DNA of 64,000 nt. It comes from Malaciobacter molluscorum LMG 25693. GTDB lineage: Bacteria; Campylobacterota; Campylobacteria; Campylobacterales; Arcobacteraceae. Each line of letters opens with the position of its first letter. Within the stretch, counting starts at the first letter, position 1. Below, piece by piece: positions 1 to 64,000 of this stretch. The position numbers and the translations under genes were made by a program. Below the pieces are notes generated by a model. That model did not search any database, was not told the origin of the DNA, and saw only the letters and a program-made list of their open reading frames with translations. Location: the NCBI RefSeq assembly GCF_003544935.1, contig NZ_CP032098.1, positions 248,001-312,000 of the forward strand, read 5' to 3'.

Positions 1-95
1 AACAAAATCAATACTTAAAAGTATTAAGTTTGGCTGCTTTAACAATTAAAGTAACTTTAAATCTATTGGGAATAGAGGCTAAGGAGATTATGTAA
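1..95 (+). CDS. C-terminal end of an unrecognised protein (partial)
   Basis: An open frame enters from the left edge and stops with TAA at 93-95. The visible tail, about 31 residues, ends GIEAKEIM and includes a hydrophobic run (VLSLAALTIKVTLNLLG) that could be a membrane helix or a packed core helix. It lies just upstream of a 40-residue ORF whose Shine-Dalgarno sequence (AAGGAG) sits inside this gene's last codons, so the two are probably cotranscribed. I do not recognise the family from this fragment. Confidence 0.55.
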   Translation, partial: QNQYLKVLSLAALTIKVTLNLLGIEAKEIM

Positions 96-96
96 G

Positions 97-219
97 ATGA
101 AATGGTTTATTATAATTTTTCTTATTATTATAGGTTATGCATTAATAACTGGTAATATGGGTGGAGCAAAATATGCTGCAGGAAATTATAATAAACTTCT
201 TACAGGAAGAGGAGATTAA
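97..219 (+). CDS. Small single-pass membrane protein, 40 aa
   Basis: A 40-residue ORF starts with ATG one base after the stop of the preceding gene, with AAGGAG at 81-86 as ribosome binding site. The N-terminal half (KWFIIIFLIIIGYALITG) is one strongly hydrophobic helix. The rest (GGAKYAAGNYNKLLTGRGD) is glycine- and asparagine-rich and polar. The tight coupling, strong SD and sensible amphipathic layout argue that it is a real gene and not a chance ORF. I recognise no family. It ends at a hairpin shared with the convergent rsfS gene. Confidence 0.6.
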   Translation: MKWFIIIFLIIIGYALITGNMGGAKYAAGNYNKLLTGRGD

Positions 220-243
220 CAAAGTTAAGCTTTGTGTTCTCCT
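210..243. terminator. Bidirectional hairpin between the 40-aa ORF and rsfS
   Basis: AGGAGA (210-215) pairs with TCTCCT (238-243), and ACAAAG (219-224) pairs with CTTTGT (230-235), around a 5-nt loop and a small internal loop. The hairpin covers both convergent stop codons (217-219 on plus, 225-227 on minus). It probably acts as a terminator or as a 3' end stabiliser. The U-tract is poor. Confidence 0.5.
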
Positions 244-551
244 AGCTCTTCTAAGAACTCTTCAAGATTATATTTTTCTCTATGCTTCTCACTCATTAAA
301 TGAATAAAAATATCACCTAAATCAATAATTGTCCAATCTTCATTATCATCAACTCTTAAAAATTCTTCTCCTAGTGGCTTTAAATCATTTTTTAGATAAT
401 TTAAAAGAGAAAATGCATGTTTTGAATTTAATGTAGTTGCAATTATTACATAATCAACAATATAATCTTTTCCGTTTAAGTCAATTACTTCAATGTTTTC
501 TGCTTTTTTGTCATCAAGAATAGTTTTTATTCTTTCAATTCTTTCATTCAA
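225..551 (-). CDS. rsfS: Ribosomal silencing factor RsfS
   Basis: A 108-residue protein of the RsfS/Iojap/YbeB family, which binds ribosomal protein uL14 on the large subunit and blocks subunit joining when nutrients are short. Family features are the central IDYVIIATTLNSKHAFSLL-type segment and the VDDNEDWTIIDLGDIFIHL stretch, with the conserved W-x-x-x-D-x-G-D-I-x-x-H pattern. The length is normal. The start is a TTG at 549-551 with AAAGG a few bases upstream; no in-frame ATG fits the family N-terminus. It lies 11 nt downstream of nadD, the usual bacterial pairing, so the two are probably one transcript. Confidence 0.93.
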   Translation of the reverse strand: MNERIERIKTILDDKKAENIEVIDLNGKDYIVDYVIIATTLNSKHAFSLLNYLKNDLKPLGEEFLRVDDNEDWTIIDLGDIFIHLMSEKHREKYNLEEFLEELGEHKA

Positions 552-562
552 ATTAGTTACCT

Positions 563-1105
563 TTATTTTGTTTTATATAATGACTTTACATCATCTTTTA
601 TTTTTTTTGGAATGAAATCTAAGTTAATAGAATTTCTTAAATTTGTTGAACTTATATCTATTTCAACATTTAAAGTTTTTATCTTATCCAAATTTTCATT
701 TAAAAAACCTATTCTTTTTGCAACAACAAATTCAACTTCTTTTTTTAATTCATCATATTTATACCATTTATTTAAACTTTTATAATTATCAGTACCGATA
801 ATAAAATAAATTTTTGATATTTCATAATGATTTTTTAAAAATTGAATAGTTTCAAAAGAGGGTACTTTTCTTTTTTGATTAATTTCATAGTCACAAATAA
901 TCACTCTTTTATTGTTTATAAATAGTTTTGATAAAAGAGAAAATCTTTTTTCTGGTTTTAAATGAAAATCATCTTTAAAAGGATTCAGATAAGTTGGCAC
1001 AATAAAGATTTTATCAATATCTAACTCTTCTAAAGCAATACTAACTATCTTTTCATGTGCAATATGTGGTGGGTCAAAACTTCCTCCAAATACTGCTATA
1101 CGCAC
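563..1105 (-). CDS. nadD: Nicotinate-nucleotide adenylyltransferase NadD
   Basis: A 180-residue enzyme that transfers AMP from ATP to nicotinic acid mononucleotide to give deamido-NAD, in the cytoplasm. The N-terminus IAVFGGSFDPPHIAH contains the nucleotidyltransferase GSFDPxHxxH signature, and the C-terminal region has the ISSTNLRNS version of the ISSTxIR motif. The length is at the short end of the family. It is the first gene of a minus-strand pair with rsfS and diverges from gapA. The quinolinate-branch genes nadA and nadC of the same pathway lie at 52-54 kb. Confidence 0.93.
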   Translation of the reverse strand: MRIAVFGGSFDPPHIAHEKIVSIALEELDIDKIFIVPTYLNPFKDDFHLKPEKRFSLLSKLFINNKRVIICDYEINQKRKVPSFETIQFLKNHYEISKIYFIIGTDNYKSLNKWYKYDELKKEVEFVVAKRIGFLNENLDKIKTLNVEIDISSTNLRNSINLDFIPKKIKDDVKSLYKTK

Positions 1106-1150
1106 TTAATTTATCCTTTTGTTTTATGATTAAATAATATTATAGCAATT

Positions 1151-1189
1151 TTTGGATAAAATCTCTCAAAATTACAAATAAATATAAAG
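1151..1189 (+). promoter_or_regulatory. Probable sigma70 promoter and SD of gapA
   Basis: A T-rich tract followed by TTTGGATAAAAT (1151-1162) resembles the extended -10 of Campylobacterota housekeeping promoters. The predicted start of transcription is near 1169. AAAGG at 1185-1189 is the SD for the gapA ATG at 1197. No clear -35 box is visible, which is usual in this phylum. Confidence 0.5.
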
Positions 1190-1196
1190 GTATATT

Positions 1197-2195
1197 ATGG
1201 CTGTAAAAGTTGCAATAAATGGTTTTGGAAGAATTGGAAGATGCGTTGCAAGAATTATTGCTAATAGAGATGATGTTGAATTAGTAGCAATTAATGATAC
1301 TGCATCTATTGAGATGCTAGAGTATATCACTAAATATGATACCGTTCATGGTACATTTGATGGTGATGTAAAAGTTGAAAATGGTTATTTAAAAATGGGA
1401 AACATAAATGCCAAGTTATACTCAACTAGAGATGCAAGTGAGCTAACATTTACAAAAGATTGTGGAGCAGAAGTTATTTTAGAGTGTACGGGTGCATATT
1501 TAACAACTGAGAAATGTCAAGTACATTTAGATAATGGTGCAAAAAAAGTAGTTATGTCTGCACCTGCAAAAGATGATACACCAACATTTGTTTTAGGTGT
1601 AAATGAAGATAAATATGAAGGTCAGGCAATTGTTTCTAATGCTTCTTGTACAACTAATTGTTTAGGACCAGTTGCTAAAGCACTTGATGATGCATTTGGA
1701 ATAGAAAAAGGTTTAATGACAACTATTCATTCATATACTAATGACCAAAATATTTTAGATGTAAAACATAAAAAAGATAAAAGAAGATCAAGAGCTGGTG
1801 CGCTTAATATGATACCAACAACAACAGGTGCAGCAAAAGCTATGAGACTTGTAATGCCACAACTTGATGGAAAATTACATGGACAAAGTGTAAGAGTTCC
1901 AACTCCAAATGTTTCTATGGTTGATGTAAATTTACTTGTAAAAAAAGATACAACAAAAGAAGAAGTAAATGCTTTATTTGAAACAAAAGCAAAAGAATTA
2001 GCAGGAATTATTGCTGTTGATAATGAGATGATGGTTTCAAGTGATTTAGTTGGAAATACAAACTCTACAATTATTGCAGCAGATTTAACTCAAGTTATTG
2101 GTGGAAACATGATCAAAGTTATGACTTGGTATGACAATGAGTGGGGTTACTCTTCAAGACTTATAGATATGGCAGTTTATGTATCTAATAAATAG
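1197..2195 (+). CDS. gapA: Glyceraldehyde-3-phosphate dehydrogenase (type I)
   Basis: A 332-residue cytoplasmic enzyme that interconverts glyceraldehyde-3-phosphate and 1,3-bisphosphoglycerate with NAD. The Rossmann motif NGFGRIGR is at residues 8-15, and an Asp in AINDTA at the end of the second strand fits NAD preference. The catalytic cysteine is C151 in [10 protein letters not shown], the partner histidine lies in [10 protein letters not shown], and the C-terminus has [11 protein letters not shown]. Length and order of motifs are typical. It heads a run with pgk, tpiA and fabI. In this phylum these enzymes are expected to serve mainly gluconeogenesis and triose interconversion; that role is inference. 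Confidence 0.97.
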
Positions 2196-2203
2196 GGAAT
2201 TTG

Positions 2204-3400
2204 ATGAATTTACAAGAGATTAAAAATTTGGATATAGCTGGTAAAAGAGTTTTTATAAGATGTGATTTTAATGTTCCTATTGATGAATATAGTAATATTA
2301 GTGATGATAGAAGAATTAGAAGTGCCTTAAATACAATTAGGTATTGTATAGATAATGATTGCTCTATTATTTTAGCATCACATTTTGGAAGACCTAAAAA
2401 TGGTTATGAAGAAAAATATTCATTAAAACCAATTGCAAAAAGACTACATACTTTATTAAAACAAGATATTAAAATGGCTGAAGATGTAGTTGGTGAAAAA
2501 ACTTTAGAAATTGCTTCTTCTTTAAAATCAGGTGAAATATTATTACTTGAAAATATGAGATTTGAAGAGGGTGAAACAAAAAATGATGAAATATTAAGTA
2601 AAACACTAGCTTCAATGGCAGATGTTTATATAAATGATGCATTTGGTGTATCTCATAGAGCACATGCTTCTGTTGAAGGTATTGCAAAATATTTTGATAT
2701 TGATCATAAAGCAGCAGGATTTTTATTAGCAAAAGAGATTAAGTTTTTTTATCATATAGTTCATAATCCAAAAAGACCTTTTGTATCAATTGTAGGTGGT
2801 TCAAAAGTTTCTGGCAAATTAGAAGCTTTACATAATCTAATTCCAAAAGTTGATAAAATAATTATTGGCGGAGGAATGGCTTTTACTTTTTTAAAAGCAC
2901 AAGGATATGAAGTAGGTAAATCTTTAGTGGAAGATGATTTAATTCCAGAGGCTATTAAAATAATAGAACAAGCAAAAGAACTTGGCGTTAAATTTTATTT
3001 ACCAGTTGATGTTGTTGTTGCAGAGACATTTGATTCAGAAACAGTTGCAAAAGGTACTACAATACAAGAAATACCAGAAGATTGGATGGGATTAGATATA
3101 GGTCCTGCTTCAGCAATATTATTTGAGCAAGCTTTAACTGATGCAAATACAATTTTGTGGAATGGGCCAATGGGTGTATATGAAATGGAAAAATTTGCAA
3201 AAGGAAGTGCAAAGGTTTCTCATGCAGTTGCTAGCTCTTTTGCAACTACTGTTGTTGGTGGTGGTGATACTGCTGATTTAGTAAGAGTTACTGGCGATGA
3301 AGATAATATGACTTTTATTAGTACAGGTGGTGGAGCTTCATTAGAGTTAATTGAAGGGAAAATACTTCCTGGTGTAAAAGCATTATTGATTGAGGATTAA
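2204..3400 (+). CDS. pgk: Phosphoglycerate kinase
   Basis: A 398-residue cytoplasmic enzyme that moves phosphate between 1,3-bisphosphoglycerate and ADP. Signature segments are RCDFNVP near residue 19, [14 protein letters not shown], the GGGMAFTF loop, and the C-terminal nucleotide-binding GGGDTADLV and [18 protein letters not shown] at 2201 directly precedes the ATG at 2204. I chose the ATG because it lies 6 nt after the AGGG-type SD (2194-2197) and gives the usual N-terminus. It starts 8 nt after gapA and ends 2 nt before tpiA, so the three are probably cotranscribed. Confidence 0.97.
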
Positions 3401-3402
3401 TA

Positions 3403-4113
3403 ATGGCAATAATAGCATCAAACTTTAAAACAAACCATACTAGGAAATCTACAAAAGAGTTTATTTGTAATGTAAATGAATATTTGAAGAAAAATGAAAT
3501 ATCTACAGAAGTAATTGTTTTCCCAACTTCTACTTCTTTAGATAATTTTGATACAATTCCTTCTTTTTTTATAGGTGCACAAAATGCTTATGCAACACAA
3601 AGAGGTTCATTTACAGGTGAAATTGGAACAGAACAATTAGATGAATTTGCTATAAAAACTATTTTAATTGGTCATAGTGAAAGAAGACATATTTTGGGTG
3701 AAACGCAAGAACAAGTAGCCCAAAAATTTAATTTTTATAAAGAACTTGGTTATAAAATAATCTATTGTATAGGTGAACCTCTAGAAGTAAAAGAAGAAGG
3801 TTTAAATAGCACTTTAGAATATATATATGAACAATTTATAGGAATTGATACAGATTATGAGAATTTGATTTTAGCATATGAACCTGTTTGGGCAATAGGA
3901 ACAGGAGTTACAGCTACGAATGAAGATATAGTTAATATTCACAATGCTATAAAAGAAAAAATTTCTAAACCTTTACTTTATGGCGGTAGTGTAAAAGTAA
4001 ATAATGTTAGAGAAATTTGTTCTTTAAATAATGTTGATGGAGCTTTAATAGGTACTGCTTCTTGGAATCAAGAAGATTTTATAAAAATAATAGAAAATAC
4101 AAAGGATATATAG
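3403..4113 (+). CDS. tpiA: Triosephosphate isomerase
   Basis: A 236-residue TIM-barrel enzyme that interconverts dihydroxyacetone phosphate and glyceraldehyde-3-phosphate. Active-site residues are visible: N7 and K9 (NFKTN), H91 (IGHSERR), E160 (AYEPVWAIGTG, including the flexible loop) and the phosphate-binding YGGSVK near the C-terminus. It is shorter than the usual 250 residues, which matches epsilonproteobacterial versions. It is packed between pgk (2-nt gap) and fabI (adjacent), so all four probably share a transcript. Confidence 0.96.
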   Translation: MAIIASNFKTNHTRKSTKEFICNVNEYLKKNEISTEVIVFPTSTSLDNFDTIPSFFIGAQNAYATQRGSFTGEIGTEQLDEFAIKTILIGHSERRHILGETQEQVAQKFNFYKELGYKIIYCIGEPLEVKEEGLNSTLEYIYEQFIGIDTDYENLILAYEPVWAIGTGVTATNEDIVNIHNAIKEKISKPLLYGGSVKVNNVREICSLNNVDGALIGTASWNQEDFIKIIENTKDI

Positions 4114-4941
<828 letters not shown>

Positions 4942-4966
4942 ATTTATCTTTAGCTGCAATAATTTT

Positions 4967-5023
4967 AAATCTTTACTAGTTTTTTAACTAGTAAAGATTT
5001 TTTATTTATAGTAAAGATTTTTT
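4967..5023 (+). terminator. Strong rho-independent terminator after fabI, with duplicated right arm
   Basis: AAATCTTTACTAGTT (4967-4981) and AACTAGTAAAGATTT (4986-5000) form a perfect 15-bp stem with a TTTT loop and a trailing T-run. The distal part of the right arm is repeated: TAGTAAAGATTTTTT occurs at 4989-5003 and again exactly 20 bp later at 5009-5023. The left arm could therefore pair with either copy. Confidence 0.85.
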
Positions 5024-5087
5024 GAAGTTTTAATTTATGATTTTATAAAAATTTTAAATTAAGATTTTAATAATTACAGGGAAAAAT

Positions 5088-6296
5088 ATGAATATAAATT
5101 TTAAAGAGTTATCAAATAAATATGAGACACCATATTATGTGTATGACTTTGATTATATATCAGAAAAATATACAGAATTAAAAACAGCATTTAAAGCAAG
5201 GAAATCTTTAGTTGCATATGCTGTGAAAGCAAATTCAAACTTGAGTGTTATTAAACACTTAGCACAACTTGGTGCAGGTGCAGATTGTGTAAGTATTGGA
5301 GAAGTAAAAAGAGCATTAAAAGTAGGTATTGAACCATATAAAATTATTTTCTCAGGTGTAGGTAAAATTGATAGTGAAATTAAAGCTGCATTGGAACTTG
5401 GTATTTTAATGATAAATGTTGAAAGTGATGCTGAGTTAAATAGAGTTGAGCAAATAGCAAAACAATTAGATGTTGTAGCTAGAATCTCAATTAGAGTAAA
5501 TCCAAATATTGATCCTCAAACACATCCTTATATTTCTACAGGGTTACATGAAAATAAATTTGGGGTAGATATTGATACTGCAAAAAGAATGTATATCCAA
5601 TGTAAAAATTCACAACATTTAGAACCAACTGGAATTCATTTACACATAGGTTCACAATTAACGCAATTAGAACCAATTAAAGAGTCTGTAAAAATAGTTG
5701 CAGATTTAGTTAGAAATCTAGCTGCAATAAAAATTGAACTTAGTTTCTTTGATGTTGGTGGTGGATTAGGAATTATTTATGATGATGAGAAACTTATTGA
5801 TACAAATGAGTATGCACAATCAATTTTAGAGTGTTTATTTGGTTTAGATATTACAGTTGTTTGTGAGCCAGGAAGATTTATTGTTGGTAATGCAGGAACA
5901 TTTATAACAAAAGTTTTATATGAAAAAGTAAATGGTAATAAAAGATTTGTAATTGTTGATGGGGCAATGAATGATTTAATTAGACCATCTTTATATAATG
6001 CATATCATAAAATTGAAGTCTTAAATGATAATGAAGATTTAAGTGATTGTAATTTAGTAGGACCTGTTTGTGAAAGTGGAGATTTTTTTGCAAAAGATAT
6101 TAAACTACCAAAAACACAAAATGGTGATTTAGTTGCAATATATAGTGCTGGAGCATATTGTTTTACAATGGCTAGTAATTATAATACTAGAGGTAGAGTT
6201 GCTGAAATTGCAATTGAAAATGGCAAAGATAGACTAATCAGAAAAAGAGAAACTTTTGAAGATATTATTGCATTAGAAGAGGAATTTATAAAATAA
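5088..6296 (+). CDS. lysA: Diaminopimelate decarboxylase
   Basis: A 402-residue PLP enzyme (alanine racemase-like barrel fold) that decarboxylates meso-diaminopimelate to L-lysine. The PLP lysine is K47 in AYAVKAN. Other family segments are HLHIGSQL, the GGGLGI phosphate-binding loop, CEPGR, and GPVCESGD, whose cysteine comes from the partner subunit of the dimer, followed by GAYCFTMAS. AGGG at 5078-5081 is the SD. It starts the lysA-HAD-pheA-hisC run, an order also known from C. jejuni. DapB of the same pathway is at 29.5 kb. Confidence 0.97.
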   Translation: MNINFKELSNKYETPYYVYDFDYISEKYTELKTAFKARKSLVAYAVKANSNLSVIKHLAQLGAGADCVSIGEVKRALKVGIEPYKIIFSGVGKIDSEIKAALELGILMINVESDAELNRVEQIAKQLDVVARISIRVNPNIDPQTHPYISTGLHENKFGVDIDTAKRMYIQCKNSQHLEPTGIHLHIGSQLTQLEPIKESVKIVADLVRNLAAIKIELSFFDVGGGLGIIYDDEKLIDTNEYAQSILECLFGLDITVVCEPGRFIVGNAGTFITKVLYEKVNGNKRFVIVDGAMNDLIRPSLYNAYHKIEVLNDNEDLSDCNLVGPVCESGDFFAKDIKLPKTQNGDLVAIYSAGAYCFTMASNYNTRGRVAEIAIENGKDRLIRKRETFEDIIALEEEFIK

Positions 6297-6297
6297 A

Positions 6298-7077
6298 ATG
6301 TTTTTCATAGATGTACAAGGTACTTTAATTGATGATATAAATAAAAAGCCAATTGATGGTGCATATGAATTTATAGATAATTTAAATGAAGAAAATATAC
6401 CTTATGTAGTAATTACAAATAATACTAAAAAATTAAGTAGTGATTTTTTAAAATTTTTACAAGATTTAGGATTTAATATAACTGAAAAAAATTATATTGA
6501 TCCTTTTGTGATTTTAAAAGATATAGCAAAAAATAAAAAAGTTGCTGCTTTTGGACAAGAGAGTTTTCCAAAAGTTTTAACTCAAATGGGTTATGAACTT
6601 GAATATGAAAATCCTCAAACACTAATGGTTTCTATTAGTAAGGATTATACAAATGAAGATTACTCTCAAATGATAGAATGTGCTTTAAAAACTGATGATT
6701 TAATTGGTATGCATGAAACATCAATTTACTCTAAAGAAGGCTCTAGATACCCAGGTGTTGGAGCTATTATGAGTATGATAAAATTTGCAGTAAATAAAGA
6801 TTATAAAGTTGTTGGAAAACCAAGTTTTAATTTTTATAACGAAGCAAAAAAACTTTTAGGAACTAATGATTTTAAAAATATTACAATTATAAGTGACGAT
6901 ATGATGGGAGATTTAGTTGGAGCAAAAAAACTTGGAATGAAAGCTATATTGGTTCTAAGTGGAAAAATAAAAGATGCGAATGAAGTAATACCAACATTGA
7001 AAGAGGAAGAAAAACCAGAATATATCTGTAAAAATATGAGAGAAGTTTTACAGTTGTTAATTAAGGAAAAAATATGA
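6298..7077 (+). CDS. HAD-superfamily (subfamily IIA-like) hydrolase with altered motif I
   Basis: A 259-residue HAD-like protein. Motif I reads FFIDVQGTL (residues 2-10), so the nucleophile Asp (D5) is present but the usual second Asp, the acid/base at D+2, is Gln (Q7). Motif II is VITNNTKK, the Lys loop is VVGKPSFNFY, and the acidic motif is ISDDMMGD. A large cap lies between motifs II and III, as in the NagD-like IIA group. It begins 1 nt after lysA and its stop overlaps the pheA start. The substrate is unknown. The missing acid/base residue makes ordinary phosphatase activity doubtful. Confidence 0.8.
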   Translation: MFFIDVQGTLIDDINKKPIDGAYEFIDNLNEENIPYVVITNNTKKLSSDFLKFLQDLGFNITEKNYIDPFVILKDIAKNKKVAAFGQESFPKVLTQMGYELEYENPQTLMVSISKDYTNEDYSQMIECALKTDDLIGMHETSIYSKEGSRYPGVGAIMSMIKFAVNKDYKVVGKPSFNFYNEAKKLLGTNDFKNITIISDDMMGDLVGAKKLGMKAILVLSGKIKDANEVIPTLKEEEKPEYICKNMREVLQLLIKEKI

Positions 7078-8141
7078 GTGAAGAGGGATTAAAGAACTTA
7101 AGAGATCAATTAGACAAAATTGATAATGATTTACTAGAATTAATTAATAAAAGAATGGATATTGTTTACCAAGTTGGAGTAGTAAAAGCGCATAGTGGTG
7201 GATCAATTTATAGACCTGAAAGGGAAAAACAAATAATTGAAAGACTAACTAAAATGAATGAAGGAAGATTAAATAAAAGTGCAATTGAAGCACTATTTTT
7301 AGAAATATTTGCAATTTCAAGAAATATTGAACTTCCAGAAAATATAGCATTTTTAGGACCAGAGGGAAGTTTTACTCATCAAGCAGCTGAGACAAGATTT
7401 GGAGCTATGAGTTCATATTTACCTATAGGCTCAATAAAAGGTGTTTTTAGAGAAGTAAATACAAAAAAAGCAAGATTTGGTGTTGTTCCAATAGAAAATT
7501 CATCAAATGGAATTGTTAGTGATACTATTAATTGTTTAACTAAATATAATTTAAAAATTATCGCAGAAGTTATTCTTGATATTCATCATACTTTAGCAAC
7601 TACTTGTGATAGAGTAAAAGATATTAAAAGAATTTATTCTAAAGATATTGCTTTTGAACAATGTAGAAAGTTTTTAGAAAATGTTGGGCTTGATGAAGTT
7701 GAACATATTCCTGTTGAATCAACTACTAAAGCTGCTAAATATGCGTTAAAAGAAAAAGGAAGTGCAGCTATTTGTTCTCATGTTGGAGCAAAATTATATA
7801 ATCTTCCAATTTTATTTGAGAATATTGAAGATAAAGATAATAATAGAACAAGGTTTTTTATTGTTAGTGATTTTGAGAATGCCAAAAGTGGAAATGATAA
7901 AACATCTATTTTGGTAAAATTTGAAAATAAAAAGGGTATTCTTGTTGAGTTCTTAACAGATTTTGATAAAGCTGGCGTAAACTTAACAAAAATTAAATCC
8001 CATATTATTGAAGGTCATTCTATATTCTTTATTGATTTTGATGGACATAAAGAAGATGAACATATTCAGAAAATATTTGATAAATATAAAGATAATATTA
8101 AATTCTTAGGATCATATGTAAAAGAAGCTGATGATATCTAA
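7074..8141 (+). CDS. pheA: Bifunctional chorismate mutase / prephenate dehydratase
   Basis: A 355-residue fusion that converts chorismate to prephenate and then to phenylpyruvate. Residues about 5-85 are an AroQ-type chorismate mutase helix bundle (LRDQLDKIDNDLLELINKR). The prephenate dehydratase domain runs from about 93 to 275, beginning FLGPEGSFTHQAA and ending NRTRFFIV with the catalytic Thr. A C-terminal ACT domain (about 282-350; KTSILVKFENKKGILVEFL) would bind phenylalanine for feedback inhibition. It overlaps the HAD gene by 4 nt (ATGA), so translation is coupled. Confidence 0.96.
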   Translation: MSEEGLKNLRDQLDKIDNDLLELINKRMDIVYQVGVVKAHSGGSIYRPEREKQIIERLTKMNEGRLNKSAIEALFLEIFAISRNIELPENIAFLGPEGSFTHQAAETRFGAMSSYLPIGSIKGVFREVNTKKARFGVVPIENSSNGIVSDTINCLTKYNLKIIAEVILDIHHTLATTCDRVKDIKRIYSKDIAFEQCRKFLENVGLDEVEHIPVESTTKAAKYALKEKGSAAICSHVGAKLYNLPILFENIEDKDNNRTRFFIVSDFENAKSGNDKTSILVKFENKKGILVEFLTDFDKAGVNLTKIKSHIIEGHSIFFIDFDGHKEDEHIQKIFDKYKDNIKFLGSYVKEADDI

Positions 8142-8148
8142 AATTATA

Positions 8149-8172
8149 ATTTAGTTAGATTTAAAACTAAAT
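8149..8172 (+). terminator. Weak inverted repeat between pheA and hisC
   Basis: ATTTAGTT (8149-8156) and AACTAAAT (8165-8172) are perfect 8-bp arms around an 8-nt loop. The stem is AT-rich and has no U-tract. It may attenuate or stabilise the message between the genes, or it may be chance. Confidence 0.25.
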
Positions 8173-8204
8173 TGTTAAAATCAGACAATAAGATGGAGAA
8201 AATT

Positions 8205-9311
8205 ATGAAATTTAATAAAGTATTAGATGATGTTAAAATTTATGAGGCTGGTAAACCAATTGAATTAGTTGTAAGAGAATATGGCGTGGATCCTAAAGAT
8301 ATTATTAAACTTGCATCAAATGAAAATCCATATGGAACTTCACCAAAAGTAATAAAAAGAATTCAAGAAATTTCTCAAAATATGTATATGTATCCTGATG
8401 ATTCAATGTTTCAATTAAAAGAATCATTAGCAAATAAATATAATGTGGAGAGCTCTAATATAATTATTGGTTCAGGAAGTGATCAAATTTTAGAGTTTGC
8501 AATTCATGCAAAATGTAATAAAAATTCTAAAATATTGATGGCAAAAACTACATTTGCCATGTATGAAATTTATGGAAAACAAACGGGTGCAACGATTATA
8601 AAAACTGAAGATGCACAACATAACTTAGAACAATTTAGTAAATTATATAAAGAACATAACCCTGAGATGGTATTTTTATGTTTACCAAATAACCCTTTAG
8701 GTGAGTGCTTAGATACTAAAGATGTGTATGAGTTTTTAAAAGAGATTGATAGTGAAACATTAGTAATAATAGATGGTGCATATAGTGAATATGCTAAATA
8801 TAAAGATGAAAACAAAAAAATTATTGTAGATGATTTAATTTCAAAATTTCCTAATGTTTTATATTTAGGTACATTTTCAAAAGCTTATGCATTGGGTGGG
8901 ATGAGAGTAGGTTATGGAATTGGGAAAAAAGATATTATTCAAAATCTTTATAAGTTAAGACCACCATTTAATATTACTACTTTATCTTTAGCAGCTGCTA
9001 TTGAAGCTTTAAATGATGAAGAGTTTGTAAAAGAGTGTATTGCTAAAAATTTTGAAGAGATGAAAAGATATGAAGATTATGCAGAACAAAAAGGTTTTGA
9101 ATATATTCCAAGTTATACAAATTTTATTACAATAAAATTTGATGATAAGTATATTTCGTCTGAAGTTGCACAAAATTTACTTCAAAGAGGTATAATTGTA
9201 AGAGATTTAACAAGTTACTCAATGAATGCAATAAGAATAACTATTGGTAAAAAAGAGCAAAATACTAAAGTATTTAAACAATTAGATGAAGTATTAGATA
9301 TTTTAAAATAG
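8205..9311 (+). CDS. hisC: Histidinol-phosphate aminotransferase
   Basis: A 368-residue fold-type I PLP aminotransferase that converts imidazole-acetol phosphate and glutamate to histidinol phosphate. Visible features are the N-terminal [10 protein letters not shown] substrate loop, [18 protein letters not shown], the PLP lysine in [17 protein letters not shown], and a C-terminal arginine in [13 protein letters not shown]. The frame is open from a TTG at 8172, but I chose ATG 8205: GGAG lies 6 nt before it (8195-8198), and the resulting N-terminus MKFNKVLDD matches the family. HisC often also transaminates phenylpyruvate, which would fit the pheA neighbour; that is inference. Confidence 0.95.
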
Positions 9312-9320
9312 AAGAGTGTT

Positions 9321-11126
9321 ATGAATATAAAAAATAAAAATTTAGGTGAATTGGAAGAACTTTGCGCAGATATAAGACAGAGAATAATAGATGTTGTTTC
9401 TATAAATGGAGGACACTTTAGTTCTACATTAGGTGCTGTAGAATTAACAGTAGCTATGCATAAAGTTTTTGATGTTCAAAAAGATCCCTTTATATTTGAT
9501 GTTTCACATCAATGTTACCCTCACAAATTATTAACAGGACGTTGGGAAGAGTTCTCAACTATTAGGCAATTTGAAGGATTAAGTGGATTTACAAAACCTA
9601 AAGAGAGTGATGCTGATTATTTTGTAGCCGGGCATAGTTCAACATCAATATCCTTAGCAGTAGGAGCTGCAAAAGCAAAAAAATTAAAAAAAGAAGCTAG
9701 TATTCCTGTTGTAATGATAGGAGATGGTTCTATGACAGCAGGTATGGTTTATGAAGCTTTAAATGAATTAGGTGATATAAAACTTCCTGTAGTTATTATT
9801 TTAAATGATAATGAGATGAGTATTGCTAAACCAATTGGTTCAATTTCAAAATATTTGAGTAAAATCCTTGCAGGAAGATTCTATCAGAAATTAAGAGAAA
9901 GAATTGATAAAAGTATCATTCAAAAACTTCCTGAAGGGGCAACATATTTAGCTAAAAAAATAGAAGAAAGTATGAAGTTAATCACTCCTGGTATTATTTT
10001 TGAAGAGATGGGTGTTGATTATATTGGTCCTATTGATGGACATAATTTAGAAGAAATAATTGAAACTTTAGAAATTGCAAAAAGTATAAATAAACCTGTA
10101 ATTGTACATGCAAAGACAGTTAAAGGAAAAGGATATGAAATTGCAGAAGGACAACATGAACAATGGCATGGAGTTGGTCCTTTTAATGTAGAAACTGGTG
10201 AATTTAAAAAGAAAGCATCAGCAAAATCTGCAACAGCTGTATTTGCAGATGCACTAATTGAGCTTGCTACAAAATATGAAAATGTAGTAGGTGTAACTGC
10301 TGCAATGCCTAGTGGTACAGGAATTGATAAATTAATGGAGAAATTTCCTGATAGATTTTGGGATGTGGCAATTGCAGAACAACATGCAATAACATCGATG
10401 GCAGCTATGGCAAAAGAAGGATTTAAACCTTTTGTAACAATTTATTCAACATTTTTACAAAGGGGATATGATCAAATAATTCATGATGTATGTATTATGG
10501 GTCTCCCTGTTGTATTTGCAATTGATAGAGCTGGAATTGTTGGAAATGATGGGGAAACCCATCAAGGTGTATTTGATATTTCATATTTAAGATTTTTACC
10601 CAATATGGTACTTTTTGCTCCAAGAGATAATGAAACATTAAATAAGGCAATTGAATTTTCATATACATTAAATAAACCATGTGCTATTAGATATCCAAGA
10701 GGTGCATTTGCACAACTTGACTTTGAACCTTCACCTTTTGAATTAGGTAAAGCAGAAGTTTTAAAAGAAGGAACTTCAAATAAATTATTTATTGGATATG
10801 GGGCGGGTGTATCAAGAGCATATAAAACAGAAGTATTACATAAAGAAGATATTGCAATTGTAGATTTAAGATTTGTAAAACCTATTGATTCTGAATTATT
10901 ATTAAAATTATCAGAAAAATATGATGATTGGTATATCTTTAGTGATTCTCAAAAACAAGGCGGAGTAGCGAGTGCAATATTAGAAATGTTAAATGAAAAT
11001 AATATTTCTAAAGTTAATGTAACTTCTTTTGAATATAATGATATATTTATTCAACATGGAGATACAAAAAAAGTTGAAGAAAAATTAGAACTATTACCAG
11101 AGCAATTAGTAAATAAAGTAAAGTAG
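9321..11126 (+). CDS. dxs: 1-deoxy-D-xylulose-5-phosphate synthase
   Basis: A 601-residue thiamine-diphosphate enzyme that condenses pyruvate and glyceraldehyde-3-phosphate, the first step of the MEP isoprenoid pathway. The ThDP/Mg motif is visible as GDGSMTAGMVYEALN followed by LNDNEMSIAKPIG. The transketolase-like pyrimidine domain includes FWDVAIAEQHAITSMAAMA and DRAGIVGNDGETHQG, and the C-terminal domain follows. It lies 9 nt after hisC. In C. jejuni fliF-fliG-fliH separate the two genes; here they adjoin. IspE of the same pathway is at 36.7 kb. Confidence 0.96.
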   Translation: MNIKNKNLGELEELCADIRQRIIDVVSINGGHFSSTLGAVELTVAMHKVFDVQKDPFIFDVSHQCYPHKLLTGRWEEFSTIRQFEGLSGFTKPKESDADYFVAGHSSTSISLAVGAAKAKKLKKEASIPVVMIGDGSMTAGMVYEALNELGDIKLPVVIILNDNEMSIAKPIGSISKYLSKILAGRFYQKLRERIDKSIIQKLPEGATYLAKKIEESMKLITPGIIFEEMGVDYIGPIDGHNLEEIIETLEIAKSINKPVIVHAKTVKGKGYEIAEGQHEQWHGVGPFNVETGEFKKKASAKSATAVFADALIELATKYENVVGVTAAMPSGTGIDKLMEKFPDRFWDVAIAEQHAITSMAAMAKEGFKPFVTIYSTFLQRGYDQIIHDVCIMGLPVVFAIDRAGIVGNDGETHQGVFDISYLRFLPNMVLFAPRDNETLNKAIEFSYTLNKPCAIRYPRGAFAQLDFEPSPFELGKAEVLKEGTSNKLFIGYGAGVSRAYKTEVLHKEDIAIVDLRFVKPIDSELLLKLSEKYDDWYIFSDSQKQGGVASAILEMLNENNISKVNVTSFEYNDIFIQHGDTKKVEEKLELLPEQLVNKVK

Positions 11127-11138
11127 ATTACTTTATTT
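11111..11138. terminator. Bidirectional hairpin between dxs and the tautomerase gene
   Basis: AAATAAAGTAA (11111-11121) pairs perfectly with TTACTTTATTT (11128-11138) around a 6-nt loop that holds the dxs stop codon. The right arm touches the stop of the convergent gene. The stem is AT-rich but 11 bp long. Confidence 0.6.
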
Positions 11139-11530
11139 TATGCTAATGGGTCCTCTCCTTTTTGCCATGAAGCCAAGTATCTTTCAATTAGATGAAAATC
11201 ATTTCCATTATGTTGTGTAAATGTAATATATTGATTTCTATTATTTATTTCAAATAAATTATTAACAATTGACATAAATCTAAGAGCAACTTCTCTTTTT
11301 TGTTCTATGGATCTTCCCTCTCTAATGTCTAAATTCATTAAGCAAATTTCATCACCTTCTATTGCTCTTCCAATACTCAAGTCATATTTTTCAACTTCTT
11401 TTATACTAATAGCTATATGATCTGTTTTTGTTTGCATAACTTCTGCAAAGCTATTTTGTATTTGTTTAATAAATTCTCTTTTTACACCATCAATTATTTT
11501 TTTGTTAACTTCAAATTGTAAATGAGGCAT
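11138..11530 (-). CDS. Tautomerase-superfamily protein
   Basis: A 130-residue protein starting MPHLQFEVNKK. Removal of Met would expose the N-terminal proline used as general base in the 4-oxalocrotonate tautomerase/MIF superfamily. The rest fits a fused two-beta-alpha-beta architecture at about twice the monomer length of 4-OT. The SD AAAGGAG is clear upstream. It begins 11 nt after maf and probably shares its transcript. The natural substrate cannot be read from the sequence; members act on keto-enol pairs and some only protonate such compounds. Confidence 0.75.
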   Translation of the reverse strand: MPHLQFEVNKKIIDGVKREFIKQIQNSFAEVMQTKTDHIAISIKEVEKYDLSIGRAIEGDEICLMNLDIREGRSIEQKREVALRFMSIVNNLFEINNRNQYITFTQHNGNDFHLIERYLASWQKGEDPLA

Positions 11531-11541
11531 TATAAACTCCT

Positions 11542-12087
11542 TTATAAGTATGGTAATAATTTTTCTACACTAAGTCCCATTGCTGTTGATTCATATCCTC
11601 TAACTTTTTTTATATATGGTTTACAAAATCCTTCTACCATAATGGCTCCTGCTTTTCCCATACACTCACCTGAACTGATATATTTATTCATATCTTCAAT
11701 GTTGAATTTTTTAAATTCGTATGTAGTTGAGGAAATATCAATAAGTTCTATATTTTTATTCTTAAAAATCATACATGTAATTACTGATGTTTTATTTCCA
11801 CTTTGTAATTCTAACATGCTTCTTGCATCTTTTAGATTTTTTGCTTTTCTTAATAATATATTATTACAAGTTACTACACTATCAGCTACAAGTAAAGGAA
11901 TATCTTCAATTCCATATTTTTTATAAAGTTCCTCAAATTTTCCTTTTGTTGCTTCATAACAAAAAGATTTAGGATTTTTTGTAATTATACTATCTTCATC
12001 AAAACTACCTCCATTTTGAATAAAATCAATATTGAATTTATTTAAAAGTAGAGCTCTTGTTGGTGAATTAGAACCAAGTCTTATCAC
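11542..12087 (-). CDS. maf: Maf-family nucleotide pyrophosphatase
   Basis: A 181-residue Maf/HAM1-fold protein that hydrolyses certain nucleoside triphosphates to monophosphates (house-cleaning of dTTP/UTP or modified nucleotides). Visible motifs are the N-terminal RLGSNSPTRALLL (family SxSPRR), VADSVVTCNN with the conserved Asp, and GYESTAMGL near the C-terminus. The start is GTG at 12085-12087 with AAAAGGA upstream. In C. jejuni maf lies next to alaS; here about 4.7 kb of permease and lipoprotein genes separate them. The exact nucleotide preference is not clear. Confidence 0.9.
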   Translation of the reverse strand: MIRLGSNSPTRALLLNKFNIDFIQNGGSFDEDSIITKNPKSFCYEATKGKFEELYKKYGIEDIPLLVADSVVTCNNILLRKAKNLKDARSMLELQSGNKTSVITCMIFKNKNIELIDISSTTYEFKKFNIEDMNKYISSGECMGKAGAIMVEGFCKPYIKKVRGYESTAMGLSVEKLLPYL

Positions 12088-12160
12088 AAAAAATCCTTTT
12101 TATTTTTATTATACACAATTAGTATATAATAAGATTTAAAAAAAAACATTAGGACTAATG

Positions 12161-13114
12161 ATGAAATTTATAATAATTGGAGCTGGTGGAGTAGGTTCAT
12201 TTTATGGTGTTAAATTAAAAATGATAGGACATAATGTAACTTTTATTGCAAGAAATGACAATTTAGAATATTTAAAAAATAATAAGTTAAAATTAACGCA
12301 TCCAGATTTTTTATTTGAAGATTATGTTGATGTAATCTCAATAGAAGAATTAGATAAAATAGATCCAAGTATGATAGATGCTATTTTCATTGCAACAAAA
12401 TCGATGAGTACCAAATTAATTTCAAAAACTTTAGCAAAATGGATACAACATACTCACGATGTTCCATATTTTATATCTTTACAAAATGGTGTAGAAAATG
12501 AAGATAGAATGTGCGAATATTTACCAAAAGATAAAGTTATTGGTGGATTGACAAGACTCATTGCAGCGCATATTATAAAAATTGGAGAAGTTGAGTCTGT
12601 TGGAGAAGTTCAAACAATTTTAGGAGCTGTTTTCCCTGATAAAAAAAATAATGATTTTTTAGAAATATTAAAAAAACAATTAGATAAAACAAATACTACA
12701 ACAATATTAACAAATAATATAAAATTAGAGTTATGGAAAAAACTAATTATTAATAATGGAGTAAATGCAATATGTGCATTACTTGAAGAAAAATCAGGAA
12801 CATTGATTAATGATGAAAAAGTATCAGTATTAATATATAATTTAATGAAAGAAGCAGCAATTGCTTCACACGTGGTTGGAGTTAATATATCAGAAGATGA
12901 TGCTAATGAAATGTTTGAATTGATGAAAAATTTTGAATCTATTATTCCTTCTATGTGGATGGATAAGAAAAATAATCGAGATTTGGAGTTAGATGACATT
13001 TGTGGTGTTGTAATAAAAAATTGTGAAAAACAAGGAATAGATGCTTCTTATACGAGAACTATATCAACAGTTTTAGAATATCAATATAAAAAACAAAAAA
13101 ATTCAGAAAAATAA
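12161..13114 (+). CDS. 2-dehydropantoate 2-reductase family protein (PanE-like)
   Basis: A 317-residue NADPH-dependent reductase of the ketopantoate reductase family, cytoplasmic. The N-terminal Rossmann motif is IIGAGGVGSFYG. The middle has the family's FISLQNGVENED segment, with the catalytic Lys expected near LWKKLIINNGVNAICALL, and the helical C-terminal domain completes the fold. ATG codons lie at 12158 and 12161; I prefer the second because AGGA (12151-12154) then has a 6-nt spacer. Family members include true PanE (pantothenate synthesis) and paralogues with other substrates. With no pan genes nearby I leave the symbol blank. Confidence 0.85.
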   Translation: MKFIIIGAGGVGSFYGVKLKMIGHNVTFIARNDNLEYLKNNKLKLTHPDFLFEDYVDVISIEELDKIDPSMIDAIFIATKSMSTKLISKTLAKWIQHTHDVPYFISLQNGVENEDRMCEYLPKDKVIGGLTRLIAAHIIKIGEVESVGEVQTILGAVFPDKKNNDFLEILKKQLDKTNTTTILTNNIKLELWKKLIINNGVNAICALLEEKSGTLINDEKVSVLIYNLMKEAAIASHVVGVNISEDDANEMFELMKNFESIIPSMWMDKKNNRDLELDDICGVVIKNCEKQGIDASYTRTISTVLEYQYKKQKNSEK

Positions 13115-13366
13115 TTTAAAAGTCACCTAAAGTCATACTAAAGTCACCTGAATATATTATAATTACACCAGTTGAAGTAAATGTGAAGTATATTTGTTAC
13201 TACAAAATATATATACATAGTGTAATTATTATAAACTTATTCTGGATTTTTCTCCCTCTCCATGATTTTTATTATCACATTTACTTCTATCTTTTTTATA
13301 AACAAAAATCATAATAAATTATAAATATATTTTTTGCTATATTGTTCTTTTATTACAAGGAATAAA
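13115..13366 (+). promoter_or_regulatory. Repeat-rich regulatory region upstream of the AEC operon
   Basis: This is the longest non-coding stretch of the window (252 bp). AAAGTCACCT occurs at 13119-13128 and 13140-13149, with AAAGTCATAC at 13129-13138 between them, giving three head-to-tail copies spaced 10 and 11 bp. GAAGTA recurs at 13174 and 13185. GAAGTAAATGTGA (13174-13186) has a perfect inverted copy at 13275-13287, and ATAATTACAC (13159-13168) has one at 13220-13229, so the two pairs interleave. A probable extended -10, TGCTATATT, lies at 13335-13343, with AAGGA as SD just before the ATG at 13367. Confidence 0.55.
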
Positions 13367-14293
13367 ATGGCTCTTTTTTTCATATTACTTAGCAAAATTA
13401 TACCTTTATATCTTAATATTGCAATTGGTTATTTATTGACAAAATATTTAAAAGTTAGAAGAGATATTGTAGCTTTTTTATTAGTATATATTTTAGGACC
13501 AGCAGTTATATTTTTTGCAACATTATCAATAAAAATAGATTTACAGATTGCATTTTTACCTATTATTGTATTTTTATTTGGAAGTTTTATAGCTTTTTTT
13601 GTATTAATAAAGCACAACAAAAAATGGAAAGATTCAAGTATTAATACTTTGGCCTTTACTTGTGGTACAGGAAATACTGGATATTTTGGTATTCCTTTGG
13701 CAATGATTCTTCTTGAACCACATGTTGTCAATATATTTATTTTTGTTACTTTGGCTTCATTGTTATATGAAAATACAACGGGCTTTTTTATAACAGCAAA
13801 AGCAGCATTTTCTGCAAAACAATCTATATTAAAAATATTAAGGTTACCTTTAGTGTATGCATTTATTTTAGGTTTAATATTAAATATAAATGGATTTGAA
13901 TTACCACAAAAAGTTATACCATATTTTGAAAATTTAAAATGGATTTATGGAATATTAGGTATGATGATGCTAGGAATGGGATTAAAAGGTTTTAATTTAG
14001 AAGAGGATTTTGATAAAAAGTATATAAAAATTGCCTATTTTTATAAGTTTTTTGTTTGGCCTGTATTTATGTTATTAATTATTTTTTTAGATAAAAATGT
14101 TTTTATGTATTTAAATAATGATATTTATGATGTTCTATTTATGATTTCAATAGTTCCCTTAGCTGGTAATACTGTAACTTTGGCAATATTATTAAAATCA
14201 AAACCTGAAAAAGCTAGTTTTACTGTGTTATTAAGTAATTTAGTATCTGTTGTATATATTCCTTTAACTTTAAGTATTTATCAAGGATTGTAA
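13367..14293 (+). CDS. AEC-family permease (auxin efflux carrier family), copy 1
   Basis: A 308-residue integral membrane protein of the AEC family (PF03547-type; bacterial members export or exchange organic acids such as malate). About ten hydrophobic helices are visible in two five-helix halves. The halves meet near residue 160-170, and each has a polar, glycine-rich break (GTGNTGYFGIPLAM in the first, VPLAGNTVTLAIL in the second) typical of the substrate site. I start at ATG 13367 (SD CAAGGA); an upstream in-frame TTG lies before the SD. It is closely followed by a lipoprotein and a second AEC permease with similar motifs. The substrate is unknown. Confidence 0.85.
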   Translation: MALFFILLSKIIPLYLNIAIGYLLTKYLKVRRDIVAFLLVYILGPAVIFFATLSIKIDLQIAFLPIIVFLFGSFIAFFVLIKHNKKWKDSSINTLAFTCGTGNTGYFGIPLAMILLEPHVVNIFIFVTLASLLYENTTGFFITAKAAFSAKQSILKILRLPLVYAFILGLILNINGFELPQKVIPYFENLKWIYGILGMMMLGMGLKGFNLEEDFDKKYIKIAYFYKFFVWPVFMLLIIFLDKNVFMYLNNDIYDVLFMISIVPLAGNTVTLAILLKSKPEKASFTVLLSNLVSVVYIPLTLSIYQGL

Positions 14294-14294
14294 A

Positions 14295-14873
14295 ATGAAA
14301 AAGAGTATATTTGTTATTTTTATTTCAATTATTTTTAGTGGTTGTTTGGCTTTTCAAGTAAATAATGTTTCAATGTGGAATAAGAATTTAAAATTAACCA
14401 ATAATAATGCAACAGCAACATACCATCCTTGTACAACTTTTTCTTATTATATAAAAGACAATAATATAAAATATGGAAAGCTATTCATTGAATATGTTGA
14501 TTTAGATTCAAATTGTATGTGGAATGGTTTTCCAAGAAGTTTTTTTGAAGATTTATTTAAACAAACACAAAGAATTCAAAACATGAAAGTTGTTGAACAA
14601 TATGATTATGATAATTTTGAATTTACGACATATTTGATTAATAATGAAAGTTATATAAATTTAATCTATAATTTTACAACATCAACATCAACATTTATTT
14701 TAGATTATAGTGGTAAGTTATCAAATGAATATATTAAATCATATAACAAAAACTATATAAGTAAATATATGAATAAAAAAAGATATTCTAAAGATTATGA
14801 AAAGAGTTTAGTAACAATGGCTAATTTTTATAGTTATTTTTCAAGAGATAGTGACTCTTATGTAGGTGATTAA
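14295..14873 (+). CDS. Predicted lipoprotein of unknown function
   Basis: A 192-residue protein with a clear lipoprotein signal: MKKSIFVIFISIIFSGC, with the lipobox FSGC placing the acylated cysteine at residue 17. The mature part is polar, rich in Asn, Tyr and Ser, and has no enzyme motif that I recognise. It begins 1 nt after one AEC permease and its end nearly abuts the next, so it is almost certainly cotranscribed and may work with them at the membrane or in the periplasm. Two further cysteines (in HPCTTF and SNCMWN) could form a disulfide. I recognise no family. Confidence 0.75.
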   Translation: MKKSIFVIFISIIFSGCLAFQVNNVSMWNKNLKLTNNNATATYHPCTTFSYYIKDNNIKYGKLFIEYVDLDSNCMWNGFPRSFFEDLFKQTQRIQNMKVVEQYDYDNFEFTTYLINNESYINLIYNFTTSTSTFILDYSGKLSNEYIKSYNKNYISKYMNKKRYSKDYEKSLVTMANFYSYFSRDSDSYVGD

Positions 14874-14874
14874 C

Positions 14875-15804
14875 TTGAGTCTATTTTTTATTTTATTATT
14901 AAAAATTACACCTTTATATATAAATATAATTTTAGGGTATTTAAGTGTTAAGTTTTTAAATGTAAAAAAAGAATCAATTGCAACTTTGGTGATTTATATA
15001 ATAACTCCATTAGTTGTTTTTTCTTCAACTATTAGTGTGAAAATAGATACTAAACTTGCATTATTACCTTTAATAATATATCTTTTTTGCTCTTTTAGTG
15101 CAATAATTGTATATAAATTATTTAAAAATCATTGGTCTGATGCAACATCAAATATACTTGCATTTAATGCAGGAACAGGAAATGCTGGGTATTTTGGGAT
15201 TCCTCTTGCTTTATTGTTTTTTGATAATCATGTAGTAAATATTTTTATTTTTGCACAACTTGCATTTATTTTTTATGGCAATACCACAGGGTTTTATATA
15301 ACGGCAAAAGGTAATTTTACTGTTAAACAATCATTAAAAAAAGTTCTTCGTTTGCCAGTTATTTATGCTTTTATTTTTGGACTTGCTTGTAACTTTTATG
15401 GATTATCAATTCCAGATGAATTAATTGTCTATACATCTCAATTTAAAGCAGTGTATGGGATTTTAGGTATAATGATACTTGGTATGGGCTTAGTTGGTTT
15501 GAGACAAAGTAAAGAGTTAGATATAAAATTTATATTTTTAAACTTTTTATTTAAATTTGTATATTGGCCTGCATGTGCACTTATTTTTATATATGTAGAT
15601 AGAAATTTATTATATATTTTTAATGATGAAAATATTTATAAAATTTTATTTTTATTTTCAATTGTTCCTATTGCAAATAATGGAGTAACTTTAGCTATAA
15701 TAAATGGTTTAAAACCAGAAAAAGCTATTATTACTGTTTTATTAAGTACAATATTTTCATTGGTTTATATTCCTTGTATGATAGTTTTATATGGTGGTTT
15801 TTAA
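14875..15804 (+). CDS. AEC-family permease, copy 2
   Basis: A 309-residue paralogue of the permease at 13367, with colinear motifs: the N-terminus LSLFFILLLKITPLYINI against MALFFILLSKIIPLYLNI, GTGNAGYFGIPLALL, YGNTTGFYITAKG, and VPIANNGVTLAI. The start was chosen as TTG 14875. It aligns exactly with the Met of copy 1 and lies 8 nt after an AGGTGA SD (14861-14866). A GTG at 14866 is the longer alternative and would overlap the lipoprotein gene. Differences are spread along the whole length, so the duplication is not recent. The substrate is unknown, probably an organic acid by family. Confidence 0.85.
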   Translation: MSLFFILLLKITPLYINIILGYLSVKFLNVKKESIATLVIYIITPLVVFSSTISVKIDTKLALLPLIIYLFCSFSAIIVYKLFKNHWSDATSNILAFNAGTGNAGYFGIPLALLFFDNHVVNIFIFAQLAFIFYGNTTGFYITAKGNFTVKQSLKKVLRLPVIYAFIFGLACNFYGLSIPDELIVYTSQFKAVYGILGIMILGMGLVGLRQSKELDIKFIFLNFLFKFVYWPACALIFIYVDRNLLYIFNDENIYKILFLFSIVPIANNGVTLAIINGLKPEKAIITVLLSTIFSLVYIPCMIVLYGGF

Positions 15805-15821
15805 TTTTGTTGAGGTGGTTA

Positions 15822-16325
15822 ATGAAAAAAATATTTTTCAAAAGTACAATAATCATTTTACCAATACTTTTCTCTGGTTGTTCGCTTTCTTTAAATTCTT
15901 TATCAAGTAATTTTAAACCTAAAAGAGATTTAACAAAAGGAATAGAAGATAATCATATAACAAGAATATTACTTTCTCAATATCGTGAATGGAAAGGCGT
16001 AGAATATAAATATGGTGGAAATTCAAAAAATGGAATTGATTGTTCAGCATTTACACAAAGAACATTTTTTAAATTACATAAAAAGTTACCTAGAACTACA
16101 TACTATCAATCAAGAATAGGCAAAAAAGTTAAGAAACATGATGCAAAAGCTGGAGATTTGATATTTTTTAAAACAGGAAGAAAAAGCAGACATGTTGGAA
16201 TTTATTTAGATAAAGGAAGATTTTTACATGTTTCTACAAGTAAGGGTGTGATAATTTCAACTTTAGATAATATATATTTTAAAAAACATTTTTGGAAGAT
16301 AAAAAGAGTCTTAGAGGATAATTAA
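15822..16325 (+). CDS. NlpC/P60-family cell-wall peptidase, lipoprotein
   Basis: A 167-residue secreted protein. It starts at ATG 15822, preceded by GAGGTGG, and the N-terminus has a lipobox (LPILFSGC). Residues about 50-165 are an NlpC/P60 cysteine peptidase domain: catalytic Cys in NGIDCSAF, His in SRHVGIYL, and the third polar residue in FLHVS. Family members cleave gamma-D-glutamyl-meso-DAP or DAP-DAP bonds in peptidoglycan. A longer frame overlaps the permease gene upstream, but the SD and signal peptide fix the start. It converges on the CopD-like gene with a 4-nt overlap. Confidence 0.9.
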   Translation: MKKIFFKSTIIILPILFSGCSLSLNSLSSNFKPKRDLTKGIEDNHITRILLSQYREWKGVEYKYGGNSKNGIDCSAFTQRTFFKLHKKLPRTTYYQSRIGKKVKKHDAKAGDLIFFKTGRKSRHVGIYLDKGRFLHVSTSKGVIISTLDNIYFKKHFWKIKRVLEDN

Positions 16326-16336
16326 AACCCTCTAAG
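16310..16336. terminator. Bidirectional hairpin built from two overlapping gene ends
   Basis: CTTAGAGG (16310-16317) pairs with CCTCTAAG (16329-16336) around 11 nt that contain both stop codons (16323-16325 on plus, 16322-16324 on minus). Both arms lie within coding sequence, one in each gene. Confidence 0.5.
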
Positions 16337-16801
16337 TGTTACACCTAAATATATTGCAATAACTCCCAATAGAATATTTAATGGAATAAAGTATTTAGCA
16401 ATAGGAGCTAATTGTTTTTTACAATTATCAAAGTCATTATTTTCAAAATATTTTTGTGCTTTATTTCTTTTTGTATAAATAGTGATAAATACTATTGTCA
16501 TAATAGTCCAAATACTTTCTTTAGCAATAGCAATTGAGTGAAGAGAACTTTGCTTTAAATTTAATGAAATTATCATAATAATAGCAGTCAGCAAAATTAT
16601 TAATATTGCTGGAATTACCATATTAAAAAATCTTCTCAAATTTTCTAATGTTCTTTCAAGTTTTATTTTCGGTTCTTGAATATCTTGTATAGAGTAATGA
16701 ATAGCAAATCTAATTGCTATCATTCCTCCAACCCATAATACTGCACTAATAACGTGTAAAAATACAATAATTGATGAGTAATTATTAAATAGTGTTTGCA
16801 T
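16322..16801 (-). CDS. CopD-like four-helix membrane protein
   Basis: A 159-residue inner-membrane protein with four predicted helices. The first, IIVFLHVISAVLWVGGMIAI, carries the HxxxAxxWxGG pattern that this protein shares with CopD and related small membrane proteins; its histidine could bind heme or copper. No periplasmic copper-binding domain is fused. It starts on the last base of alaS (TAATG arrangement) and so is probably translated by re-initiation after alaS. The function is unknown; the CopD assignment is a fold-level guess. Confidence 0.6.
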   Translation of the reverse strand: MQTLFNNYSSIIVFLHVISAVLWVGGMIAIRFAIHYSIQDIQEPKIKLERTLENLRRFFNMVIPAILIILLTAIIMIISLNLKQSSLHSIAIAKESIWTIMTIVFITIYTKRNKAQKYFENNDFDNCKKQLAPIAKYFIPLNILLGVIAIYLGVTLRGF

Positions 16802-19356
16802 TATATATTTGCTTTTACAAACTCTAAAGCTTTTTGTTTTGCTTCATCTATTTTTGAAACATCTTTACCACCAGCTTGTGCAAAATCAGGTCTTCCACCA
16901 CCTCCACCACCAACAATTGGAGCTATATTTTTAATCCAATCACCAGCTTTAACTGAAGTATTTTTACATCCTGCAACTATCATTACTTTATCACCTTTTG
17001 GTTGTAAAAGTAATACTGCTAATTTTTCATTGGCATTTTTTAAATCATCAACAATTTTTTTAATATCTGCATTTTTAACAATATCTACAACAACTTTTAC
17101 ATCATTTATAACTTCTTCTTTTATTGGAGATGAAGATGTACTTTGTGCAGTTTCTAACTCTTTTTTTAACTCTTTTACTTGTTCTTTTAATTTTTTAATT
17201 CCAAGTAAAACATCTTGATTTTTTACTTCATTTTGTAACTCATTGTATTTATTAATTATATCATTTGTGTAGTTAATTGCAGCAACTCCGCAAACTGCTT
17301 CAATTCTTCTAACTCCAGCACTAACACCTGATTCTTTGATAATATAAAAACTTCCAATATCAGCACTATTTCTTACATGAGTTCCACCACAAAACTCTAT
17401 ACTAACTCCACCAAAATCAACTACTCTTACTCTATCTCCATATTTTTCACCAAACATAGCAATAGCACCTTTTTTCTTAGCTTCTTCAATTGGTAGTTCT
17501 TCTATATTTGCTGAAATTCCTCTTACTATCATAGAATTAACTAAATCTTCTACTTCTTTTAGTTGTTCATTTGTCATTGCTTTTGCATAAGTAAAGTCAA
17601 ATCTTAATCTTGAAGAATCATTTAAAGATCCAGCTTGTGCTACATTCTCTCCTAAAACCATTTTAAGTGCAGTTTGTAAAAGGTGAGTTGCACTATGATG
17701 TTTAGCTATTTCATATCTATTTACAACAACAGCATCAATAGTTTCTGAAATTTTTAAATTTGAATTTGTAACTTTTACTTGAGATAAGTTTAAACCAAAG
17801 AATTTTTTAGTATCAATTACTTCTGCAATATGATTTTCATCTTCAATAACTCCAATATCTCCTGCTTGTCCCCCAGATTCAGCGTAAAAAGGAGTTTTAT
17901 CAAGCATAATCCAACCCTCATTACCTTTTTCTAAAGAGTTAACTTCTTTAAAGTCTTTATTTAAAATACTAATAATCTTTGCACTACTAGCAGTTTTTTC
18001 ATAACCAACAAATTTATTTTTACCATATTTTTCAAGTAATGATTTAAAATCACCTTCAGCTAAAGTGTCTCCACTTCCTTTCCATGCTGCTTTTGCTTTA
18101 TTTCTTTGTTCAGCCATCAACTCTTCAAATTTTTCAATATCAATATCAAGATTTTTATCTCTTAACATATCTTGAGTTAAATCTAAAGGAAATCCAAATG
18201 TATCATATAATTTAAAAGCAATCTCTCCTGAAAATTTCTTTTTAGTATTTTTTAACTCTTCTTCAAATAAAGACATTCCAGAATCAATTGTTTTAAAGAA
18301 TCTATCCTCTTCAAGTGTTATTTGTTCTTTTATGTACTCTTTTTGTTCTTTAATTGCTGTATAGTGTGCTCCCATTAATTCATCTAAAGTATCAACTAAT
18401 TTAGCTAAAAATGGTTTTCTAAAACCTAATAAATAACCATGTCTTACAGCTCTTCTTAAAATTCTTCTAAGAACATAACCTCTACCTTCTTTATCAAATA
18501 AAATACCTTGGCTTATCATAAAACTAACAGCTCTTAAGTGATCAGCGATTACTCTGAAGCTTCCAATATTTGAATCAGTAATTTTTTTATTTGCTAGTTG
18601 TGTAGTTTTTTCAATTAAAGGCATAAATAAAGAAGAATCAAAGTTATTAAATTTACCCTCTTTTATTGCTACAACTCTTTCAAGACCCATACCTGTATCA
18701 ATTGAAGGTTTTGGTAAAGGATTTAAATTTCCATTTGTATCCCTTTCATATTGCATAAAAACAAGATTCCAAATTTCTAAAAATCTATCACCCTCTCCAC
18801 CTAAATAGTCTTCATCACTTCCAAAATTCTCTTCACCTTGGTCATAGAAAATTTCAGAACAAGGACCACATGCACCTGTATCTCCCATTGACCAAAAATT
18901 ATCTTTATCTCCGAATCTTTTAATTCTACTTGCATTTATATGTTCTTGCCATAATTCAAAAGCTTCATCATCACTTTCATGTACAGTTACCCATAATTTT
19001 TCAATAGGTAATTCTAAATTCTTAGTAATAAATTCCCATGCATATGCAATTGCTTCTTTTTTAAAATAATCACCAAAAGAGAAATTCCCTAGCATTTCAA
19101 ATAAAGTATGATGTCTTGCTGTATATCCAACATTTTCTAAGTCATTATGTTTTCCACCAGCTCTTACACATAATTGACAACTTGTAGCAGTTTTATTTTT
19201 TGGTGCTGGAACTGCTCCTGTAAATATATCTTTAAATTGTACCATACCAGCATTTGTGAATAGTAAAGTTGGATCATCTGGAACCAAAGGCATACTTGAA
19301 ACTACCCTATGTCCTTTACTTTCGAAAAATTTTAAATACTCTTTTCTTACATCCAT
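16801..19356 (-). CDS. alaS: Alanine--tRNA ligase
   Basis: An 851-residue class II synthetase that charges tRNA-Ala, with all expected parts. The N-terminal catalytic core begins [15 protein letters not shown] and includes the motif 2 region ([19 protein letters not shown]). The editing domain has the zinc-binding HHSATH and CGGTH signatures. A coiled coil (about residues 700-740) and a C-terminal domain containing [16 protein letters not shown] follow. The length is normal. It diverges from trxA across 128 bp that must hold both promoters. The downstream membrane gene overlaps its stop by one base. Confidence 0.97.
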
Positions 19357-19423
19357 TTAATTATCCATTATTAATTTAAGGCTACATTTTACCCAAATAA
19401 AAATTTATAGAAGATTAGTAAAA

Positions 19424-19479
19424 CTTACATTTAAGTTTAGCTTAGTATAATTTGTAATTAAAATTTTGAAATAAGGGAA
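19424..19479 (+). promoter_or_regulatory. trxA promoter and SD
   Basis: CTTACA (19424-19429) and TATAAT (19446-19451), separated by 16 bp, form a good sigma70 promoter. The predicted transcription start is near 19458. AAGGGAA at about 19473-19479 is the SD for the ATG at 19485. Confidence 0.65.
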
Positions 19480-19484
19480 TTAGT

Positions 19485-19802
19485 ATGGGTAAGTATATAG
19501 AATTAACTCAAGAGAATTTTGATAGTACAGTTTCTAATGGGGTGTCTTTAGTTGACTTTTGGGCTCCTTGGTGTGGACCTTGTAGAATGCTTGCACCTGT
19601 TATTGAAGAGTTAGGTGAAGAATTTGATGGTAAAGCTAACATTTGTAAAGTAAATACAGATGAGCAACAAGACTTAGCTGTGAAATATGGTATTAGATCT
19701 ATTCCTACAATTATCTTTGTAAAAGATGGTGAAGTAGTAGAACAAATGGTTGGTGCTACATCTAAACAAGCACTAGCTGATAAAATTAACTCACTATTAT
19801 AA
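19485..19802 (+). CDS. trxA: Thioredoxin
   Basis: A 105-residue cytoplasmic dithiol reductant. The active site WCGPC is at residues 29-33, preceded by DFWAP, with the cis-proline in RSIPTIIF. The length is typical. It is a single-gene transcript: a sigma70 promoter lies upstream and a 10-bp hairpin terminator directly follows. Its reductase, trxB, is encoded 9 kb away in this same window. Confidence 0.97.
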   Translation: MGKYIELTQENFDSTVSNGVSLVDFWAPWCGPCRMLAPVIEELGEEFDGKANICKVNTDEQQDLAVKYGIRSIPTIIFVKDGEVVEQMVGATSKQALADKINSLL

Positions 19803-19810
19803 AAAATATA

Positions 19811-19838
19811 TTCTAAGAGAGGATTCTCTTAGAATTTT
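19811..19838 (+). terminator. Rho-independent terminator after trxA
   Basis: TTCTAAGAGA (19811-19820) and TCTCTTAGAA (19825-19834) form a perfect 10-bp stem with a GGAT loop, followed by TTTT. It ends only about 15 nt before the next gene's ATG, leaving almost no room for a separate promoter for the sensor kinase. Confidence 0.8.
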
Positions 19839-19853
19839 ACTTCATTAATAAGA

Positions 19854-22034
19854 ATGAACTTTAAGAAAATACTTTTTATTTTAATAATATTTAATACTAT
19901 ATTTTTATATGCACAAAATTCTAAAAATATATTAATTTTAAATTCATATCATAAAGGTTTTATTTATAGTGATAATATTATAAATGGTATTGAAAGTATT
20001 TATAAAGATCAAGAAAATATAAAAACAAATATTTTATATATGGATTCAAGAAGAGTCTTTGTATCTGATTATAAGACTCTTCTCTCAAATTTTTATAAAG
20101 CAAAGTTTGAAAATAAAAAATTTGATTTAATAATCTGCATTGGTAAATTCTCATATGATTTTGTAATTAATAATAAATTAAAAGTTTTTAACTATAGTAA
20201 AATAATTTATACAGGAATAGAAAATAAAAAAATAGATAATCCAAATATTTATACAATTAGTGCAAATATAGATGTAAAAGAGAATGTCGAACTTATCTAC
20301 ACTGTTATGAAAAAATTAAAAAAACTATATATTATAAATAGTTCATTAGAGAAAGAAAAGACAAATATAGAAGTGGAAAAAGCGTTAAAAAAATTGAAAA
20401 AACGTTTTGAAATTCAATATATAGAACATTCCTCAATTTCTCAGCTTAAAGAAAAGTTTAGTTCTCATAAAAAGAATGAAGCTATATTATTTATAAAATT
20501 TTTAGAAGATAGTGATTTTAATAGTATAAAAGATACTAATATTGTTAATTTTATAAAATCAGTAAATATTCCTATTTTTGTTGTAGATGACCAATTTTTA
20601 AAAGAAGGTGTAGTTGGAGGTAAAATTATATCTTCAACTAAATTAGGAAAAACAATTGCAATATTATCTATAGATATTTTAAATAATAAACAACATATAA
20701 AAAGAGACTATAAACTAAAGTATGATTATAAATTTGATAGTTTAGTTTTAAAAAAATATAATATTAAACCATACTATTTTTATAACAGTTATAGTATTGT
20801 AAATAAGCCTGAAGATTTTTTCCAAAAACATAGAGATTTATTTGAAATACTTTTTTTGCTTTTTCCATTACTTTTACTATTAGTTATAGGTTTATTACAT
20901 AATATATATTATAGAAAACAAACAGAAAAATTACTTCAAGAGAGAATTGACTTTGATGATACTTTATTAAATGCAATGAAAAATCCAATCTTTTGGCAAA
21001 ATAAAGATGAAAAAATAGTTGATTTTAATAGTAAATTTAGTTCAATGATAGGTATTTCTGAAGATAGGTTATATTATGCAAGTTTAAAAAAGTTAAGAAG
21101 TTATAAAAAAGCAAGAAAGTTATTAGAAGCATTGGAAAAATATAATAAAAATGAGAAAGAAGCTTTATTTACTTTTGAAACTGAAGATAAAACAAAAAAA
21201 ATATATTTAATTAATCAAGCAAAATTTAAAGATGAAAAGTCTCAAAGTTATGGAACAGTGACAATTTTAACTGATATTACTAAAGAAAAACAAATAGAAA
21301 AAGAGAAAGAAAGAAATCAAGAATTCTTAATTCAACAATCAAAATTAGCAGAAATTGGTGAAATCTTTTCAGCAATTGCTCATCAGTGGAAAGCTCCATT
21401 ACTGGAGATTACTACTATTGCTCAAGAGAGTTTTTATTCAAATGAGGATGATGATAAAGAAAAAGAGTCTTACGTAAAAGATATAATGACTCAAGTAAAA
21501 TATATGAATGATACAATAAATGACTTTCAAGATTTTATTAAGCCTTCAAATAAAAAAACAAAATTTGATATATACGAAGCAATTACTTCTTTACTTAAAA
21601 TTATTGATCATAATATTAGATTTAATTACATTGATGTAAAAATAGATTTAAAAGACAATACTAATGTTACCGTATATGGATATAGAAATGAGTTTATGCA
21701 AAGTTTATTAAATATCATAAATAATGCAAAAGATGAACTTGTAAATAATGATTTTAAAAATAGAAAAATAAATATAGAAATTTTTAATAAACAAAATAAA
21801 TTGTATATTAATATAAAAGATAATGCAGGTGGAATAAGTACAAAAAATATAGAATCGATATTTACTCCATATTATTCAACAAAAAAAGATGGAAGTGGAA
21901 TAGGTTTATATATGACAAAAGTAATAATAGAAGATAAAATGAATGGTAAAATAAGAGTAAAAAATACAAAAGTTGGTGCATGTTTTACTATTATATTGGA
22001 GCAGGGAAATGAAAATATTAGCACTAGAGGATAA
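19854..22034 (+). CDS. Membrane sensor histidine kinase with ABC substrate-binding-like sensor domain, copy 1
   Basis: A 726-residue kinase. A signal peptide (about 1-20) leads into a periplasmic region (about 24-320) resembling ABC-transporter substrate-binding proteins of the PF04392 kind; it opens ILILNSYHKGFIYSDNIINGI. One membrane helix (about 328-350) follows, then a PAS-like domain (about 360-475; FWQNKDEKIVDFN), a phosphoacceptor helix with H510 in IAHQWKAPLLEI, and a HATPase domain (NIINNAKDE, DNAGGIS, GSGIGLYMTKVIIED). Its end overlaps the response regulator start by 26 nt. No good SD precedes the ATG. The ligand is unknown; dcuB next door suggests a C4-dicarboxylate or related acid, which is inference. 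Confidence 0.85.
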   Translation: MNFKKILFILIIFNTIFLYAQNSKNILILNSYHKGFIYSDNIINGIESIYKDQENIKTNILYMDSRRVFVSDYKTLLSNFYKAKFENKKFDLIICIGKFSYDFVINNKLKVFNYSKIIYTGIENKKIDNPNIYTISANIDVKENVELIYTVMKKLKKLYIINSSLEKEKTNIEVEKALKKLKKRFEIQYIEHSSISQLKEKFSSHKKNEAILFIKFLEDSDFNSIKDTNIVNFIKSVNIPIFVVDDQFLKEGVVGGKIISSTKLGKTIAILSIDILNNKQHIKRDYKLKYDYKFDSLVLKKYNIKPYYFYNSYSIVNKPEDFFQKHRDLFEILFLLFPLLLLLVIGLLHNIYYRKQTEKLLQERIDFDDTLLNAMKNPIFWQNKDEKIVDFNSKFSSMIGISEDRLYYASLKKLRSYKKARKLLEALEKYNKNEKEALFTFETEDKTKKIYLINQAKFKDEKSQSYGTVTILTDITKEKQIEKEKERNQEFLIQQSKLAEIGEIFSAIAHQWKAPLLEITTIAQESFYSNEDDDKEKESYVKDIMTQVKYMNDTINDFQDFIKPSNKKTKFDIYEAITSLLKIIDHNIRFNYIDVKIDLKDNTNVTVYGYRNEFMQSLLNIINNAKDELVNNDFKNRKINIEIFNKQNKLYINIKDNAGGISTKNIESIFTPYYSTKKDGSGIGLYMTKVIIEDKMNGKIRVKNTKVGACFTIILEQGNENISTRG

Positions 22035-22665
22035 TGAAAGGCTTTTAAAGCTTATAAAAGGTTCTTTAGAAAAAGAAGGTTATGAGGTTGATTGTTTTTC
22101 AAATGGTGATGATGCATTAGATGTATTAGAAAATGGTTATAACTGTTTTATTCTTGATATAAATGTTCCTTCTATTGATGGAATTACTCTATTGGAATAT
22201 ATTAGAGTAAAATCATCTGATGTTCCTGTATTAATAATCAGTTCAAATCATGATTTAGAAAAAATAGAAAAGTCATATAAGTTTGGATGTAATGATTATA
22301 TAAAAAAGCCATTTTATATAATTGAACTTGTTGAAAAAGTAAAAAAAATGTGTAGCCCTAAATCTAATAAATTTCAATTAGCTGAAAATACAGTATTTGA
22401 TTTAAAAGAACGCAAATTATATATTGATAGTGATGAGGTAGAACTTACAAAAAAAGAGATTTTATTTTTAGAGTTATTTGCACAAAATCTTAATAAAATT
22501 GCAAGTTATGATGAAATGATTGATTACGTATGGCAAGGTGAAGAGACTAATCTTACAAATATACGGGCAATGATAAAAAGACTTAGAAAAAAACTTCCTA
22601 TTGATAGTATTGTTATTGTAAAAGGAATGGGATATTCATTAAATAAAAGTGCAAAATTTATATAA
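22009..22665 (+). CDS. OmpR/PhoB-family response regulator, copy 1
   Basis: A 218-residue two-domain regulator. The receiver domain (1-115) has the acidic pair in ALEDNERLL, the phospho-acceptor Asp in CFILDINVPS (near residue 50), the SS switch in LIISSNHD, and Lys in YIKKPF. The C-terminal winged helix (about 125-215) includes LTKKEILFLELFA and the recognition-helix region NIRAMIKRLRKKL. I start at ATG 22009, which has AGGGA upstream and gives exactly the length of copy 2; a longer frame from 21973 is less likely. It overlaps the kinase gene, so the two form one system. Targets are unknown. Confidence 0.9.
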   Translation: MKILALEDNERLLKLIKGSLEKEGYEVDCFSNGDDALDVLENGYNCFILDINVPSIDGITLLEYIRVKSSDVPVLIISSNHDLEKIEKSYKFGCNDYIKKPFYIIELVEKVKKMCSPKSNKFQLAENTVFDLKERKLYIDSDEVELTKKEILFLELFAQNLNKIASYDEMIDYVWQGEETNLTNIRAMIKRLRKKLPIDSIVIVKGMGYSLNKSAKFI

Positions 22666-22684
22666 AGTATTTTGTTAATTGAAG

Positions 22685-22715
22685 AATGTAAAGAGAAATA
22701 TTTTCTCTTTACATT
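22685..22715. terminator. Bidirectional terminator between response regulator 1 and dcuB
   Basis: AATGTAAAGAGAAA (22685-22698) and TTTCTCTTTACATT (22702-22715) form a perfect 14-bp stem with a 3-nt loop, lying between the two convergent stop codons. Confidence 0.85.
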
Positions 22716-22718
22716 TTC

Positions 22719-24062
22719 TTAGATAATTCCATAAAGTTTTGCTAAAATAAATCCTACTGTTGAAGCAGTACCTACTCCAAGAAGCCCTGGAATAATAAAA
22801 CTGTGATTGATAACAAATTTACCAATTCTTGTTGTTCCCGATCTATCAAAACTAATAGCTGCTAAATCACTTGGATATGTTGGTAAAATATAATATCCAT
22901 AACAAGCAGCAGCAAATGCAGCAATTACACCAGGATCAACACCAACAGATAATGCAATTGGAACAATTGCAGCTAGTGCAGCACCTTGAGAGTTAACAAG
23001 TTTTGATACAAAAATTAATACAATTGCATATGCCCATGGATATTGTGCAACAATTCCACCTAATACTTCTTTTATATCGCCAATGTGTGCACCAAACATA
23101 GTTTTAGTCATCCAAGCAACACCATATACTGCAATAAGTGCAACCATACCTGATTTAAATACTTCATTACTTGAAATTGCAGAAGGTTTAACTTTTGCAA
23201 CTACAAAGATAATAGCACCTGCTGTTAACATAAACATTTGAATAACATAAACCATAGATAGTGGTTTACCATGAATTACTGGTCTTAGTTCTGGAAATGC
23301 TCCTAAAATAGCAACTATTGCAATAGAACTAAGGAATATCCACATTGCATTCCAGTAAGTCTGAGGTAATTTGTTATTTAATAGTGTTTTATCTTCACCA
23401 TAAATATATTTTTTCATTTCAGGATCTTTGATTTTCTCTTGGAATTCAGGATCATCTTCTAAATTTTTACCTCTGAACATACTCCAAAAACCAATAACTA
23501 AAACCCCACAGATTGCACCTGGAATTGTAATTGATAATAATTGAACTAAATCTAATTCTTTACCATTAATCATAGCATGACCTGATAACATAGCAACTAA
23601 AGAAACAACTGCAACTGATACAGGAGATGTTACAATACCCATTTGCGCTGCAATTGTACTTGCTGCCATTGGTCTTTCAGGTCTTACTCCTTTTCTAATA
23701 GCAATGTCATAAATAATTGGTAACATTGTATATACTACGTGACCTGTACCACAAAGAAAAGTTAAAGTTAGCGTAGTTAATGGAGCTAAGAATGTAATAT
23801 GTTTAGGATGTTTTCTTAACAATTTTTCTGCTAATTGAAGCATAACATCTAATCCACCTGATGCTTGTAAAGTTGCACCAGCAGTAATAACTGCTAACAT
23901 AACAAGCATTACTTTGATTGGAGGGTTACCTGGAGTCATCCCAAATCCAAAAACAAGTACAACCACACCAATACCACCGAATAAACCTAATGCTAGTCCA
24001 CCTTTTCTAGCACCAAGGAATAATACAGCTAATACAATGATTAATTGAATTGTAAATTCCAT
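22719..24062 (-). CDS. dcuB: Anaerobic C4-dicarboxylate transporter DcuB
   Basis: A 447-residue inner-membrane antiporter of the DcuA/DcuB family that exchanges fumarate, malate or aspartate for succinate during fumarate respiration. The N-terminal third is very close in wording to E. coli DcuB ([65 protein letters not shown]) and less like DcuA. There are about ten to twelve helices, and the length matches DcuB. It is a single gene between two sensor-kinase operons on the opposite strand. Its promoter region carries a long palindrome (24120-24147), so it is probably tightly regulated. Confidence 0.93.
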
Positions 24063-24087
24063 AATTTGTCCTTTTATTTTACATAAG

Positions 24088-24147
24088 TGAATATGTATTC
24101 ATAGTGAAATTCTATATACTCAATATGTCATTAGTATGACAAATTGA
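24088..24147 (-). promoter_or_regulatory. dcuB promoter with two palindromic operator candidates
   Basis: Reading the minus strand, TTGTCA (24142-24137) and TATATA (24118-24113) with an 18-bp spacer form the likely dcuB promoter, with a start near 24106. A 28-bp palindrome (arms TCAATATGTCAT at 24120-24131 and ATGACAAATTGA at 24136-24147, one mismatch, 4-bp spacer) covers the -35 and most of the spacer. A second, perfect palindrome TGAATATGTATTCA (24088-24101) lies just downstream of the start. This layout suits a repressor, or an activator overlapping the -35. Confidence 0.6.
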
Positions 24148-24198
24148 ATATTTTATAAAATAAACAAACTTAATTATAAAATTAATATATATTTAAGT

Positions 24199-24236
24199 TT
24201 TACAATTAATAGAGTATAGTGTATAATAATTACATG
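24199..24236 (+). promoter_or_regulatory. Promoter of sensor kinase 2, probably leaderless
   Basis: TTTACA (24199-24204), a 17-bp spacer and TATAAT (24222-24227) make a near-consensus sigma70 promoter. Transcription should start about 7 nt after the -10, which is at the A of ATG 24234. No SD precedes that ATG. Confidence 0.55.
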
Positions 24237-26399
24237 AGAAAGATTATTTTACTTATATTTTTTATTAATATTCATTTATTTGCATATTCTATACTTATTA
24301 TTAACTCCTACCATAAAGGTTATCAATGGAGTGACAAAGTAATACGTGGATTAGAAGATGTGTTGATTCAAAAAGATTATATAGATTTTAATATTCTATA
24401 TATGGATTCAAAAAGAATATCTTCTAGTGAATATTTTGAAAGTTTAAAGAATTTATATAAAATTCAATTAAGAAATAGAAAGTATGATCTAATAATTCCT
24501 ATTGATAGATTTGCTTATGATTTTGTTTTGGAAAACTATTATGAACTTTTTGAAACTGAGCCTATATTAGCTGTAGGAATAGAGAGATTTTCACATGAAA
24601 GAGTAAAAAAGTATTCGTTACAAAAGAAAGTATCTGCAATTTTAGAAAAAAGAGATCTTTTTGGTAATGTGAATATGATAGAAAAGAATTTTTATAATAT
24701 AAAAAAACTTTATATTATAAATGATAAAAGTATAAATGGAAAACATACAGAACCACTTATTGAAGATTTAATTAAAAACTTTAATAATAGAATCAAACTT
24801 CAATATTTAAAAGAAGATGATTTATCATCTTTAAAAAATTATCCTTTTGAAAATGGTAGTGCTGGATTATTTATTAGATTTTATAAAAATAAAAATGGAA
24901 AATTAAATAAAAATAGTGAAATAATTAATTTTATAAAAAACTCAAAAATTCCTATATTTGTTACAGATTCTTTATTTGTTGGAAAAGGTGCAACAGGTGG
25001 TAAAATAGTAGATTTATATAAACTTGGAAAAGAATCAGGACAAATGGCACTTGATATTTTAAATGGTAAAGATGCTATGGTGATTGAATATAAAGATTTT
25101 GAATACTTTTTTGATTATGAAAAATTAAATGAATTTTTACTTTCAATTGTTAATTTATCAGAACCTTATACAATTATTCATAAAAAAAAGACTTTTTTTG
25201 ATAATTATAGAAATCTTATTGATTTTGTTTTTACTATTTCACCTTTATTAGTATTTTTGATTTTAGGATTGATTCATAATATATATAAAAGAAAAAGTTT
25301 AGAAAAAGATTTACGAAAAAGAATTGAGTTTGACGCAACGATGTTAAATGCAATTGATAGTCCAATCTTTTGGCAAGATTCAGAAGGAAGAATTGTTGAT
25401 TCAAATAATACATTTTGTAATCTACTAGAGTTATCTTCTGATTATTTATATGGAAAAAAACTTATTGATTTAAAAGATAATCATAATATAAAACAAATTG
25501 TAAGAATGATAAGTAATTATAATTTAAATAAAAATAATAATGAATTTGATTTTATTGATAAAGATAATAACAAAAAAATCTATCTAATTAAACAAGCAAA
25601 ATTTAAAGAACAAAAAATTAAATATGAGGGTTATGTAACTATTTTTACAGATATTACAAGAGAAAGAGAAATTATCTTGGAAAAACAAAAAAATAGACAA
25701 TTTGCTATTCAGCAAAGTAAATTAGCAGAGATTGGAGAGATCTTCTCGTCAATCGCTCATCAATGGAAAACACCTTTAATTGAAATTACAGCAATTGCAC
25801 AAGAACTATTTTATACAAGAAAATCAAAATCACAAAATATTAATGAAGATGATAGTTTTGTTAAAGATATTATGCAGCAAGTAACTTATATGACTGATAC
25901 AATTAATGAATTCCAGAAATTTATAATGCCTTCAAATAAAAAAGTTGATTTTAATATTGAAGAAGCAATTGAAACTATGTTAGAAATAGTTAATCATAAT
26001 TTAAAATATAATAATATAAAAATATCTTTAAATATAAAAGAAGGAACAAATTTAATAGTACATGGTTATAAAAATGAAGTAATGCAGTCAATTTTAAATA
26101 TAATTAATAATGCAAGAGATGCTTTATTAAATAATTATTATAAAGATAGAAAAATTGAAATATCTCTTTTTAATGAAAAGTCAGATTTAATTATAAAAAT
26201 AATTGATAATGCAAAAGGTATTAATATAAAAAATATAAATAAAATTTTTGAGCCATATTATACAACAAAAGAGAAAGGTCATGGAATAGGTTTATATATG
26301 ACAAAAGTAATAATAGAAGATAAAATGAATGGTAAAATATCAGTTGAAAATATAGAAAGGGGAGCTATGTTTACAATAAGATTAGCACAAAGAAAATGA
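24234..26399 (+). CDS. Membrane sensor histidine kinase with ABC substrate-binding-like sensor domain, copy 2
   Basis: A 721-residue paralogue of the kinase at 19854 with the same order of parts: signal peptide (MRKIILLIFFINIHLFA), substrate-binding-like periplasmic domain beginning ILIINSYHKGYQWSDKV, membrane helix (about 326-348), PAS-like domain (FWQDSEGRIVDSN), phosphoacceptor near residue 509 in IAHQWKTPLIEITAIAQE, and HATPase (NIINNARDA, HGIGLYMTKVIIEDKMNGKI). A GTG at 24219 is in frame, but that would start inside the -10 box, so ATG 24234 is preferred. The sensor halves differ far more than the kinase halves, suggesting different ligands. It overlaps its regulator by 4 nt. Confidence 0.85.
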   Translation: MRKIILLIFFINIHLFAYSILIINSYHKGYQWSDKVIRGLEDVLIQKDYIDFNILYMDSKRISSSEYFESLKNLYKIQLRNRKYDLIIPIDRFAYDFVLENYYELFETEPILAVGIERFSHERVKKYSLQKKVSAILEKRDLFGNVNMIEKNFYNIKKLYIINDKSINGKHTEPLIEDLIKNFNNRIKLQYLKEDDLSSLKNYPFENGSAGLFIRFYKNKNGKLNKNSEIINFIKNSKIPIFVTDSLFVGKGATGGKIVDLYKLGKESGQMALDILNGKDAMVIEYKDFEYFFDYEKLNEFLLSIVNLSEPYTIIHKKKTFFDNYRNLIDFVFTISPLLVFLILGLIHNIYKRKSLEKDLRKRIEFDATMLNAIDSPIFWQDSEGRIVDSNNTFCNLLELSSDYLYGKKLIDLKDNHNIKQIVRMISNYNLNKNNNEFDFIDKDNNKKIYLIKQAKFKEQKIKYEGYVTIFTDITREREIILEKQKNRQFAIQQSKLAEIGEIFSSIAHQWKTPLIEITAIAQELFYTRKSKSQNINEDDSFVKDIMQQVTYMTDTINEFQKFIMPSNKKVDFNIEEAIETMLEIVNHNLKYNNIKISLNIKEGTNLIVHGYKNEVMQSILNIINNARDALLNNYYKDRKIEISLFNEKSDLIIKIIDNAKGINIKNINKIFEPYYTTKEKGHGIGLYMTKVIIEDKMNGKISVENIERGAMFTIRLAQRK

Positions 26400-27052
26400 A
26401 AATATTACTTTTAGAAGATAATGAAAGATTATCAAATGTAATAAAATATGCATTATTGGATGAAGGATATAGTGTAGATTGTTTTTTTGATGGTGATGAT
26501 GCATTAGATTCTATTGGTAATGGATATGCTTGTTTTATCCTTGATATAAATGTACCTAATTCAGATGGTATATCAATACTTGAATATATAAGATTGAATC
26601 ATAGTAAAATACCTGTTTTAATAATTAGTTCAAATCATGAATTAGATAAAGTTAAAGAGTCTTATGAAAAAGGTTGTGATGATTATTTAAAAAAACCATT
26701 TTATATAATTGAACTTCTTCAAAAAGTAAAAAAATTATGTGGGGAGAAAAAGCAGTATTTAATTTTTGATGAAACATATAAATATAGTTTTATTAATCAT
26801 AGATTATATAAAAATGAAGAAGAGATTGAATTGACAAAAAAAGAGATTTTGTTTTTAGAATTATTTGCAAGAGATATTCATTTTGTAGCAACCTATGATA
26901 ACATTGAAGAGTATGTTTGGGAAGGTGAAGATACAACTTTAGCAAATATACGTTCTATGATAAAAAGATTAAGAAAAAAATTACCAAATGATAGTATAAC
27001 GATTATTAAAGGAATAGGGTATTCTTTAAATAAAAATGTAAAATTTCTATAA
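26396..27052 (+). CDS. OmpR/PhoB-family response regulator, copy 2
   Basis: A 218-residue regulator of the same length and layout as copy 1: receiver with LLLEDNERLS, CFILDINVPNSDG (phospho-Asp), LIISSNHE and YLKKPF; winged helix with LTKKEILFLELFARD and NIRSMIKRLRKKL. The putative recognition helices of the two copies differ at few positions (RAMIKRLRKKL against RSMIKRLRKKL), so they may share DNA sites and cross-regulate. It overlaps the kinase by an ATGA and ends in a hairpin shared with the convergent symporter gene. Confidence 0.9.
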   Translation: MKILLLEDNERLSNVIKYALLDEGYSVDCFFDGDDALDSIGNGYACFILDINVPNSDGISILEYIRLNHSKIPVLIISSNHELDKVKESYEKGCDDYLKKPFYIIELLQKVKKLCGEKKQYLIFDETYKYSFINHRLYKNEEEIELTKKEILFLELFARDIHFVATYDNIEEYVWEGEDTTLANIRSMIKRLRKKLPNDSITIIKGIGYSLNKNVKFL

Positions 27053-27075
27053 GAGGGAGTTCCTCTTATATTTTT
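27048..27075. terminator. Bidirectional terminator between response regulator 2 and the AGCS gene
   Basis: TATAAGAGG (27048-27056) and CCTCTTATA (27062-27070) form a 9-bp stem with a 5-nt loop, followed by TTTTT on the plus strand. The stop codon of the regulator lies within the left arm. Confidence 0.75.
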
Positions 27076-28399
27076 ATTTATTTTTAAAATATCTTTTAGT
27101 TTCAGAAGCTACTGTATTTGATAATAGTAATAATCCAATTAAGTTTGGAATAGCCATAAGTCCATTTGCAACATCTGAAAAATTCCATACTAAATCAAGT
27201 TTTAACATAGCTCCTATTAAAATAAAACTAACAAAAACGATTCTATAAAGTTTTATAGATTTATGTCCAAATAGATATTCAAATGCTCTTTCACCATAAT
27301 AAGACCAACCAAGAATTGTAGAATAACCAAAAAGTATAGTGGCAATTACAATTATTATTGCTCCTGTATTTCCTAAGAAAAATTCAAAACTTTTTAAAGT
27401 TAATTCTCCTGCATCAACTCCTTGTTGCCAAATAGGTGCCATTAAAATAATTAATGCTGTAATTGTACAAACAACAATTGTATCAATAAATGTTTGAGTC
27501 ATTGAAACTAATGCTTGAGTTACTGGATCTTTTGTTTTAGCTGCTGCTGCTGCAATTGGTGCTGAACCAAGTCCTGATTCATTTGAAAAAACACCTCTTG
27601 CAAGACCATAACGTATGGCTGCTGCGACCGCTGCTCCTGCAAATCCACCTGTAGCTGATATAGGATTTATAGCATGATAAAATATAAGTGAAAATGCATC
27701 AGCAACTTTATCTATATTTGTAAAAATAATTGAAAATGCTGTTAGTAAGTAGATTGCAATCATAAATGGAATTAAAAAAGAAGTCGTTTTTCCAATTGAT
27801 TTAATACCTCCTAAAATAACAAATGATGTGATTGTTAAAAGAATAATACCTGTAACCCAAGTTGGAACAGCAAATTGAGTATCTAATGCTTTTGCAACGG
27901 CATTTGATTGTGACATATTTCCAATACCAAAAGATGCTAAAATTGTAAATAATGCAAATATTGCACCTAGTTTTGGTAAATTAGCGCCCTTAGCAATATA
28001 ATACATTGGACCACCTTTGAATCCATGTTTACCTTTTTCTCTATATTTTACTGCTAAAATAGCTTCTGAATATTTTGTAGCCATACCAACTAAACCAGTT
28101 ACCCACATCCAAAAAACTGCACCTGGTCCACCAAAAGAGATAGCCGTTGCAACACCAACAATATTACCAATTCCAACTGTTGCAGCTAATGCTGTTGTTA
28201 GTGCTGAAAAATGTGAAATATCACCTTGTGCACCCTTTTCTTTTACAAAAATAAGTTTTAAAGCATGTCCCAATGCCCAAAACTGCATTCCTTTTAATCT
28301 TATAGTTAAATATAATCCAGTACCAACTAAAAGTGTTAGCATAGGAACACCCCAAACAAACGATGAGATGGCAGAAATAACATTATTCAATGTTTCCAT
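27074..28399 (-). CDS. Amino acid carrier protein (AGCS family, sodium:alanine/glycine symporter)
   Basis: A 441-residue inner-membrane sodium symporter of the alanine-or-glycine:cation symporter family. Conserved segments include GVPMLTLLVGTGLYLTIRL, TALAATVGIGNIVGVATAI, GGPGAVFWMWVTGLVGMATK, YREKGKHGFKGGPMYYI and ARGVFSNESGLGSAPIAAA. About ten to eleven helices are visible, and the length is typical. AAGGAG precedes the ATG. It is a single gene, divergent from trxB. Its position right after the second two-component system, mirroring dcuB after the first, hints at co-regulation; that is inference. The substrate is probably alanine or glycine by family. Confidence 0.92.
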   Translation of the reverse strand: METLNNVISAISSFVWGVPMLTLLVGTGLYLTIRLKGMQFWALGHALKLIFVKEKGAQGDISHFSALTTALAATVGIGNIVGVATAISFGGPGAVFWMWVTGLVGMATKYSEAILAVKYREKGKHGFKGGPMYYIAKGANLPKLGAIFALFTILASFGIGNMSQSNAVAKALDTQFAVPTWVTGIILLTITSFVILGGIKSIGKTTSFLIPFMIAIYLLTAFSIIFTNIDKVADAFSLIFYHAINPISATGGFAGAAVAAAIRYGLARGVFSNESGLGSAPIAAAAAKTKDPVTQALVSMTQTFIDTIVVCTITALIILMAPIWQQGVDAGELTLKSFEFFLGNTGAIIIVIATILFGYSTILGWSYYGERAFEYLFGHKSIKLYRIVFVSFILIGAMLKLDLVWNFSDVANGLMAIPNLIGLLLLSNTVASETKRYFKNK

Positions 28400-28577
28400 G
28401 ACAAATTTCTCCTTTTAAGTCTTAATAAAATATCAAAAAATAAATTAAAATTAAGTGAGAATTAAAATTACTTCTTAGAAAACAAAACTTAAGTAATTAA
28501 ATTAGGGGTCTTTAATTAACCTTCTACTTAATATTTTTTTAGTATTATTCGTACTTAATATAAGAAAGGAACTTCAA
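28400..28577. promoter_or_regulatory. Divergent promoter region between AGCS symporter and trxB
   Basis: 178 bp of very AT-rich DNA. It holds nested inverted repeats: TTAAGTA (28489-28495) with TACTTAA (28525-28531) outside, and ATTAAA (28496-28501) with TTTAAT (28511-28516) inside, around TTAGGGGTC. The region near 28540-28560 (T-tract then TTAATATAAG) is a plausible trxB -10, with AAAGGA as SD. I cannot fix either promoter with confidence. Confidence 0.35.
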
Positions 28578-29507
28578 ATGTTAGATTTAGCGATAATAGG
28601 AGGAGGGCCAGCAGGATTAACAGCTGGGTTATACTCAACAAGAGGTGGATTAAAAGAAGTAGTAATGTTTGAAATGGGGATGCCTGGAGGTCAAATCACT
28701 GGTAGTTCAGAAATTGAAAATTATCCAGGACAATTAGAAGTTGTTTCAGGATTAGATTTAATGCAATCATGGCCACAACAAGCTATGAAGTTCGGTTTAA
28801 AACATGAAATGAAAAAAATATCTTCTGTTGTAAAGAATGGTGATATTTTTATTTTAACTGCTGATGATGGAAGTACATTTGAATCTAAATCTGTATTATT
28901 AGCTACAGGATCAGTTCCAAGACGTGCAGGATTTAAAGGTGAAAATGAGTTTTTTGGAAGAGGAATTTCTACTTGTGCAACTTGTGATGGATTTTTTTAT
29001 AAAGGAAAAGAGGTTGCAGTAGTTGGAGGAGGAGATTCAGCTTTAGAAGAGGCAGTATATTTATCAAAGATATGTAGTAAAGTATATTTAGTACATAGAA
29101 GAGATACATATAGAGCAGCACCAAGTACAATAGAGCATATGAAGAAGACTGAGAATATAGAAGAAGTAACAAATGTAGATGTGGAGGAAGTGTTTGGAGA
29201 TGCATCAGGTGTTACAGGATTAAAAGTAAAAAGTAAAGAAGATGGAACAATAAGACAATTAGATGTACCAGGGGTATTTATTTTTGTAGGAAGAGATGTA
29301 TTAAATGAGCCAATAAAAAATGAAGATGGAACATTTATATGTGATACTGATGATCAAGGTCAAGTTATTGTTGATTTAAAAATGAGAACTTCTTTATCTG
29401 GTTTATATGCTGCTGGTGATGTGAGAATTGATGCTGCTAAACAAGTCGTTTGTGCTGCTGGTGACGGTGCTACTGCTGCTGTTGATATTATTGATTTTTT
29501 AGGATAA
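28578..29507 (+). CDS. trxB: Thioredoxin reductase
   Basis: A 309-residue FAD/NADPH enzyme that reduces thioredoxin. The FAD motif [10 protein letters not shown] is near the N-terminus. The redox-active cysteines are C133 and C136 in [10 protein letters not shown], the NADPH motif is [12 protein letters not shown] with HRRD following, and the second FAD segment is YAAGDVR near residue 275. Length and order are typical. AAAGGA lies before the ATG. It is followed 16 nt later by dapB on the same strand, so the two may be cotranscribed. Its partner trxA is at 19.5 kb. Confidence 0.96.
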
Positions 29508-29523
29508 GAGGGAAAAGTATATT

Positions 29524-30297
29524 ATGATAAATGTTGGTATTGTTGGAAGTACAGGAAGAGTTGGTACACTTTTAATAGATGATCTAAAAAAAGATGAAGA
29601 AGCAAAATTAGCTGCTGTTCATGTTTTTGATAAATTAGAAAAAGATGTACCAGAAGATGTAGTTATCACAAATGATATGAAAACTTTACTTGAAAGTGTT
29701 GATGTTGTAATTGATTTCTCAGCACCATCTGCAACTGAAGAGTTATTAACTCAAGTAATAGAAAGTGATATAAAAAAACCATTAGTAATTGCTACAACTG
29801 GTTTTTCTAAACATCAACAAAATTTATTGATTGAAGCAAGTAAACTTGTTCCAATTTTATACTCTACAAATATGAGTTTAGGAGTTGCAGTATTAAATAA
29901 ATTAGTATCTCTTGCTTCTAAAACATTAAAAGATTTTGATATAGAAATTGTAGAGCAACATCATAGATATAAAGTTGATTCTCCTTCTGGTACTGCATTA
30001 ACTTTAGCAGAAAGTGCTGCAAAAGCAAGAGATTTAGAACTTGATAAAGTTAGGGTCTCAGGTAGAGATGGAGAGATTGGAGCAAGAACAAAAGATGAAA
30101 TTGGTGTTATGAGTTTAAGAGGTGGAGATATTGTTGGTCGTCACACTGTTGGACTTTATAATGATGGTGAGTTTATTGAACTTCACCACACTGCAACAGC
30201 TAGAAATACTTTTTCAAAAGGTGCAATTAGAGTTGCAAAATGGCTTGTAGGTAAAGAACCAAATTTATACTCTATAAATGATGCTTTAGGTCTATAA
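29524..30297 (+). CDS. dapB: 4-hydroxy-tetrahydrodipicolinate reductase
   Basis: A 257-residue cytoplasmic enzyme that reduces the DapA product on the way to diaminopimelate and lysine. The Rossmann motif is VGIVGSTGRVGTLL near residue 4. The catalytic segment EQHHRYKVDSPSGTAL contains the His general acid and the conserved Lys, and SLRGGDIVGRHTVG follows. The length is within the family range. It lies 16 nt after trxB and is followed by a hairpin with an unusually long loop before purF. lysA of the same pathway is at 5.1 kb. Confidence 0.95.
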   Translation: MINVGIVGSTGRVGTLLIDDLKKDEEAKLAAVHVFDKLEKDVPEDVVITNDMKTLLESVDVVIDFSAPSATEELLTQVIESDIKKPLVIATTGFSKHQQNLLIEASKLVPILYSTNMSLGVAVLNKLVSLASKTLKDFDIEIVEQHHRYKVDSPSGTALTLAESAAKARDLELDKVRVSGRDGEIGARTKDEIGVMSLRGGDIVGRHTVGLYNDGEFIELHHTATARNTFSKGAIRVAKWLVGKEPNLYSINDALGL

Positions 30298-30320
30298 TTA
30301 AAAATTTTAAATTAAAAATT

Positions 30321-30365
30321 AAAGAGAAGAAATTTATCGCGCATCAGGTTCACTTCTCTTTTTTT
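30321..30365 (+). terminator. Long-loop hairpin with U-tract between dapB and purF
   Basis: AAAGAGAAG (30321-30329) pairs with CTTCTCTTT (30353-30361), followed by a T-run, so it looks like a rho-independent terminator. The 23-nt loop (30330-30352) is long for a terminator and contains a GC-richer core (ATCGCGCATCAGG) that stands out from the AT-rich surroundings. Confidence 0.6.
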
Positions 30366-30380
30366 CAGAAGGTTAAATAA

Positions 30381-31730
30381 ATGTGTGCAATAGTTGGAAT
30401 TTATGGTAATGAAAATGCTGCAAGGCTAGCTTCTTTAGCTTTGTTTTCTATGCAGCATAGAGGTCAAGAAGCAACAGGTATCTCTTCTTCTTGTAATGGT
30501 AAAATTTATACTAAAAAAGATAGAGGTTTAGTTTCTGAAGTATTTACAGATGAAGCTTTATCTTATTTAAAAGGTAACATGGCAATAGGGCATAATAGGT
30601 ATTCAACAGCAGGTGGAGATTCTATTTTAGATGCACAACCAGTTTTTGCAAAATATAAGCTGGGTGAAATATCAATAGTTCATAATGGAAATCTAATTAA
30701 TAAAAATGAAGTTAGAAAAGATTTGATTGATAATGGTGCGATATTTCAAACAGGAATGGATACTGAAAATTTAATTCATCTAATTGCTAAAAATACAAAA
30801 GACAGATTAAGAGATAGAATAAAAGAAGCATTAACTAAAACAATTGGTGCATACTGTTTTATTGTTCAATCAAGATCTAAACAATTTGTAATCAGAGATA
30901 GATATGGAATTAGACCTTTATCTTTAGGAAAAATAAAATCTGGTGGATATATTGTTGCAAGTGAAACATGTGCATTTGATTTAGTTGATGCAGAGTTTAT
31001 TAGAGATGTAAATCCTGGTGAAATGTTGATTTTTAGTGAAAAAACTGATGAAATAGAATCTATACAACTATTTGAACCAGAATTTAGACCATGTGCATTT
31101 GAATATGTATATTTTGCAAGACCTGACTCTGTTATAGATGGAAAAAATGTTTATCAAACAAGACAAAATATGGGTAGAACTTTAGCAAGAAATGATGCTA
31201 AAAAAGATTTTAAAGCTGATATAGTTATTCCTGTTCCAGATTCAGGGGTTCCAGCTGCATTAGGATATGCAAGTGAAAGTAAAATTCCATTTGAACTTGG
31301 TATTATTAGAAACCATTATGTTGGTAGAACATTTATTGAGCCAACACAAGAGATGAGAAATATAAAAGTTAAGATGAAATTATCTCCTATGAAATCATTA
31401 ATTGAAGGAAAATCTTTACTTGTAATTGATGATTCAATTGTAAGAGGAACTACTTCAAAAAGAATTGTAAAAATGTTAAAAGATGCTGGAGCTAAAGAGG
31501 TACATTTTAGAGTTGCAAGTCCAGAAATAAAATTCCCTTGTTATTATGGTATTGATACCCCAACACAAGAAGAGTTAATCTCTCATAGAATGACAAAAGA
31601 TGAGATTTGTGAATATATTCAAGCTGATTCATTGGAGTATTTATCGATTGAAGATTTAAAAAATTCAATAGGTTCTGATAGAAATTATGCACTTGAAAGT
31701 TTTGATGGAGACTATTTCGTAACAAAATAA
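30381..31730 (+). CDS. purF: Amidophosphoribosyltransferase
   Basis: A 449-residue enzyme that makes 5-phosphoribosylamine from PRPP and glutamine, the first committed step of purine synthesis. The protein begins MCAIVGIYG, so removing Met alone would expose the catalytic N-terminal Cys of the Ntn glutaminase domain; there is no longer propeptide. The glutaminase part includes MQHRGQEATGI and GHNRYSTAGG. The PRPP-binding loop VIDDSIVRGTTSKRIV is near residue 350. Length and layout are typical. Its stop overlaps the start of a radical SAM gene (TAATG). A hairpin with a long loop lies upstream. Confidence 0.96.
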   Translation: MCAIVGIYGNENAARLASLALFSMQHRGQEATGISSSCNGKIYTKKDRGLVSEVFTDEALSYLKGNMAIGHNRYSTAGGDSILDAQPVFAKYKLGEISIVHNGNLINKNEVRKDLIDNGAIFQTGMDTENLIHLIAKNTKDRLRDRIKEALTKTIGAYCFIVQSRSKQFVIRDRYGIRPLSLGKIKSGGYIVASETCAFDLVDAEFIRDVNPGEMLIFSEKTDEIESIQLFEPEFRPCAFEYVYFARPDSVIDGKNVYQTRQNMGRTLARNDAKKDFKADIVIPVPDSGVPAALGYASESKIPFELGIIRNHYVGRTFIEPTQEMRNIKVKMKLSPMKSLIEGKSLLVIDDSIVRGTTSKRIVKMLKDAGAKEVHFRVASPEIKFPCYYGIDTPTQEELISHRMTKDEICEYIQADSLEYLSIEDLKNSIGSDRNYALESFDGDYFVTK

Positions 31731-32692
31731 TGAGTGATTTAAAAGAAGTATTAACAATAGGAAGATATTTTAGAAATAAATTTGGCGAAACAGTATATAA
31801 AGTTCCTATTTCAATATCTGGTTTTACTTGTCCTAATATAGATGGAACCGTTGCAAGAGGAGGATGCTCATTTTGTGAAAATGACTCTTTCTCTCCTAAT
31901 TTACAAGAGAAAAAAACAAAATTTAAATTAAACCCAAAAGTAAAAGAAAATCCTTTTTTAGATAATCAATTAAAACAACTTGATATGCAATTTAATGCAA
32001 CAAAAAAAAGATTACAAAATAAGTTTGGAGCTAATAAGTTTTTAGTCTATTTTCAATCTTTTACAAATACTTATGCCCCAATAGAGACATTAAAAGCACT
32101 CTATTCAAAAGCACTAACTTATGATAATGTAATAGGGTTATCAATTGGAACAAGAACCGATTGTGTAACAGATGAGATATTAGATTATTTAGTTGAATTA
32201 TCTAAAGATAAAGAGATTTGGGTTGAATATGGAATTCAATCTTTTTATGATGAAACACTTGATGAAATAAATAGAGGTGATTCTAGTGAAAATATGAAAT
32301 ATTGGATAAAAAGAACAAAACAGAAGGGTTTAAATGTTTGTGGTCATCTGATTTATGGATTACCTGGTGAGTCACAAAATATGATGCTTGATACTTTAGA
32401 TGAAACAATAAAATTAAATGTTGATTCAATAAAATTCCATCCATTATATGTGGTTAAAAATACTCTTTTAACTGCAAAATATAAAAATGGGAAATTTACT
32501 CCAATTAGTGAAGATTTATATATAGATACAGTTGTAAAGTCAGTAAAAAAACTTCCAGATAATATATCTATACAAAGAGTAACAGCTGGAATTGATGATA
32601 GTACACTTTTATCACCACAATGGTGTAAAAATAAACATCAACAAATATATAAAATTAGAGAAGCTTTATTAAAAGAGGGATTTTTATATTAA
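31730..32692 (+). CDS. TIGR01212-type radical SAM protein (YhcC-like)
   Basis: A 320-residue protein of the Elp3-like radical SAM group known as TIGR01212/YhcC. The iron-sulfur cysteines fall in FTCPNIDGTVARGGCSFC, with the longer C-x(12)-C-x2-C spacing of this family. Following segments include YFQSFTNTYAP, GLSIGTRTDC, EYGIQS and HLIYGLPGES, which line the barrel and SAM site. The reaction is not established. It starts on the last base of the purF stop codon, so translation is coupled, although a functional link to purines is unproven. Confidence 0.88.
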   Translation: MSDLKEVLTIGRYFRNKFGETVYKVPISISGFTCPNIDGTVARGGCSFCENDSFSPNLQEKKTKFKLNPKVKENPFLDNQLKQLDMQFNATKKRLQNKFGANKFLVYFQSFTNTYAPIETLKALYSKALTYDNVIGLSIGTRTDCVTDEILDYLVELSKDKEIWVEYGIQSFYDETLDEINRGDSSENMKYWIKRTKQKGLNVCGHLIYGLPGESQNMMLDTLDETIKLNVDSIKFHPLYVVKNTLLTAKYKNGKFTPISEDLYIDTVVKSVKKLPDNISIQRVTAGIDDSTLLSPQWCKNKHQQIYKIREALLKEGFLY

Positions 32693-32713
32693 GCTAAGAG
32701 TTTTCTTAGCTTA
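32690..32713. terminator. Bidirectional terminator between the radical SAM and LysR genes
   Basis: TAAGCTAAGA (32690-32699) and TCTTAGCTTA (32704-32713) form a perfect 10-bp stem with a 4-nt loop. The stop codons of both convergent genes (32690-32692 on plus, 32706-32708 on minus) lie in the stem. Confidence 0.8.
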
Positions 32714-33602
32714 TTTTTAAAAGATAATCAACTACATTTTCTATAAATGCATCGTGTTTTCTATCTTTTCTATATGCAATATATAGTTTTCTAACCATTT
32801 TTTGTGTTCCTATTCTTGATTCATATAAAACACCCGCTTTAAGTAGTGATTCTATTGCATTTCTAGACACAATTGATACAGTTGGGACATCATCTTTATT
32901 TGAATGTAAAACTGTTTGTACAATAGTTGTAGCACTTGTAACTTCACTTGTTACATTAAATGTATCACAATCAGGATAATTTGCTTTTTCTAGTGAATCT
33001 TTAAATATTAATCTTGTATGAGAATCAGGATTTCTACAAACCCATCTATAAGATAATAAATCTTTTGCTTTTGCTTTTTGAGGTAAAGGTTGATTAGAAA
33101 ATATTACAATTTCATCTTCCATCCATTCTCTATAAATGATATTATCATCTGGAATATAGTTCTCTACTAATGCTATATCAATCTTTTTATCTAATAAATC
33201 TTCAATTGCTTTATGAGACACAGAGACATTAATTGATACATCGTTATTAATATTTTCTTTTAGATTATTTAAAAATCTAGGTAATATATAATTCCCAATA
33301 ATAAAAGATGCACCAAAAACAAAAGTAACATCTTTATTCATAATTTTTAATAACTCTTTTTCTGCATTATTAACACATCTTTCAATTTTTTGTGCAATAG
33401 AATAAAGCATTTGACCCTCTTTAGTAAGTCTAATCCCATTCTTTTTTCTATCTACAATTTGTACATCTAAATAATCTTCAATATATTTCATTTGTTGAGT
33501 AACAGCAGGTTGTGAGATTCCTAATTTTGAAGAAGCTTTTGAAAATGATTTTTCTCTTACAACGGTTAAAAATGTTTCGATTTTTGCAAAATCAGTTAGC
33601 AT
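32706..33602 (-). CDS. LysR-family transcriptional regulator
   Basis: A 298-residue LysR-type regulator. The N-terminal helix-turn-helix (FAKIETFLTVVREKSFSKAS, then LGISQPAVTQQMKYIEDYL) is followed by the linker helix and an effector-binding domain from about residue 90 (VTFVFGASFIIGNYILPRF). AAAGG precedes the ATG. It diverges from uvrD across 118 bp with several AT-rich imperfect palindromes, where it would be expected to autoregulate. No metabolic gene lies next to it, so its effector and target cannot be guessed from context. Confidence 0.9.
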   Translation of the reverse strand: MLTDFAKIETFLTVVREKSFSKASSKLGISQPAVTQQMKYIEDYLDVQIVDRKKNGIRLTKEGQMLYSIAQKIERCVNNAEKELLKIMNKDVTFVFGASFIIGNYILPRFLNNLKENINNDVSINVSVSHKAIEDLLDKKIDIALVENYIPDDNIIYREWMEDEIVIFSNQPLPQKAKAKDLLSYRWVCRNPDSHTRLIFKDSLEKANYPDCDTFNVTSEVTSATTIVQTVLHSNKDDVPTVSIVSRNAIESLLKAGVLYESRIGTQKMVRKLYIAYRKDRKHDAFIENVVDYLLKIS

Positions 33603-33691
33603 TAATTTATACCTTTAATTATTGTTTATGATAATAATAACATTTGTTTATAAATAAATAAATTAAGTAAAAAGTTAATTTAACTAAATTA

Positions 33692-33716
33692 TGTTATAAT
33701 CTAATATAATTGGAGA
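33692..33716 (+). promoter_or_regulatory. uvrD promoter and SD
   Basis: TGTTATAAT (33692-33700) is a consensus extended -10 box (TGn plus TATAAT). A second TATAAT lies at 33705-33710. TGGAGAG at about 33711-33716 is the SD for the ATG at 33721. Confidence 0.65.
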
Positions 33717-33720
33717 GCAA

Positions 33721-35775
33721 ATGTCAAATAATTTTTTATCATCATTAAACGATTCACAAAAAAATGCAGCCCAACACATTGATGGCTCGCTACTTATTTT
33801 AGCTGGTGCAGGTTCTGGAAAAACAAAAACTATTACCACAAGATTGGCATATTTAATATCTATTGGAATAGATCCTGCTTCTATTTTAACTCTAACTTTT
33901 ACAAATAAAGCAGCAACAGAAATGAGAGATAGAGCTTACTCTTTAATTGATCCTTCAATGGTAAATACTCCTCCTTTACTTTGTACATTTCATAAGTTTG
34001 GATTGTTGCTATTGAAATTTTATATGAGTGAACTAGATAGAAAAAATAATTTTATTATTATTGACACAGATGATAAAAAAAGAATTTTAAAATCAATTGA
34101 TAAAGATTTGCCTTTGCCTTTATTAACAAGCGAAATATCAAAATATAAGAATTCTATTTTAAGTCCTACTGAAGCAAAAGCTGCTGCACAATTAAAGTTA
34201 TATCAGCAAATTGCAGATGTATATGAAAAATATGAAAATTATTTACAAAAAAATAACTTAGTTGATTTTGATGATTTATTATTATTGCCTTATAAAATTT
34301 TATGTAAAAATGAAAAATTAGCTAATGAATTAAGTGAAAAATATAAATATATTATGGTTGATGAGTATCAAGATACAAATGAATTACAATATAAATTATT
34401 AAGAAAACTTTGTTCTACTCATAATAATTTATGTGTTGTTGGTGATGATGACCAATCTATTTATGGTTGGCGTGGTGCAACTATTAGAAATATTTTAAAT
34501 TTTACAGAACATTTTGAAAATACAAAAGTTGTAAAACTAGAAGAAAATTATAGATCTACAACTACTATTTTAAATCATGCAAATCAATTAATTGAACATA
34601 ATAGAGATAGACTTGGGAAAACATTAATTGGTACAAGAGTTGATGGAAATAGTGTAAAAGTTTATGAGTCATCTGATGAAAATGAAGAGACAAGAAAAAT
34701 TGTAGAAGATGTAAAAAAACTTTTATTAAGTGGAGAAAAAGCTAGTGATATTGCAATACTTTTTAGAGTTAATGCTTTATCTAGATCTTTAGAAGAGGGG
34801 TTTAATAAAGCTGGACTTTCATATAAATTAGTTGGTGGCATGAAGTTTTATGAAAGAGCAGAGATTAAAGATTTAATTGCTTATTTTAGAATATTAACAA
34901 ATAATAATGATAATTTTTCATTAAAAAGAATAATTAATAAACCTAAAAGAGGAATTGGGAAAACTACAATTGATAAACTTGATGCAAAATCAATTGAAAC
35001 AAAAAAACCAATATTTCAATTATTAGAAGAATTAGAACCTGATGAGTTATCGCAAGTAGTTGGAAAGAAGAACTCTAGGACATTAAAAGTATTTATGGCA
35101 TCTGTTATGGATTTAAAAGAAACATTAGAAGAGTCAAAAATGAGATTTCTTGATTCATTTGAAGATACTTTTGATTATAGAAGTTCTTATGATAATGCTC
35201 CTGATGGGTTTGATAGACAAGCTAATATTGATGAATTTTATGGATATATAAGAGATTATTTTATACAGCATCCTCATCTAGGATTAGAAGATTTTTTAAA
35301 TGAAATTGCTTTAGAGTCTGAAAATAGTGAATTTAGTGATGATATGGTTTCAATGATGAGTATTCATGCTTCAAAAGGTTTAGAATATAAACATCTATTT
35401 ATAATTGGTTTAGAAGAAGGATTTTTCCCAATTATTGGAGATGGTAGTGATATTGAAGAAGAGAGAAGATTGGGTTATGTTGCAATTACACGAGCAATGG
35501 ATAATCTTACAATGTCTTTTGTACATTCAAGATTTTATAAAGGTAAGAGAGCATCTTTATCAAAAAGTAGATTTTTAAGTGAGTCTGGACTTATTAAAGG
35601 TTCACTAACTATTGAAAAAAATTCAACTTATAAAAAAGGTGATTTAGTAAAACATAAAATATTTGGAATGGGTAGAGTACAAAAAGCAGTAAAAGCTGGT
35701 AAGGATTATAAACTTACAATTAATTTTAGTGGACAAAGAAGGGATATTTTATCTTCCTTTATTGAAAAAATGTAA
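33721..35775 (+). CDS. uvrD: UvrD/Rep-type superfamily 1A DNA helicase
   Basis: A 684-residue 3'-5' helicase for mismatch/excision repair and replication restart. Motifs in order: Q-motif region LNDSQKNAA, Walker A GAGSGKTKTI (about residue 31), TFTNKAATEM, Walker B region MVDEYQDTN, VGDDDQSIYGWRGA, LEENYRST, MSIHASKGLEY (motif V), and the motif VI region RRLGYVAITRA. The C-terminal Tudor-like end (KKGDLVKHKIFGMGRV) matches UvrD/PcrA. It is divergent from a LysR regulator. Rep would be an alternative name, but the C-terminal module favours the UvrD/PcrA group. Confidence 0.93.
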   Translation: MSNNFLSSLNDSQKNAAQHIDGSLLILAGAGSGKTKTITTRLAYLISIGIDPASILTLTFTNKAATEMRDRAYSLIDPSMVNTPPLLCTFHKFGLLLLKFYMSELDRKNNFIIIDTDDKKRILKSIDKDLPLPLLTSEISKYKNSILSPTEAKAAAQLKLYQQIADVYEKYENYLQKNNLVDFDDLLLLPYKILCKNEKLANELSEKYKYIMVDEYQDTNELQYKLLRKLCSTHNNLCVVGDDDQSIYGWRGATIRNILNFTEHFENTKVVKLEENYRSTTTILNHANQLIEHNRDRLGKTLIGTRVDGNSVKVYESSDENEETRKIVEDVKKLLLSGEKASDIAILFRVNALSRSLEEGFNKAGLSYKLVGGMKFYERAEIKDLIAYFRILTNNNDNFSLKRIINKPKRGIGKTTIDKLDAKSIETKKPIFQLLEELEPDELSQVVGKKNSRTLKVFMASVMDLKETLEESKMRFLDSFEDTFDYRSSYDNAPDGFDRQANIDEFYGYIRDYFIQHPHLGLEDFLNEIALESENSEFSDDMVSMMSIHASKGLEYKHLFIIGLEEGFFPIIGDGSDIEEERRLGYVAITRAMDNLTMSFVHSRFYKGKRASLSKSRFLSESGLIKGSLTIEKNSTYKKGDLVKHKIFGMGRVQKAVKAGKDYKLTINFSGQRRDILSSFIEKM

Positions 35776-35813
35776 TAAAAAAATAAAAATTTAATAAGTG
35801 GAAAATAAAATTA

Positions 35814-36662
35814 ATGCAGAAAAGACTTTACAATAAAGAACCTTTAAATAAATTATTGGTAGTAAAAAAGCCAATGTATATTAGTTCAAACTCTTATTTG
35901 AATAAAATAAAAAGAAAATATAAAAATAAAAAAGCAGGATTTAGCGGAACTTTGGATCCTTTTGCCTGTGGATGTTTGATTGTAGCTTTTGGACAATATA
36001 CTAAATTATTTAAATATTTAAATAAAACACCTAAAAAATATAAAGCTGTTTTGTGGCTTGGAGTTACTTCTTACTCTGAAGATATTGAAAATATTATTGA
36101 TATAAAAGATGAAAAAACACTTGATATAATAAGAATAGAAAATGAAATAGAAAAATTAAAAGGTGATATTGAATATTTACCACCAAAATATAGTGCGAAA
36201 AAAATTAATGGCAAAAGAGCATATGAATTAGCAAGAGCAGGTATTGAAGTAGAAATGAAAAAACAGATTATGAGTATAAGTGATATAAAATTACTTTCAT
36301 ATAATCATCCTTTCATAACATTTGAAGCAACAGTTAGTGAAGGTTCATATATAAGAAGCCTAGCTCAAATTTTAGCAAAAAATCTGAATGTGGTTGGCAC
36401 TTTATCTTATTTGGAAAGATTAAATGAAGGAAAATTCTTTTTTGAAAATGAAAAAGATTTAAATCCAATTGAGTATTTAAATTTACAAGAAAATATATTT
36501 TTAGCAGATAAATCATTATTAGATGATGGGAAAAAAATTTCAATTGAAAATTTAGAAAATAAAAATGATGGAAAATATATAATTGTTTTTGAAGATTTCT
36601 TTAGTATAATCCAAATTTCAGACAAAGAAGTTTCATATATTTTAAATAAGGTAACAATATAG
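35814..36662 (+). CDS. truB: tRNA pseudouridine(55) synthase
   Basis: A 282-residue enzyme that isomerises U55 in the T-loop of tRNAs. The catalytic Asp is D48 in AGFSGTLDPFACGCLIV; the preceding Gly-His-Thr of many TruBs is here Gly-Phe-Ser. PKKYKAVLWLG, the YLPPKYSAKKINGKRAYELAR segment and the SEGSYIRSLAQ motif are also present. A variable C-terminal tail replaces the PUA domain of E. coli TruB, as is common in this phylum. It adjoins ispE without a gap, so the two are cotranscribed. Confidence 0.92.
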   Translation: MQKRLYNKEPLNKLLVVKKPMYISSNSYLNKIKRKYKNKKAGFSGTLDPFACGCLIVAFGQYTKLFKYLNKTPKKYKAVLWLGVTSYSEDIENIIDIKDEKTLDIIRIENEIEKLKGDIEYLPPKYSAKKINGKRAYELARAGIEVEMKKQIMSISDIKLLSYNHPFITFEATVSEGSYIRSLAQILAKNLNVVGTLSYLERLNEGKFFFENEKDLNPIEYLNLQENIFLADKSLLDDGKKISIENLENKNDGKYIIVFEDFFSIIQISDKEVSYILNKVTI

Positions 36663-37433
36663 ATGCAAGTAAGTATGAAATCTTATGCAAAAGTAAATAT
36701 TTTTTTAAAAATTGCTGGAAAAAGAGATAATTATCATGAAATCGTATCTCGTTTTGTAAGAGTAAAAAATTTATATGATGAAATATCTTTTACCCCAAAT
36801 AATGATACAAATGAGTTTAATCTTATTGGAAATTTTGGATGTAAAGTGGAAGATAACTCTATTTATAAGGCTTTTTTAGAATTAAGAAAATATTGTCCTA
36901 AAATTGATGCTTTTTTTAGAGTATATAATATAGAAGTTAAAAAAAATATTCCTGAATTTGCAGGATTAGGTGGAGGTAGTTCAAATGCAGCTTCTTTCTT
37001 AATCTTAGCAAATAAACATTTTAATTTATATTTTAAAAAAAATAAATTAGCTAAAATTGGCGCTAAAATTGGTGCAGATGTACCTTTTTTTATTTATGAA
37101 TATGATAGTGCAAATGTGACAGGAATTGGTGAAATTGTTGAAGAATTTAAAGAAGAATCTTTAAATATTGAAGTAGTGACACCTAGTGATATAAAATGTC
37201 ATACAGGAAAAATTTTTAATTGTTTTCGAGATGAATTTTATAAAGAGATTACAAAAGATGAAAGTAAAGAACTTTTATTAATGAAAAGCAAAGATATATT
37301 GAATAAACTATCTATTGAACAATCTAATGACTTGTATATGCCAGCTGTGACACAATATCCAGCATTAAAAGAATATGCAAAGAAAAATTGGTATTTTAGT
37401 GGAAGTGGAAGTTCATTCTTTAAGGTATTATAA
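36663..37433 (+). CDS. ispE: 4-diphosphocytidyl-2-C-methyl-D-erythritol kinase
   Basis: A 256-residue GHMP-fold kinase that phosphorylates CDP-methylerythritol in the MEP pathway. The N-terminus [11 protein letters not shown] carries the catalytic Lys region. The ATP-binding glycine-rich loop [15 protein letters not shown] is near residue 100, KIGADVPFF contains the catalytic Asp, and the C-terminal SGSGSSFF closes the active site. The length is slightly short. It directly follows truB and is followed 1 nt later by smpB. This translationally linked trio spans unrelated pathways. Confidence 0.94.
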
Positions 37434-37434
37434 A

Positions 37435-37905
37435 ATGGCAAAAGAGAAAAATAAAGATTTAATTTTTAAAAATAGAAAAGCATTTCATGATTTTTTTATT
37501 TTAGATACATATGAAGCAGGTATTGCTTTAGAAGGTAGTGAAGTAAAAGCTATTAGAGAAGGTAGAGTAAATTTAAAAGATAGTTTTGTAAGAATTATAA
37601 AAGGTGAAATTTTTCTTTTGAATGCACATATTTCACATTTAAGCACTGCTCATAGTACATATAGACCTGATGAAAGAAGAAGTAGAAAATTATTACTTCA
37701 CAAAAATGAGATTGAAAAGATTTTCTCTAAAGTGACAAAAAATGGGCTAACTACAGTAGCACTTAAAATGTATTTTAATTCTAAAAATATGGTTAAAGTG
37801 CAAATCGCTACTGCTCAAGGTAAAAAGCTTCATGACAAAAGAGAAGATTTAAAACAAAAAAGTATGCAAAGAGAAACACAGCAAGCATTAAAAAATTGGA
37901 AATAA
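37435..37905 (+). CDS. smpB: SsrA-binding protein SmpB
   Basis: A 156-residue RNA-binding protein that delivers tmRNA to stalled ribosomes for trans-translation. Typical segments are [38 protein letters not shown] and [10 protein letters not shown], and the basic C-terminal tail ([15 protein letters not shown]) folds as a helix in the mRNA channel. I chose ATG 37435 because it directly follows the ispE stop and gives the standard N-terminus; a longer frame from 37375 lies inside ispE. The ssrA RNA gene itself is not in this window. Confidence 0.95.
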
Positions 37906-38062
37906 CAATTTTTTGTGTAAAAATATTTCATTTTGTATAAATTAAAAAACACTTAAAAAAAAATATCAATTATTAAGCTTAACTTTATTCTGTTTTGGCT
38001 AAGATTTTTTTTAAGTGACAAACCTGTGACTTGATATATAAAAAATTAGTAGGAGGAGATTG
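37906..38062 (+). promoter_or_regulatory. Upstream region of the cbb3 oxidase operon
   Basis: A T-rich tract with TTGGCTAAGAT (about 37995-38005) is a candidate extended -10, with a start near 38012. Further down, GTGAC is repeated at 38015 and 38026 (11-bp period), and TTGATATATAAA (38031 onward) is half of an FNR-like site with no good second half. AGGAGGAGAT (38051-38060) is an unusually complete SD and fixes the ccoN start at ATG 38063. Confidence 0.45.
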
Positions 38063-39532
38063 ATGCAAAACGGTGCAAGAATTGAGTATGATTACTCAGT
38101 TGCAAAAGCCTTTACATTTGCAACAATTTTGTTTGGTATCATTGGTATGACAATCGGTGTTATATTAGCTTTTCAATTAGCATTCCCTAGCTTAAATAAT
38201 TTAGCTGGAGAATATGGTACTTTTAGTAGATTGAGACCATTACACACTAATGGTGTTGCATTTGGGTTTACACTAAGTGGTATTTTTGCTACATGGTATT
38301 ATGTTGGTCAAAGAGTTTTAAAAGTTTCTTTAAAAGAATCTCCATTCTTAATGACTATTGCAAAATTACATTTTGTGTTATATTTCGTAACTATTCTTTT
38401 AGCAGTTGTAACTTTATTTATGGGTATTACAACTTCAAAAGAGTATGCTGAATTAGAGTGGCCACTAGATATTTTAGTTGTATTATGGTGGGTTCTTTGG
38501 GGTATTTCTATTTTTGGACTTATTGGTATAAGAAGAGAAAGAACACTTTATATTTCAGTTTGGTATTATATTGCAGCATTTATTGCTATTGCAATGTTAT
38601 ATTTATTTAATAATATGGAAGTTCCAACATACTTTGTTTCTGGTGGAATTGGTTCATGGATTCATTCAGTTTCTATGTATTCTGGAACAAATGATGCATT
38701 AGTACAATGGTGGTATGGACATAATGCTGTTGCATTCGTATTTACTGTTCCTATTATTGCAATGATTTATTATTTCTTACCAAAAGAATCTGGACAAAAT
38801 GTTTATTCATATAAACTATCTATTCTAGCATTCTGGGGATTATTATTTGTTTATTTATGGGCTGGTGGACACCACCTTATTTATTCGACTGTTCCAGATT
38901 GGATGCAAACAATGGGTTCTGTAATGTCAGTTGTTCTTATTTTACCATCGTGGGGATCTGCAATTAATATGCTTTTAACTATGAAAGGTGAGTGGCAACA
39001 ATTACAAACAAATACATTAATTAAATTTATGATTCTTGCTTCAACGTTCTATATGTTATCAACAATTGAAGGTCCAATTCAATCTATTAAATCTGTTAAT
39101 GCAATTGCGCACTTTACAGACTGGATTCCGGGACACGTTCACGATGGTGTATTAGGATGGGTTGTATTTATGGTAATGGCAGCATTATACCATATGGCAC
39201 CAAGAATGTATGGAAGAGAAATCTATTCTAAATCATTGATGGATACTCAATTCTGGTTACAAACAACTGGTATTGTTTTATATTTTACTTCAATGTGGAT
39301 TGCAGGTATTACACAAGGTATGATGTGGAGAGCTTATGATGAATATGGATCATTAGTTTATTCTTTCATTGATACTGTAACTGTATTACATCCATATTAT
39401 ACAATTAGAGCTGTTGGTGGGTTGTTATACCTAATTGGATTCTTTATGTTTTCATACAATATGTATAAAACAGCAACATCAGGTAGAATACTTGATAAAG
39501 AACCAGTAAATGCTTCACCAGTAGCAGCTTAA
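38063..39532 (+). CDS. ccoN: cbb3-type cytochrome c oxidase subunit I
   Basis: A 489-residue heme-copper oxidase catalytic subunit with about twelve helices in the inner membrane. It reduces O2 with high affinity. Metal-ligand histidines are visible in RPLHTNGVAFGF, WWYGHNAVAFVF (CuB side), GGHHLIYSTVPDW and the GHVHDGVLGW region. A TTG at 38060 precedes the chosen ATG 38063; the ATG has ideal spacing from AGGAGG. It heads ccoN-ccoO-ccoQ-ccoP and the accessory genes through addB, as in C. jejuni, and should be the main microaerobic terminal oxidase. Confidence 0.97.
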   Translation: MQNGARIEYDYSVAKAFTFATILFGIIGMTIGVILAFQLAFPSLNNLAGEYGTFSRLRPLHTNGVAFGFTLSGIFATWYYVGQRVLKVSLKESPFLMTIAKLHFVLYFVTILLAVVTLFMGITTSKEYAELEWPLDILVVLWWVLWGISIFGLIGIRRERTLYISVWYYIAAFIAIAMLYLFNNMEVPTYFVSGGIGSWIHSVSMYSGTNDALVQWWYGHNAVAFVFTVPIIAMIYYFLPKESGQNVYSYKLSILAFWGLLFVYLWAGGHHLIYSTVPDWMQTMGSVMSVVLILPSWGSAINMLLTMKGEWQQLQTNTLIKFMILASTFYMLSTIEGPIQSIKSVNAIAHFTDWIPGHVHDGVLGWVVFMVMAALYHMAPRMYGREIYSKSLMDTQFWLQTTGIVLYFTSMWIAGITQGMMWRAYDEYGSLVYSFIDTVTVLHPYYTIRAVGGLLYLIGFFMFSYNMYKTATSGRILDKEPVNASPVAA

Positions 39533-39547
39533 GAAAAGGGGTAAATA

Positions 39548-40231
39548 ATGTTTCATTGGTTAGAACAAAGACCGTTTTTCTTTGCGGTATTCGTATTTAT
39601 TTTTGTTGCATTTGCAGGTATTATTGAAGTAATCCCTGATTTTGCGAAACAAAGTAGACCAACAGTTGGTACTAAACCTTATACTGTATTAGAGTTAGCA
39701 GGAAGAAATGTTTATATTAAAGATTCATGTAATGCTTGCCACTCTCAATTAATTAGACCATTTAAATCAGAAACTGATAGATATGGTATGTATTCATTAT
39801 CTGGTGAGTATGTATATGATAGACCTTTCTTATGGGGTTCAAAAAGAACTGGACCAGATTTACATAGAGTTGGTAACTACAGAAGTACAGATTGGCATGA
39901 AAATCACATGTTAGATCCTAAATCTGTTGTTCCTGGTTCAATTATGCCAGCTTATCCTCATATGTTTACTAATATTGCAGATTTAGATTCAGCATATGCA
40001 GAAGCTTTAACTGTTAAAAAAGTATTTAATACTCCATATGATGAAGATTTAAATGGAGATGGAAAAATAGATGTTAAATTAGGTGATTATGATTCTGCTA
40101 TTGCTACTGCTAAAGAACAAGCACAAGCTATTGCAAATAACATGAAAAACCAAAAAGTGAAAGACGCCGTAGCAAACGGTCAAGTTCCTGAGATTGTTGC
40201 ATTAATTGCATATTTAAATTCTTTAAAATAA
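39548..40231 (+). CDS. ccoO: cbb3-type cytochrome c oxidase subunit II (monoheme)
   Basis: A 227-residue membrane-anchored cytochrome c. An N-terminal helix (FFFAVFVFIFVAFAGIIEVI) is followed by a periplasmic domain with one heme motif, DSCNACHSQLIRPF; the methionine ligand is probably in GSIMPAYPHM. The family segments WGSKRTGPDLHRVGNYRS and NHMLDPKSV are present. It passes electrons from CcoP to CcoN. It lies 15 nt after ccoN with AAAAGGGG as SD. Confidence 0.96.
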   Translation: MFHWLEQRPFFFAVFVFIFVAFAGIIEVIPDFAKQSRPTVGTKPYTVLELAGRNVYIKDSCNACHSQLIRPFKSETDRYGMYSLSGEYVYDRPFLWGSKRTGPDLHRVGNYRSTDWHENHMLDPKSVVPGSIMPAYPHMFTNIADLDSAYAEALTVKKVFNTPYDEDLNGDGKIDVKLGDYDSAIATAKEQAQAIANNMKNQKVKDAVANGQVPEIVALIAYLNSLK

Positions 40232-40240
40232 GAGGATAAA

Positions 40241-40471
40241 ATGGATTACGATACTTTATTGAATCTTCAAGGTTATTTGAAGTTCTTTTTGATACTTTTT
40301 GTATTTGTTGTTTTTTACTCATACGCTTACTCTATATATAAAAGAGATAAGAAAGGGGAAAGAAATTACGAAAAATACTCTGATCTTGTACATGATGATT
40401 CTATAAAGTCTAGTCCTCTTGAAAAAAGAAAAAAAGACAAAGAGATAAACGAGAAGGAGAGTATCAAATGA
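40241..40471 (+). CDS. ccoQ: cbb3-type oxidase small subunit CcoQ
   Basis: A 76-residue single-pass membrane protein: one helix (KFFLILFVFVVFYSYAYSIY) followed by a highly charged cytoplasmic tail. The size, topology and place between ccoO and ccoP identify it as CcoQ, which stabilises the oxidase core. AGAGGA precedes the ATG. The stop overlaps the ccoP start by 4 nt (ATGA). Confidence 0.88.
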   Translation: MDYDTLLNLQGYLKFFLILFVFVVFYSYAYSIYKRDKKGERNYEKYSDLVHDDSIKSSPLEKRKKDKEINEKESIK

Positions 40472-41358
40472 AATCTATGGTTATAGGTGGAATTATTCTT
40501 ATTGTCGCTTTAATAGCAGGAACTTACTTTATTGCAGGTGATGCTTTTAACAGTGATGATTATATTAATAGTTTAACAATGTTAGGTGCTATAGCTATTA
40601 TTACTATTACAGTATTTGTAGCCCTTAAATATGTTAATCAAATAAAAAATGACACAGCAAGTGGAGAGTTAAAAGAAGACAATTGGGATGGTATTGGTGA
40701 GTATGGAAATCCAATTCCAACTGGTTGGGGATTAGCTTTTATCGGAGCAATTGTTTGGATGTTTTGGTATTGGGGATTTGGTTATCCAACAAATGGATTT
40801 TCTCAAATTGGTCAATGGAATGAAGAAACAATTGAATATAATAAAAAGTTTGCTTCAAAATGGGAAAACCCAAGTAAAGATACTTTAACTGCAATGGGTG
40901 AATCAATATTTTTAGTTCAATGTGCTCCTTGTCATGGAGTTGATGCTGAAGGTATTGAAGGTAAAGCACAAAATTTAACACACAGAATTTCAAAAGATTC
41001 TGTTAAATATGTGATTAAAAATGGTGCAAATAACTTCACAGAAAAATATCCAGGTGGTATGCCTCCTATGATGTTAACAGATGAAGCAGATATTGATGCA
41101 GTAGCTACTTATGTTGCAGGCGGATTTAAAGGTGAACAACCTACTGCATATGGTGTTTGTGCAGGATGTCATGGTGCAGATGGAAAAGGTATTGCTTATG
41201 TTGCTCCAAGCATTATTGATTATAGTGATGATTTAGTTCAAACTGTACTTAGTAATGGTAAAAAAGGACATATTGGTAAAATGCCAAGTTTCAAAGGTAG
41301 ATTAAATGCAACACAAGAAAAAGCATTAGCTACATATATTAGAAGTTTAGGAGAGTAA
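40468..41358 (+). CDS. ccoP: cbb3-type cytochrome c oxidase subunit III (diheme)
   Basis: A 296-residue diheme cytochrome c that is the electron entry subunit. Two N-terminal helices (residues about 5-22 and 32-52) are followed by the TGWGLAFIGAIVWMFWYWGFG segment. The periplasmic part has two heme motifs, CAPCHGVDAEG and CAGCHGADGKG, and methionine ligands in GGMPPMM and KMPSFKG. It overlaps ccoQ and is followed within 2 nt by a DUF4006 gene. Confidence 0.96.
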   Translation: MKSMVIGGIILIVALIAGTYFIAGDAFNSDDYINSLTMLGAIAIITITVFVALKYVNQIKNDTASGELKEDNWDGIGEYGNPIPTGWGLAFIGAIVWMFWYWGFGYPTNGFSQIGQWNEETIEYNKKFASKWENPSKDTLTAMGESIFLVQCAPCHGVDAEGIEGKAQNLTHRISKDSVKYVIKNGANNFTEKYPGGMPPMMLTDEADIDAVATYVAGGFKGEQPTAYGVCAGCHGADGKGIAYVAPSIIDYSDDLVQTVLSNGKKGHIGKMPSFKGRLNATQEKALATYIRSLGE

Positions 41359-41359
41359 T

Positions 41360-41602
41360 ATGGCTGGGAATACTCAAATGAATGAAAATGAAAGAGGATT
41401 ATTTTCTCTTCTTCATGGGATTACAGGTATGTTAATAGCTACAGTATTATTACTAACTATTTTAGGTGTATTAACATATAATGCAATCATGGTTCAACAA
41501 AATGAGTCGACTAATTTTTATAAAATTAATCAAGAATTAAATGGGTTAAAAGCAAATAGTCCAGATAATCATAAACAATATGAATTAGTTGGAAAAAAAT
41601 AA
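41360..41602 (+). CDS. DUF4006-family small membrane protein
   Basis: An 80-residue protein with one membrane helix (ITGMLIATVLLLTILGVLTYNAI) and a short charged C-terminal tail. It matches the DUF4006 family, which in Campylobacter follows ccoP directly. The function is unknown. A 2-nt gap from ccoP and the conserved position imply a part in assembly or stability of the cbb3 oxidase, which is inference. Confidence 0.8.
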   Translation: MAGNTQMNENERGLFSLLHGITGMLIATVLLLTILGVLTYNAIMVQQNESTNFYKINQELNGLKANSPDNHKQYELVGKK

Positions 41603-41612
41603 GGAGAAAGTT

Positions 41613-41705
41613 ATGGATAAAGTTATTGGAGTTTTATTATTAGTATCAGCATTTTATTCTATTTATCTTTCTTTTTTTGACTCTGCAAGAGTGTTTGTTG
41701 GATAA
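41613..41705 (+). CDS. 30-residue single-helix membrane peptide in the cco operon
   Basis: A 30-residue ORF (MDKVIGVLLLVSAFYSIYLS followed by FFDSARVFVG) with an excellent SD, AAGGAG (41601-41606), 6 nt before its ATG. Its TAA directly abuts the next gene's ATG at 41706. It is essentially one hydrophobic helix. The strong SD, tight packing and membrane character support a real gene. It could be a CcoS-like or other small oxidase-assembly peptide, but I see no specific family signature. Confidence 0.65.
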   Translation: MDKVIGVLLLVSAFYSIYLSFFDSARVFVG

Positions 41706-42335
41706 ATGAGAAATCTTATATTTACTAAAATGATAGTGCTATTTGCACTATCATTTTTTTTATCATCAAATTTATTCGCTTCTCAATTTGTTTTAAGTAA
41801 TGATGGATTGATTGACGAACGTGCAGTAGGTAAAATAGAGGAAATTGGTCAAGAAGCTAAATCAAAACTTGGTGTAAACATTTATGTATATGCAAAAGAG
41901 AGTTTAGGTTTAAAAGATGGAATATCTACAAAAGATAAAATTGAGTTTATTAAAAATCAAGAAAAAGAATTAATAAAAGTATTAAAGAAACCATATGTAG
42001 TATTAACACTTGCTGTTGAGGATACTCATGTAAATTTAATTGTATCTTCGCAATTAAAAAAGATTGTAGATAAAGATGAAATTTTAAATGGTTATGTTGT
42101 GCCATTATTAGCATCAAAAGATAAAAATACATTATTTGCAAAAGTTAGTGCGGCTGTATTAAATGGGTATGCTGCAATTGCTGATACAATAGCAAAAGAT
42201 AAAAATATAAAATTAAAATCAAGTATTGGAAGTTCAGGTAAAGTTGCTGGTTCAATTTGGAAAGTCTTTATGTACACTTTAATTGTATTTGGATTATTTA
42301 TTTATATTTATGCGATTTTAAAAAGAAGAAAATAG
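41706..42335 (+). CDS. Secreted TPM-domain-like protein with C-terminal membrane anchor
   Basis: A 209-residue protein. A signal peptide (FALSFFLSSNLFAS) is followed by a domain of about 130 residues resembling the TPM fold: LSNDGLIDERAVGKIEEIGQ, VNIYVYAKESLG, and a hydrophobic strand VVLTLAVED. A final helix (VFMYTLIVFGLFIYIYAIL) has a basic tail, so the domain faces the periplasm. In C. jejuni a gene at this position in the cco region encodes a similar protein. Its role is unknown; TPM-domain proteins elsewhere assist photosystem or membrane-complex repair. Confidence 0.6.
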   Translation: MRNLIFTKMIVLFALSFFLSSNLFASQFVLSNDGLIDERAVGKIEEIGQEAKSKLGVNIYVYAKESLGLKDGISTKDKIEFIKNQEKELIKVLKKPYVVLTLAVEDTHVNLIVSSQLKKIVDKDEILNGYVVPLLASKDKNTLFAKVSAAVLNGYAAIADTIAKDKNIKLKSSIGSSGKVAGSIWKVFMYTLIVFGLFIYIYAILKRRK

Positions 42336-42346
42336 TAGGAAATTAA

Positions 42347-42907
42347 ATGAAAAGAAATTATTGGCCATTATTTTTTATATGTATCTTTAGTTTTACATTA
42401 TTGATGATTGTGTGGACTATACACAATACTCTAAAAGTTCCTGTAAATGAAGATGATGCTTTTTTAAGAAAATACCAAGATATAGATGAAAATTTTAATG
42501 ATGTTGTTACATCAAATCATATATTTTTAAAAAAATATAATTTTAAAATATTTTTAAATAATGAAGAGAAGAATTTAGATATAAATGATGTATTTCTTTC
42601 TCAAAGAGCTATAGAAGAGCGAACTTTAAATAAAGATTTATTAAAAGTTGGTGAAAATAAAATTAGAATTGAAATATTTGATAAAAAAACTAATAAATTA
42701 GAAGATGATTTTGATATTAAATTTAGAATTACACAAACTACAAATAATAATTCAAAAATTGATTCAAATAAAAATAATTTTATATTTACACAAACGGGAT
42801 ATATTGCTGATATAAAAGTTCCAAAAATTGGTTATTGGAATATAATTGCTACATTTGAAAAAGATGGAAATAAAGGGTACCTTTTTATAAAGACAAATGC
42901 AAAGTAA
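42347..42907 (+). CDS. FixH-like (CcoH-like) membrane protein
   Basis: A 186-residue protein with one N-terminal helix (YWPLFFICIFSFTLLMIVWTI) and a periplasmic domain. The KRNYWP start and the closing segment IGYWNIIATFEKDGNKGYL match the FixH/CcoH pattern. CcoH is an assembly factor of cbb3 oxidases, which fits the operon. The middle (NNNSKIDSNKNN) is low-complexity and Asn-rich. Its end overlaps addB by 11 nt. The assignment is moderately sure. Confidence 0.65.
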   Translation: MKRNYWPLFFICIFSFTLLMIVWTIHNTLKVPVNEDDAFLRKYQDIDENFNDVVTSNHIFLKKYNFKIFLNNEEKNLDINDVFLSQRAIEERTLNKDLLKVGENKIRIEIFDKKTNKLEDDFDIKFRITQTTNNNSKIDSNKNNFIFTQTGYIADIKVPKIGYWNIIATFEKDGNKGYLFIKTNAK

Positions 42908-45239
42908 ACAAAAACTAATAATATTTCCTACTTCTAGGGCAATAAGAGAAAATGTACTTTTGCAAAAAGATACAAACAAATTGTTGCCTTTTTTTCTTAC
43001 TATTGATGATTTCTTTAAGAAAGCATTTTCTTATTCAAATAAAAAACTTATTGATGAAGAACAAAAATTTTTATTTTTAAAAGAATCTATAAAATTTGAT
43101 GATTTTAAAAGACTTGGTATTTCTTCAAATTTTACTCAATTTCTTAAACAAAGTGATTATATATTTAGATTTTTTAATGAAATTTCAAGTGAAAAAGTAT
43201 CAATTGATAACATAAAAGAAGTTGATACTTATGAATTTTATAATGAGCACTTAGAAATACTTCAAAAAGTTAAAGATAATTATATAAAAATATTAGATGA
43301 AAATAATTATATTGATAGGGTGAATGAGACTAAATATGAAAAAATTAATTTAGACTTTTTAAATAAATTTTTATCAATTGAGTTATACTTTGAAGGATAT
43401 TTTACAAATGTGGAATTTGATAGAATTCTTGAAATTGCAAAATATAATCAACTTTATATAAATGTTAATACCAATGAATATAATAAAAAATCATATGCCA
43501 TTTTTAAAAATATTGCACTTGATTTAGAAGATAATTTTAATTATAAACTTGATATTACAAATAAAAAGATTATAACTAAAGTTAAAATTGATAAAAAAGT
43601 AGACTTTTTTGATATAAAAGGGTTTTCCTCTAGAATATCACAAATTGCATATATTAAAACAGCGATTGTAAATAGTATTAATAAAGGTGTTGATCCTTCG
43701 AAAATTGCTTTAATATTACCAGATGAATCATTTGCAACAAGTTTAAGATTATTTGATGATGAAGAGTATTTTAACTATGCAATGGGAATTGAAATAAAAA
43801 ATTCTAATAGTTATAAATTTTTATATACTTTATATAATTTTATTAATGAAAAAGATAGAAAAAATACTGAAAGCATTAAGTTTTATCAGATTGATGTTGA
43901 GTTTATAAATAATCTGTTTAAGCATTGGGACACAAAAGTCAATAAAGAAAACTTTGCTTTATTAGTTAATTATCTTTTAGAATATGAAAAAAACAAAGAG
44001 ATAATTGAAAAATTGAAAGAGATTATTTATAAGCTTGAAAATCTTTTATTTTCTAAAAATATACATGTTTTATTAAAAGAAGTAATAAAAATACTTCTTC
44101 AAAAATTATCAAATTTAACAATTGATGATATAAATTCAGGTAAAATCACTGTTATGGGTCTTTTAGAAAGTAGAGCAATATCTTTTGATACTATAATTAT
44201 ATGTGATTTTAATGAATCATTTATTCCAAAAATATCATTAAAAGATAAGTTTTTATCTACAAAAGTAAAAGAGTTTGCGAAACTTCCAACAGTAAAAGAC
44301 AGAGAAAATCTTCAAAAATATTATTATAAAAGATTAATCGATAATTGTAAAAATCTATACATTAGTTATGTATCAAATGATTCTTCCACAATTAGTAGAT
44401 TTGCAAGTGAACTTTTTGATGAAAAAATTAAAGATTTAGTATTTGATAATAATTATAAACATATTTTATATAACAAATATAAATTAAATCATTTTGATAA
44501 AGAGATCATTTTAGATATAGATTTATCAAAAATGAGTTGGTCTGCTACTTCTTTAAAAATATATTTACAGTGTAAAAGAAAATATTACTTTCAATATATT
44601 TTAAGACTAAAAGAGCATGAAATAAGTTTGAAACCTAAAGGATATGAATTAGGAGACATAATACATAAGATTCTTTATGAATTTTATGAAAATAGATTTG
44701 AATCAAAAGAAAAGTTACTTGAACTTTTTACAAAATATACAAATAAAAATCCTTTTTTAACATTAGATTTAGAAATTTGGAAGAAAAAGATAGAAGATTT
44801 TTATAATTATGAAAAACAAAGATTATCAAATATTCAAATTATTCAAAAAGAGATGCCATTTAATTTAAAATATCAAAATATAAATATAAAAGGTGTAATT
44901 GATAGGGTCGATAAATATGATGATAATTATCTTGTTATTGATTATAAAACATCTTCTTCTTTGAAAATAGATACAATTAAAAATTATGAAAAGAGTTGTG
45001 ATTTTCAACTAGAGTTTTATTATATTGCTTTACAAAATATATATAAAACATCAAATATTAAAAGTTTTTATTTTGATTTAAATAATACAAAGTTATTAGA
45101 AGAAGTAACATTATATGAAAAATTAGATTTATTAAAAGAAATTTTAAATGATCTTCATACTACAAAAGTAAATTTTTTAAAGTGTGAAGATAAATCAACT
45201 TGTAATTTTTGTTTTTTTAAAACTTTATGTAATAGATAA
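42897..45239 (+). CDS. addB: AddB-like PD-(D/E)XK nuclease subunit
   Basis: A 780-residue protein resembling AddB of the AddAB recombination helicase-nuclease. The N-terminus (LIIFPTSRAIRENVL) is helicase-like but lacks Walker A. The C-terminal nuclease has SWSATSLKIYLQCKRKYYF, GDIIHKILYEFYE, and the active-site core GVIDRVDKYDDNYLVIDYKT (D...D-Y-K). Cysteines in LQCKRK and in CNFCFFKTLC would bind the 4Fe-4S staple. It overlaps the FixH-like gene, so the repair gene shares the oxidase operon, as in C. jejuni. There addA follows; here the next gene is a permease and addA must lie elsewhere. Confidence 0.85.
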   Translation: MQSKQKLIIFPTSRAIRENVLLQKDTNKLLPFFLTIDDFFKKAFSYSNKKLIDEEQKFLFLKESIKFDDFKRLGISSNFTQFLKQSDYIFRFFNEISSEKVSIDNIKEVDTYEFYNEHLEILQKVKDNYIKILDENNYIDRVNETKYEKINLDFLNKFLSIELYFEGYFTNVEFDRILEIAKYNQLYINVNTNEYNKKSYAIFKNIALDLEDNFNYKLDITNKKIITKVKIDKKVDFFDIKGFSSRISQIAYIKTAIVNSINKGVDPSKIALILPDESFATSLRLFDDEEYFNYAMGIEIKNSNSYKFLYTLYNFINEKDRKNTESIKFYQIDVEFINNLFKHWDTKVNKENFALLVNYLLEYEKNKEIIEKLKEIIYKLENLLFSKNIHVLLKEVIKILLQKLSNLTIDDINSGKITVMGLLESRAISFDTIIICDFNESFIPKISLKDKFLSTKVKEFAKLPTVKDRENLQKYYYKRLIDNCKNLYISYVSNDSSTISRFASELFDEKIKDLVFDNNYKHILYNKYKLNHFDKEIILDIDLSKMSWSATSLKIYLQCKRKYYFQYILRLKEHEISLKPKGYELGDIIHKILYEFYENRFESKEKLLELFTKYTNKNPFLTLDLEIWKKKIEDFYNYEKQRLSNIQIIQKEMPFNLKYQNINIKGVIDRVDKYDDNYLVIDYKTSSSLKIDTIKNYEKSCDFQLEFYYIALQNIYKTSNIKSFYFDLNNTKLLEEVTLYEKLDLLKEILNDLHTTKVNFLKCEDKSTCNFCFFKTLCNR

Positions 45240-45261
45240 TAATCTCTAAATAGAGTTATTA
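45237..45261 (+). terminator. Weak hairpin at the end of the cco-addB operon
   Basis: TAATAA-CTCTA on the left (one bulged T) pairs with TAGAGTTATTA on the right over a 2-nt loop. It overlaps the addB stop and has no U-tract. Confidence 0.35.
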
Positions 45262-45288
45262 GTGCATCTAAGGGCTTTTTGAGTAAAA

Positions 45289-45309
45289 TATAATCTTTAC
45301 TAAAAGGAC
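45289..45309 (+). promoter_or_regulatory. Promoter of the aromatic amino acid permease gene
   Basis: A T-tract, then TATAAT at 45289-45294, gives a predicted start near 45301. AAAGGAC (45303-45309) is the SD for the GTG at 45315. An out-of-frame ATG at 45313 reads ATG-TGA, a one-codon frame directly over the start. Confidence 0.5.
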
Positions 45310-45314
45310 TTTAT

Positions 45315-46508
45315 GTGAATATAAATAAATTAATTGGAAGTACATTAATTATTGCTGGAACAACAATTGGTGCAGGGATGTTAGCTTTACCTATTGTAAG
45401 TGCAACTTTTGGTTTTATTACTTCTTGTATAATAATGACAATTATTTGGGCTTTTATGGCTTATACTGCGTTACTTATGATTGAATTACATCAAAATGCA
45501 AATGTAGATGCTACATTAAATACACTAGCTTATAATATATTAGGAAGAAAAGGTCAAATTTTAGCAATATTTGCTATGTTATTTCTTTTTTATGCTTTAT
45601 GTGCTGCTTATATATCTGGCGGTGGAGAACAGATATATGATAAAATAAAAGAGTATTTTGAATTTGAAATACCAATGCAATCAGGCGCTATAATCTTTGC
45701 TTTAGTTATAGGAACTGTTGTTAGTACAAGTACAAGAAGTGTAGATTTATTGAATAGAGTTTTATTTATGATTAAAATCGTTGTATTAGTTGTGATGTTA
45801 ACTTTTTTAATGCCTTTTACCTCTATTGATAATTTAATGCATATGCCAAAACAACAAGCTTTAGTTTTTGCAAGTTTACCGGTTGTTTTTACTTCTTTTG
45901 GTTTTCATGGTTCAATTCCTTCTATTGTTAGATATATTGGAAAAGATATTAAAGCTTTGAGAATTATTATGATTTGTGGTTCATTACTTCCTTTAATTGT
46001 TTATATTTTGTGGCAGTTTGTATCTCATGGTATTTTAACTCAACAAGAATTAGTTCAAAATGATTCTTTAACATCTTTTATCAAAGCACTTAGTTTTGTT
46101 GCAAATAATAGTTATATGAGCTTTTTAATCTCACTATTTGCAAATCTTGCGCTTGCTACTTCATTTTTAGGTGTTAGTTTAGGTCTATTTGATTTTTTAC
46201 AAGATTTTTTATCAAAAAAAGATAAAAAGGCTTCTAGATTATTGACATCACTTGTAACATTTCTTCCTCCTTTATCTTTTGCTTTATTTTATCCAGAAGG
46301 ATTTATCAAAGCACTTGGTTTTGCTAGTTTTGCATTGGTTATATTAGCTTTGTTTTTACCTGTAATGATGGTTTATAAACAAAGAAAAAATAGTAACCTT
46401 AATTACACGTATAAAGTATTAGGTGGAAATTTTGGCTTATTATTAGTTGTATTATTTGGAAGTTTGATAATTATTGTTCAAATTTTACAAATGTTAAAAG
46501 TTTTGTAA
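45315..46508 (+). CDS. Aromatic amino acid permease (HAAAP family)
   Basis: A 397-residue inner-membrane transporter with about eleven helices. The N-terminal signature IGSTLIIAGTTIGAGMLALP is the hallmark of the hydroxy/aromatic amino acid permease family (Mtr, TnaB, TyrP). GFHGSIPSIVRYIGKD and LGVSLGLFDFLQDFL are further family segments. It starts with GTG. By similarity it imports tyrosine or tryptophan in symport with protons; which one cannot be decided. It is a monocistronic gene between the cco-addB operon and the convergent porin gene. Confidence 0.9.
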   Translation: MNINKLIGSTLIIAGTTIGAGMLALPIVSATFGFITSCIIMTIIWAFMAYTALLMIELHQNANVDATLNTLAYNILGRKGQILAIFAMLFLFYALCAAYISGGGEQIYDKIKEYFEFEIPMQSGAIIFALVIGTVVSTSTRSVDLLNRVLFMIKIVVLVVMLTFLMPFTSIDNLMHMPKQQALVFASLPVVFTSFGFHGSIPSIVRYIGKDIKALRIIMICGSLLPLIVYILWQFVSHGILTQQELVQNDSLTSFIKALSFVANNSYMSFLISLFANLALATSFLGVSLGLFDFLQDFLSKKDKKASRLLTSLVTFLPPLSFALFYPEGFIKALGFASFALVILALFLPVMMVYKQRKNSNLNYTYKVLGGNFGLLLVVLFGSLIIIVQILQMLKVL

Positions 46509-46515
46509 TATAAAT

Positions 46516-46552
46516 AAAAAAAGGATGAGATTTTTAAATCTCACCCTTTTTA
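46516..46552. terminator. Bidirectional terminator between the HAAAP permease and porin 1 genes
   Basis: AAAAAGGATGAGATTT (46517-46532) pairs with AATCTCACCCTTTTT (46537-46551) with one A-C mismatch. It is a long stem with T-runs on both strands. Confidence 0.8.
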
Positions 46553-46579
46553 TTAAATCTTAAAATTATACTATTTTAA

Positions 46580-47815
46580 TTAGAAAGAATATTGGATATT
46601 TAATCTTCCAATTGTAGAATCTATATCTTTATCTGTGCTACCTCTTTCTTTATCTTTTGTAAATTGACCAAATTGTACATAAGTAGAGAAGTTTTTACTC
46701 ATATCATAAGTAACTTTTGTATAAATTTCTTCTTGATCACCAGTATCTACTGTTTTAGAACCTGTATCAATTGAAGAGTATTTTAATGCAATGTTTAATT
46801 TTGGTAATACTTGTGCGCTAACACCAGCATAAATAGCATCTGCATCATTAATACCTGTTAAAGTAACTCTCCAGTGTGGATCCATACCAGTTTCTGCACT
46901 ATAATCTAATGCAGTAGTTCCACCTTCATCATCAGTATGACCATAGTATAAGTAAGCATCAAAGATTCCCATTTGTGCATCAATACCAATTTTAAATAAT
47001 TTATTATCAGCTGAAGTATCATCTAAATCTAAAGATGAGTATCTTACAAATGGACTTAATTTAACATCACCAACATTATATGCTGCTTTTAATCCCACTG
47101 TATATGCATCTGCAATGTCTTGTAAATCAATATATGAAGCATCTACATTAATTCCAGCAAATGAAGCCATAGCACCAACAAATACTACATTCTCATCACC
47201 ATTGATATCACCTATAAAGTTACCTTTTGCATCTTTTCTATTTCTAGGATGTAATGTATCAGATATTTCACCATAATCCTCACCTAAGTTAGTTTGATTG
47301 AAATATGCTGCTGCTAATGTAACAGGACCTAAGTTTGTAACAGCTAATGCACCAGTACCAGTTTGCTCATTACCCATTGAGTCTCTAGCCATTGTAAATG
47401 GAGTAGCTAAAGCTTGTTTACCTAAAGTAATAGCTGTATTTGCAATACCTGTATAAACAAAGTTTACTTCAGATAAAGTTACATTTAATTGTCCATCACT
47501 ATCATCATGAGTACTTAAAGAAGCTTCACCCGCTTGCTTCCCACCAATAATAAATCTAGTATTAGCAGTAACATCTTCATTTACTTTTGATTTTAGGTTT
47601 AATGCGATTTTATAGTTATTTGTTGATTTACTATGATGTTTTTTTACTCCATTAACTTCACCATAGTTATCTTCATAGTCATTATATCTATATGTAACAG
47701 TACCAGATACATCTACATTTTTAATAGCATCTTCTAAAGCTTTAGCTGAAGAAGAAGTAGTAAGACCAGCAACTGCAACAGCAGCAACTAAACTCATCTT
47801 TGCGAATTTTCTCAT
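46580..47815 (-). CDS. Major outer membrane protein-like porin, copy 1
   Basis: A 411-residue outer-membrane beta-barrel protein of the Campylobacter MOMP type. A signal peptide (MRKFAKMSLVAAVAVAGL to about residue 24) is followed by alternating beta strands with Asp/Gly-rich turns and a C-terminal Phe (LNIQYSF), the BAM signal. The first 40 residues are almost identical to porin 2 at 49853, while the loops differ. TATAAT on the minus strand (plus 47848-47853) and AAAAGGAAA give a short-leader promoter of its own. It should allow diffusion of small hydrophilic solutes. Confidence 0.88.
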   Translation of the reverse strand: MRKFAKMSLVAAVAVAGLTTSSSAKALEDAIKNVDVSGTVTYRYNDYEDNYGEVNGVKKHHSKSTNNYKIALNLKSKVNEDVTANTRFIIGGKQAGEASLSTHDDSDGQLNVTLSEVNFVYTGIANTAITLGKQALATPFTMARDSMGNEQTGTGALAVTNLGPVTLAAAYFNQTNLGEDYGEISDTLHPRNRKDAKGNFIGDINGDENVVFVGAMASFAGINVDASYIDLQDIADAYTVGLKAAYNVGDVKLSPFVRYSSLDLDDTSADNKLFKIGIDAQMGIFDAYLYYGHTDDEGGTTALDYSAETGMDPHWRVTLTGINDADAIYAGVSAQVLPKLNIALKYSSIDTGSKTVDTGDQEEIYTKVTYDMSKNFSTYVQFGQFTKDKERGSTDKDIDSTIGRLNIQYSF

Positions 47816-47845
47816 TGTGTTTCCTTTTTGTAATTAAAGTGTTAT

Positions 47846-47853
47846 TTATTATA
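47846..47853 (-). promoter_or_regulatory. Probable -10 box of porin 1
   Basis: ATTATA at 47848-47853 reads TATAAT on the minus strand, after a T/A-rich tract. The start would lie near 47841, giving a leader of only about 25 nt with AAAAGGAAA as SD. This contrasts with the roughly 100-nt leader of porin 2. Confidence 0.45.
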
Positions 47854-47926
47854 TTTAAAATATTTTTAATCTACATTAAAAAGTTGATTAATTTTTAAAC
47901 TTTTTAAATAATCTTTTTTATTATAC

Positions 47927-49021
47927 TTATTTTGAAGTTGCTATTAAAACATCTTCAATTATTTTAGTTATATCCCCATCTAAAATTGCTGATACATTTG
48001 AGTAACCTATATTACTTCTAGTATCTTTTACTTGTTGATATGGTTGAAGAACATATGAACGGATTTGATGTCCCCAGCCAATTTCACTTTTCTCTACACC
48101 ATCACTTGCACTTTTTTGTTTTTCAAGTTCGAATTCATAAAGCCTACTTTTAAGCATTTTTAACGCACTTGCTTTGTTTTTATGTTGGCTTCTATCATTT
48201 TGACATTGAACTACAATATTTGTAGGAATATGTGTAATTCTAATTGCACTTTCTGTTTTATTTACATGTTGACCACCAGCGCCACTAGCTCTATATGTAT
48301 CAATTCTAATATCTTTATCTTCTATTTCTATATTAATATTATCATCAATTTCAGGACTTACCATAACTGAAGCAAATGAAGTGTGTCTTTTTGCATTTGA
48401 ATCAAAAGGAGAGATTCTTACAAGTCTATGAATACCATTTTCTGCTTTTAAATATCCATATGCATTGACACCTTTGATTATAAAAGATACATCTTTTATT
48501 CCAGCTTCTTCTCCATCTTGATAATCAAGTATTTCTACTTTAAAGTTATTTCTTTCTGCCCATCTTAAATACATTCTATATAATATACTAGCCCAATCTT
48601 GTGATTCTGTTCCCCCTGCACCTGGATGTATTGATACAATAGCATTAAGTCCATCATCATTACCACTTAGCATTACTTCAATTTCTGTTTTTTTTACAAT
48701 GTTTTCTATTTCATCAGCTTCTTCATAAAGCATATTTAGTGTTTCATCATCTTTATCTTCTAATGCTAATTCATAAATTTCATTTGTATCATTAAGTGCG
48801 CTATTTGCTTTATCAAATTTACTTAATTTACTTAAAATTCTATTTTTTTCTATTCCTATTTTTGTCGCAACTTCTATATTGTTCCAAAAGTCTGGATCTG
48901 ATTCTTGTTGTTCTATCTCTTTAAGTCTTATATGCAACTTATCAGGATTTAAAATAGATTTAATATTTTCAAGTTTTTTATTAAGTAATTTTAAAAGCTC
49001 ACTATATTCATAATTATCCAT
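47927..49021 (-). CDS. prfB: Peptide chain release factor 2
   Basis: A 364-residue class I release factor that reads UGA and UAA. The tripeptide anticodon SPF is in [16 protein letters not shown], and the catalytic GGQ is in [17 protein letters not shown]. The gene is one uninterrupted frame, without the programmed +1 frameshift of E. coli prfB. Its ATG overlaps the last base of the upstream cytochrome gene. It is flanked by that cytochrome and by two porin genes, an unusual setting for a translation factor. Confidence 0.96.
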
Positions 49022-49734
49022 TATTTTTTAGTTTCTTCTTTCTTCTTTTTTTGATTTATACTTCTTAAATAAACATATACATTTTTTACATCTTGATCTG
49101 TCATTAAAGTTGCATAAGGTCTCATAATAAATGCAGCACCTCTATCATATGTACCATTATTATAATCTCTAATTGAAATAGTAAAATCTTGTAAGTTTAG
49201 TTTATTTATTTCTCTTGAAAAACCTTTAGATTTTATTTCACCTTTTTCTCCATGACATGATTGGCATTTGTTTTTATATAACTTTTCTCCTGATTTACTT
49301 TTTCTAAAATAAATCTGTTTTTTCTTAAGAGCAATTTCCTCTTTTTTTCTTTGTTCTAATCTTTGCAATATTTTCTCTTCTAATGCTGCTTCATCTATAT
49401 TTGATACTACAACTTGTTTTGTAGTAGGTGTTGTTGGTTGAATAACAGGAGTAACTTTTTGAACTATTACTTCTTTTTTAGGATCAGCTTTTTTAAAAAT
49501 ATATATATAGTTGTTTGCATTCTCTTTTGATGTAATTTTTATATCATCTATTTGCCAACCTTCCTTTTTCATATCTTCTACTGATTTTGAACCTTTACAT
49601 AATCCCCCATCAAGTTTAGTATTTTCAATAGTTGCCATATCTTTGTGATTTTGTTTAAAACACATAGTAGTTTGTGCAGCTGCTATGCTTAAAGTCATCA
49701 TTGAAGTTAAAGTAAGCGTTGTAAGTAATCTCAT
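49021..49734 (-). CDS. Periplasmic monoheme cytochrome c with extra N-terminal domain
   Basis: A 237-residue exported protein. A signal peptide ([18 protein letters not shown]) leads to a small domain with two cysteines ([10 protein letters not shown] and GLCKGSKS), a Pro/Thr-rich linker ([13 protein letters not shown]), a charged coiled coil (about 115-150), and then a class I cytochrome c domain with heme motif [11 protein letters not shown] and a candidate Met ligand in IMRPYATLM. The partner is unknown. It is translationally coupled to prfB. The N-terminal domain resembles nothing I can name. Confidence 0.75.
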
Positions 49735-49799
49735 TTTTATCCTTTTATAAAATTAAGGATATTTTAGCATAAATAAGTTAAATAAATTTTGATTAAAAA

Positions 49800-49826
49800 A
49801 AAAGGTTGGATAAAATCCAACCTTTT
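49800..49826 (-). terminator. Terminator after porin 2
   Basis: AAAAGGTTGGAT (49800-49811) and ATCCAACCTTTT (49815-49826) form a perfect 12-bp stem with a 3-nt loop. A T-run follows on the minus strand (A-run before 49800). Confidence 0.85.
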
Positions 49827-49852
49827 AAAGTTAAGTAGTTTAAACTTTGATA

Positions 49853-51109
49853 TTAGAAAGAGTATTGTACTTGAAGTCTTCCAACAGTACCATCGTTGTC
49901 ATCACCGTGGTTGTTGCTATCTCTATCAATTTCAGTTTTACCGAATCTGATATATCCACCAAAGTTTTTAGACATTTGGTATGAAGTTTGAATATAGTAT
50001 TCCTCATCAGTTAAATCTTCAGTATTTGCTCCAGTATGTTGATCTTGGTCTAATCTATTATATTTAAGAGCAACATTTAAAGAAGGTAATACCTGTGCAT
50101 CAACTGATAACATTAAGAAATCTGCATCTCTTTTACCATTTAAAGTTAAATTCCAACCGTCAAGGTTTGTTTTTGCACTGTTATCCATTGCACCAATTCC
50201 ACCTTCATCATCAGTCCAACCATAGTTAATGTTTGCACCAAAGATACCAAGTTTAGCACCTAATTCAATTTTTGTTAAACTATTATCTATTTTTTCAGCA
50301 CCTGGTTGAAGTTCATCATCTAAATCAACATAAGTATGTCTTGCACCAATAGATAATTTAACATCACCAACATTAAATTTAGCTAATGCACCAATTGTAT
50401 AAGAATCAAGTACATCTTGCATATTTAAATACCATGCATCTAAAGCAACTGGCCCAATGTTACCCATTATACCAACAGTTGCAATATCTTTATCTCCAAA
50501 AGTATCAACATAATCTTTTCTTGAAGGATTTTTAGTTAAATCTCTATTATTTAATATATCACCAGATTTACCTAAGTTAGTTTGGTTAAAGTATGCAGCT
50601 GCTAATGTTACAGGTCCAAGATTTGTTAATGCTAAGATACCAGTACCAGTTTGCTCGTTTCCATCTGCATCAATAGCTACAGTCCATGGAGTTGTTAAAC
50701 CTTGTTTACCAAAGTTAATAGTTGTGTTTTTAAGACCAGTGTATGAAAAATAAACTTGAGATAAAGTAACATCAACTTGAGAATCACCTTGTGTAGTTGT
50801 ATTTAATGAAGCAAAACCAGCATCATCATTTGAACCAACAATAAATCTAGTAACAGCTGTTACATCTTCATTTACTTTTGCTTTAGCAGTTAATGCAATT
50901 TTATATTTGTTATTACTTGCATCACCAGCTCTATATTTAGCATCTTTAGATTTTTGGTTATCATAGTTTGTATCATCATATCTATATACTACTGTACCAG
51001 ATACATCTACGTTTTTAATAGCGTCTTCTAAAGCTTTAGCTGAAGAAGTAGTAGTAAGACCAGCAACTGCAACAGCAGCAACAAGACTCATTTTTGCGAA
51101 TTTTTTCAT
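49853..51109 (-). CDS. Major outer membrane protein-like porin, copy 2
   Basis: A 418-residue paralogue of porin 1. A signal peptide (MKKFAKMSLVAAVAVAGL) and the same start of the mature protein (LEDAIKNVDVSGTV) are followed by barrel strands with different loops and the ending QVQYSF. Shared internal segments include GPVTLAAAYFNQTNLG and NEQTGTG. AGGAG precedes the ATG. It has a long GC-rich leader (51110 to about 51209) and a strong terminator, suggesting high and post-transcriptionally controlled expression. Confidence 0.9.
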   Translation of the reverse strand: MKKFAKMSLVAAVAVAGLTTTSSAKALEDAIKNVDVSGTVVYRYDDTNYDNQKSKDAKYRAGDASNNKYKIALTAKAKVNEDVTAVTRFIVGSNDDAGFASLNTTTQGDSQVDVTLSQVYFSYTGLKNTTINFGKQGLTTPWTVAIDADGNEQTGTGILALTNLGPVTLAAAYFNQTNLGKSGDILNNRDLTKNPSRKDYVDTFGDKDIATVGIMGNIGPVALDAWYLNMQDVLDSYTIGALAKFNVGDVKLSIGARHTYVDLDDELQPGAEKIDNSLTKIELGAKLGIFGANINYGWTDDEGGIGAMDNSAKTNLDGWNLTLNGKRDADFLMLSVDAQVLPSLNVALKYNRLDQDQHTGANTEDLTDEEYYIQTSYQMSKNFGGYIRFGKTEIDRDSNNHGDDNDGTVGRLQVQYSF

Positions 51110-51221
51110 TTGTTCTCCTAAAATTTCGAAATTTATATAATCAGTATTACCGGAGCGCGCGAACTATTCTAATTCTATTAGGATTTAGAAACTATCCCGA
51201 TACACCGTTATGCAAATTGTA
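51110..51221 (-). promoter_or_regulatory. Promoter and GC-rich leader of porin 2
   Basis: On the minus strand TACAAT (plus 51216-51221) is a likely -10, with a start near 51209 and a leader of about 100 nt. The stretch 51149-51209 contains GC-rich blocks (ACCGGAGCGCGCGAAC, TATCCCGATACACCG) far above the local composition. Possible stems are CTAAT/ATTAG (51169-51181) and GGAT/ATCC (51181-51197). Near the gene is the perfect palindrome AAATTTCGAAATTT (51121-51134). The layout resembles a structured 5' UTR. Confidence 0.5.
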
Positions 51222-51292
51222 CATAAGTAAATTTTAAAGTTTTCTTAAAATGAGTTTTTTATGAGTCTTTAGCTATAAATTTAAGGTTAATT

Positions 51293-51604
51293 TTACTTTT
51301 TAACTGATACTTTACAATTACTTATGATATGGGGTTTGCAAATAGTTAGTTTTATTTTTTTTATTTTATAAGTGTCAAAAATATGTTTTCTTATGTCTAA
51401 AATCGCATCTTCAATTAATTTAAATTGACTTTTTTTCATTATATTTTCTATATCATATGCTATTTTAGAATAATCAATAAAATTATTTTTACTATACTTA
51501 TATTTTATAGTACAGTTTACTACGACACTTTGTTTTTTTTCTCTTTCAAAAGGTAATATGCCAATAATACAATCAAAAGTTAAATTTTCTATTTTTATTT
51601 TCAT
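51293..51604 (-). CDS. folB: Dihydroneopterin aldolase (FolB)
   Basis: A 103-residue enzyme of the FolB/FolX fold that cleaves dihydroneopterin to 6-hydroxymethyl-dihydropterin in folate synthesis. The N-terminus MKIKIENLTFDCIIGILPFE, with the following E-R-E-K-K-Q, carries the substrate-binding Glu. The C-terminal KLTICKPHII holds the catalytic Lys region. The frame is open from an ATG at 51634, but that codon lies in the loop of the plsY terminator, so I start at ATG 51604 (51610 is also possible). No strong SD is visible, so expression may depend on read-through. Confidence 0.85.
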   Translation of the reverse strand: MKIKIENLTFDCIIGILPFEREKKQSVVVNCTIKYKYSKNNFIDYSKIAYDIENIMKKSQFKLIEDAILDIRKHIFDTYKIKKIKLTICKPHIISNCKVSVKK

Positions 51605-51620
51605 ATTCATAATAATTTTC

Positions 51621-51652
51621 AAAAAAGTTATCATATTTTAGATAACTTTTTT
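51621..51652 (-). terminator. Hairpin terminator at the end of plsY
   Basis: AAAAAAGTTATC (51621-51632) and GATAACTTTTTT (51641-51652) form a perfect 12-bp stem with an 8-nt loop, ending in a T-run on both strands. The plsY stop codon (51638-51640) is in the loop. It would reduce read-through into folB. Confidence 0.8.
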
Positions 51653-52261
51653 TTCTTCACCTTTTATTAATCTTATAATATTTGGAATATGCTTATAGTA
51701 AATAATAAATGCAATAATATACATAGGAGCATTACTTCCAACTTCAAGTCCATTATTAAATAAAATAGCACTCAAAATTACTGCTGTTAAACCTAATAGT
51801 GAAGATAAAGATGATACTTTTAATACTTTTGCACAAAATCCCCAAACAATTGCACCAATTAATGTAGGTATAGGAATAAGAACAATAAATACACCAAGTC
51901 CAGTTGCTACGCCTTTTCCCCCCTCTAAACTTAAATATACAGAATAACAGTGTCCAAGTACACTTAATACTGCAATTGCCCAAAGTGTTTCAGTAGGTGC
52001 ATTAAACATTATGGCAACAATTAAAACTACTGTACCTTTTAGTGCATCTAATAATACAGTAGCAATTCCAAGTTTTTTTGCTAATTTAGGATTTGTTTGT
52101 TTAACTACTCTTAGCACGTTTGTTGCACCAATAGAACCACTACCTGATTCTTTTACATTTACATTTGCAAATAATTTAGCCAAAATTAATCCAAAAGGAA
52201 TAGAACCAACTAAATATGCAATGATATAAAATAGAACATTTGAATTTGTAAGAAAATCCAT
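51638..52261 (-). CDS. plsY: Glycerol-3-phosphate acyltransferase PlsY
   Basis: A 207-residue inner-membrane enzyme with five predicted helices that acylates glycerol-3-phosphate from acyl-phosphate, the first step of phospholipid synthesis. Family motifs are AYLVGSIPFGLILAK, GSGSIGATNVLRV (catalytic Ser/Arg), LEGGKGVATGLG (glycerol-phosphate binding) and the C-terminal YYKHIPNIIRLIKGEE. Length and layout are typical. It diverges from nadA across 127 bp with face-to-face -10 elements. Its gene ends in a hairpin upstream of folB. Confidence 0.95.
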   Translation of the reverse strand: MDFLTNSNVLFYIIAYLVGSIPFGLILAKLFANVNVKESGSGSIGATNVLRVVKQTNPKLAKKLGIATVLLDALKGTVVLIVAIMFNAPTETLWAIAVLSVLGHCYSVYLSLEGGKGVATGLGVFIVLIPIPTLIGAIVWGFCAKVLKVSSLSSLLGLTAVILSAILFNNGLEVGSNAPMYIIAFIIYYKHIPNIIRLIKGEEKKVI

Positions 52262-52303
52262 ATATTACCTTTATTAAAGTTTTTGCTTGTTTTAATTAAA
52301 AAG

Positions 52304-52328
52304 ATTATAACAAAAAATTTGTTATATT
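52304..52328. promoter_or_regulatory. Overlapping divergent promoters of plsY and nadA
   Basis: ATAACAAA (52307-52314) and TTTGTTAT (52318-52325) are perfect inverted arms. Each arm carries an extended -10: TGT-TATAAT on minus (52312-52304) for plsY and TGT-TATATT on plus (52320-52328) for nadA. The predicted starts are near 52297 and 52335. Each promoter's -35 position falls on the other's -10, so the two should compete for polymerase. Confidence 0.5.
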
Positions 52329-52388
52329 CCCATTATCTATTTATGTAGTCAAATGTAAAATATTATAAAAAACCATAAAGGTTAAATT

Positions 52389-53381
52389 TTGAATTTAAAA
52401 GAAGAAATTTTAAAACTAAAAGAAAAACTTGATGTGACAGTTGTTGCACATTTTTATCAAAAAGATGAAGTTTTTGAATTAGCAGATATTGTAGGGGATT
52501 CTCTAGAATTAGCAAAAAAATCAATGGAAACATCTTCTAAATATATCTTATTTTGTGGTGTTGGCTTTATGGGAGAGGGTGTTAAAATTTTAAGTCCTCA
52601 AAAAAGAGTTCTAATGCCAAAAATAGCATGTTGTGCAATGGCACGAATGATTGATGGTGATTATTATGATGAGAGTATTGCAAAATTAAATGAAGCTGGA
52701 ATAAAAAGCGAAAATATATTGCCAATTACTTATATTAATTCAAGTGCTGCTGTTAAGGCAAGAGTTGGAAAGATGGGTGGACTTGTATGCACATCATCAA
52801 ATGCTTATAAAATTATTGAAAAGGGTTTGCAATCAGGTAAAAAAATTTTATTTGTACCTGATAGATGTTTAGGACAAAATTTTGCAAAACAGATGAATTT
52901 AAAATCAGCAGTTATTGGTGATGGAACAGATTTAAAAGAGGCTGATATTATATGTTACAACGGTTTTTGTTCTGTTCATCAACAATTTAGTATTGAGGAT
53001 GTTGAATTTTATAAAGAAAAATATGATGATATTTTAATAGCTTCTCATCCAGAGTGTGATCCAAGTGTTTGTGATGCTTCTGATTTTGTTGGTTCAACTT
53101 CACAACTTATAAAATTTATAAAAGAGTTGCCATCTGAACAAAAAGTAGCTGTGGGAACAGAATTTAATATGGTTAATAGATTAAGAGAAAAAAATACTTT
53201 TATATTAAGTTCTACTAAACCTGAGTGTCCCACAATGAATGAGACAACATTAGAAGATTTATATAAGACATTAAAACTTATAGAAAGTGAGCAAGATGCA
53301 CCTTATGAGTGTGAAATTTTAGTTGATGAAGAAGAAGCAAAGTGGGCAAGAACTGCATTGCAAAGGATGTTTGAAATATGA
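52389..53381 (+). CDS. nadA: Quinolinate synthase NadA
   Basis: A 330-residue 4Fe-4S enzyme that condenses iminoaspartate with dihydroxyacetone phosphate to quinolinate. Family segments include VVAHFYQKDEV, FCGVGFMGEGVKIL, MPKIACCAMA, TYINSSAAVKA, CTSSNA, FVPDRCLGQN and SHPECDPSVCDASDFVGSTS; the cluster cysteines are spread over CCAMA, NGFCSVHQQ and KPECPTM regions. The start is TTG with AAAGG upstream (52376-52381), because the first ATG would remove the N-terminal substrate-binding part. It overlaps nadC by 4 nt. Confidence 0.95.
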   Translation: MNLKEEILKLKEKLDVTVVAHFYQKDEVFELADIVGDSLELAKKSMETSSKYILFCGVGFMGEGVKILSPQKRVLMPKIACCAMARMIDGDYYDESIAKLNEAGIKSENILPITYINSSAAVKARVGKMGGLVCTSSNAYKIIEKGLQSGKKILFVPDRCLGQNFAKQMNLKSAVIGDGTDLKEADIICYNGFCSVHQQFSIEDVEFYKEKYDDILIASHPECDPSVCDASDFVGSTSQLIKFIKELPSEQKVAVGTEFNMVNRLREKNTFILSSTKPECPTMNETTLEDLYKTLKLIESEQDAPYECEILVDEEEAKWARTALQRMFEI

Positions 53382-54199
53382 TTAATATTAAAAAATTTGT
53401 TAAAAATGCTATTATTGAAGATAATGGTAGAGGGGATTTGTTTTTTGATGTTGCTCCAAAAGGAAGATTTACAGCTCGAGTTATATCTAAAGATGATGGA
53501 ATTATAGCAGGTGTAAAATATGCAAAAATTTTAGCGAGAACTGAAAAATTTGATTGTAAATTTTTAAAAAGAGATGGAGAAAGTGTTAAAAAAGGTGAAA
53601 TAATTGCAGAATTAGAAGGAAAAGCATCAGTTTTATTATCAAGCGAAAGAACTTTTTTAAATCTACTTCAACATGCAAGTGGAATTGCAACAGTTGCAAA
53701 TAAATATGCACAAAAAATTAAAGATTATAATGTAGTTTTATTAGATACAAGAAAAACAAGACCTCAATTAAGAGATTTTGAAAAATATGCTAGTAGAGTA
53801 GGTGGAGCGATTAATCATAGATTAGGATTAGATGATTGTTTGATGTTAAAAGATACTCATTTAAAAACAATTGATAATTTAAAAGAATTTATATTAAAAG
53901 CAAGAAAAAGAATATCATGGGTTACAAAAATAGAAATAGAGTGTGAAACAATGCCTCAAGTTCAAACAGCCATGGATGCTGGCGCAGACATTATAATGTG
54001 TGATAATATGAAAATAGAGCAAATAGAAGAGGTTGTTAAATTTAGAAATGAAAAATATCCTCACATTCTACTTGAAGCAAGTGGAAATATTAACTTAGAT
54101 ACAATTGAAACTTATGCAAAAACTGGTGTGGATGCAATTAGTAGTGGAAGCATTATTCATCAGGCTACATGGTTAGATTTTTCAATGAAATTTGACTAG
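53378..54199 (+). CDS. nadC: Nicotinate-nucleotide pyrophosphorylase (carboxylating) NadC
   Basis: A 273-residue enzyme that converts quinolinate and PRPP to nicotinic acid mononucleotide. Typical segments are EDNGRGDLFFD at the N-terminus, LLSSERTFLNLLQHASGIAT, LDTRKTRPQLRDFEKYA, GGAINHRLGLDDCLMLKDTH, the acidic EIECE strand and LLEASGNINLDTI. Its ATG overlaps the nadA stop. The product feeds NadD, encoded at 563-1105 of this window. Confidence 0.96.
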   Translation: MINIKKFVKNAIIEDNGRGDLFFDVAPKGRFTARVISKDDGIIAGVKYAKILARTEKFDCKFLKRDGESVKKGEIIAELEGKASVLLSSERTFLNLLQHASGIATVANKYAQKIKDYNVVLLDTRKTRPQLRDFEKYASRVGGAINHRLGLDDCLMLKDTHLKTIDNLKEFILKARKRISWVTKIEIECETMPQVQTAMDAGADIIMCDNMKIEQIEEVVKFRNEKYPHILLEASGNINLDTIETYAKTGVDAISSGSIIHQATWLDFSMKFD

Positions 54200-54252
54200 T
54201 GATTAACTTTTTGTTAGTAATTGGGTATTATAATTATTAGGAGTTGTAAAGT

Positions 54253-55236
54253 ATGAAGAAAGATTTTATATTAGATAATAAATTAGACTTTTCTAATTAT
54301 AAAGAGGCATTAGAATTAATAGAAAAAAGTCATTATATATTGATTATTACTCATGTTAATCCTGATGCAGATACTATTTCTTCAGCACTTGCTCTTTCCA
54401 ATTTATTTTATGAGAATAAGATAAAACATAAAGTTTTTAATGTAAGTAGTGATTTGCCTCAAAATTTAGATTTTATAAATAGATTTGATAAAATCACAGA
54501 TCAATTACCAAAATTTTATGATTTAGCAATTAGTGTAGATTGTGGAACATCAAAAAGATTTGGTTTTGAATTATCAAAAGATATTCCTTTAATTAATATT
54601 GACCATCACAGTTCAAATGATGGATTTGGAAAAGTGAATATTGTTGATTATCAAAAAAGTTCAACAGCAGAAATAGTATTTGATTTTTTTAAATTTAATG
54701 GATTATACATTACAAAAAATTCTGCAACAGCTCTTTACACTGGTATTTATGATGATAGTTTACGATTTAGTATTGGAAGATGTGATGAAAAAACATTTGA
54801 AAAGGCAAATTTTTTAGTAAAATGTGGAGCAAATCCATCTGATATAGCAAGTAAATTACTTAGAAGAGACTCTTTAGCAAAATATAGAATTATTCCAAAA
54901 ATTCTTGATAGTTTAGAGTTATTTAAAGAGGGTGAACTTGCATTTATAAAAGCAGAACCTATTTGGTTAAAACAAACAGGTGCTCATTTAAGAGATTGTG
55001 AAGATGCATTAGATATGATAATGAGTATATCTATTGTTAAGATTGCAGTTTTTTTGAGAGTTTCAAACAATCAAATAAGATTGTCAATTCGTTCAAAAGG
55101 TAATATTGATGTTTCTAAAATAGCTTCAACATTTGGTGGTGGTGGCCATATAAATGCAGCAGGATGCTCTTTAGAAACAACAAATTTAGAAGAAGCAAAA
55201 AATATGGTATTAAAGGAAGTTCTTGAGACGAAATAA
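54253..55236 (+). CDS. DHH-family phosphoesterase (NrnA-like)
   Basis: A 327-residue DHH/DHHA1 phosphoesterase. Motifs in order: HVNPDADTISSALAL (DxD), AISVDCGTS, NIDHHSSNDGFG (the DHH signature), and the C-terminal DHHA1 module ending FGGGGHINAAGCSL. NrnA-type proteins degrade short oligoribonucleotides and pAp, and related GdpP/PDE2 proteins act on cyclic dinucleotides; the lack of extra domains favours NrnA. AGGAG precedes the ATG. Its end overlaps the M23 peptidase start by 14 nt. Confidence 0.88.
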   Translation: MKKDFILDNKLDFSNYKEALELIEKSHYILIITHVNPDADTISSALALSNLFYENKIKHKVFNVSSDLPQNLDFINRFDKITDQLPKFYDLAISVDCGTSKRFGFELSKDIPLINIDHHSSNDGFGKVNIVDYQKSSTAEIVFDFFKFNGLYITKNSATALYTGIYDDSLRFSIGRCDEKTFEKANFLVKCGANPSDIASKLLRRDSLAKYRIIPKILDSLELFKEGELAFIKAEPIWLKQTGAHLRDCEDALDMIMSISIVKIAVFLRVSNNQIRLSIRSKGNIDVSKIASTFGGGGHINAAGCSLETTNLEEAKNMVLKEVLETK

Positions 55237-56602
55237 TAGTAATAGTTTAATAAAATTTTTAATAATAATTATTTTAATAGCAATAGTTGGTGTAGTTGGT
55301 TTTATTTATTTATCTCCACAATTTGAGCAAAATAAACCAGAGATTAAATTTACAGATAAAAAAGAGTTCTGGAATTTAAAAGATTCATTAAATATGAATA
55401 TTAGTGATGAAAGTGGAATAAAATATTATAAGGTTACTTATAAAGATGACAAAAATGAAACTGTACTAGAAGATAAAGTTTTAGATGATGCAAAAAAAAG
55501 CATAAATTTAGAAATAAAAGCTCCAAAATTAGATATGTTTTTTAAAGGTAAAAATGTATCAATTATTGTTGAAGCTGTTGATAAAAGTAAATGGAACTTT
55601 TTTGAAGGTAATTCAATTAAAAAAGAGTTCAAAATAAAAATAGATAAGCAATCTCCAGTTGCAAATGTAATAGGTAATTCTTTTGCAATAAGAAGAGGTG
55701 GAAGTGCTGTTGTAGTTGTTCAAGTAAAAGATGAAAACTTAAAAGATGCATATATTTCATTTAATAATGAAGAGAGATTTGAACTTATTCCTTTTTATAA
55801 AAAAGATTTTTATATTGCTTTAATAGCATGGCCTGTAACAATAGAAAAATTTGATAGAGTAAATTTAGTTGCAATTGATGAGGCAAACAACAAAACATTT
55901 ACAAAAGTTCCTTTATATATAAGACCTTTGAAAATTAAAAATGAGAATATAAATATATCAAGTAGTTTTGTAAATAATATAAGTAGAAATGTTTTAGAAA
56001 AAAGTGGACTAGATGTTCCATCAACTGTAAAAGATATTTTTGTAAAAGAGAATAGAACTTTAAGAAAAATGAATACAGATATTATAAAAGAGATTACTAG
56101 AAAATTTATGGATAAAGAAAAAATTGATAATTTTCAAATAAGTGCTTTTAAAAGATTAAGTGGTTCAAAAACAGTAGCTGGTTATGCAGATAGAAGACAC
56201 TATTATTATGAAAATGAAAAAATTGATCAAGCTTGGCATTTAGGTATGGATTGGGCAAGTATTAAACACGCTTCAATTAAAGCATCAAATGCAGGAAAAG
56301 TAATATTTAATGATTTTTTAGGAATTTATGGTAATACTATTATTATTGATCATAAATTAGGTTTACAAACATTGTACGCACATACAAGTAAATCTAATGT
56401 AACTGTTGGCGAAAATATAAAAGCGAATAGTATAATTGCGAATACTGGAAGTACTGGAGCAGTTTTTGGTGATCATCTACACTTTGGAGTATTAGTTCAA
56501 GGAATTGAAGTAAATCCTTTAGAGTGGATGGATAGAAATTGGATAAAAACAAGAATTACAAATGTTATAACTGAAGCTAAAAAGGTAATAAATAGCAAAT
56601 GA
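55223..56602 (+). CDS. M23-family peptidoglycan metallopeptidase, membrane-anchored
   Basis: A 459-residue protein. The N-terminal helix ([21 protein letters not shown]) anchors it, periplasmic beta-rich domains follow (about 40-310), and the C-terminal M23/LytM domain (about 340-445) has zinc ligands in HLGMDWAS (HxxxD) and DHLHFGVLV (HxH). Start TTG 55223 has AAAGGAAG 5 nt upstream and overlaps the DHH gene. Related proteins in Helicobacter and Campylobacter trim peptidoglycan crosslinks for helical shape. It overlaps lpxC by an ATGA, linking wall and outer-membrane synthesis in one transcript. Confidence 0.88.
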
Positions 56603-57498
56603 AACAAAGAACAATAGCAAAAAGTGTTGAAATTATAGGAGTAGGATTACATAAAGGTATTCCTGTAAAAATGAGATTAGAACCTCTTGAAGAAGATATG
56701 GGAATCATCTTTTATAGAAGCGATGAAGGTGTTACTATCCCTTTAAAAATTGAAAATGTGGTAGATACAAAAATGGCAACTGTTCTTGGAAAAGATGGTG
56801 TTGTTATCTCAACAGTAGAACATATATTATCAGCAATTTATGCATATGGAATAGATAATTTAAGAATCGTAGTTGATAATGATGAGATACCTGTTTTAGA
56901 TGGTAGTTCTTCTGGTTATTGTATGTTAATTGATGAAGCAGGGATAAAAGAGTTAAATGCTTCTAAAAAAGCTATTAAAATAAAAAAAGAAGTAGAAATT
57001 TCTACACAAGAGGGTAAAAAAGTTGCATTAAAACCTTCAAATCATATAATTTATGATTTTTCTATTGATTTTGAACATCCAGTTATAGGTCAACAAAAAT
57101 TTTTATTTGATTATTCAATTGATGAATATAAAGAGAATATTAGTAAAGCAAGAACATTTGGTTTTTTACATGAAGTACAATACTTAAGAAGTATGGGGTT
57201 AGCTCAAGGTGCATCAATGGAAAATGCAATTGTATTAGATAATTCAAAGATATTAAATCCAGATGGTTTAAGATATGACAATGAATTTGTAAGACATAAG
57301 ATACTTGATGCAGTTGGAGATATGTCTTTATTAGGTTATACTTTAGTTGGTGAATATAATGCACATAAAGGCAGCCATCATTTAAATCATCTATTGACAA
57401 AAAAATTGTATGAGAGTGCAGAAAATTATGAAATTATTGATTTAGAAGAAGCAGATGAAGAATCTAAAGTATTTGAAATTGCATATGCTAGAGCATAA
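56599..57498 (+). CDS. lpxC: UDP-3-O-acyl-N-acetylglucosamine deacetylase
   Basis: A 299-residue zinc deacetylase that makes the first committed step of lipid A synthesis. Zinc ligands and catalytic residues appear in [17 protein letters not shown] (first His), [14 protein letters not shown] (His and Asp) and [11 protein letters not shown] (catalytic His). The substrate motif VLDGSSSGY is also visible. The length is typical. It lies in the cluster M23-lpxC-tsaB-thrB, an order shared with C. jejuni. Confidence 0.96.
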
Positions 57499-57507
57499 GG
57501 AATATAA

Positions 57508-57966
57508 TTGATAGATATATTTGTTATCAGTATTTCAAATCCACTATTAATTGGGATTTATGAGAATAATAAATTAACAAAACATATAACAAAAGAGGGT
57601 AAAACTTCAGATATATTACCTCTTTTATTTGATGATATTTTGAAAAAATATAAAAATATTAATGGATTATATTTTGTTAATGCACCTGGATCATATATGG
57701 CAATAAAAGTTTCATATATATTTTTAAAAACATTAAGTATTTCTAAGAATATTCCGTTATATGCAACTAATGGGTTTAATTTTAATGATAATTCACCTAT
57801 TAAAGCTTTAGGTAAAAAATATTTTATTAATAAAAATGGTACCATTAAAGTAGATTTTTTAGATAATGATACTAAAATACACGACTTTAAATTACCAAAC
57901 AATTTAGATAAAAAGTTGTTTGATGAAAAAAATACATTGCCAGAATATAATTTGCCTGCAGTATAA
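57508..57966 (+). CDS. Short TsaB-like protein (tRNA t6A synthesis)
   Basis: A 152-residue protein with the N-terminal half of the TsaB fold: strands [20 protein letters not shown], then [23 protein letters not shown], corresponding to the family GPGSFTGLRIG region, and PLYATNGF. E. coli TsaB is about 230 residues; here most of the second half is absent, which is usual for Campylobacterota. TsaB scaffolds TsaD and TsaE in making threonylcarbamoyl-A37. The start is TTG 57508 with AAGG upstream. Position between lpxC and thrB is conserved with C. jejuni. Confidence 0.7.
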
Positions 57967-57977
57967 AAAGGAAACAA

Positions 57978-58859
57978 GTGAAAGTAAGCGTACCAGCTAC
58001 AAGTGCAAATATGGGGCCAGGGTTTGATACTTTGGGAATTGCCCTACAAATAAAAAATCAAGTTGTGATTAAACCTTCAAAATTTCATAGTGTATCTTTA
58101 AAAGGTGAGGGTTCTAATAATCCTGCATTAAAAGATAATAACATGTTTATATCAATTTTTAATGATTTTTATCATAACTTATCAACAAAAAGAAGAAATT
58201 TTAGATTTGAATTTTATAATGAAATTCCGATGTCAAGAGGATTAGGAAGTTCATCTGCTGTAATTGTTAGTGCAATTTCCTCAGCTTATGCAATTGAAGG
58301 TGTTGAATTGTCTAAAAAGAAATTATTGAATTTAGCTTTAGCATATGAAAATCATCCTGATAATATAACTCCAGCAGTTATGGGTGGATTTAATGTTGCA
58401 ACAGTTCAAGATAATGAAGTAAATTTTATTAAAAAAGATATGCCTAAAAATTTAAGAGCAATAGTAGTTATTCCAAACAGACCAATTTCTACAAATATGT
58501 CAAGAAAAACTTTACCTTATAAATATTCAAAAGATGATGCAGTATTTAACTTATCTCATGCATCTTTATTAACAGCTGCCTTTATGAGCGAAAATTGGGA
58601 GATGTTAAGAATCGCATCATTAGATAAATTTCATCAAAAATATAGAATGAAACAAATGCCAGAACTATTTGAAGTTCAAAAAACTTCTTTAAAAGCAGGT
58701 TCTTTAATGAGTACATTATCTGGTTCTGGTTCTACATTTTTCTCTATTGCATATGCAGAAGATAGTAAAAAAATAGAAAGAGAATTAAGAAATAGATTTC
58801 CTCATTTTAAGATTTTTACTACAGATTTTGATAACTATGGTGTAAGAGTAGAAAAGTAA
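57978..58859 (+). CDS. thrB: Homoserine kinase
   Basis: A 293-residue GHMP kinase that phosphorylates homoserine for threonine synthesis. It has the N-terminal [18 protein letters not shown], the ATP loop [18 protein letters not shown] near residue 90, [15 protein letters not shown], and the C-terminal [12 protein letters not shown]. The start is GTG at 57978, with the strong SD AAAAGGAAA and the usual N-terminus, and it lies 11 nt after the tsaB-like gene. Confidence 0.96.
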
Positions 58860-58893
58860 AATTTCTAAATTAAGAAAAAGTTGGATATAATAA

Positions 58894-59172
58894 TTGGCTG
58901 ATTTAAAAAGACCTTTACGAATGTGTATAGTTTGTAAGGCACGATTAGAAAAAAAAGAGCTATTAAGACTTAAATGTGAAGATAAAAAGCTTAAAAAATA
59001 TGATGATACAGGTAGAAGCTTCTATTTGTGTTATTCATGTACAAATCATTTAAATAGTGATAAACTTAATAGTAAAGAAAATAAAAAAATACAAAAAGCA
59101 TTATGCTTTCAATGTAAAAATAAAGATGAGTACTTAGTACAACTTAAGGAGATATTAACAGATGTCAGATAA
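58894..59172 (+). CDS. YlxR-like (DUF448) RNA-binding protein
   Basis: A 92-residue basic protein with the DUF448/YlxR signature RMCIVCKARLEKKELLRLKC, then DTGRSFYLCYSCTNHL; the four cysteines could bind zinc. YlxR proteins are found before infB in many bacteria and are thought to bind RNA. The start is TTG 58894, since GGAT upstream and the family N-terminus RPLRMC support it and there is no better ATG. It overlaps infB by 11 nt. Confidence 0.85.
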   Translation: MADLKRPLRMCIVCKARLEKKELLRLKCEDKKLKKYDDTGRSFYLCYSCTNHLNSDKLNSKENKKIQKALCFQCKNKDEYLVQLKEILTDVR

Positions 59173-61843
59173 AGTAAGAGTATATGAAATTGCAGATGAG
59201 GCAGGAGCTAATAGTAACGAAGTTATAAGCAAAGCCAAAGAAATGGGAATAGAATTAAAATCACCTCAAAGTGCAGTATCATTAGAACAAGCAGAAGAGA
59301 TTGTAAATTATATGATGAGTGGAGCAAACTCTAAAAAAAGCAACTCTTCTTCTAAAAATAAAAAAAGTGTTTCTCATAAAGAAAAAAAACAAGAGAGACC
59401 AGCTGAAGATAAAGAAGAAAAACAGACTAAGAAAAAAGAAGAAGTTAAATCTGAAGAAAAAACTGCACAAAATAATGAAGTGAAAGAAGAAAAAGAAGAT
59501 AAATCATCTGCTGAAGATACAAATAAGCCTGTTAATACTCAAAAAACTGAAAAAGTAAATAGTAACAATAGAATTATCCCTAAAAGAAGAGGATTAAAAA
59601 TTGTTAAAAAGAAAAAACCTTCTAATGAGCATAAAATAGAAGATGAAATAAAAAGTGGTATAAATGAAGATACTTCAAATGCTAAAATGAAATCATTAAG
59701 TGAAATACTTGGTGGAAATAATGAAGATGAAAAAGTATCTACAAAAACAACTGAAACTACTGCTGCAAAAGCTAAAGTAAAAAAAGAGAAGAAAAAAGTT
59801 CCTCCCAAAGCACATACTCATGGTAAAAAACTTGAATTAGATAAAGAATTTGCAGATAGTGATGATTCTTTACTTGGTGAAGAAGTTGTTTTACTTGATA
59901 TGGGTGTTTCAGATGAATCAAAACTATTTGAAGATCAAAAAAATAACAATAACAATAATAATTCACAAAAACAAACTAGAAGTTCAAAACCAGCAGCATT
60001 TGGGAATAGACCTCAAGGTTTAAAAAGAAAGAAAAGAAAGAAAAGAATTAAAAGAGTTGAAGAAGTAAAAGAAATTACTGAAGTTACAATACCTGAAGAT
60101 ATAAGGGTTTATGAATTTGCTGAAGCTTGTGGAAAGTCACCAGCTGAAGTAATTACTGTTCTTTTTGGTTTAGGAATGATGGTTACTAAAAATGACTTTT
60201 TAAAACAAGATGAATTAGAGATTCTTGGTGAAGAATTTGGAATAGAAGTAACTGTTAAAGATGCTCTAGAAGATGCTAATTATGTTGAAGATTATCAAGA
60301 AGAAGAAATTGATGAGTCAAATTTTGTTACTAGACCTCCTGTTGTAACTATAATGGGACATGTTGATCATGGTAAAACTTCGTTACTAGATAAAATTAGA
60401 AGTTCTAAAACTGCTGCTTCAGAAGCTGGTGGAATTACTCAACATATTACAGCATATACAATTAAACAAAATAATCAAAAGATTACTTTTGTAGATACTC
60501 CAGGTCACGCAGCATTCTCGGCTATGAGAGCAAGAGGTGCAAGTGTAACTGATATTGTTATTATAGTTGTTGCAGCTGATGATGGTGTAAAACAACAAAC
60601 TGAAGAAGTTATTTCTCATGCAAAAGCGGCTAATTGTCCTATTATTGTTGCAGTTAACAAAATGGATAAAGAAGGTGCTAATATGGATATGGTTAAAGCA
60701 CAAATGGCGGAAAGAGATATGACTCCTGTAGATTGGGGTGGAGAAATAGAATTTATTCCAGTTTCTGCAAAGACAGGTGAAGGAATTGATGATTTATTAG
60801 AAAATATTCTTTTACAATCTGAAATTTTAGAATTATCAGCTGATCCTGAAGCAAAAGCAAAAGCTACTGTTGTAGAAGCAAGTTTAGAAAAAGGTAGAGG
60901 ACCAGTTGCTACTGTTATTGTTCAAAATGGTACTTTAAGAGTTGGTGATAATATTGTTTGTGATACAACTTATGGTAGAGTAAAAGCAATAACAAATGAT
61001 TTAGGAAAACAAGTAAAAGAACTTGGACTTTCTGAAACAGGTAGAGTTTTAGGATTAAATGAAGTTCCTGTATCTGGTACAATTATGGTTGCACAAGATT
61101 CTGATAAAGAAGCAAAAGATATTGCTACAACAAGAGCAGAACATGCAAGAGCAAAAGAACTTTCTAAATCTACAAAAGTTTCACTTGAAGAGATGAGTGG
61201 ACTTATTGCAGAAGGTAAAATCAAACAACTTCCAGTTATTTTAAAAGCAGATGTTTCTGGTTCTTTAGAAGCTATTAAAACAAGTTTAGAAGATATTCAT
61301 AATGATGAAGTTAAAGTAAAAGTAATACATTCAGGAGTTGGTGGAATTACTGAATCTGACTTAATTTTAGCAAGTGCTAGTGAAGGTTGTATTATTCTTG
61401 GATTTAATGTAAGACCAACAGGTGCAGTTAAAAGTAAAGCAAAAGCAGATGGAATTACTATTAATACTTATTCAATCATTTATGATTTAATTGATGATAT
61501 TAAAGATGCATTATCTGGAATGATGAGTGCAATTATTAGAGAAGAAAATACTGGACAAGCAGAAGTTAGAGATACATTTGTTGTACCTAAAGTTGGAACT
61601 GTTGCTGGATGTTTAGTAACTGATGGTAAAGTTATCAGAGGTGGTCATGCAAGAATTATTAGAGATGGAGTTGTTACTTATACTGGTAAAATCTCAAGTC
61701 TTAAAAGATTCAAAGATGATGTTAAAGAAGTATCTAATGGTTATGAGTGTGGTGTTATGTTTGAAAAATTCAATGATATTAAAGTTGGAGATTTCATAGA
61801 AACATTCATTCAAATCGAAGAAAAAGCACATATAGACGACTAA
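59162..61843 (+). CDS. infB: Translation initiation factor IF-2
   Basis: An 893-residue GTPase that recruits fMet-tRNA to the 30S subunit and promotes subunit joining. A first IF2-N module (about 3-52; RVYEIADEAGANSNEV) is followed by about 250 residues of Lys/Glu-rich low-complexity linker, with a poly-Asn run near residue 260 coded by AAC/AAT repeats (about 59943-59962), and a second IF2-N module (VYEFAEACGKSPAEV). The G domain has GHVDHGKTSLL, DTPGHAAFSAM and NKMD. The C-terminal EF-Tu-like and fMet-tRNA-binding domains are complete. Confidence 0.97.
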   Translation: MSDKVRVYEIADEAGANSNEVISKAKEMGIELKSPQSAVSLEQAEEIVNYMMSGANSKKSNSSSKNKKSVSHKEKKQERPAEDKEEKQTKKKEEVKSEEKTAQNNEVKEEKEDKSSAEDTNKPVNTQKTEKVNSNNRIIPKRRGLKIVKKKKPSNEHKIEDEIKSGINEDTSNAKMKSLSEILGGNNEDEKVSTKTTETTAAKAKVKKEKKKVPPKAHTHGKKLELDKEFADSDDSLLGEEVVLLDMGVSDESKLFEDQKNNNNNNNSQKQTRSSKPAAFGNRPQGLKRKKRKKRIKRVEEVKEITEVTIPEDIRVYEFAEACGKSPAEVITVLFGLGMMVTKNDFLKQDELEILGEEFGIEVTVKDALEDANYVEDYQEEEIDESNFVTRPPVVTIMGHVDHGKTSLLDKIRSSKTAASEAGGITQHITAYTIKQNNQKITFVDTPGHAAFSAMRARGASVTDIVIIVVAADDGVKQQTEEVISHAKAANCPIIVAVNKMDKEGANMDMVKAQMAERDMTPVDWGGEIEFIPVSAKTGEGIDDLLENILLQSEILELSADPEAKAKATVVEASLEKGRGPVATVIVQNGTLRVGDNIVCDTTYGRVKAITNDLGKQVKELGLSETGRVLGLNEVPVSGTIMVAQDSDKEAKDIATTRAEHARAKELSKSTKVSLEEMSGLIAEGKIKQLPVILKADVSGSLEAIKTSLEDIHNDEVKVKVIHSGVGGITESDLILASASEGCIILGFNVRPTGAVKSKAKADGITINTYSIIYDLIDDIKDALSGMMSAIIREENTGQAEVRDTFVVPKVGTVAGCLVTDGKVIRGGHARIIRDGVVTYTGKISSLKRFKDDVKEVSNGYECGVMFEKFNDIKVGDFIETFIQIEEKAHIDD

Positions 61844-61847
61844 TAAT

Positions 61848-62201
61848 ATGAAAAGTATTAATTTACAAAGAACAGAGTCTTTATTAATGGAATTAGTTCC
61901 AGAGGCTCTTTCTACTTTAAAAGATAGTAGAATAAATACTCTTGCTATTACAGGAATAGATTGTAAAAATGGTAAGTATGATGCGACTGTTTATTATGAT
62001 GGAAGTGATTATACAAAGCAAGAAAAACAAGTATTAAACTCTTTACTAAGTAAAGCAAGTGGACATATAAAAACATACTGCTTAAATGCAACAGGATGGT
62101 ATAAATGTCCAAATTTCAAATTTAAAGCTGATGATACATTAGAGCAAAGTATGAAAATGGAAGCTTTATTTGATAAAATAAAATCAAAAAAACAGGATTA
62201 A
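61848..62201 (+). CDS. rbfA: Ribosome-binding factor A
   Basis: A 117-residue KH-fold protein that binds the 5' region of 16S rRNA during 30S maturation. The N-terminus SINLQRTESLLMELVPEAL and strand segments LAITGIDCKNGKYDATVYY fit RbfA, and the position directly after infB (4-nt gap) and before rimP is the classical one. The central sequence is divergent from E. coli but similar in length. Confidence 0.88.
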   Translation: MKSINLQRTESLLMELVPEALSTLKDSRINTLAITGIDCKNGKYDATVYYDGSDYTKQEKQVLNSLLSKASGHIKTYCLNATGWYKCPNFKFKADDTLEQSMKMEALFDKIKSKKQD

Positions 62202-62206
62202 TATAG

Positions 62207-62635
62207 ATGAGTTTACAAGAATCTATTGAAATGACAGTAAATAGTTGTGGTGTACAATTGTATGATATTGTAACTACAAAAGAGAATGATAAAAATATTT
62301 ATAGAATTTATATTACATCAAAAGATGGAGTATCTTTAGATAAATGTGCTGAAATATCAAGATTAATTTCACCTATATTAGATGTTGAAGAACCAATGCA
62401 AGGTAATTATTATTTAGAAGTTAGTTCACCAGGTATTGAAAGAAAATTGAAAAAGATTGAACATTTTAAAGCATCAGTTGGAGAAAAAATAAAAGTTAAA
62501 GATATTGCAACTGAAGTTTATAAAGGTGAATTATTAAGTGCAGATGATAAAAATATAGTTATTAAAACTGAATTAGGTGATGAAATTGTATCTTATGATT
62601 CTATACTTTCTGCAGCTACGTACTTTGAGTGGTAA
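62207..62635 (+). CDS. rimP: Ribosome maturation factor RimP
   Basis: A 142-residue protein needed for 30S assembly. The N-terminal domain contains [18 protein letters not shown] and [18 protein letters not shown], followed by the family hallmark [17 protein letters not shown] small SH3-like C-terminal domain follows ([19 protein letters not shown]). It comes 5 nt after rbfA and ends the infB cluster, followed by a hairpin. Confidence 0.94.
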
Positions 62636-62662
62636 TAGAGTAAACTAAACTCTATTACTTTA
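62632..62662 (+). terminator. Terminator after rimP
   Basis: GTAATAGAGT (62632-62641) and ACTCTATTAC (62649-62658) form a perfect 10-bp stem with a 7-nt loop, followed by TTT. The left arm overlaps the rimP stop codon. Confidence 0.75.
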
Positions 62663-62728
62663 ATTAAATTAACTACTTATTTACTACTTTTAATATATAC
62701 TATCACCAAAAATTATTTGGAATTAACA

Positions 62729-63739
62729 ATGAAAATAAATGATAAATTTTTTATGAAATTAGCTATTGATGAAGCTTGGAAATATCAATTCTTAACTTAC
62801 CCTAATCCTTCTGTTGGATGTGTTATTGTAAAAGGTGATAGTGAAATACTAAGTATCGAAGCACATAAACAAGCAGGTCAAGCACATGCTGAAGTAAATG
62901 CTCTTAAAACAGCCTTTTTAAAATATCATCCTAATGATGTAATTAAGACATTAAATGATAGTTTTGATATACACGATTATTTAAAAAGAAAACATAATGA
63001 CTTTTTTAATGATTGTACTATATATGTTACATTAGAACCTTGTAATCATGTAGGAAAAACACCTTCTTGTGCACAGTTATTAAGTGAACTTAAACCAAAA
63101 AGAGTGGTAATAGCTCATGAAGATATAAACAAAGAGGCAAAAGGTGGACTAGAAACATTAGAAAAGGCTTCAGTTAAGTGTGAACTAGGATGTATGAAAA
63201 AAGAAGCTTATGAGCTTTTATATCCATTTATAAAGTGGAATAGTGGAAGTTTTATATTTTATAAAATGGCACAAACAATAAATGGAACAATTGATGGTGG
63301 AAAAATATCATCAAATCATGCACTTGCATATGTTCATGCATTAAGAGATAGAATAGATTTACTTGTTATTGGTGGAAATACTGTACGAGTGGATAAACCA
63401 ATTTTAGATGCAAGGCACGTAATTGGAAGAGCACCAAATGTAATGATTTATTCGAAAAGAAAGATATTTGATAAAGATATACCACTATTTAAAGTTCCTA
63501 ACAGAGAAGTTGTTATATCAAATGATTTATTTAAACTTTTAGATTATAAATTTGTAATGATAGAAGGTGGATATAATTTATTAGATAAACTAAAAGAAAA
63601 AGTTGATTTTTTAGTATTGATTGTAACACCTAAAATGAGAGCAGGGCTCAATATCGAAAATAATATGGATATTGATTTTGAAATAATACACGAAAACTTT
63701 ATTGGAAAAGATAAGTTAATATATTTAAAAAGAAAATAG
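62729..63739 (+). CDS. ribD: Bifunctional riboflavin deaminase/reductase RibD
   Basis: A 336-residue fusion acting on the early pyrimidine intermediates of riboflavin. The N-terminal zinc deaminase (about 1-150) shows NPSVGCVIV, the HAE motif in AGQAHAEVNALKTA and the cysteine pair in LEPCNHVGKTPSC. The C-terminal NADPH reductase (about 160-336) has KMAQTINGTIDG, GGNTVRVDKP and IEGGYNLLDKL. I start at ATG 62729, 7 nt after GGA; a TTG at 62717 is also open. An insertion between HAE and PCNH makes the deaminase longer than in E. coli. It is monocistronic. Confidence 0.93.
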   Translation: MKINDKFFMKLAIDEAWKYQFLTYPNPSVGCVIVKGDSEILSIEAHKQAGQAHAEVNALKTAFLKYHPNDVIKTLNDSFDIHDYLKRKHNDFFNDCTIYVTLEPCNHVGKTPSCAQLLSELKPKRVVIAHEDINKEAKGGLETLEKASVKCELGCMKKEAYELLYPFIKWNSGSFIFYKMAQTINGTIDGGKISSNHALAYVHALRDRIDLLVIGGNTVRVDKPILDARHVIGRAPNVMIYSKRKIFDKDIPLFKVPNREVVISNDLFKLLDYKFVMIEGGYNLLDKLKEKVDFLVLIVTPKMRAGLNIENNMDIDFEIIHENFIGKDKLIYLKRK

Positions 63740-63760
63740 TAAGATATTCTTACTATTTTC
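63732..63760. terminator. Bidirectional terminator between ribD and the chemotaxis receptor gene
   Basis: GAAAATAGTAAGA (63732-63744) and TCTTACTATTTTC (63748-63760) form a perfect 13-bp stem with a TAT loop. Both stop codons (63737-63739 on plus, 63753-63755 on minus) lie in the stem. Confidence 0.8.
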
Positions 63761-64000
63761 CTATAAATTCTTTTTCATTTACACTGTTTAATATTTTATG
63801 TGCAATCGTAGATGTTTTATGTGCAACTTCTGTAGTTTGTGTAGCCATAGTTGCATTTTCTTGAGTTTGTGCATCTAATGTATTAATTGCATTATTTATT
63901 TGTTCTATACCAATTAATTGTTCTTTTGATGCATTTTCTATATCTTTTATAATCTCAATAGTTTTTTGAAGATCTGAATTTAATTCTTCATATCCTTCAA
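63753..64000 (-). CDS. Methyl-accepting chemotaxis protein, C-terminal end (partial)
   Basis: A minus-strand frame enters from the right edge and stops with TAG at 63755-63753. The visible 82 or so residues are a coiled coil: KTIEIIKDIENASKEQLIGI, then EQINNAINTLDAQTQENATM, then ATQTTEVAHKTSTIAHKIL. The IxQxNxAIxxLDxxTQxNA pattern is the distal part of the MCP signalling helix, including a methylation-helix-like region. The sensor and membrane parts are outside the window. Confidence 0.85.
   Translation of the reverse strand, partial: EGYEELNSDLQKTIEIIKDIENASKEQLIGIEQINNAINTLDAQTQENATMATQTTEVAHKTSTIAHKILNSVNEKEFIGK

What the first reader, a model, noticed from the sequence alone, without database searches (positions are those of the whole stretch)
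19854..27052. Two paralogous two-component systems with substrate-binding-protein-like sensors flank dcuB
Seen: two kinase-regulator operons with the same domain order (signal peptide, ABC substrate-binding-like domain, one membrane helix, PAS, kinase, then an OmpR-type regulator of exactly 218 residues) lie on either side of dcuB, and an AGCS symporter follows the second. The kinase and regulator halves are very alike, while the sensor halves differ strongly. Known: PF04392-type domains bind small ligands in ABC transporters. Inference: a duplicated regulatory unit in which each sensor controls the convergent transporter beside it (dcuB; AGCS symporter), with possible cross-talk because the recognition helices are nearly identical.
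Basis: partly seen in the sequence, partly recalled or inferred. Interest (0 to 1): 0.65.

Follow-up and report, generated by a model that had tools for sequence, protein, structure and literature searches.

The report
Carboxylate-sensing kinase family with matched operators
The two sensor-kinase/regulator pairs are real, but they belong to a set of six in this bacterium (probably Malaciobacter, family Arcobacteraceae); the second pair most likely switches on the divergent C4-dicarboxylate transporter gene, and a small-RNA candidate, through a matching DNA repeat, while no control of the amino-acid symporter could be found.

Summary
Two 726-residue kinases with PF04392 sensors (signal peptide, one membrane helix, PAS, HisKA, HATPase) and 218-residue OmpR regulators flank a Dcu transporter. 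Sensors are 37% identical, kinase cores 62%, regulators 62%. They are two of six such units in the genome.

The proposed pairing is not supported. HK2-RR2 belongs with the divergent dcu, not with AGCS. In relatives HK2 adjoins Dcu or an unrelated DASS dicarboxylate carrier, and in the genus Dcu1 occurs in exactly the genomes that have HK2. These promoters share an 11-bp direct repeat (WGNCAYAYTAADGNCAY) 10 bp before a -10 box: at one mismatch or fewer in 28 of 31 such promoters, 0 of 858 control upstreams and 0 of 16 AGCS promoters. This genome has two exact copies: at dcu, and before a conserved, unannotated 114-nt RNA candidate inside the window. Genomes with only RR1 keep the RNA site, so RR1 probably shares it.

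The paralogues HK3-HK6 adjoin aspartate, fumarate, lactate and molybdoenzyme operons, each with its own 11-bp repeat.

Best reading: a radiated family of carboxylate-sensing two-component systems with co-diverged operators. Ligands, phosphotransfer and DNA binding are inferred.

The parts
19854..22034 (+). HK1: sensor kinase, PF04392-like sensor, one TM, PAS, HisKA, HATPase; sister of HK2, found only in the genus, with a more diverged sensor
22009..22665 (+). RR1: OmpR/PhoB-type regulator, 218 aa; recognition helix nearly identical to RR2
22686..22714 (.). two-way hairpin (terminator-like) between the convergent RR1 and dcu
   Evidence: sequence read; not listed by the terminator scan
22719..24062 (-). 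Dcu-family anaerobic C4-dicarboxylate transporter; predicted target of RR2
24109..24114 (-). predicted -10 box of dcu (TAGAAT), 10 bp after the operator
24125..24141 (-). predicted RR2 operator TGTCATACTAATGACAT, two half-sites 11 bp apart; one of two exact consensus matches in 2.80 Mb
24199..24227 (+). sigma70-like promoter of HK2 (TTTACA-17-TATAAT) a few bases before ATG 24234
   Evidence: consensus match only
24219..26399 (+). HK2: sensor kinase, PF04392 sensor (ATG at 24234 is the likelier start); family-wide partner of a C4-dicarboxylate transporter
26396..27052 (+). RR2: OmpR/PhoB-type regulator, 218 aa
27048..27070 (.). terminator-like hairpin between the convergent RR2 and AGCS
27074..28399 (-). 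AGCS Na:alanine-type symporter; neighbour of trxB, no family operator in its promoter; not counted as a target
13131..13147 (+). second exact RR2 operator (AGTCATACTAAAGTCAC, with a third half-site just before it), -10 TATAAT at 13158-13163
13174..13287 (+). candidate small RNA, 114 nt, nearly invariant in the genus; 13-bp terminal helix, CU-rich loop; no Rfam match
13367..14293 (+). AEC-family membrane carrier (PF03547) downstream of the RNA candidate; possible target

Best explanation
HK2-RR2 is most likely a C4-dicarboxylate-sensing two-component system. A periplasmic PF04392 binding-protein fold binds a dicarboxylate; the signal passes through one membrane helix and a PAS domain to the kinase; phosphorylated RR2 binds two half-sites 11 bp apart that take the place of the -35 box, 10 bp upstream of the -10 of the divergent dcu gene, and activates it. 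The same operator drives a small-RNA candidate at 13174-13287. HK1-RR1 is its sister, confined to this genus: it kept the DNA specificity but has a more diverged sensor, so it probably feeds another signal into the same operator, above all at the RNA. AGCS is not a demonstrable target of either. Both units belong to a family of at least six paralogues (aspartate/asparagine, fumarate, lactate, molybdoenzyme), each next to its target operon and each with its own 11-bp operator. Shown: domains, fold, synteny, co-occurrence, operator conservation. Inferred: ligand, direction of regulation, binding.
For: Five HK2 loci have divergent Dcu and fourteen with full-length HK2 have co-directional DASS (PF00939) 5' of HK2. 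Dcu1 occurs in exactly the four of six genus genomes with HK2. Unbiased motif sampling found an 11-bp period in RR2-type promoters (score 7.24, next period -1.45), and 11 was also the top period for RR4, lutA and RR6 targets. At one mismatch or fewer the RR2 pattern fits 18/20 and 10/11 C4-transporter promoters, 0/858 controls and 0/16 AGCS. In this genome 2 of 12 matches at one mismatch or fewer are exact; the reversed control pattern has none. The sensor model fits PF04392 binding proteins 3lft, 3lkv and 6hni at Z 22-23 (next fold 16.8). HK5 keeps lutABC when TRAP is replaced by L-lactate permease. In Sulfurospirillum the HK3 unit adjoins aspA-dcuA-ansB, the operon that PMC7755780 reports as the most strongly lowered on PCE against fumarate.
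Against: No ligand, phosphotransfer or DNA-binding data exist for these proteins. Solved PF04392 relatives bind aromatic amino acids, as far as known, not dicarboxylates. HK2 loci L078 and L081 have no transporter beside HK2, and DASS in L069/L149 lacks the operator. The RR3 and RR4 patterns fit few Sulfurospirillum-type promoters (3/26 and 3/14), so those operators drift or are wrong there. The set-2 genomes partly overlap set 1. The HK1-HK2 sister grouping has support of only 81.
Confidence: 0.72

Rival explanations
1. One reading: HK1-RR1 controls the convergent dcu and HK2-RR2 controls the convergent AGCS.
For: Gene order in the window and in G004/G005. AGCS lies near RR2 or RR1 in several genera. 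A weak AT-rich repeat TCACTTAATTT/TAATTTAATTT precedes AGCS in the genus.
Against: dcu and HK2 co-occur and move together without HK1 or AGCS beside them (G002). In G023 dcu adjoins HK2 where no HK1 was found. No family operator in 16 AGCS promoters. AGCS keeps its place by trxB without either kinase beside it (L057).
Confidence: 0.06
2. Refinement rather than true rival: both pairs act on the same operators. RR1 and RR2 are interchangeable at dcu and at the RNA, with kinase cross-talk, so the duplication adds a second input rather than a second output.
For: Near-identical recognition helices. The RR2-type operator at the RNA is exact in G001 and G003, which have HK1-RR1 but no HK2. Kinase cores 62% identical.
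Against: G001/G003 might use another OmpR-type regulator at the RNA. HK1 was not found with dcu apart from HK2. Phosphotransfer specificity is unknown.
Confidence: 0.4
3. The 11-bp repeats belong to another regulator (for example a PhoB-like or global OmpR-type protein), and the kinases are only neighbours.
For: The half-site TGTCAT resembles the E. coli PhoB box (own knowledge). The genome has many other OmpR-type regulators.
Against: The repeat type changes with the neighbouring paralogue and hardly cross-matches. It follows HK2 across unrelated transporters. Only two exact sites exist in this genome.
Confidence: 0.1

Closest known systems
DcuS-DcuR (E. coli) C4-dicarboxylate two-component system
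   Same: Predicted job: sense C4-dicarboxylates outside and control a Dcu transporter.
   Different: DcuS has a PAS-type (PDC) periplasmic sensor (own knowledge); here it is a PF04392 binding-protein fold, and the regulator is OmpR/PhoB-type. The DcuS/MalK profile matched only the ATPase end, 48.6 bits against a cut-off of 520.
PF04392 solute-binding proteins (3lft with L-Trp, 6hni CD0873, 3lkv)
   Same: Sensor fold, Z 22-23 over about 270 residues.
   Different: Those are transport-type binding proteins; here the fold is fused to a kinase. 14-17% identity, ligand probably different.
Kinases with binding-protein (Venus-flytrap) sensors: BvgS, EvgS
   Same: Periplasmic binding-protein domain fused to a kinase, with a cytoplasmic PAS (PMC8534201).
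   Different: Tandem domains of another Pfam family and multi-domain phosphorelay kinases; here one PF04392 domain and a simple kinase.
PceS-PceP (Sulfurospirillum)
   Same: OmpR-type regulator that binds direct repeats at the -35 region in Campylobacterota; CTATA half-sites six nucleotides apart, i.e. an 11-bp period (PMC7755780).
   Different: PceS has seven membrane helices and is linked to tetrachloroethene; not shown to be a member of this family.
RacRS (Campylobacter jejuni)
   Same: Two-component control of aspA and fumarate use in the same phylum (PMC6682613).
   Different: Sequence not compared here; reported as a repressor with unknown signal.

Membership tests
PF04392 (ABC_sub_bind) sensor domain | sequence match above the curated cut-off | tested here: met
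   HK2 39.1 bits, HK1 27.0 bits by genome search (missed by hmmscan of the whole protein); 60 of 63 family sensors match at E 0.01
PF04392 (ABC_sub_bind) sensor domain | two-lobed fold of 3lft/6hni/3lkv | tested here: met
   HK2 model pLDDT 93.5; Z 22.8, 22.6, 22.1 against a next-best fold at 16.8; HK1 not modelled
PF04392 (ABC_sub_bind) sensor domain | binds a small ligand in the cleft | not testable with these tools
   no binding data; pocket geometry not computed
Orthodox histidine kinase with OmpR/PhoB regulator | HisKA histidine (AHQW), HATPase_c, receiver with conserved D, winged-helix output | tested here: met
OmpR/PhoB-type operator | direct repeat with 11-bp period next to the -10 | tested here: met
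   binding itself not tested
DcuS-DcuR | DcuS/MalK-family kinase at NCBI's cut-off | tested here: not met
   48.6 bits (HK1) and 51.3 bits (HK2), cut-off 520, ATPase region only
DctB-DctD | regulator with a sigma54 AAA+ domain | tested here: not met
   RR1 and RR2 carry receiver and Trans_reg_C only
Rfam families (for the RNA at 13174-13287) | score above a family's gathering threshold | tested here: not met
   no match in the window; none up to E 1 in 12900-13500
RacRS | sequence relation to Campylobacter RacS/RacR | not tested
   not compared

The most novel reading that the evidence does not exclude
In Arcobacteraceae and Sulfurospirillum one ancestral PF04392-kinase/OmpR unit has radiated into a sensor set for carbon sources and electron acceptors (C4-dicarboxylates, aspartate, fumarate, lactate, molybdoenzyme substrates) in which sensor, neighbouring transporter and an 11-bp operator type diverged together, and several paralogues have in turn taken over one small-RNA gene whose operator switches type from genus to genus.
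Probability: 0.5. Interest if true: 0.75.

Novelty: new variant of a known kind. Interest (0 to 1): 0.6.

Why it matters
The review of respiratory regulation in Campylobacterota notes that no functions are reported for most Arcobacter regulators (PMC6682613). Here several regulator-operator pairs can be read from sequence and tested one by one, including which genes sense lactate, fumarate or aspartate. The family is also a natural series for studying how duplicated two-component systems change their signal, their DNA site, or both: HK1-RR1 seems to have changed the signal and kept the site. The RNA candidate adds a possible post-transcriptional arm.

Tried and rejected
Reading the dcu site as a palindrome (TGTCATNNNNATGACA): dropped, because DASS promoters show it is an 11-bp direct repeat. 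RNA candidate as a known family such as 6S: no Rfam match. One-mismatch RR2 sites elsewhere in the genome: most lie inside genes, taken as chance. RR1 operator at AGCS: only an AT-rich weak repeat, not counted. The sampler failed on TRAP promoters because it locked on to the conserved end of RR5. HK1 structure and pocket geometry not done. Literature searches for PF04392 kinases or for Arcobacter carboxylate two-component systems found nothing that describes this family; the library holds open-licence papers only.

Full report
OBSERVATION. HK1 and HK2 share 47% identity over 704 aligned positions: 36.7% in the sensor, 62.4% in the kinase core. RR1 and RR2 are 62% identical without gaps. ATG 24234 is the likelier start of HK2. 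PF04392 is clear for HK2 and weaker for HK1, and the family as a whole belongs to it (60 of 63 sensors). The HK2 sensor model (pLDDT 93.5) fits the PF04392 proteins 3lft, 3lkv and 6hni far better than any other fold.

SIX UNITS, NOT TWO. The same genome holds four more full-length units. HK3-RR3 follows aspA-dcuA-ansB and precedes a DAACS symporter. HK4-RR4 follows fumarase. HK5-RR5 lies between lutABC and a TRAP transporter with a Dld-like oxidase. HK6-RR6 is divergent from a DMSO-reductase-like operon. The lut, Dld, AnsB and Dms names rest on my reading of the translations.

WHO GOES WITH WHOM. In a tree of 88 kinases the types fall into clades; HK1 is found only in the genus and is sister to HK2 with modest support (81). 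HK2 has a C4-dicarboxylate carrier at its 5' side: divergent Dcu in five loci, co-directional DASS 17-103 nt upstream (one slight overlap) in fourteen. In the genus Dcu1 is present in exactly the four genomes with HK2 and absent from the two without. In G002 the dcu-HK2-RR2 cassette lies elsewhere while HK1-RR1 directly abuts AGCS at the trxA-trxB place, and G003 has only HK1-RR1-AGCS there. AGCS sits beside trxB whether or not a kinase is next to it.

OPERATORS. Promoters of Dcu and DASS beside HK2 share TGTCATAYTAA/DGNCAY, two half-sites 11 bp apart, about 10 bp before a -10 box. A motif sampler given no period found 11 bp in RR2 (7.24 against -1.45 for the next period), RR4, lutA and RR6 targets; for aspA 10 and 11 were close. 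Types differ by paralogue: RR3 TCACTTTTAGT/TCA, RR4 GTCCTATTTTT/ATCC, RR5 TCATNNNNWTN/TCAT, RR6 GMCACANTTTC/GCCACA. At one mismatch or fewer, RR2 fits 28 of 31 C4-transporter promoters, RR3 10 of 11 aspA promoters in the discovery set, RR5 58 of 72 lactate promoters, against 0.0-0.8% of 858 control upstreams. None fits 16 AGCS promoters. The second set shares several genomes with the first; four HK2 loci that appear new to it (L142, L144, L146, L147) all carry an exact site. RR3 and RR4 patterns do poorly in Sulfurospirillum-type loci (3 of 26, 3 of 14), so there the operators have drifted or are different.

A SECOND TARGET. In this genome the RR2 pattern has two exact matches; the reversed pattern has none even at one mismatch. 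The second match, window 13131-13147, precedes a 114-nt element that is almost unchanged across the genus while neighbouring proteins differ by 22-28%. It folds better than shuffled sequence (z -3.5), has no Rfam match, and its terminal helix is kept across genera with changes on both sides in 4 of 12 pairs (arms paired by hand, six sequences, so the count leans towards the helix). A CU-rich stretch (UUUCUCCCUCUCC or UCCUUUCUSCC) suggests base pairing with ribosome-binding sites; that is inference. All six genus genomes have the exact operator pattern, in the five whose sequence was read (window, L052, L072, L079 and the G001/G004 hits by position) at this element, including G001 and G003, which lack HK2. 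Since RR1 and RR2 have nearly the same recognition helix, RR1 probably reads it. In other genera the same element is preceded by an RR2-type (L062), RR3-type (L081) or RR5-type (L060, L064, L067) repeat.

OUTSIDE EVIDENCE. In Sulfurospirillum the HK3 unit directly follows aspA-dcuA-ansB, and HK4 lies by Dcu or DASS and fumarase. PMC7755780 reports the S. multivorans aspA-dcuA-ansB operon as the most strongly lowered on PCE against fumarate (log2 about -9) and fumarase with a dicarboxylate carrier at about -3.6 to -4. That fits carboxylate control but does not show that these kinases do it; S. multivorans itself was not read here, S. diekertiae and S. cavolei were.

LIMITS. Ligand, direction, phosphotransfer, binding and the RNA itself are untested. 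Solved relatives bind aromatic amino acids. HK1's signal is open. Verdict: a new variant of a known kind, with a well supported regulator-target assignment for HK2 and a corrected reading of the finding.

Noticed in passing
window 13174-13287 (+): Nearly invariant 114-nt RNA candidate with terminal helix and CU-rich loop, own promoter with an exact RR2 operator, upstream of an AEC carrier; relatives in other genera carry RR3- or RR5-type operators there.
   Followed up: partly
L155, L157, L171, L172 (Sulfurospirillum): HK3-type kinases there are about 616-639 residues, roughly 100-120 shorter than in Arcobacteraceae, which may mean loss of the PAS domain.
   Followed up: no
L070, L196 (Poseidonibacter ostreae): The HK2 gene is split into frames of 268 and 449 residues, a possible frameshift.
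   Followed up: no
L107, L111, L202: TRAP transporter replaced by L-lactate permease (PF02652) between RR5 and Dld, with the RR5-type repeat kept, which points to lactate as the HK5 signal.
   Followed up: yes
L198, L208-L211: Dcu divergent from HK4 in Sulfurospirillum and relatives: the same divergent layout as dcu-HK2, with another paralogue.
   Followed up: partly
L129, L131: Distant kinases of this architecture beside several carrier-sized genes, on a long branch outside the six types.
   Followed up: no
L087, L189: HK3-like kinases next to a DcuC-like carrier.
   Followed up: no
window 19810-19835: Terminator-like hairpin between trxA and HK1, so HK1-RR1 needs read-through or its own promoter, which was not found.
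   Followed up: no
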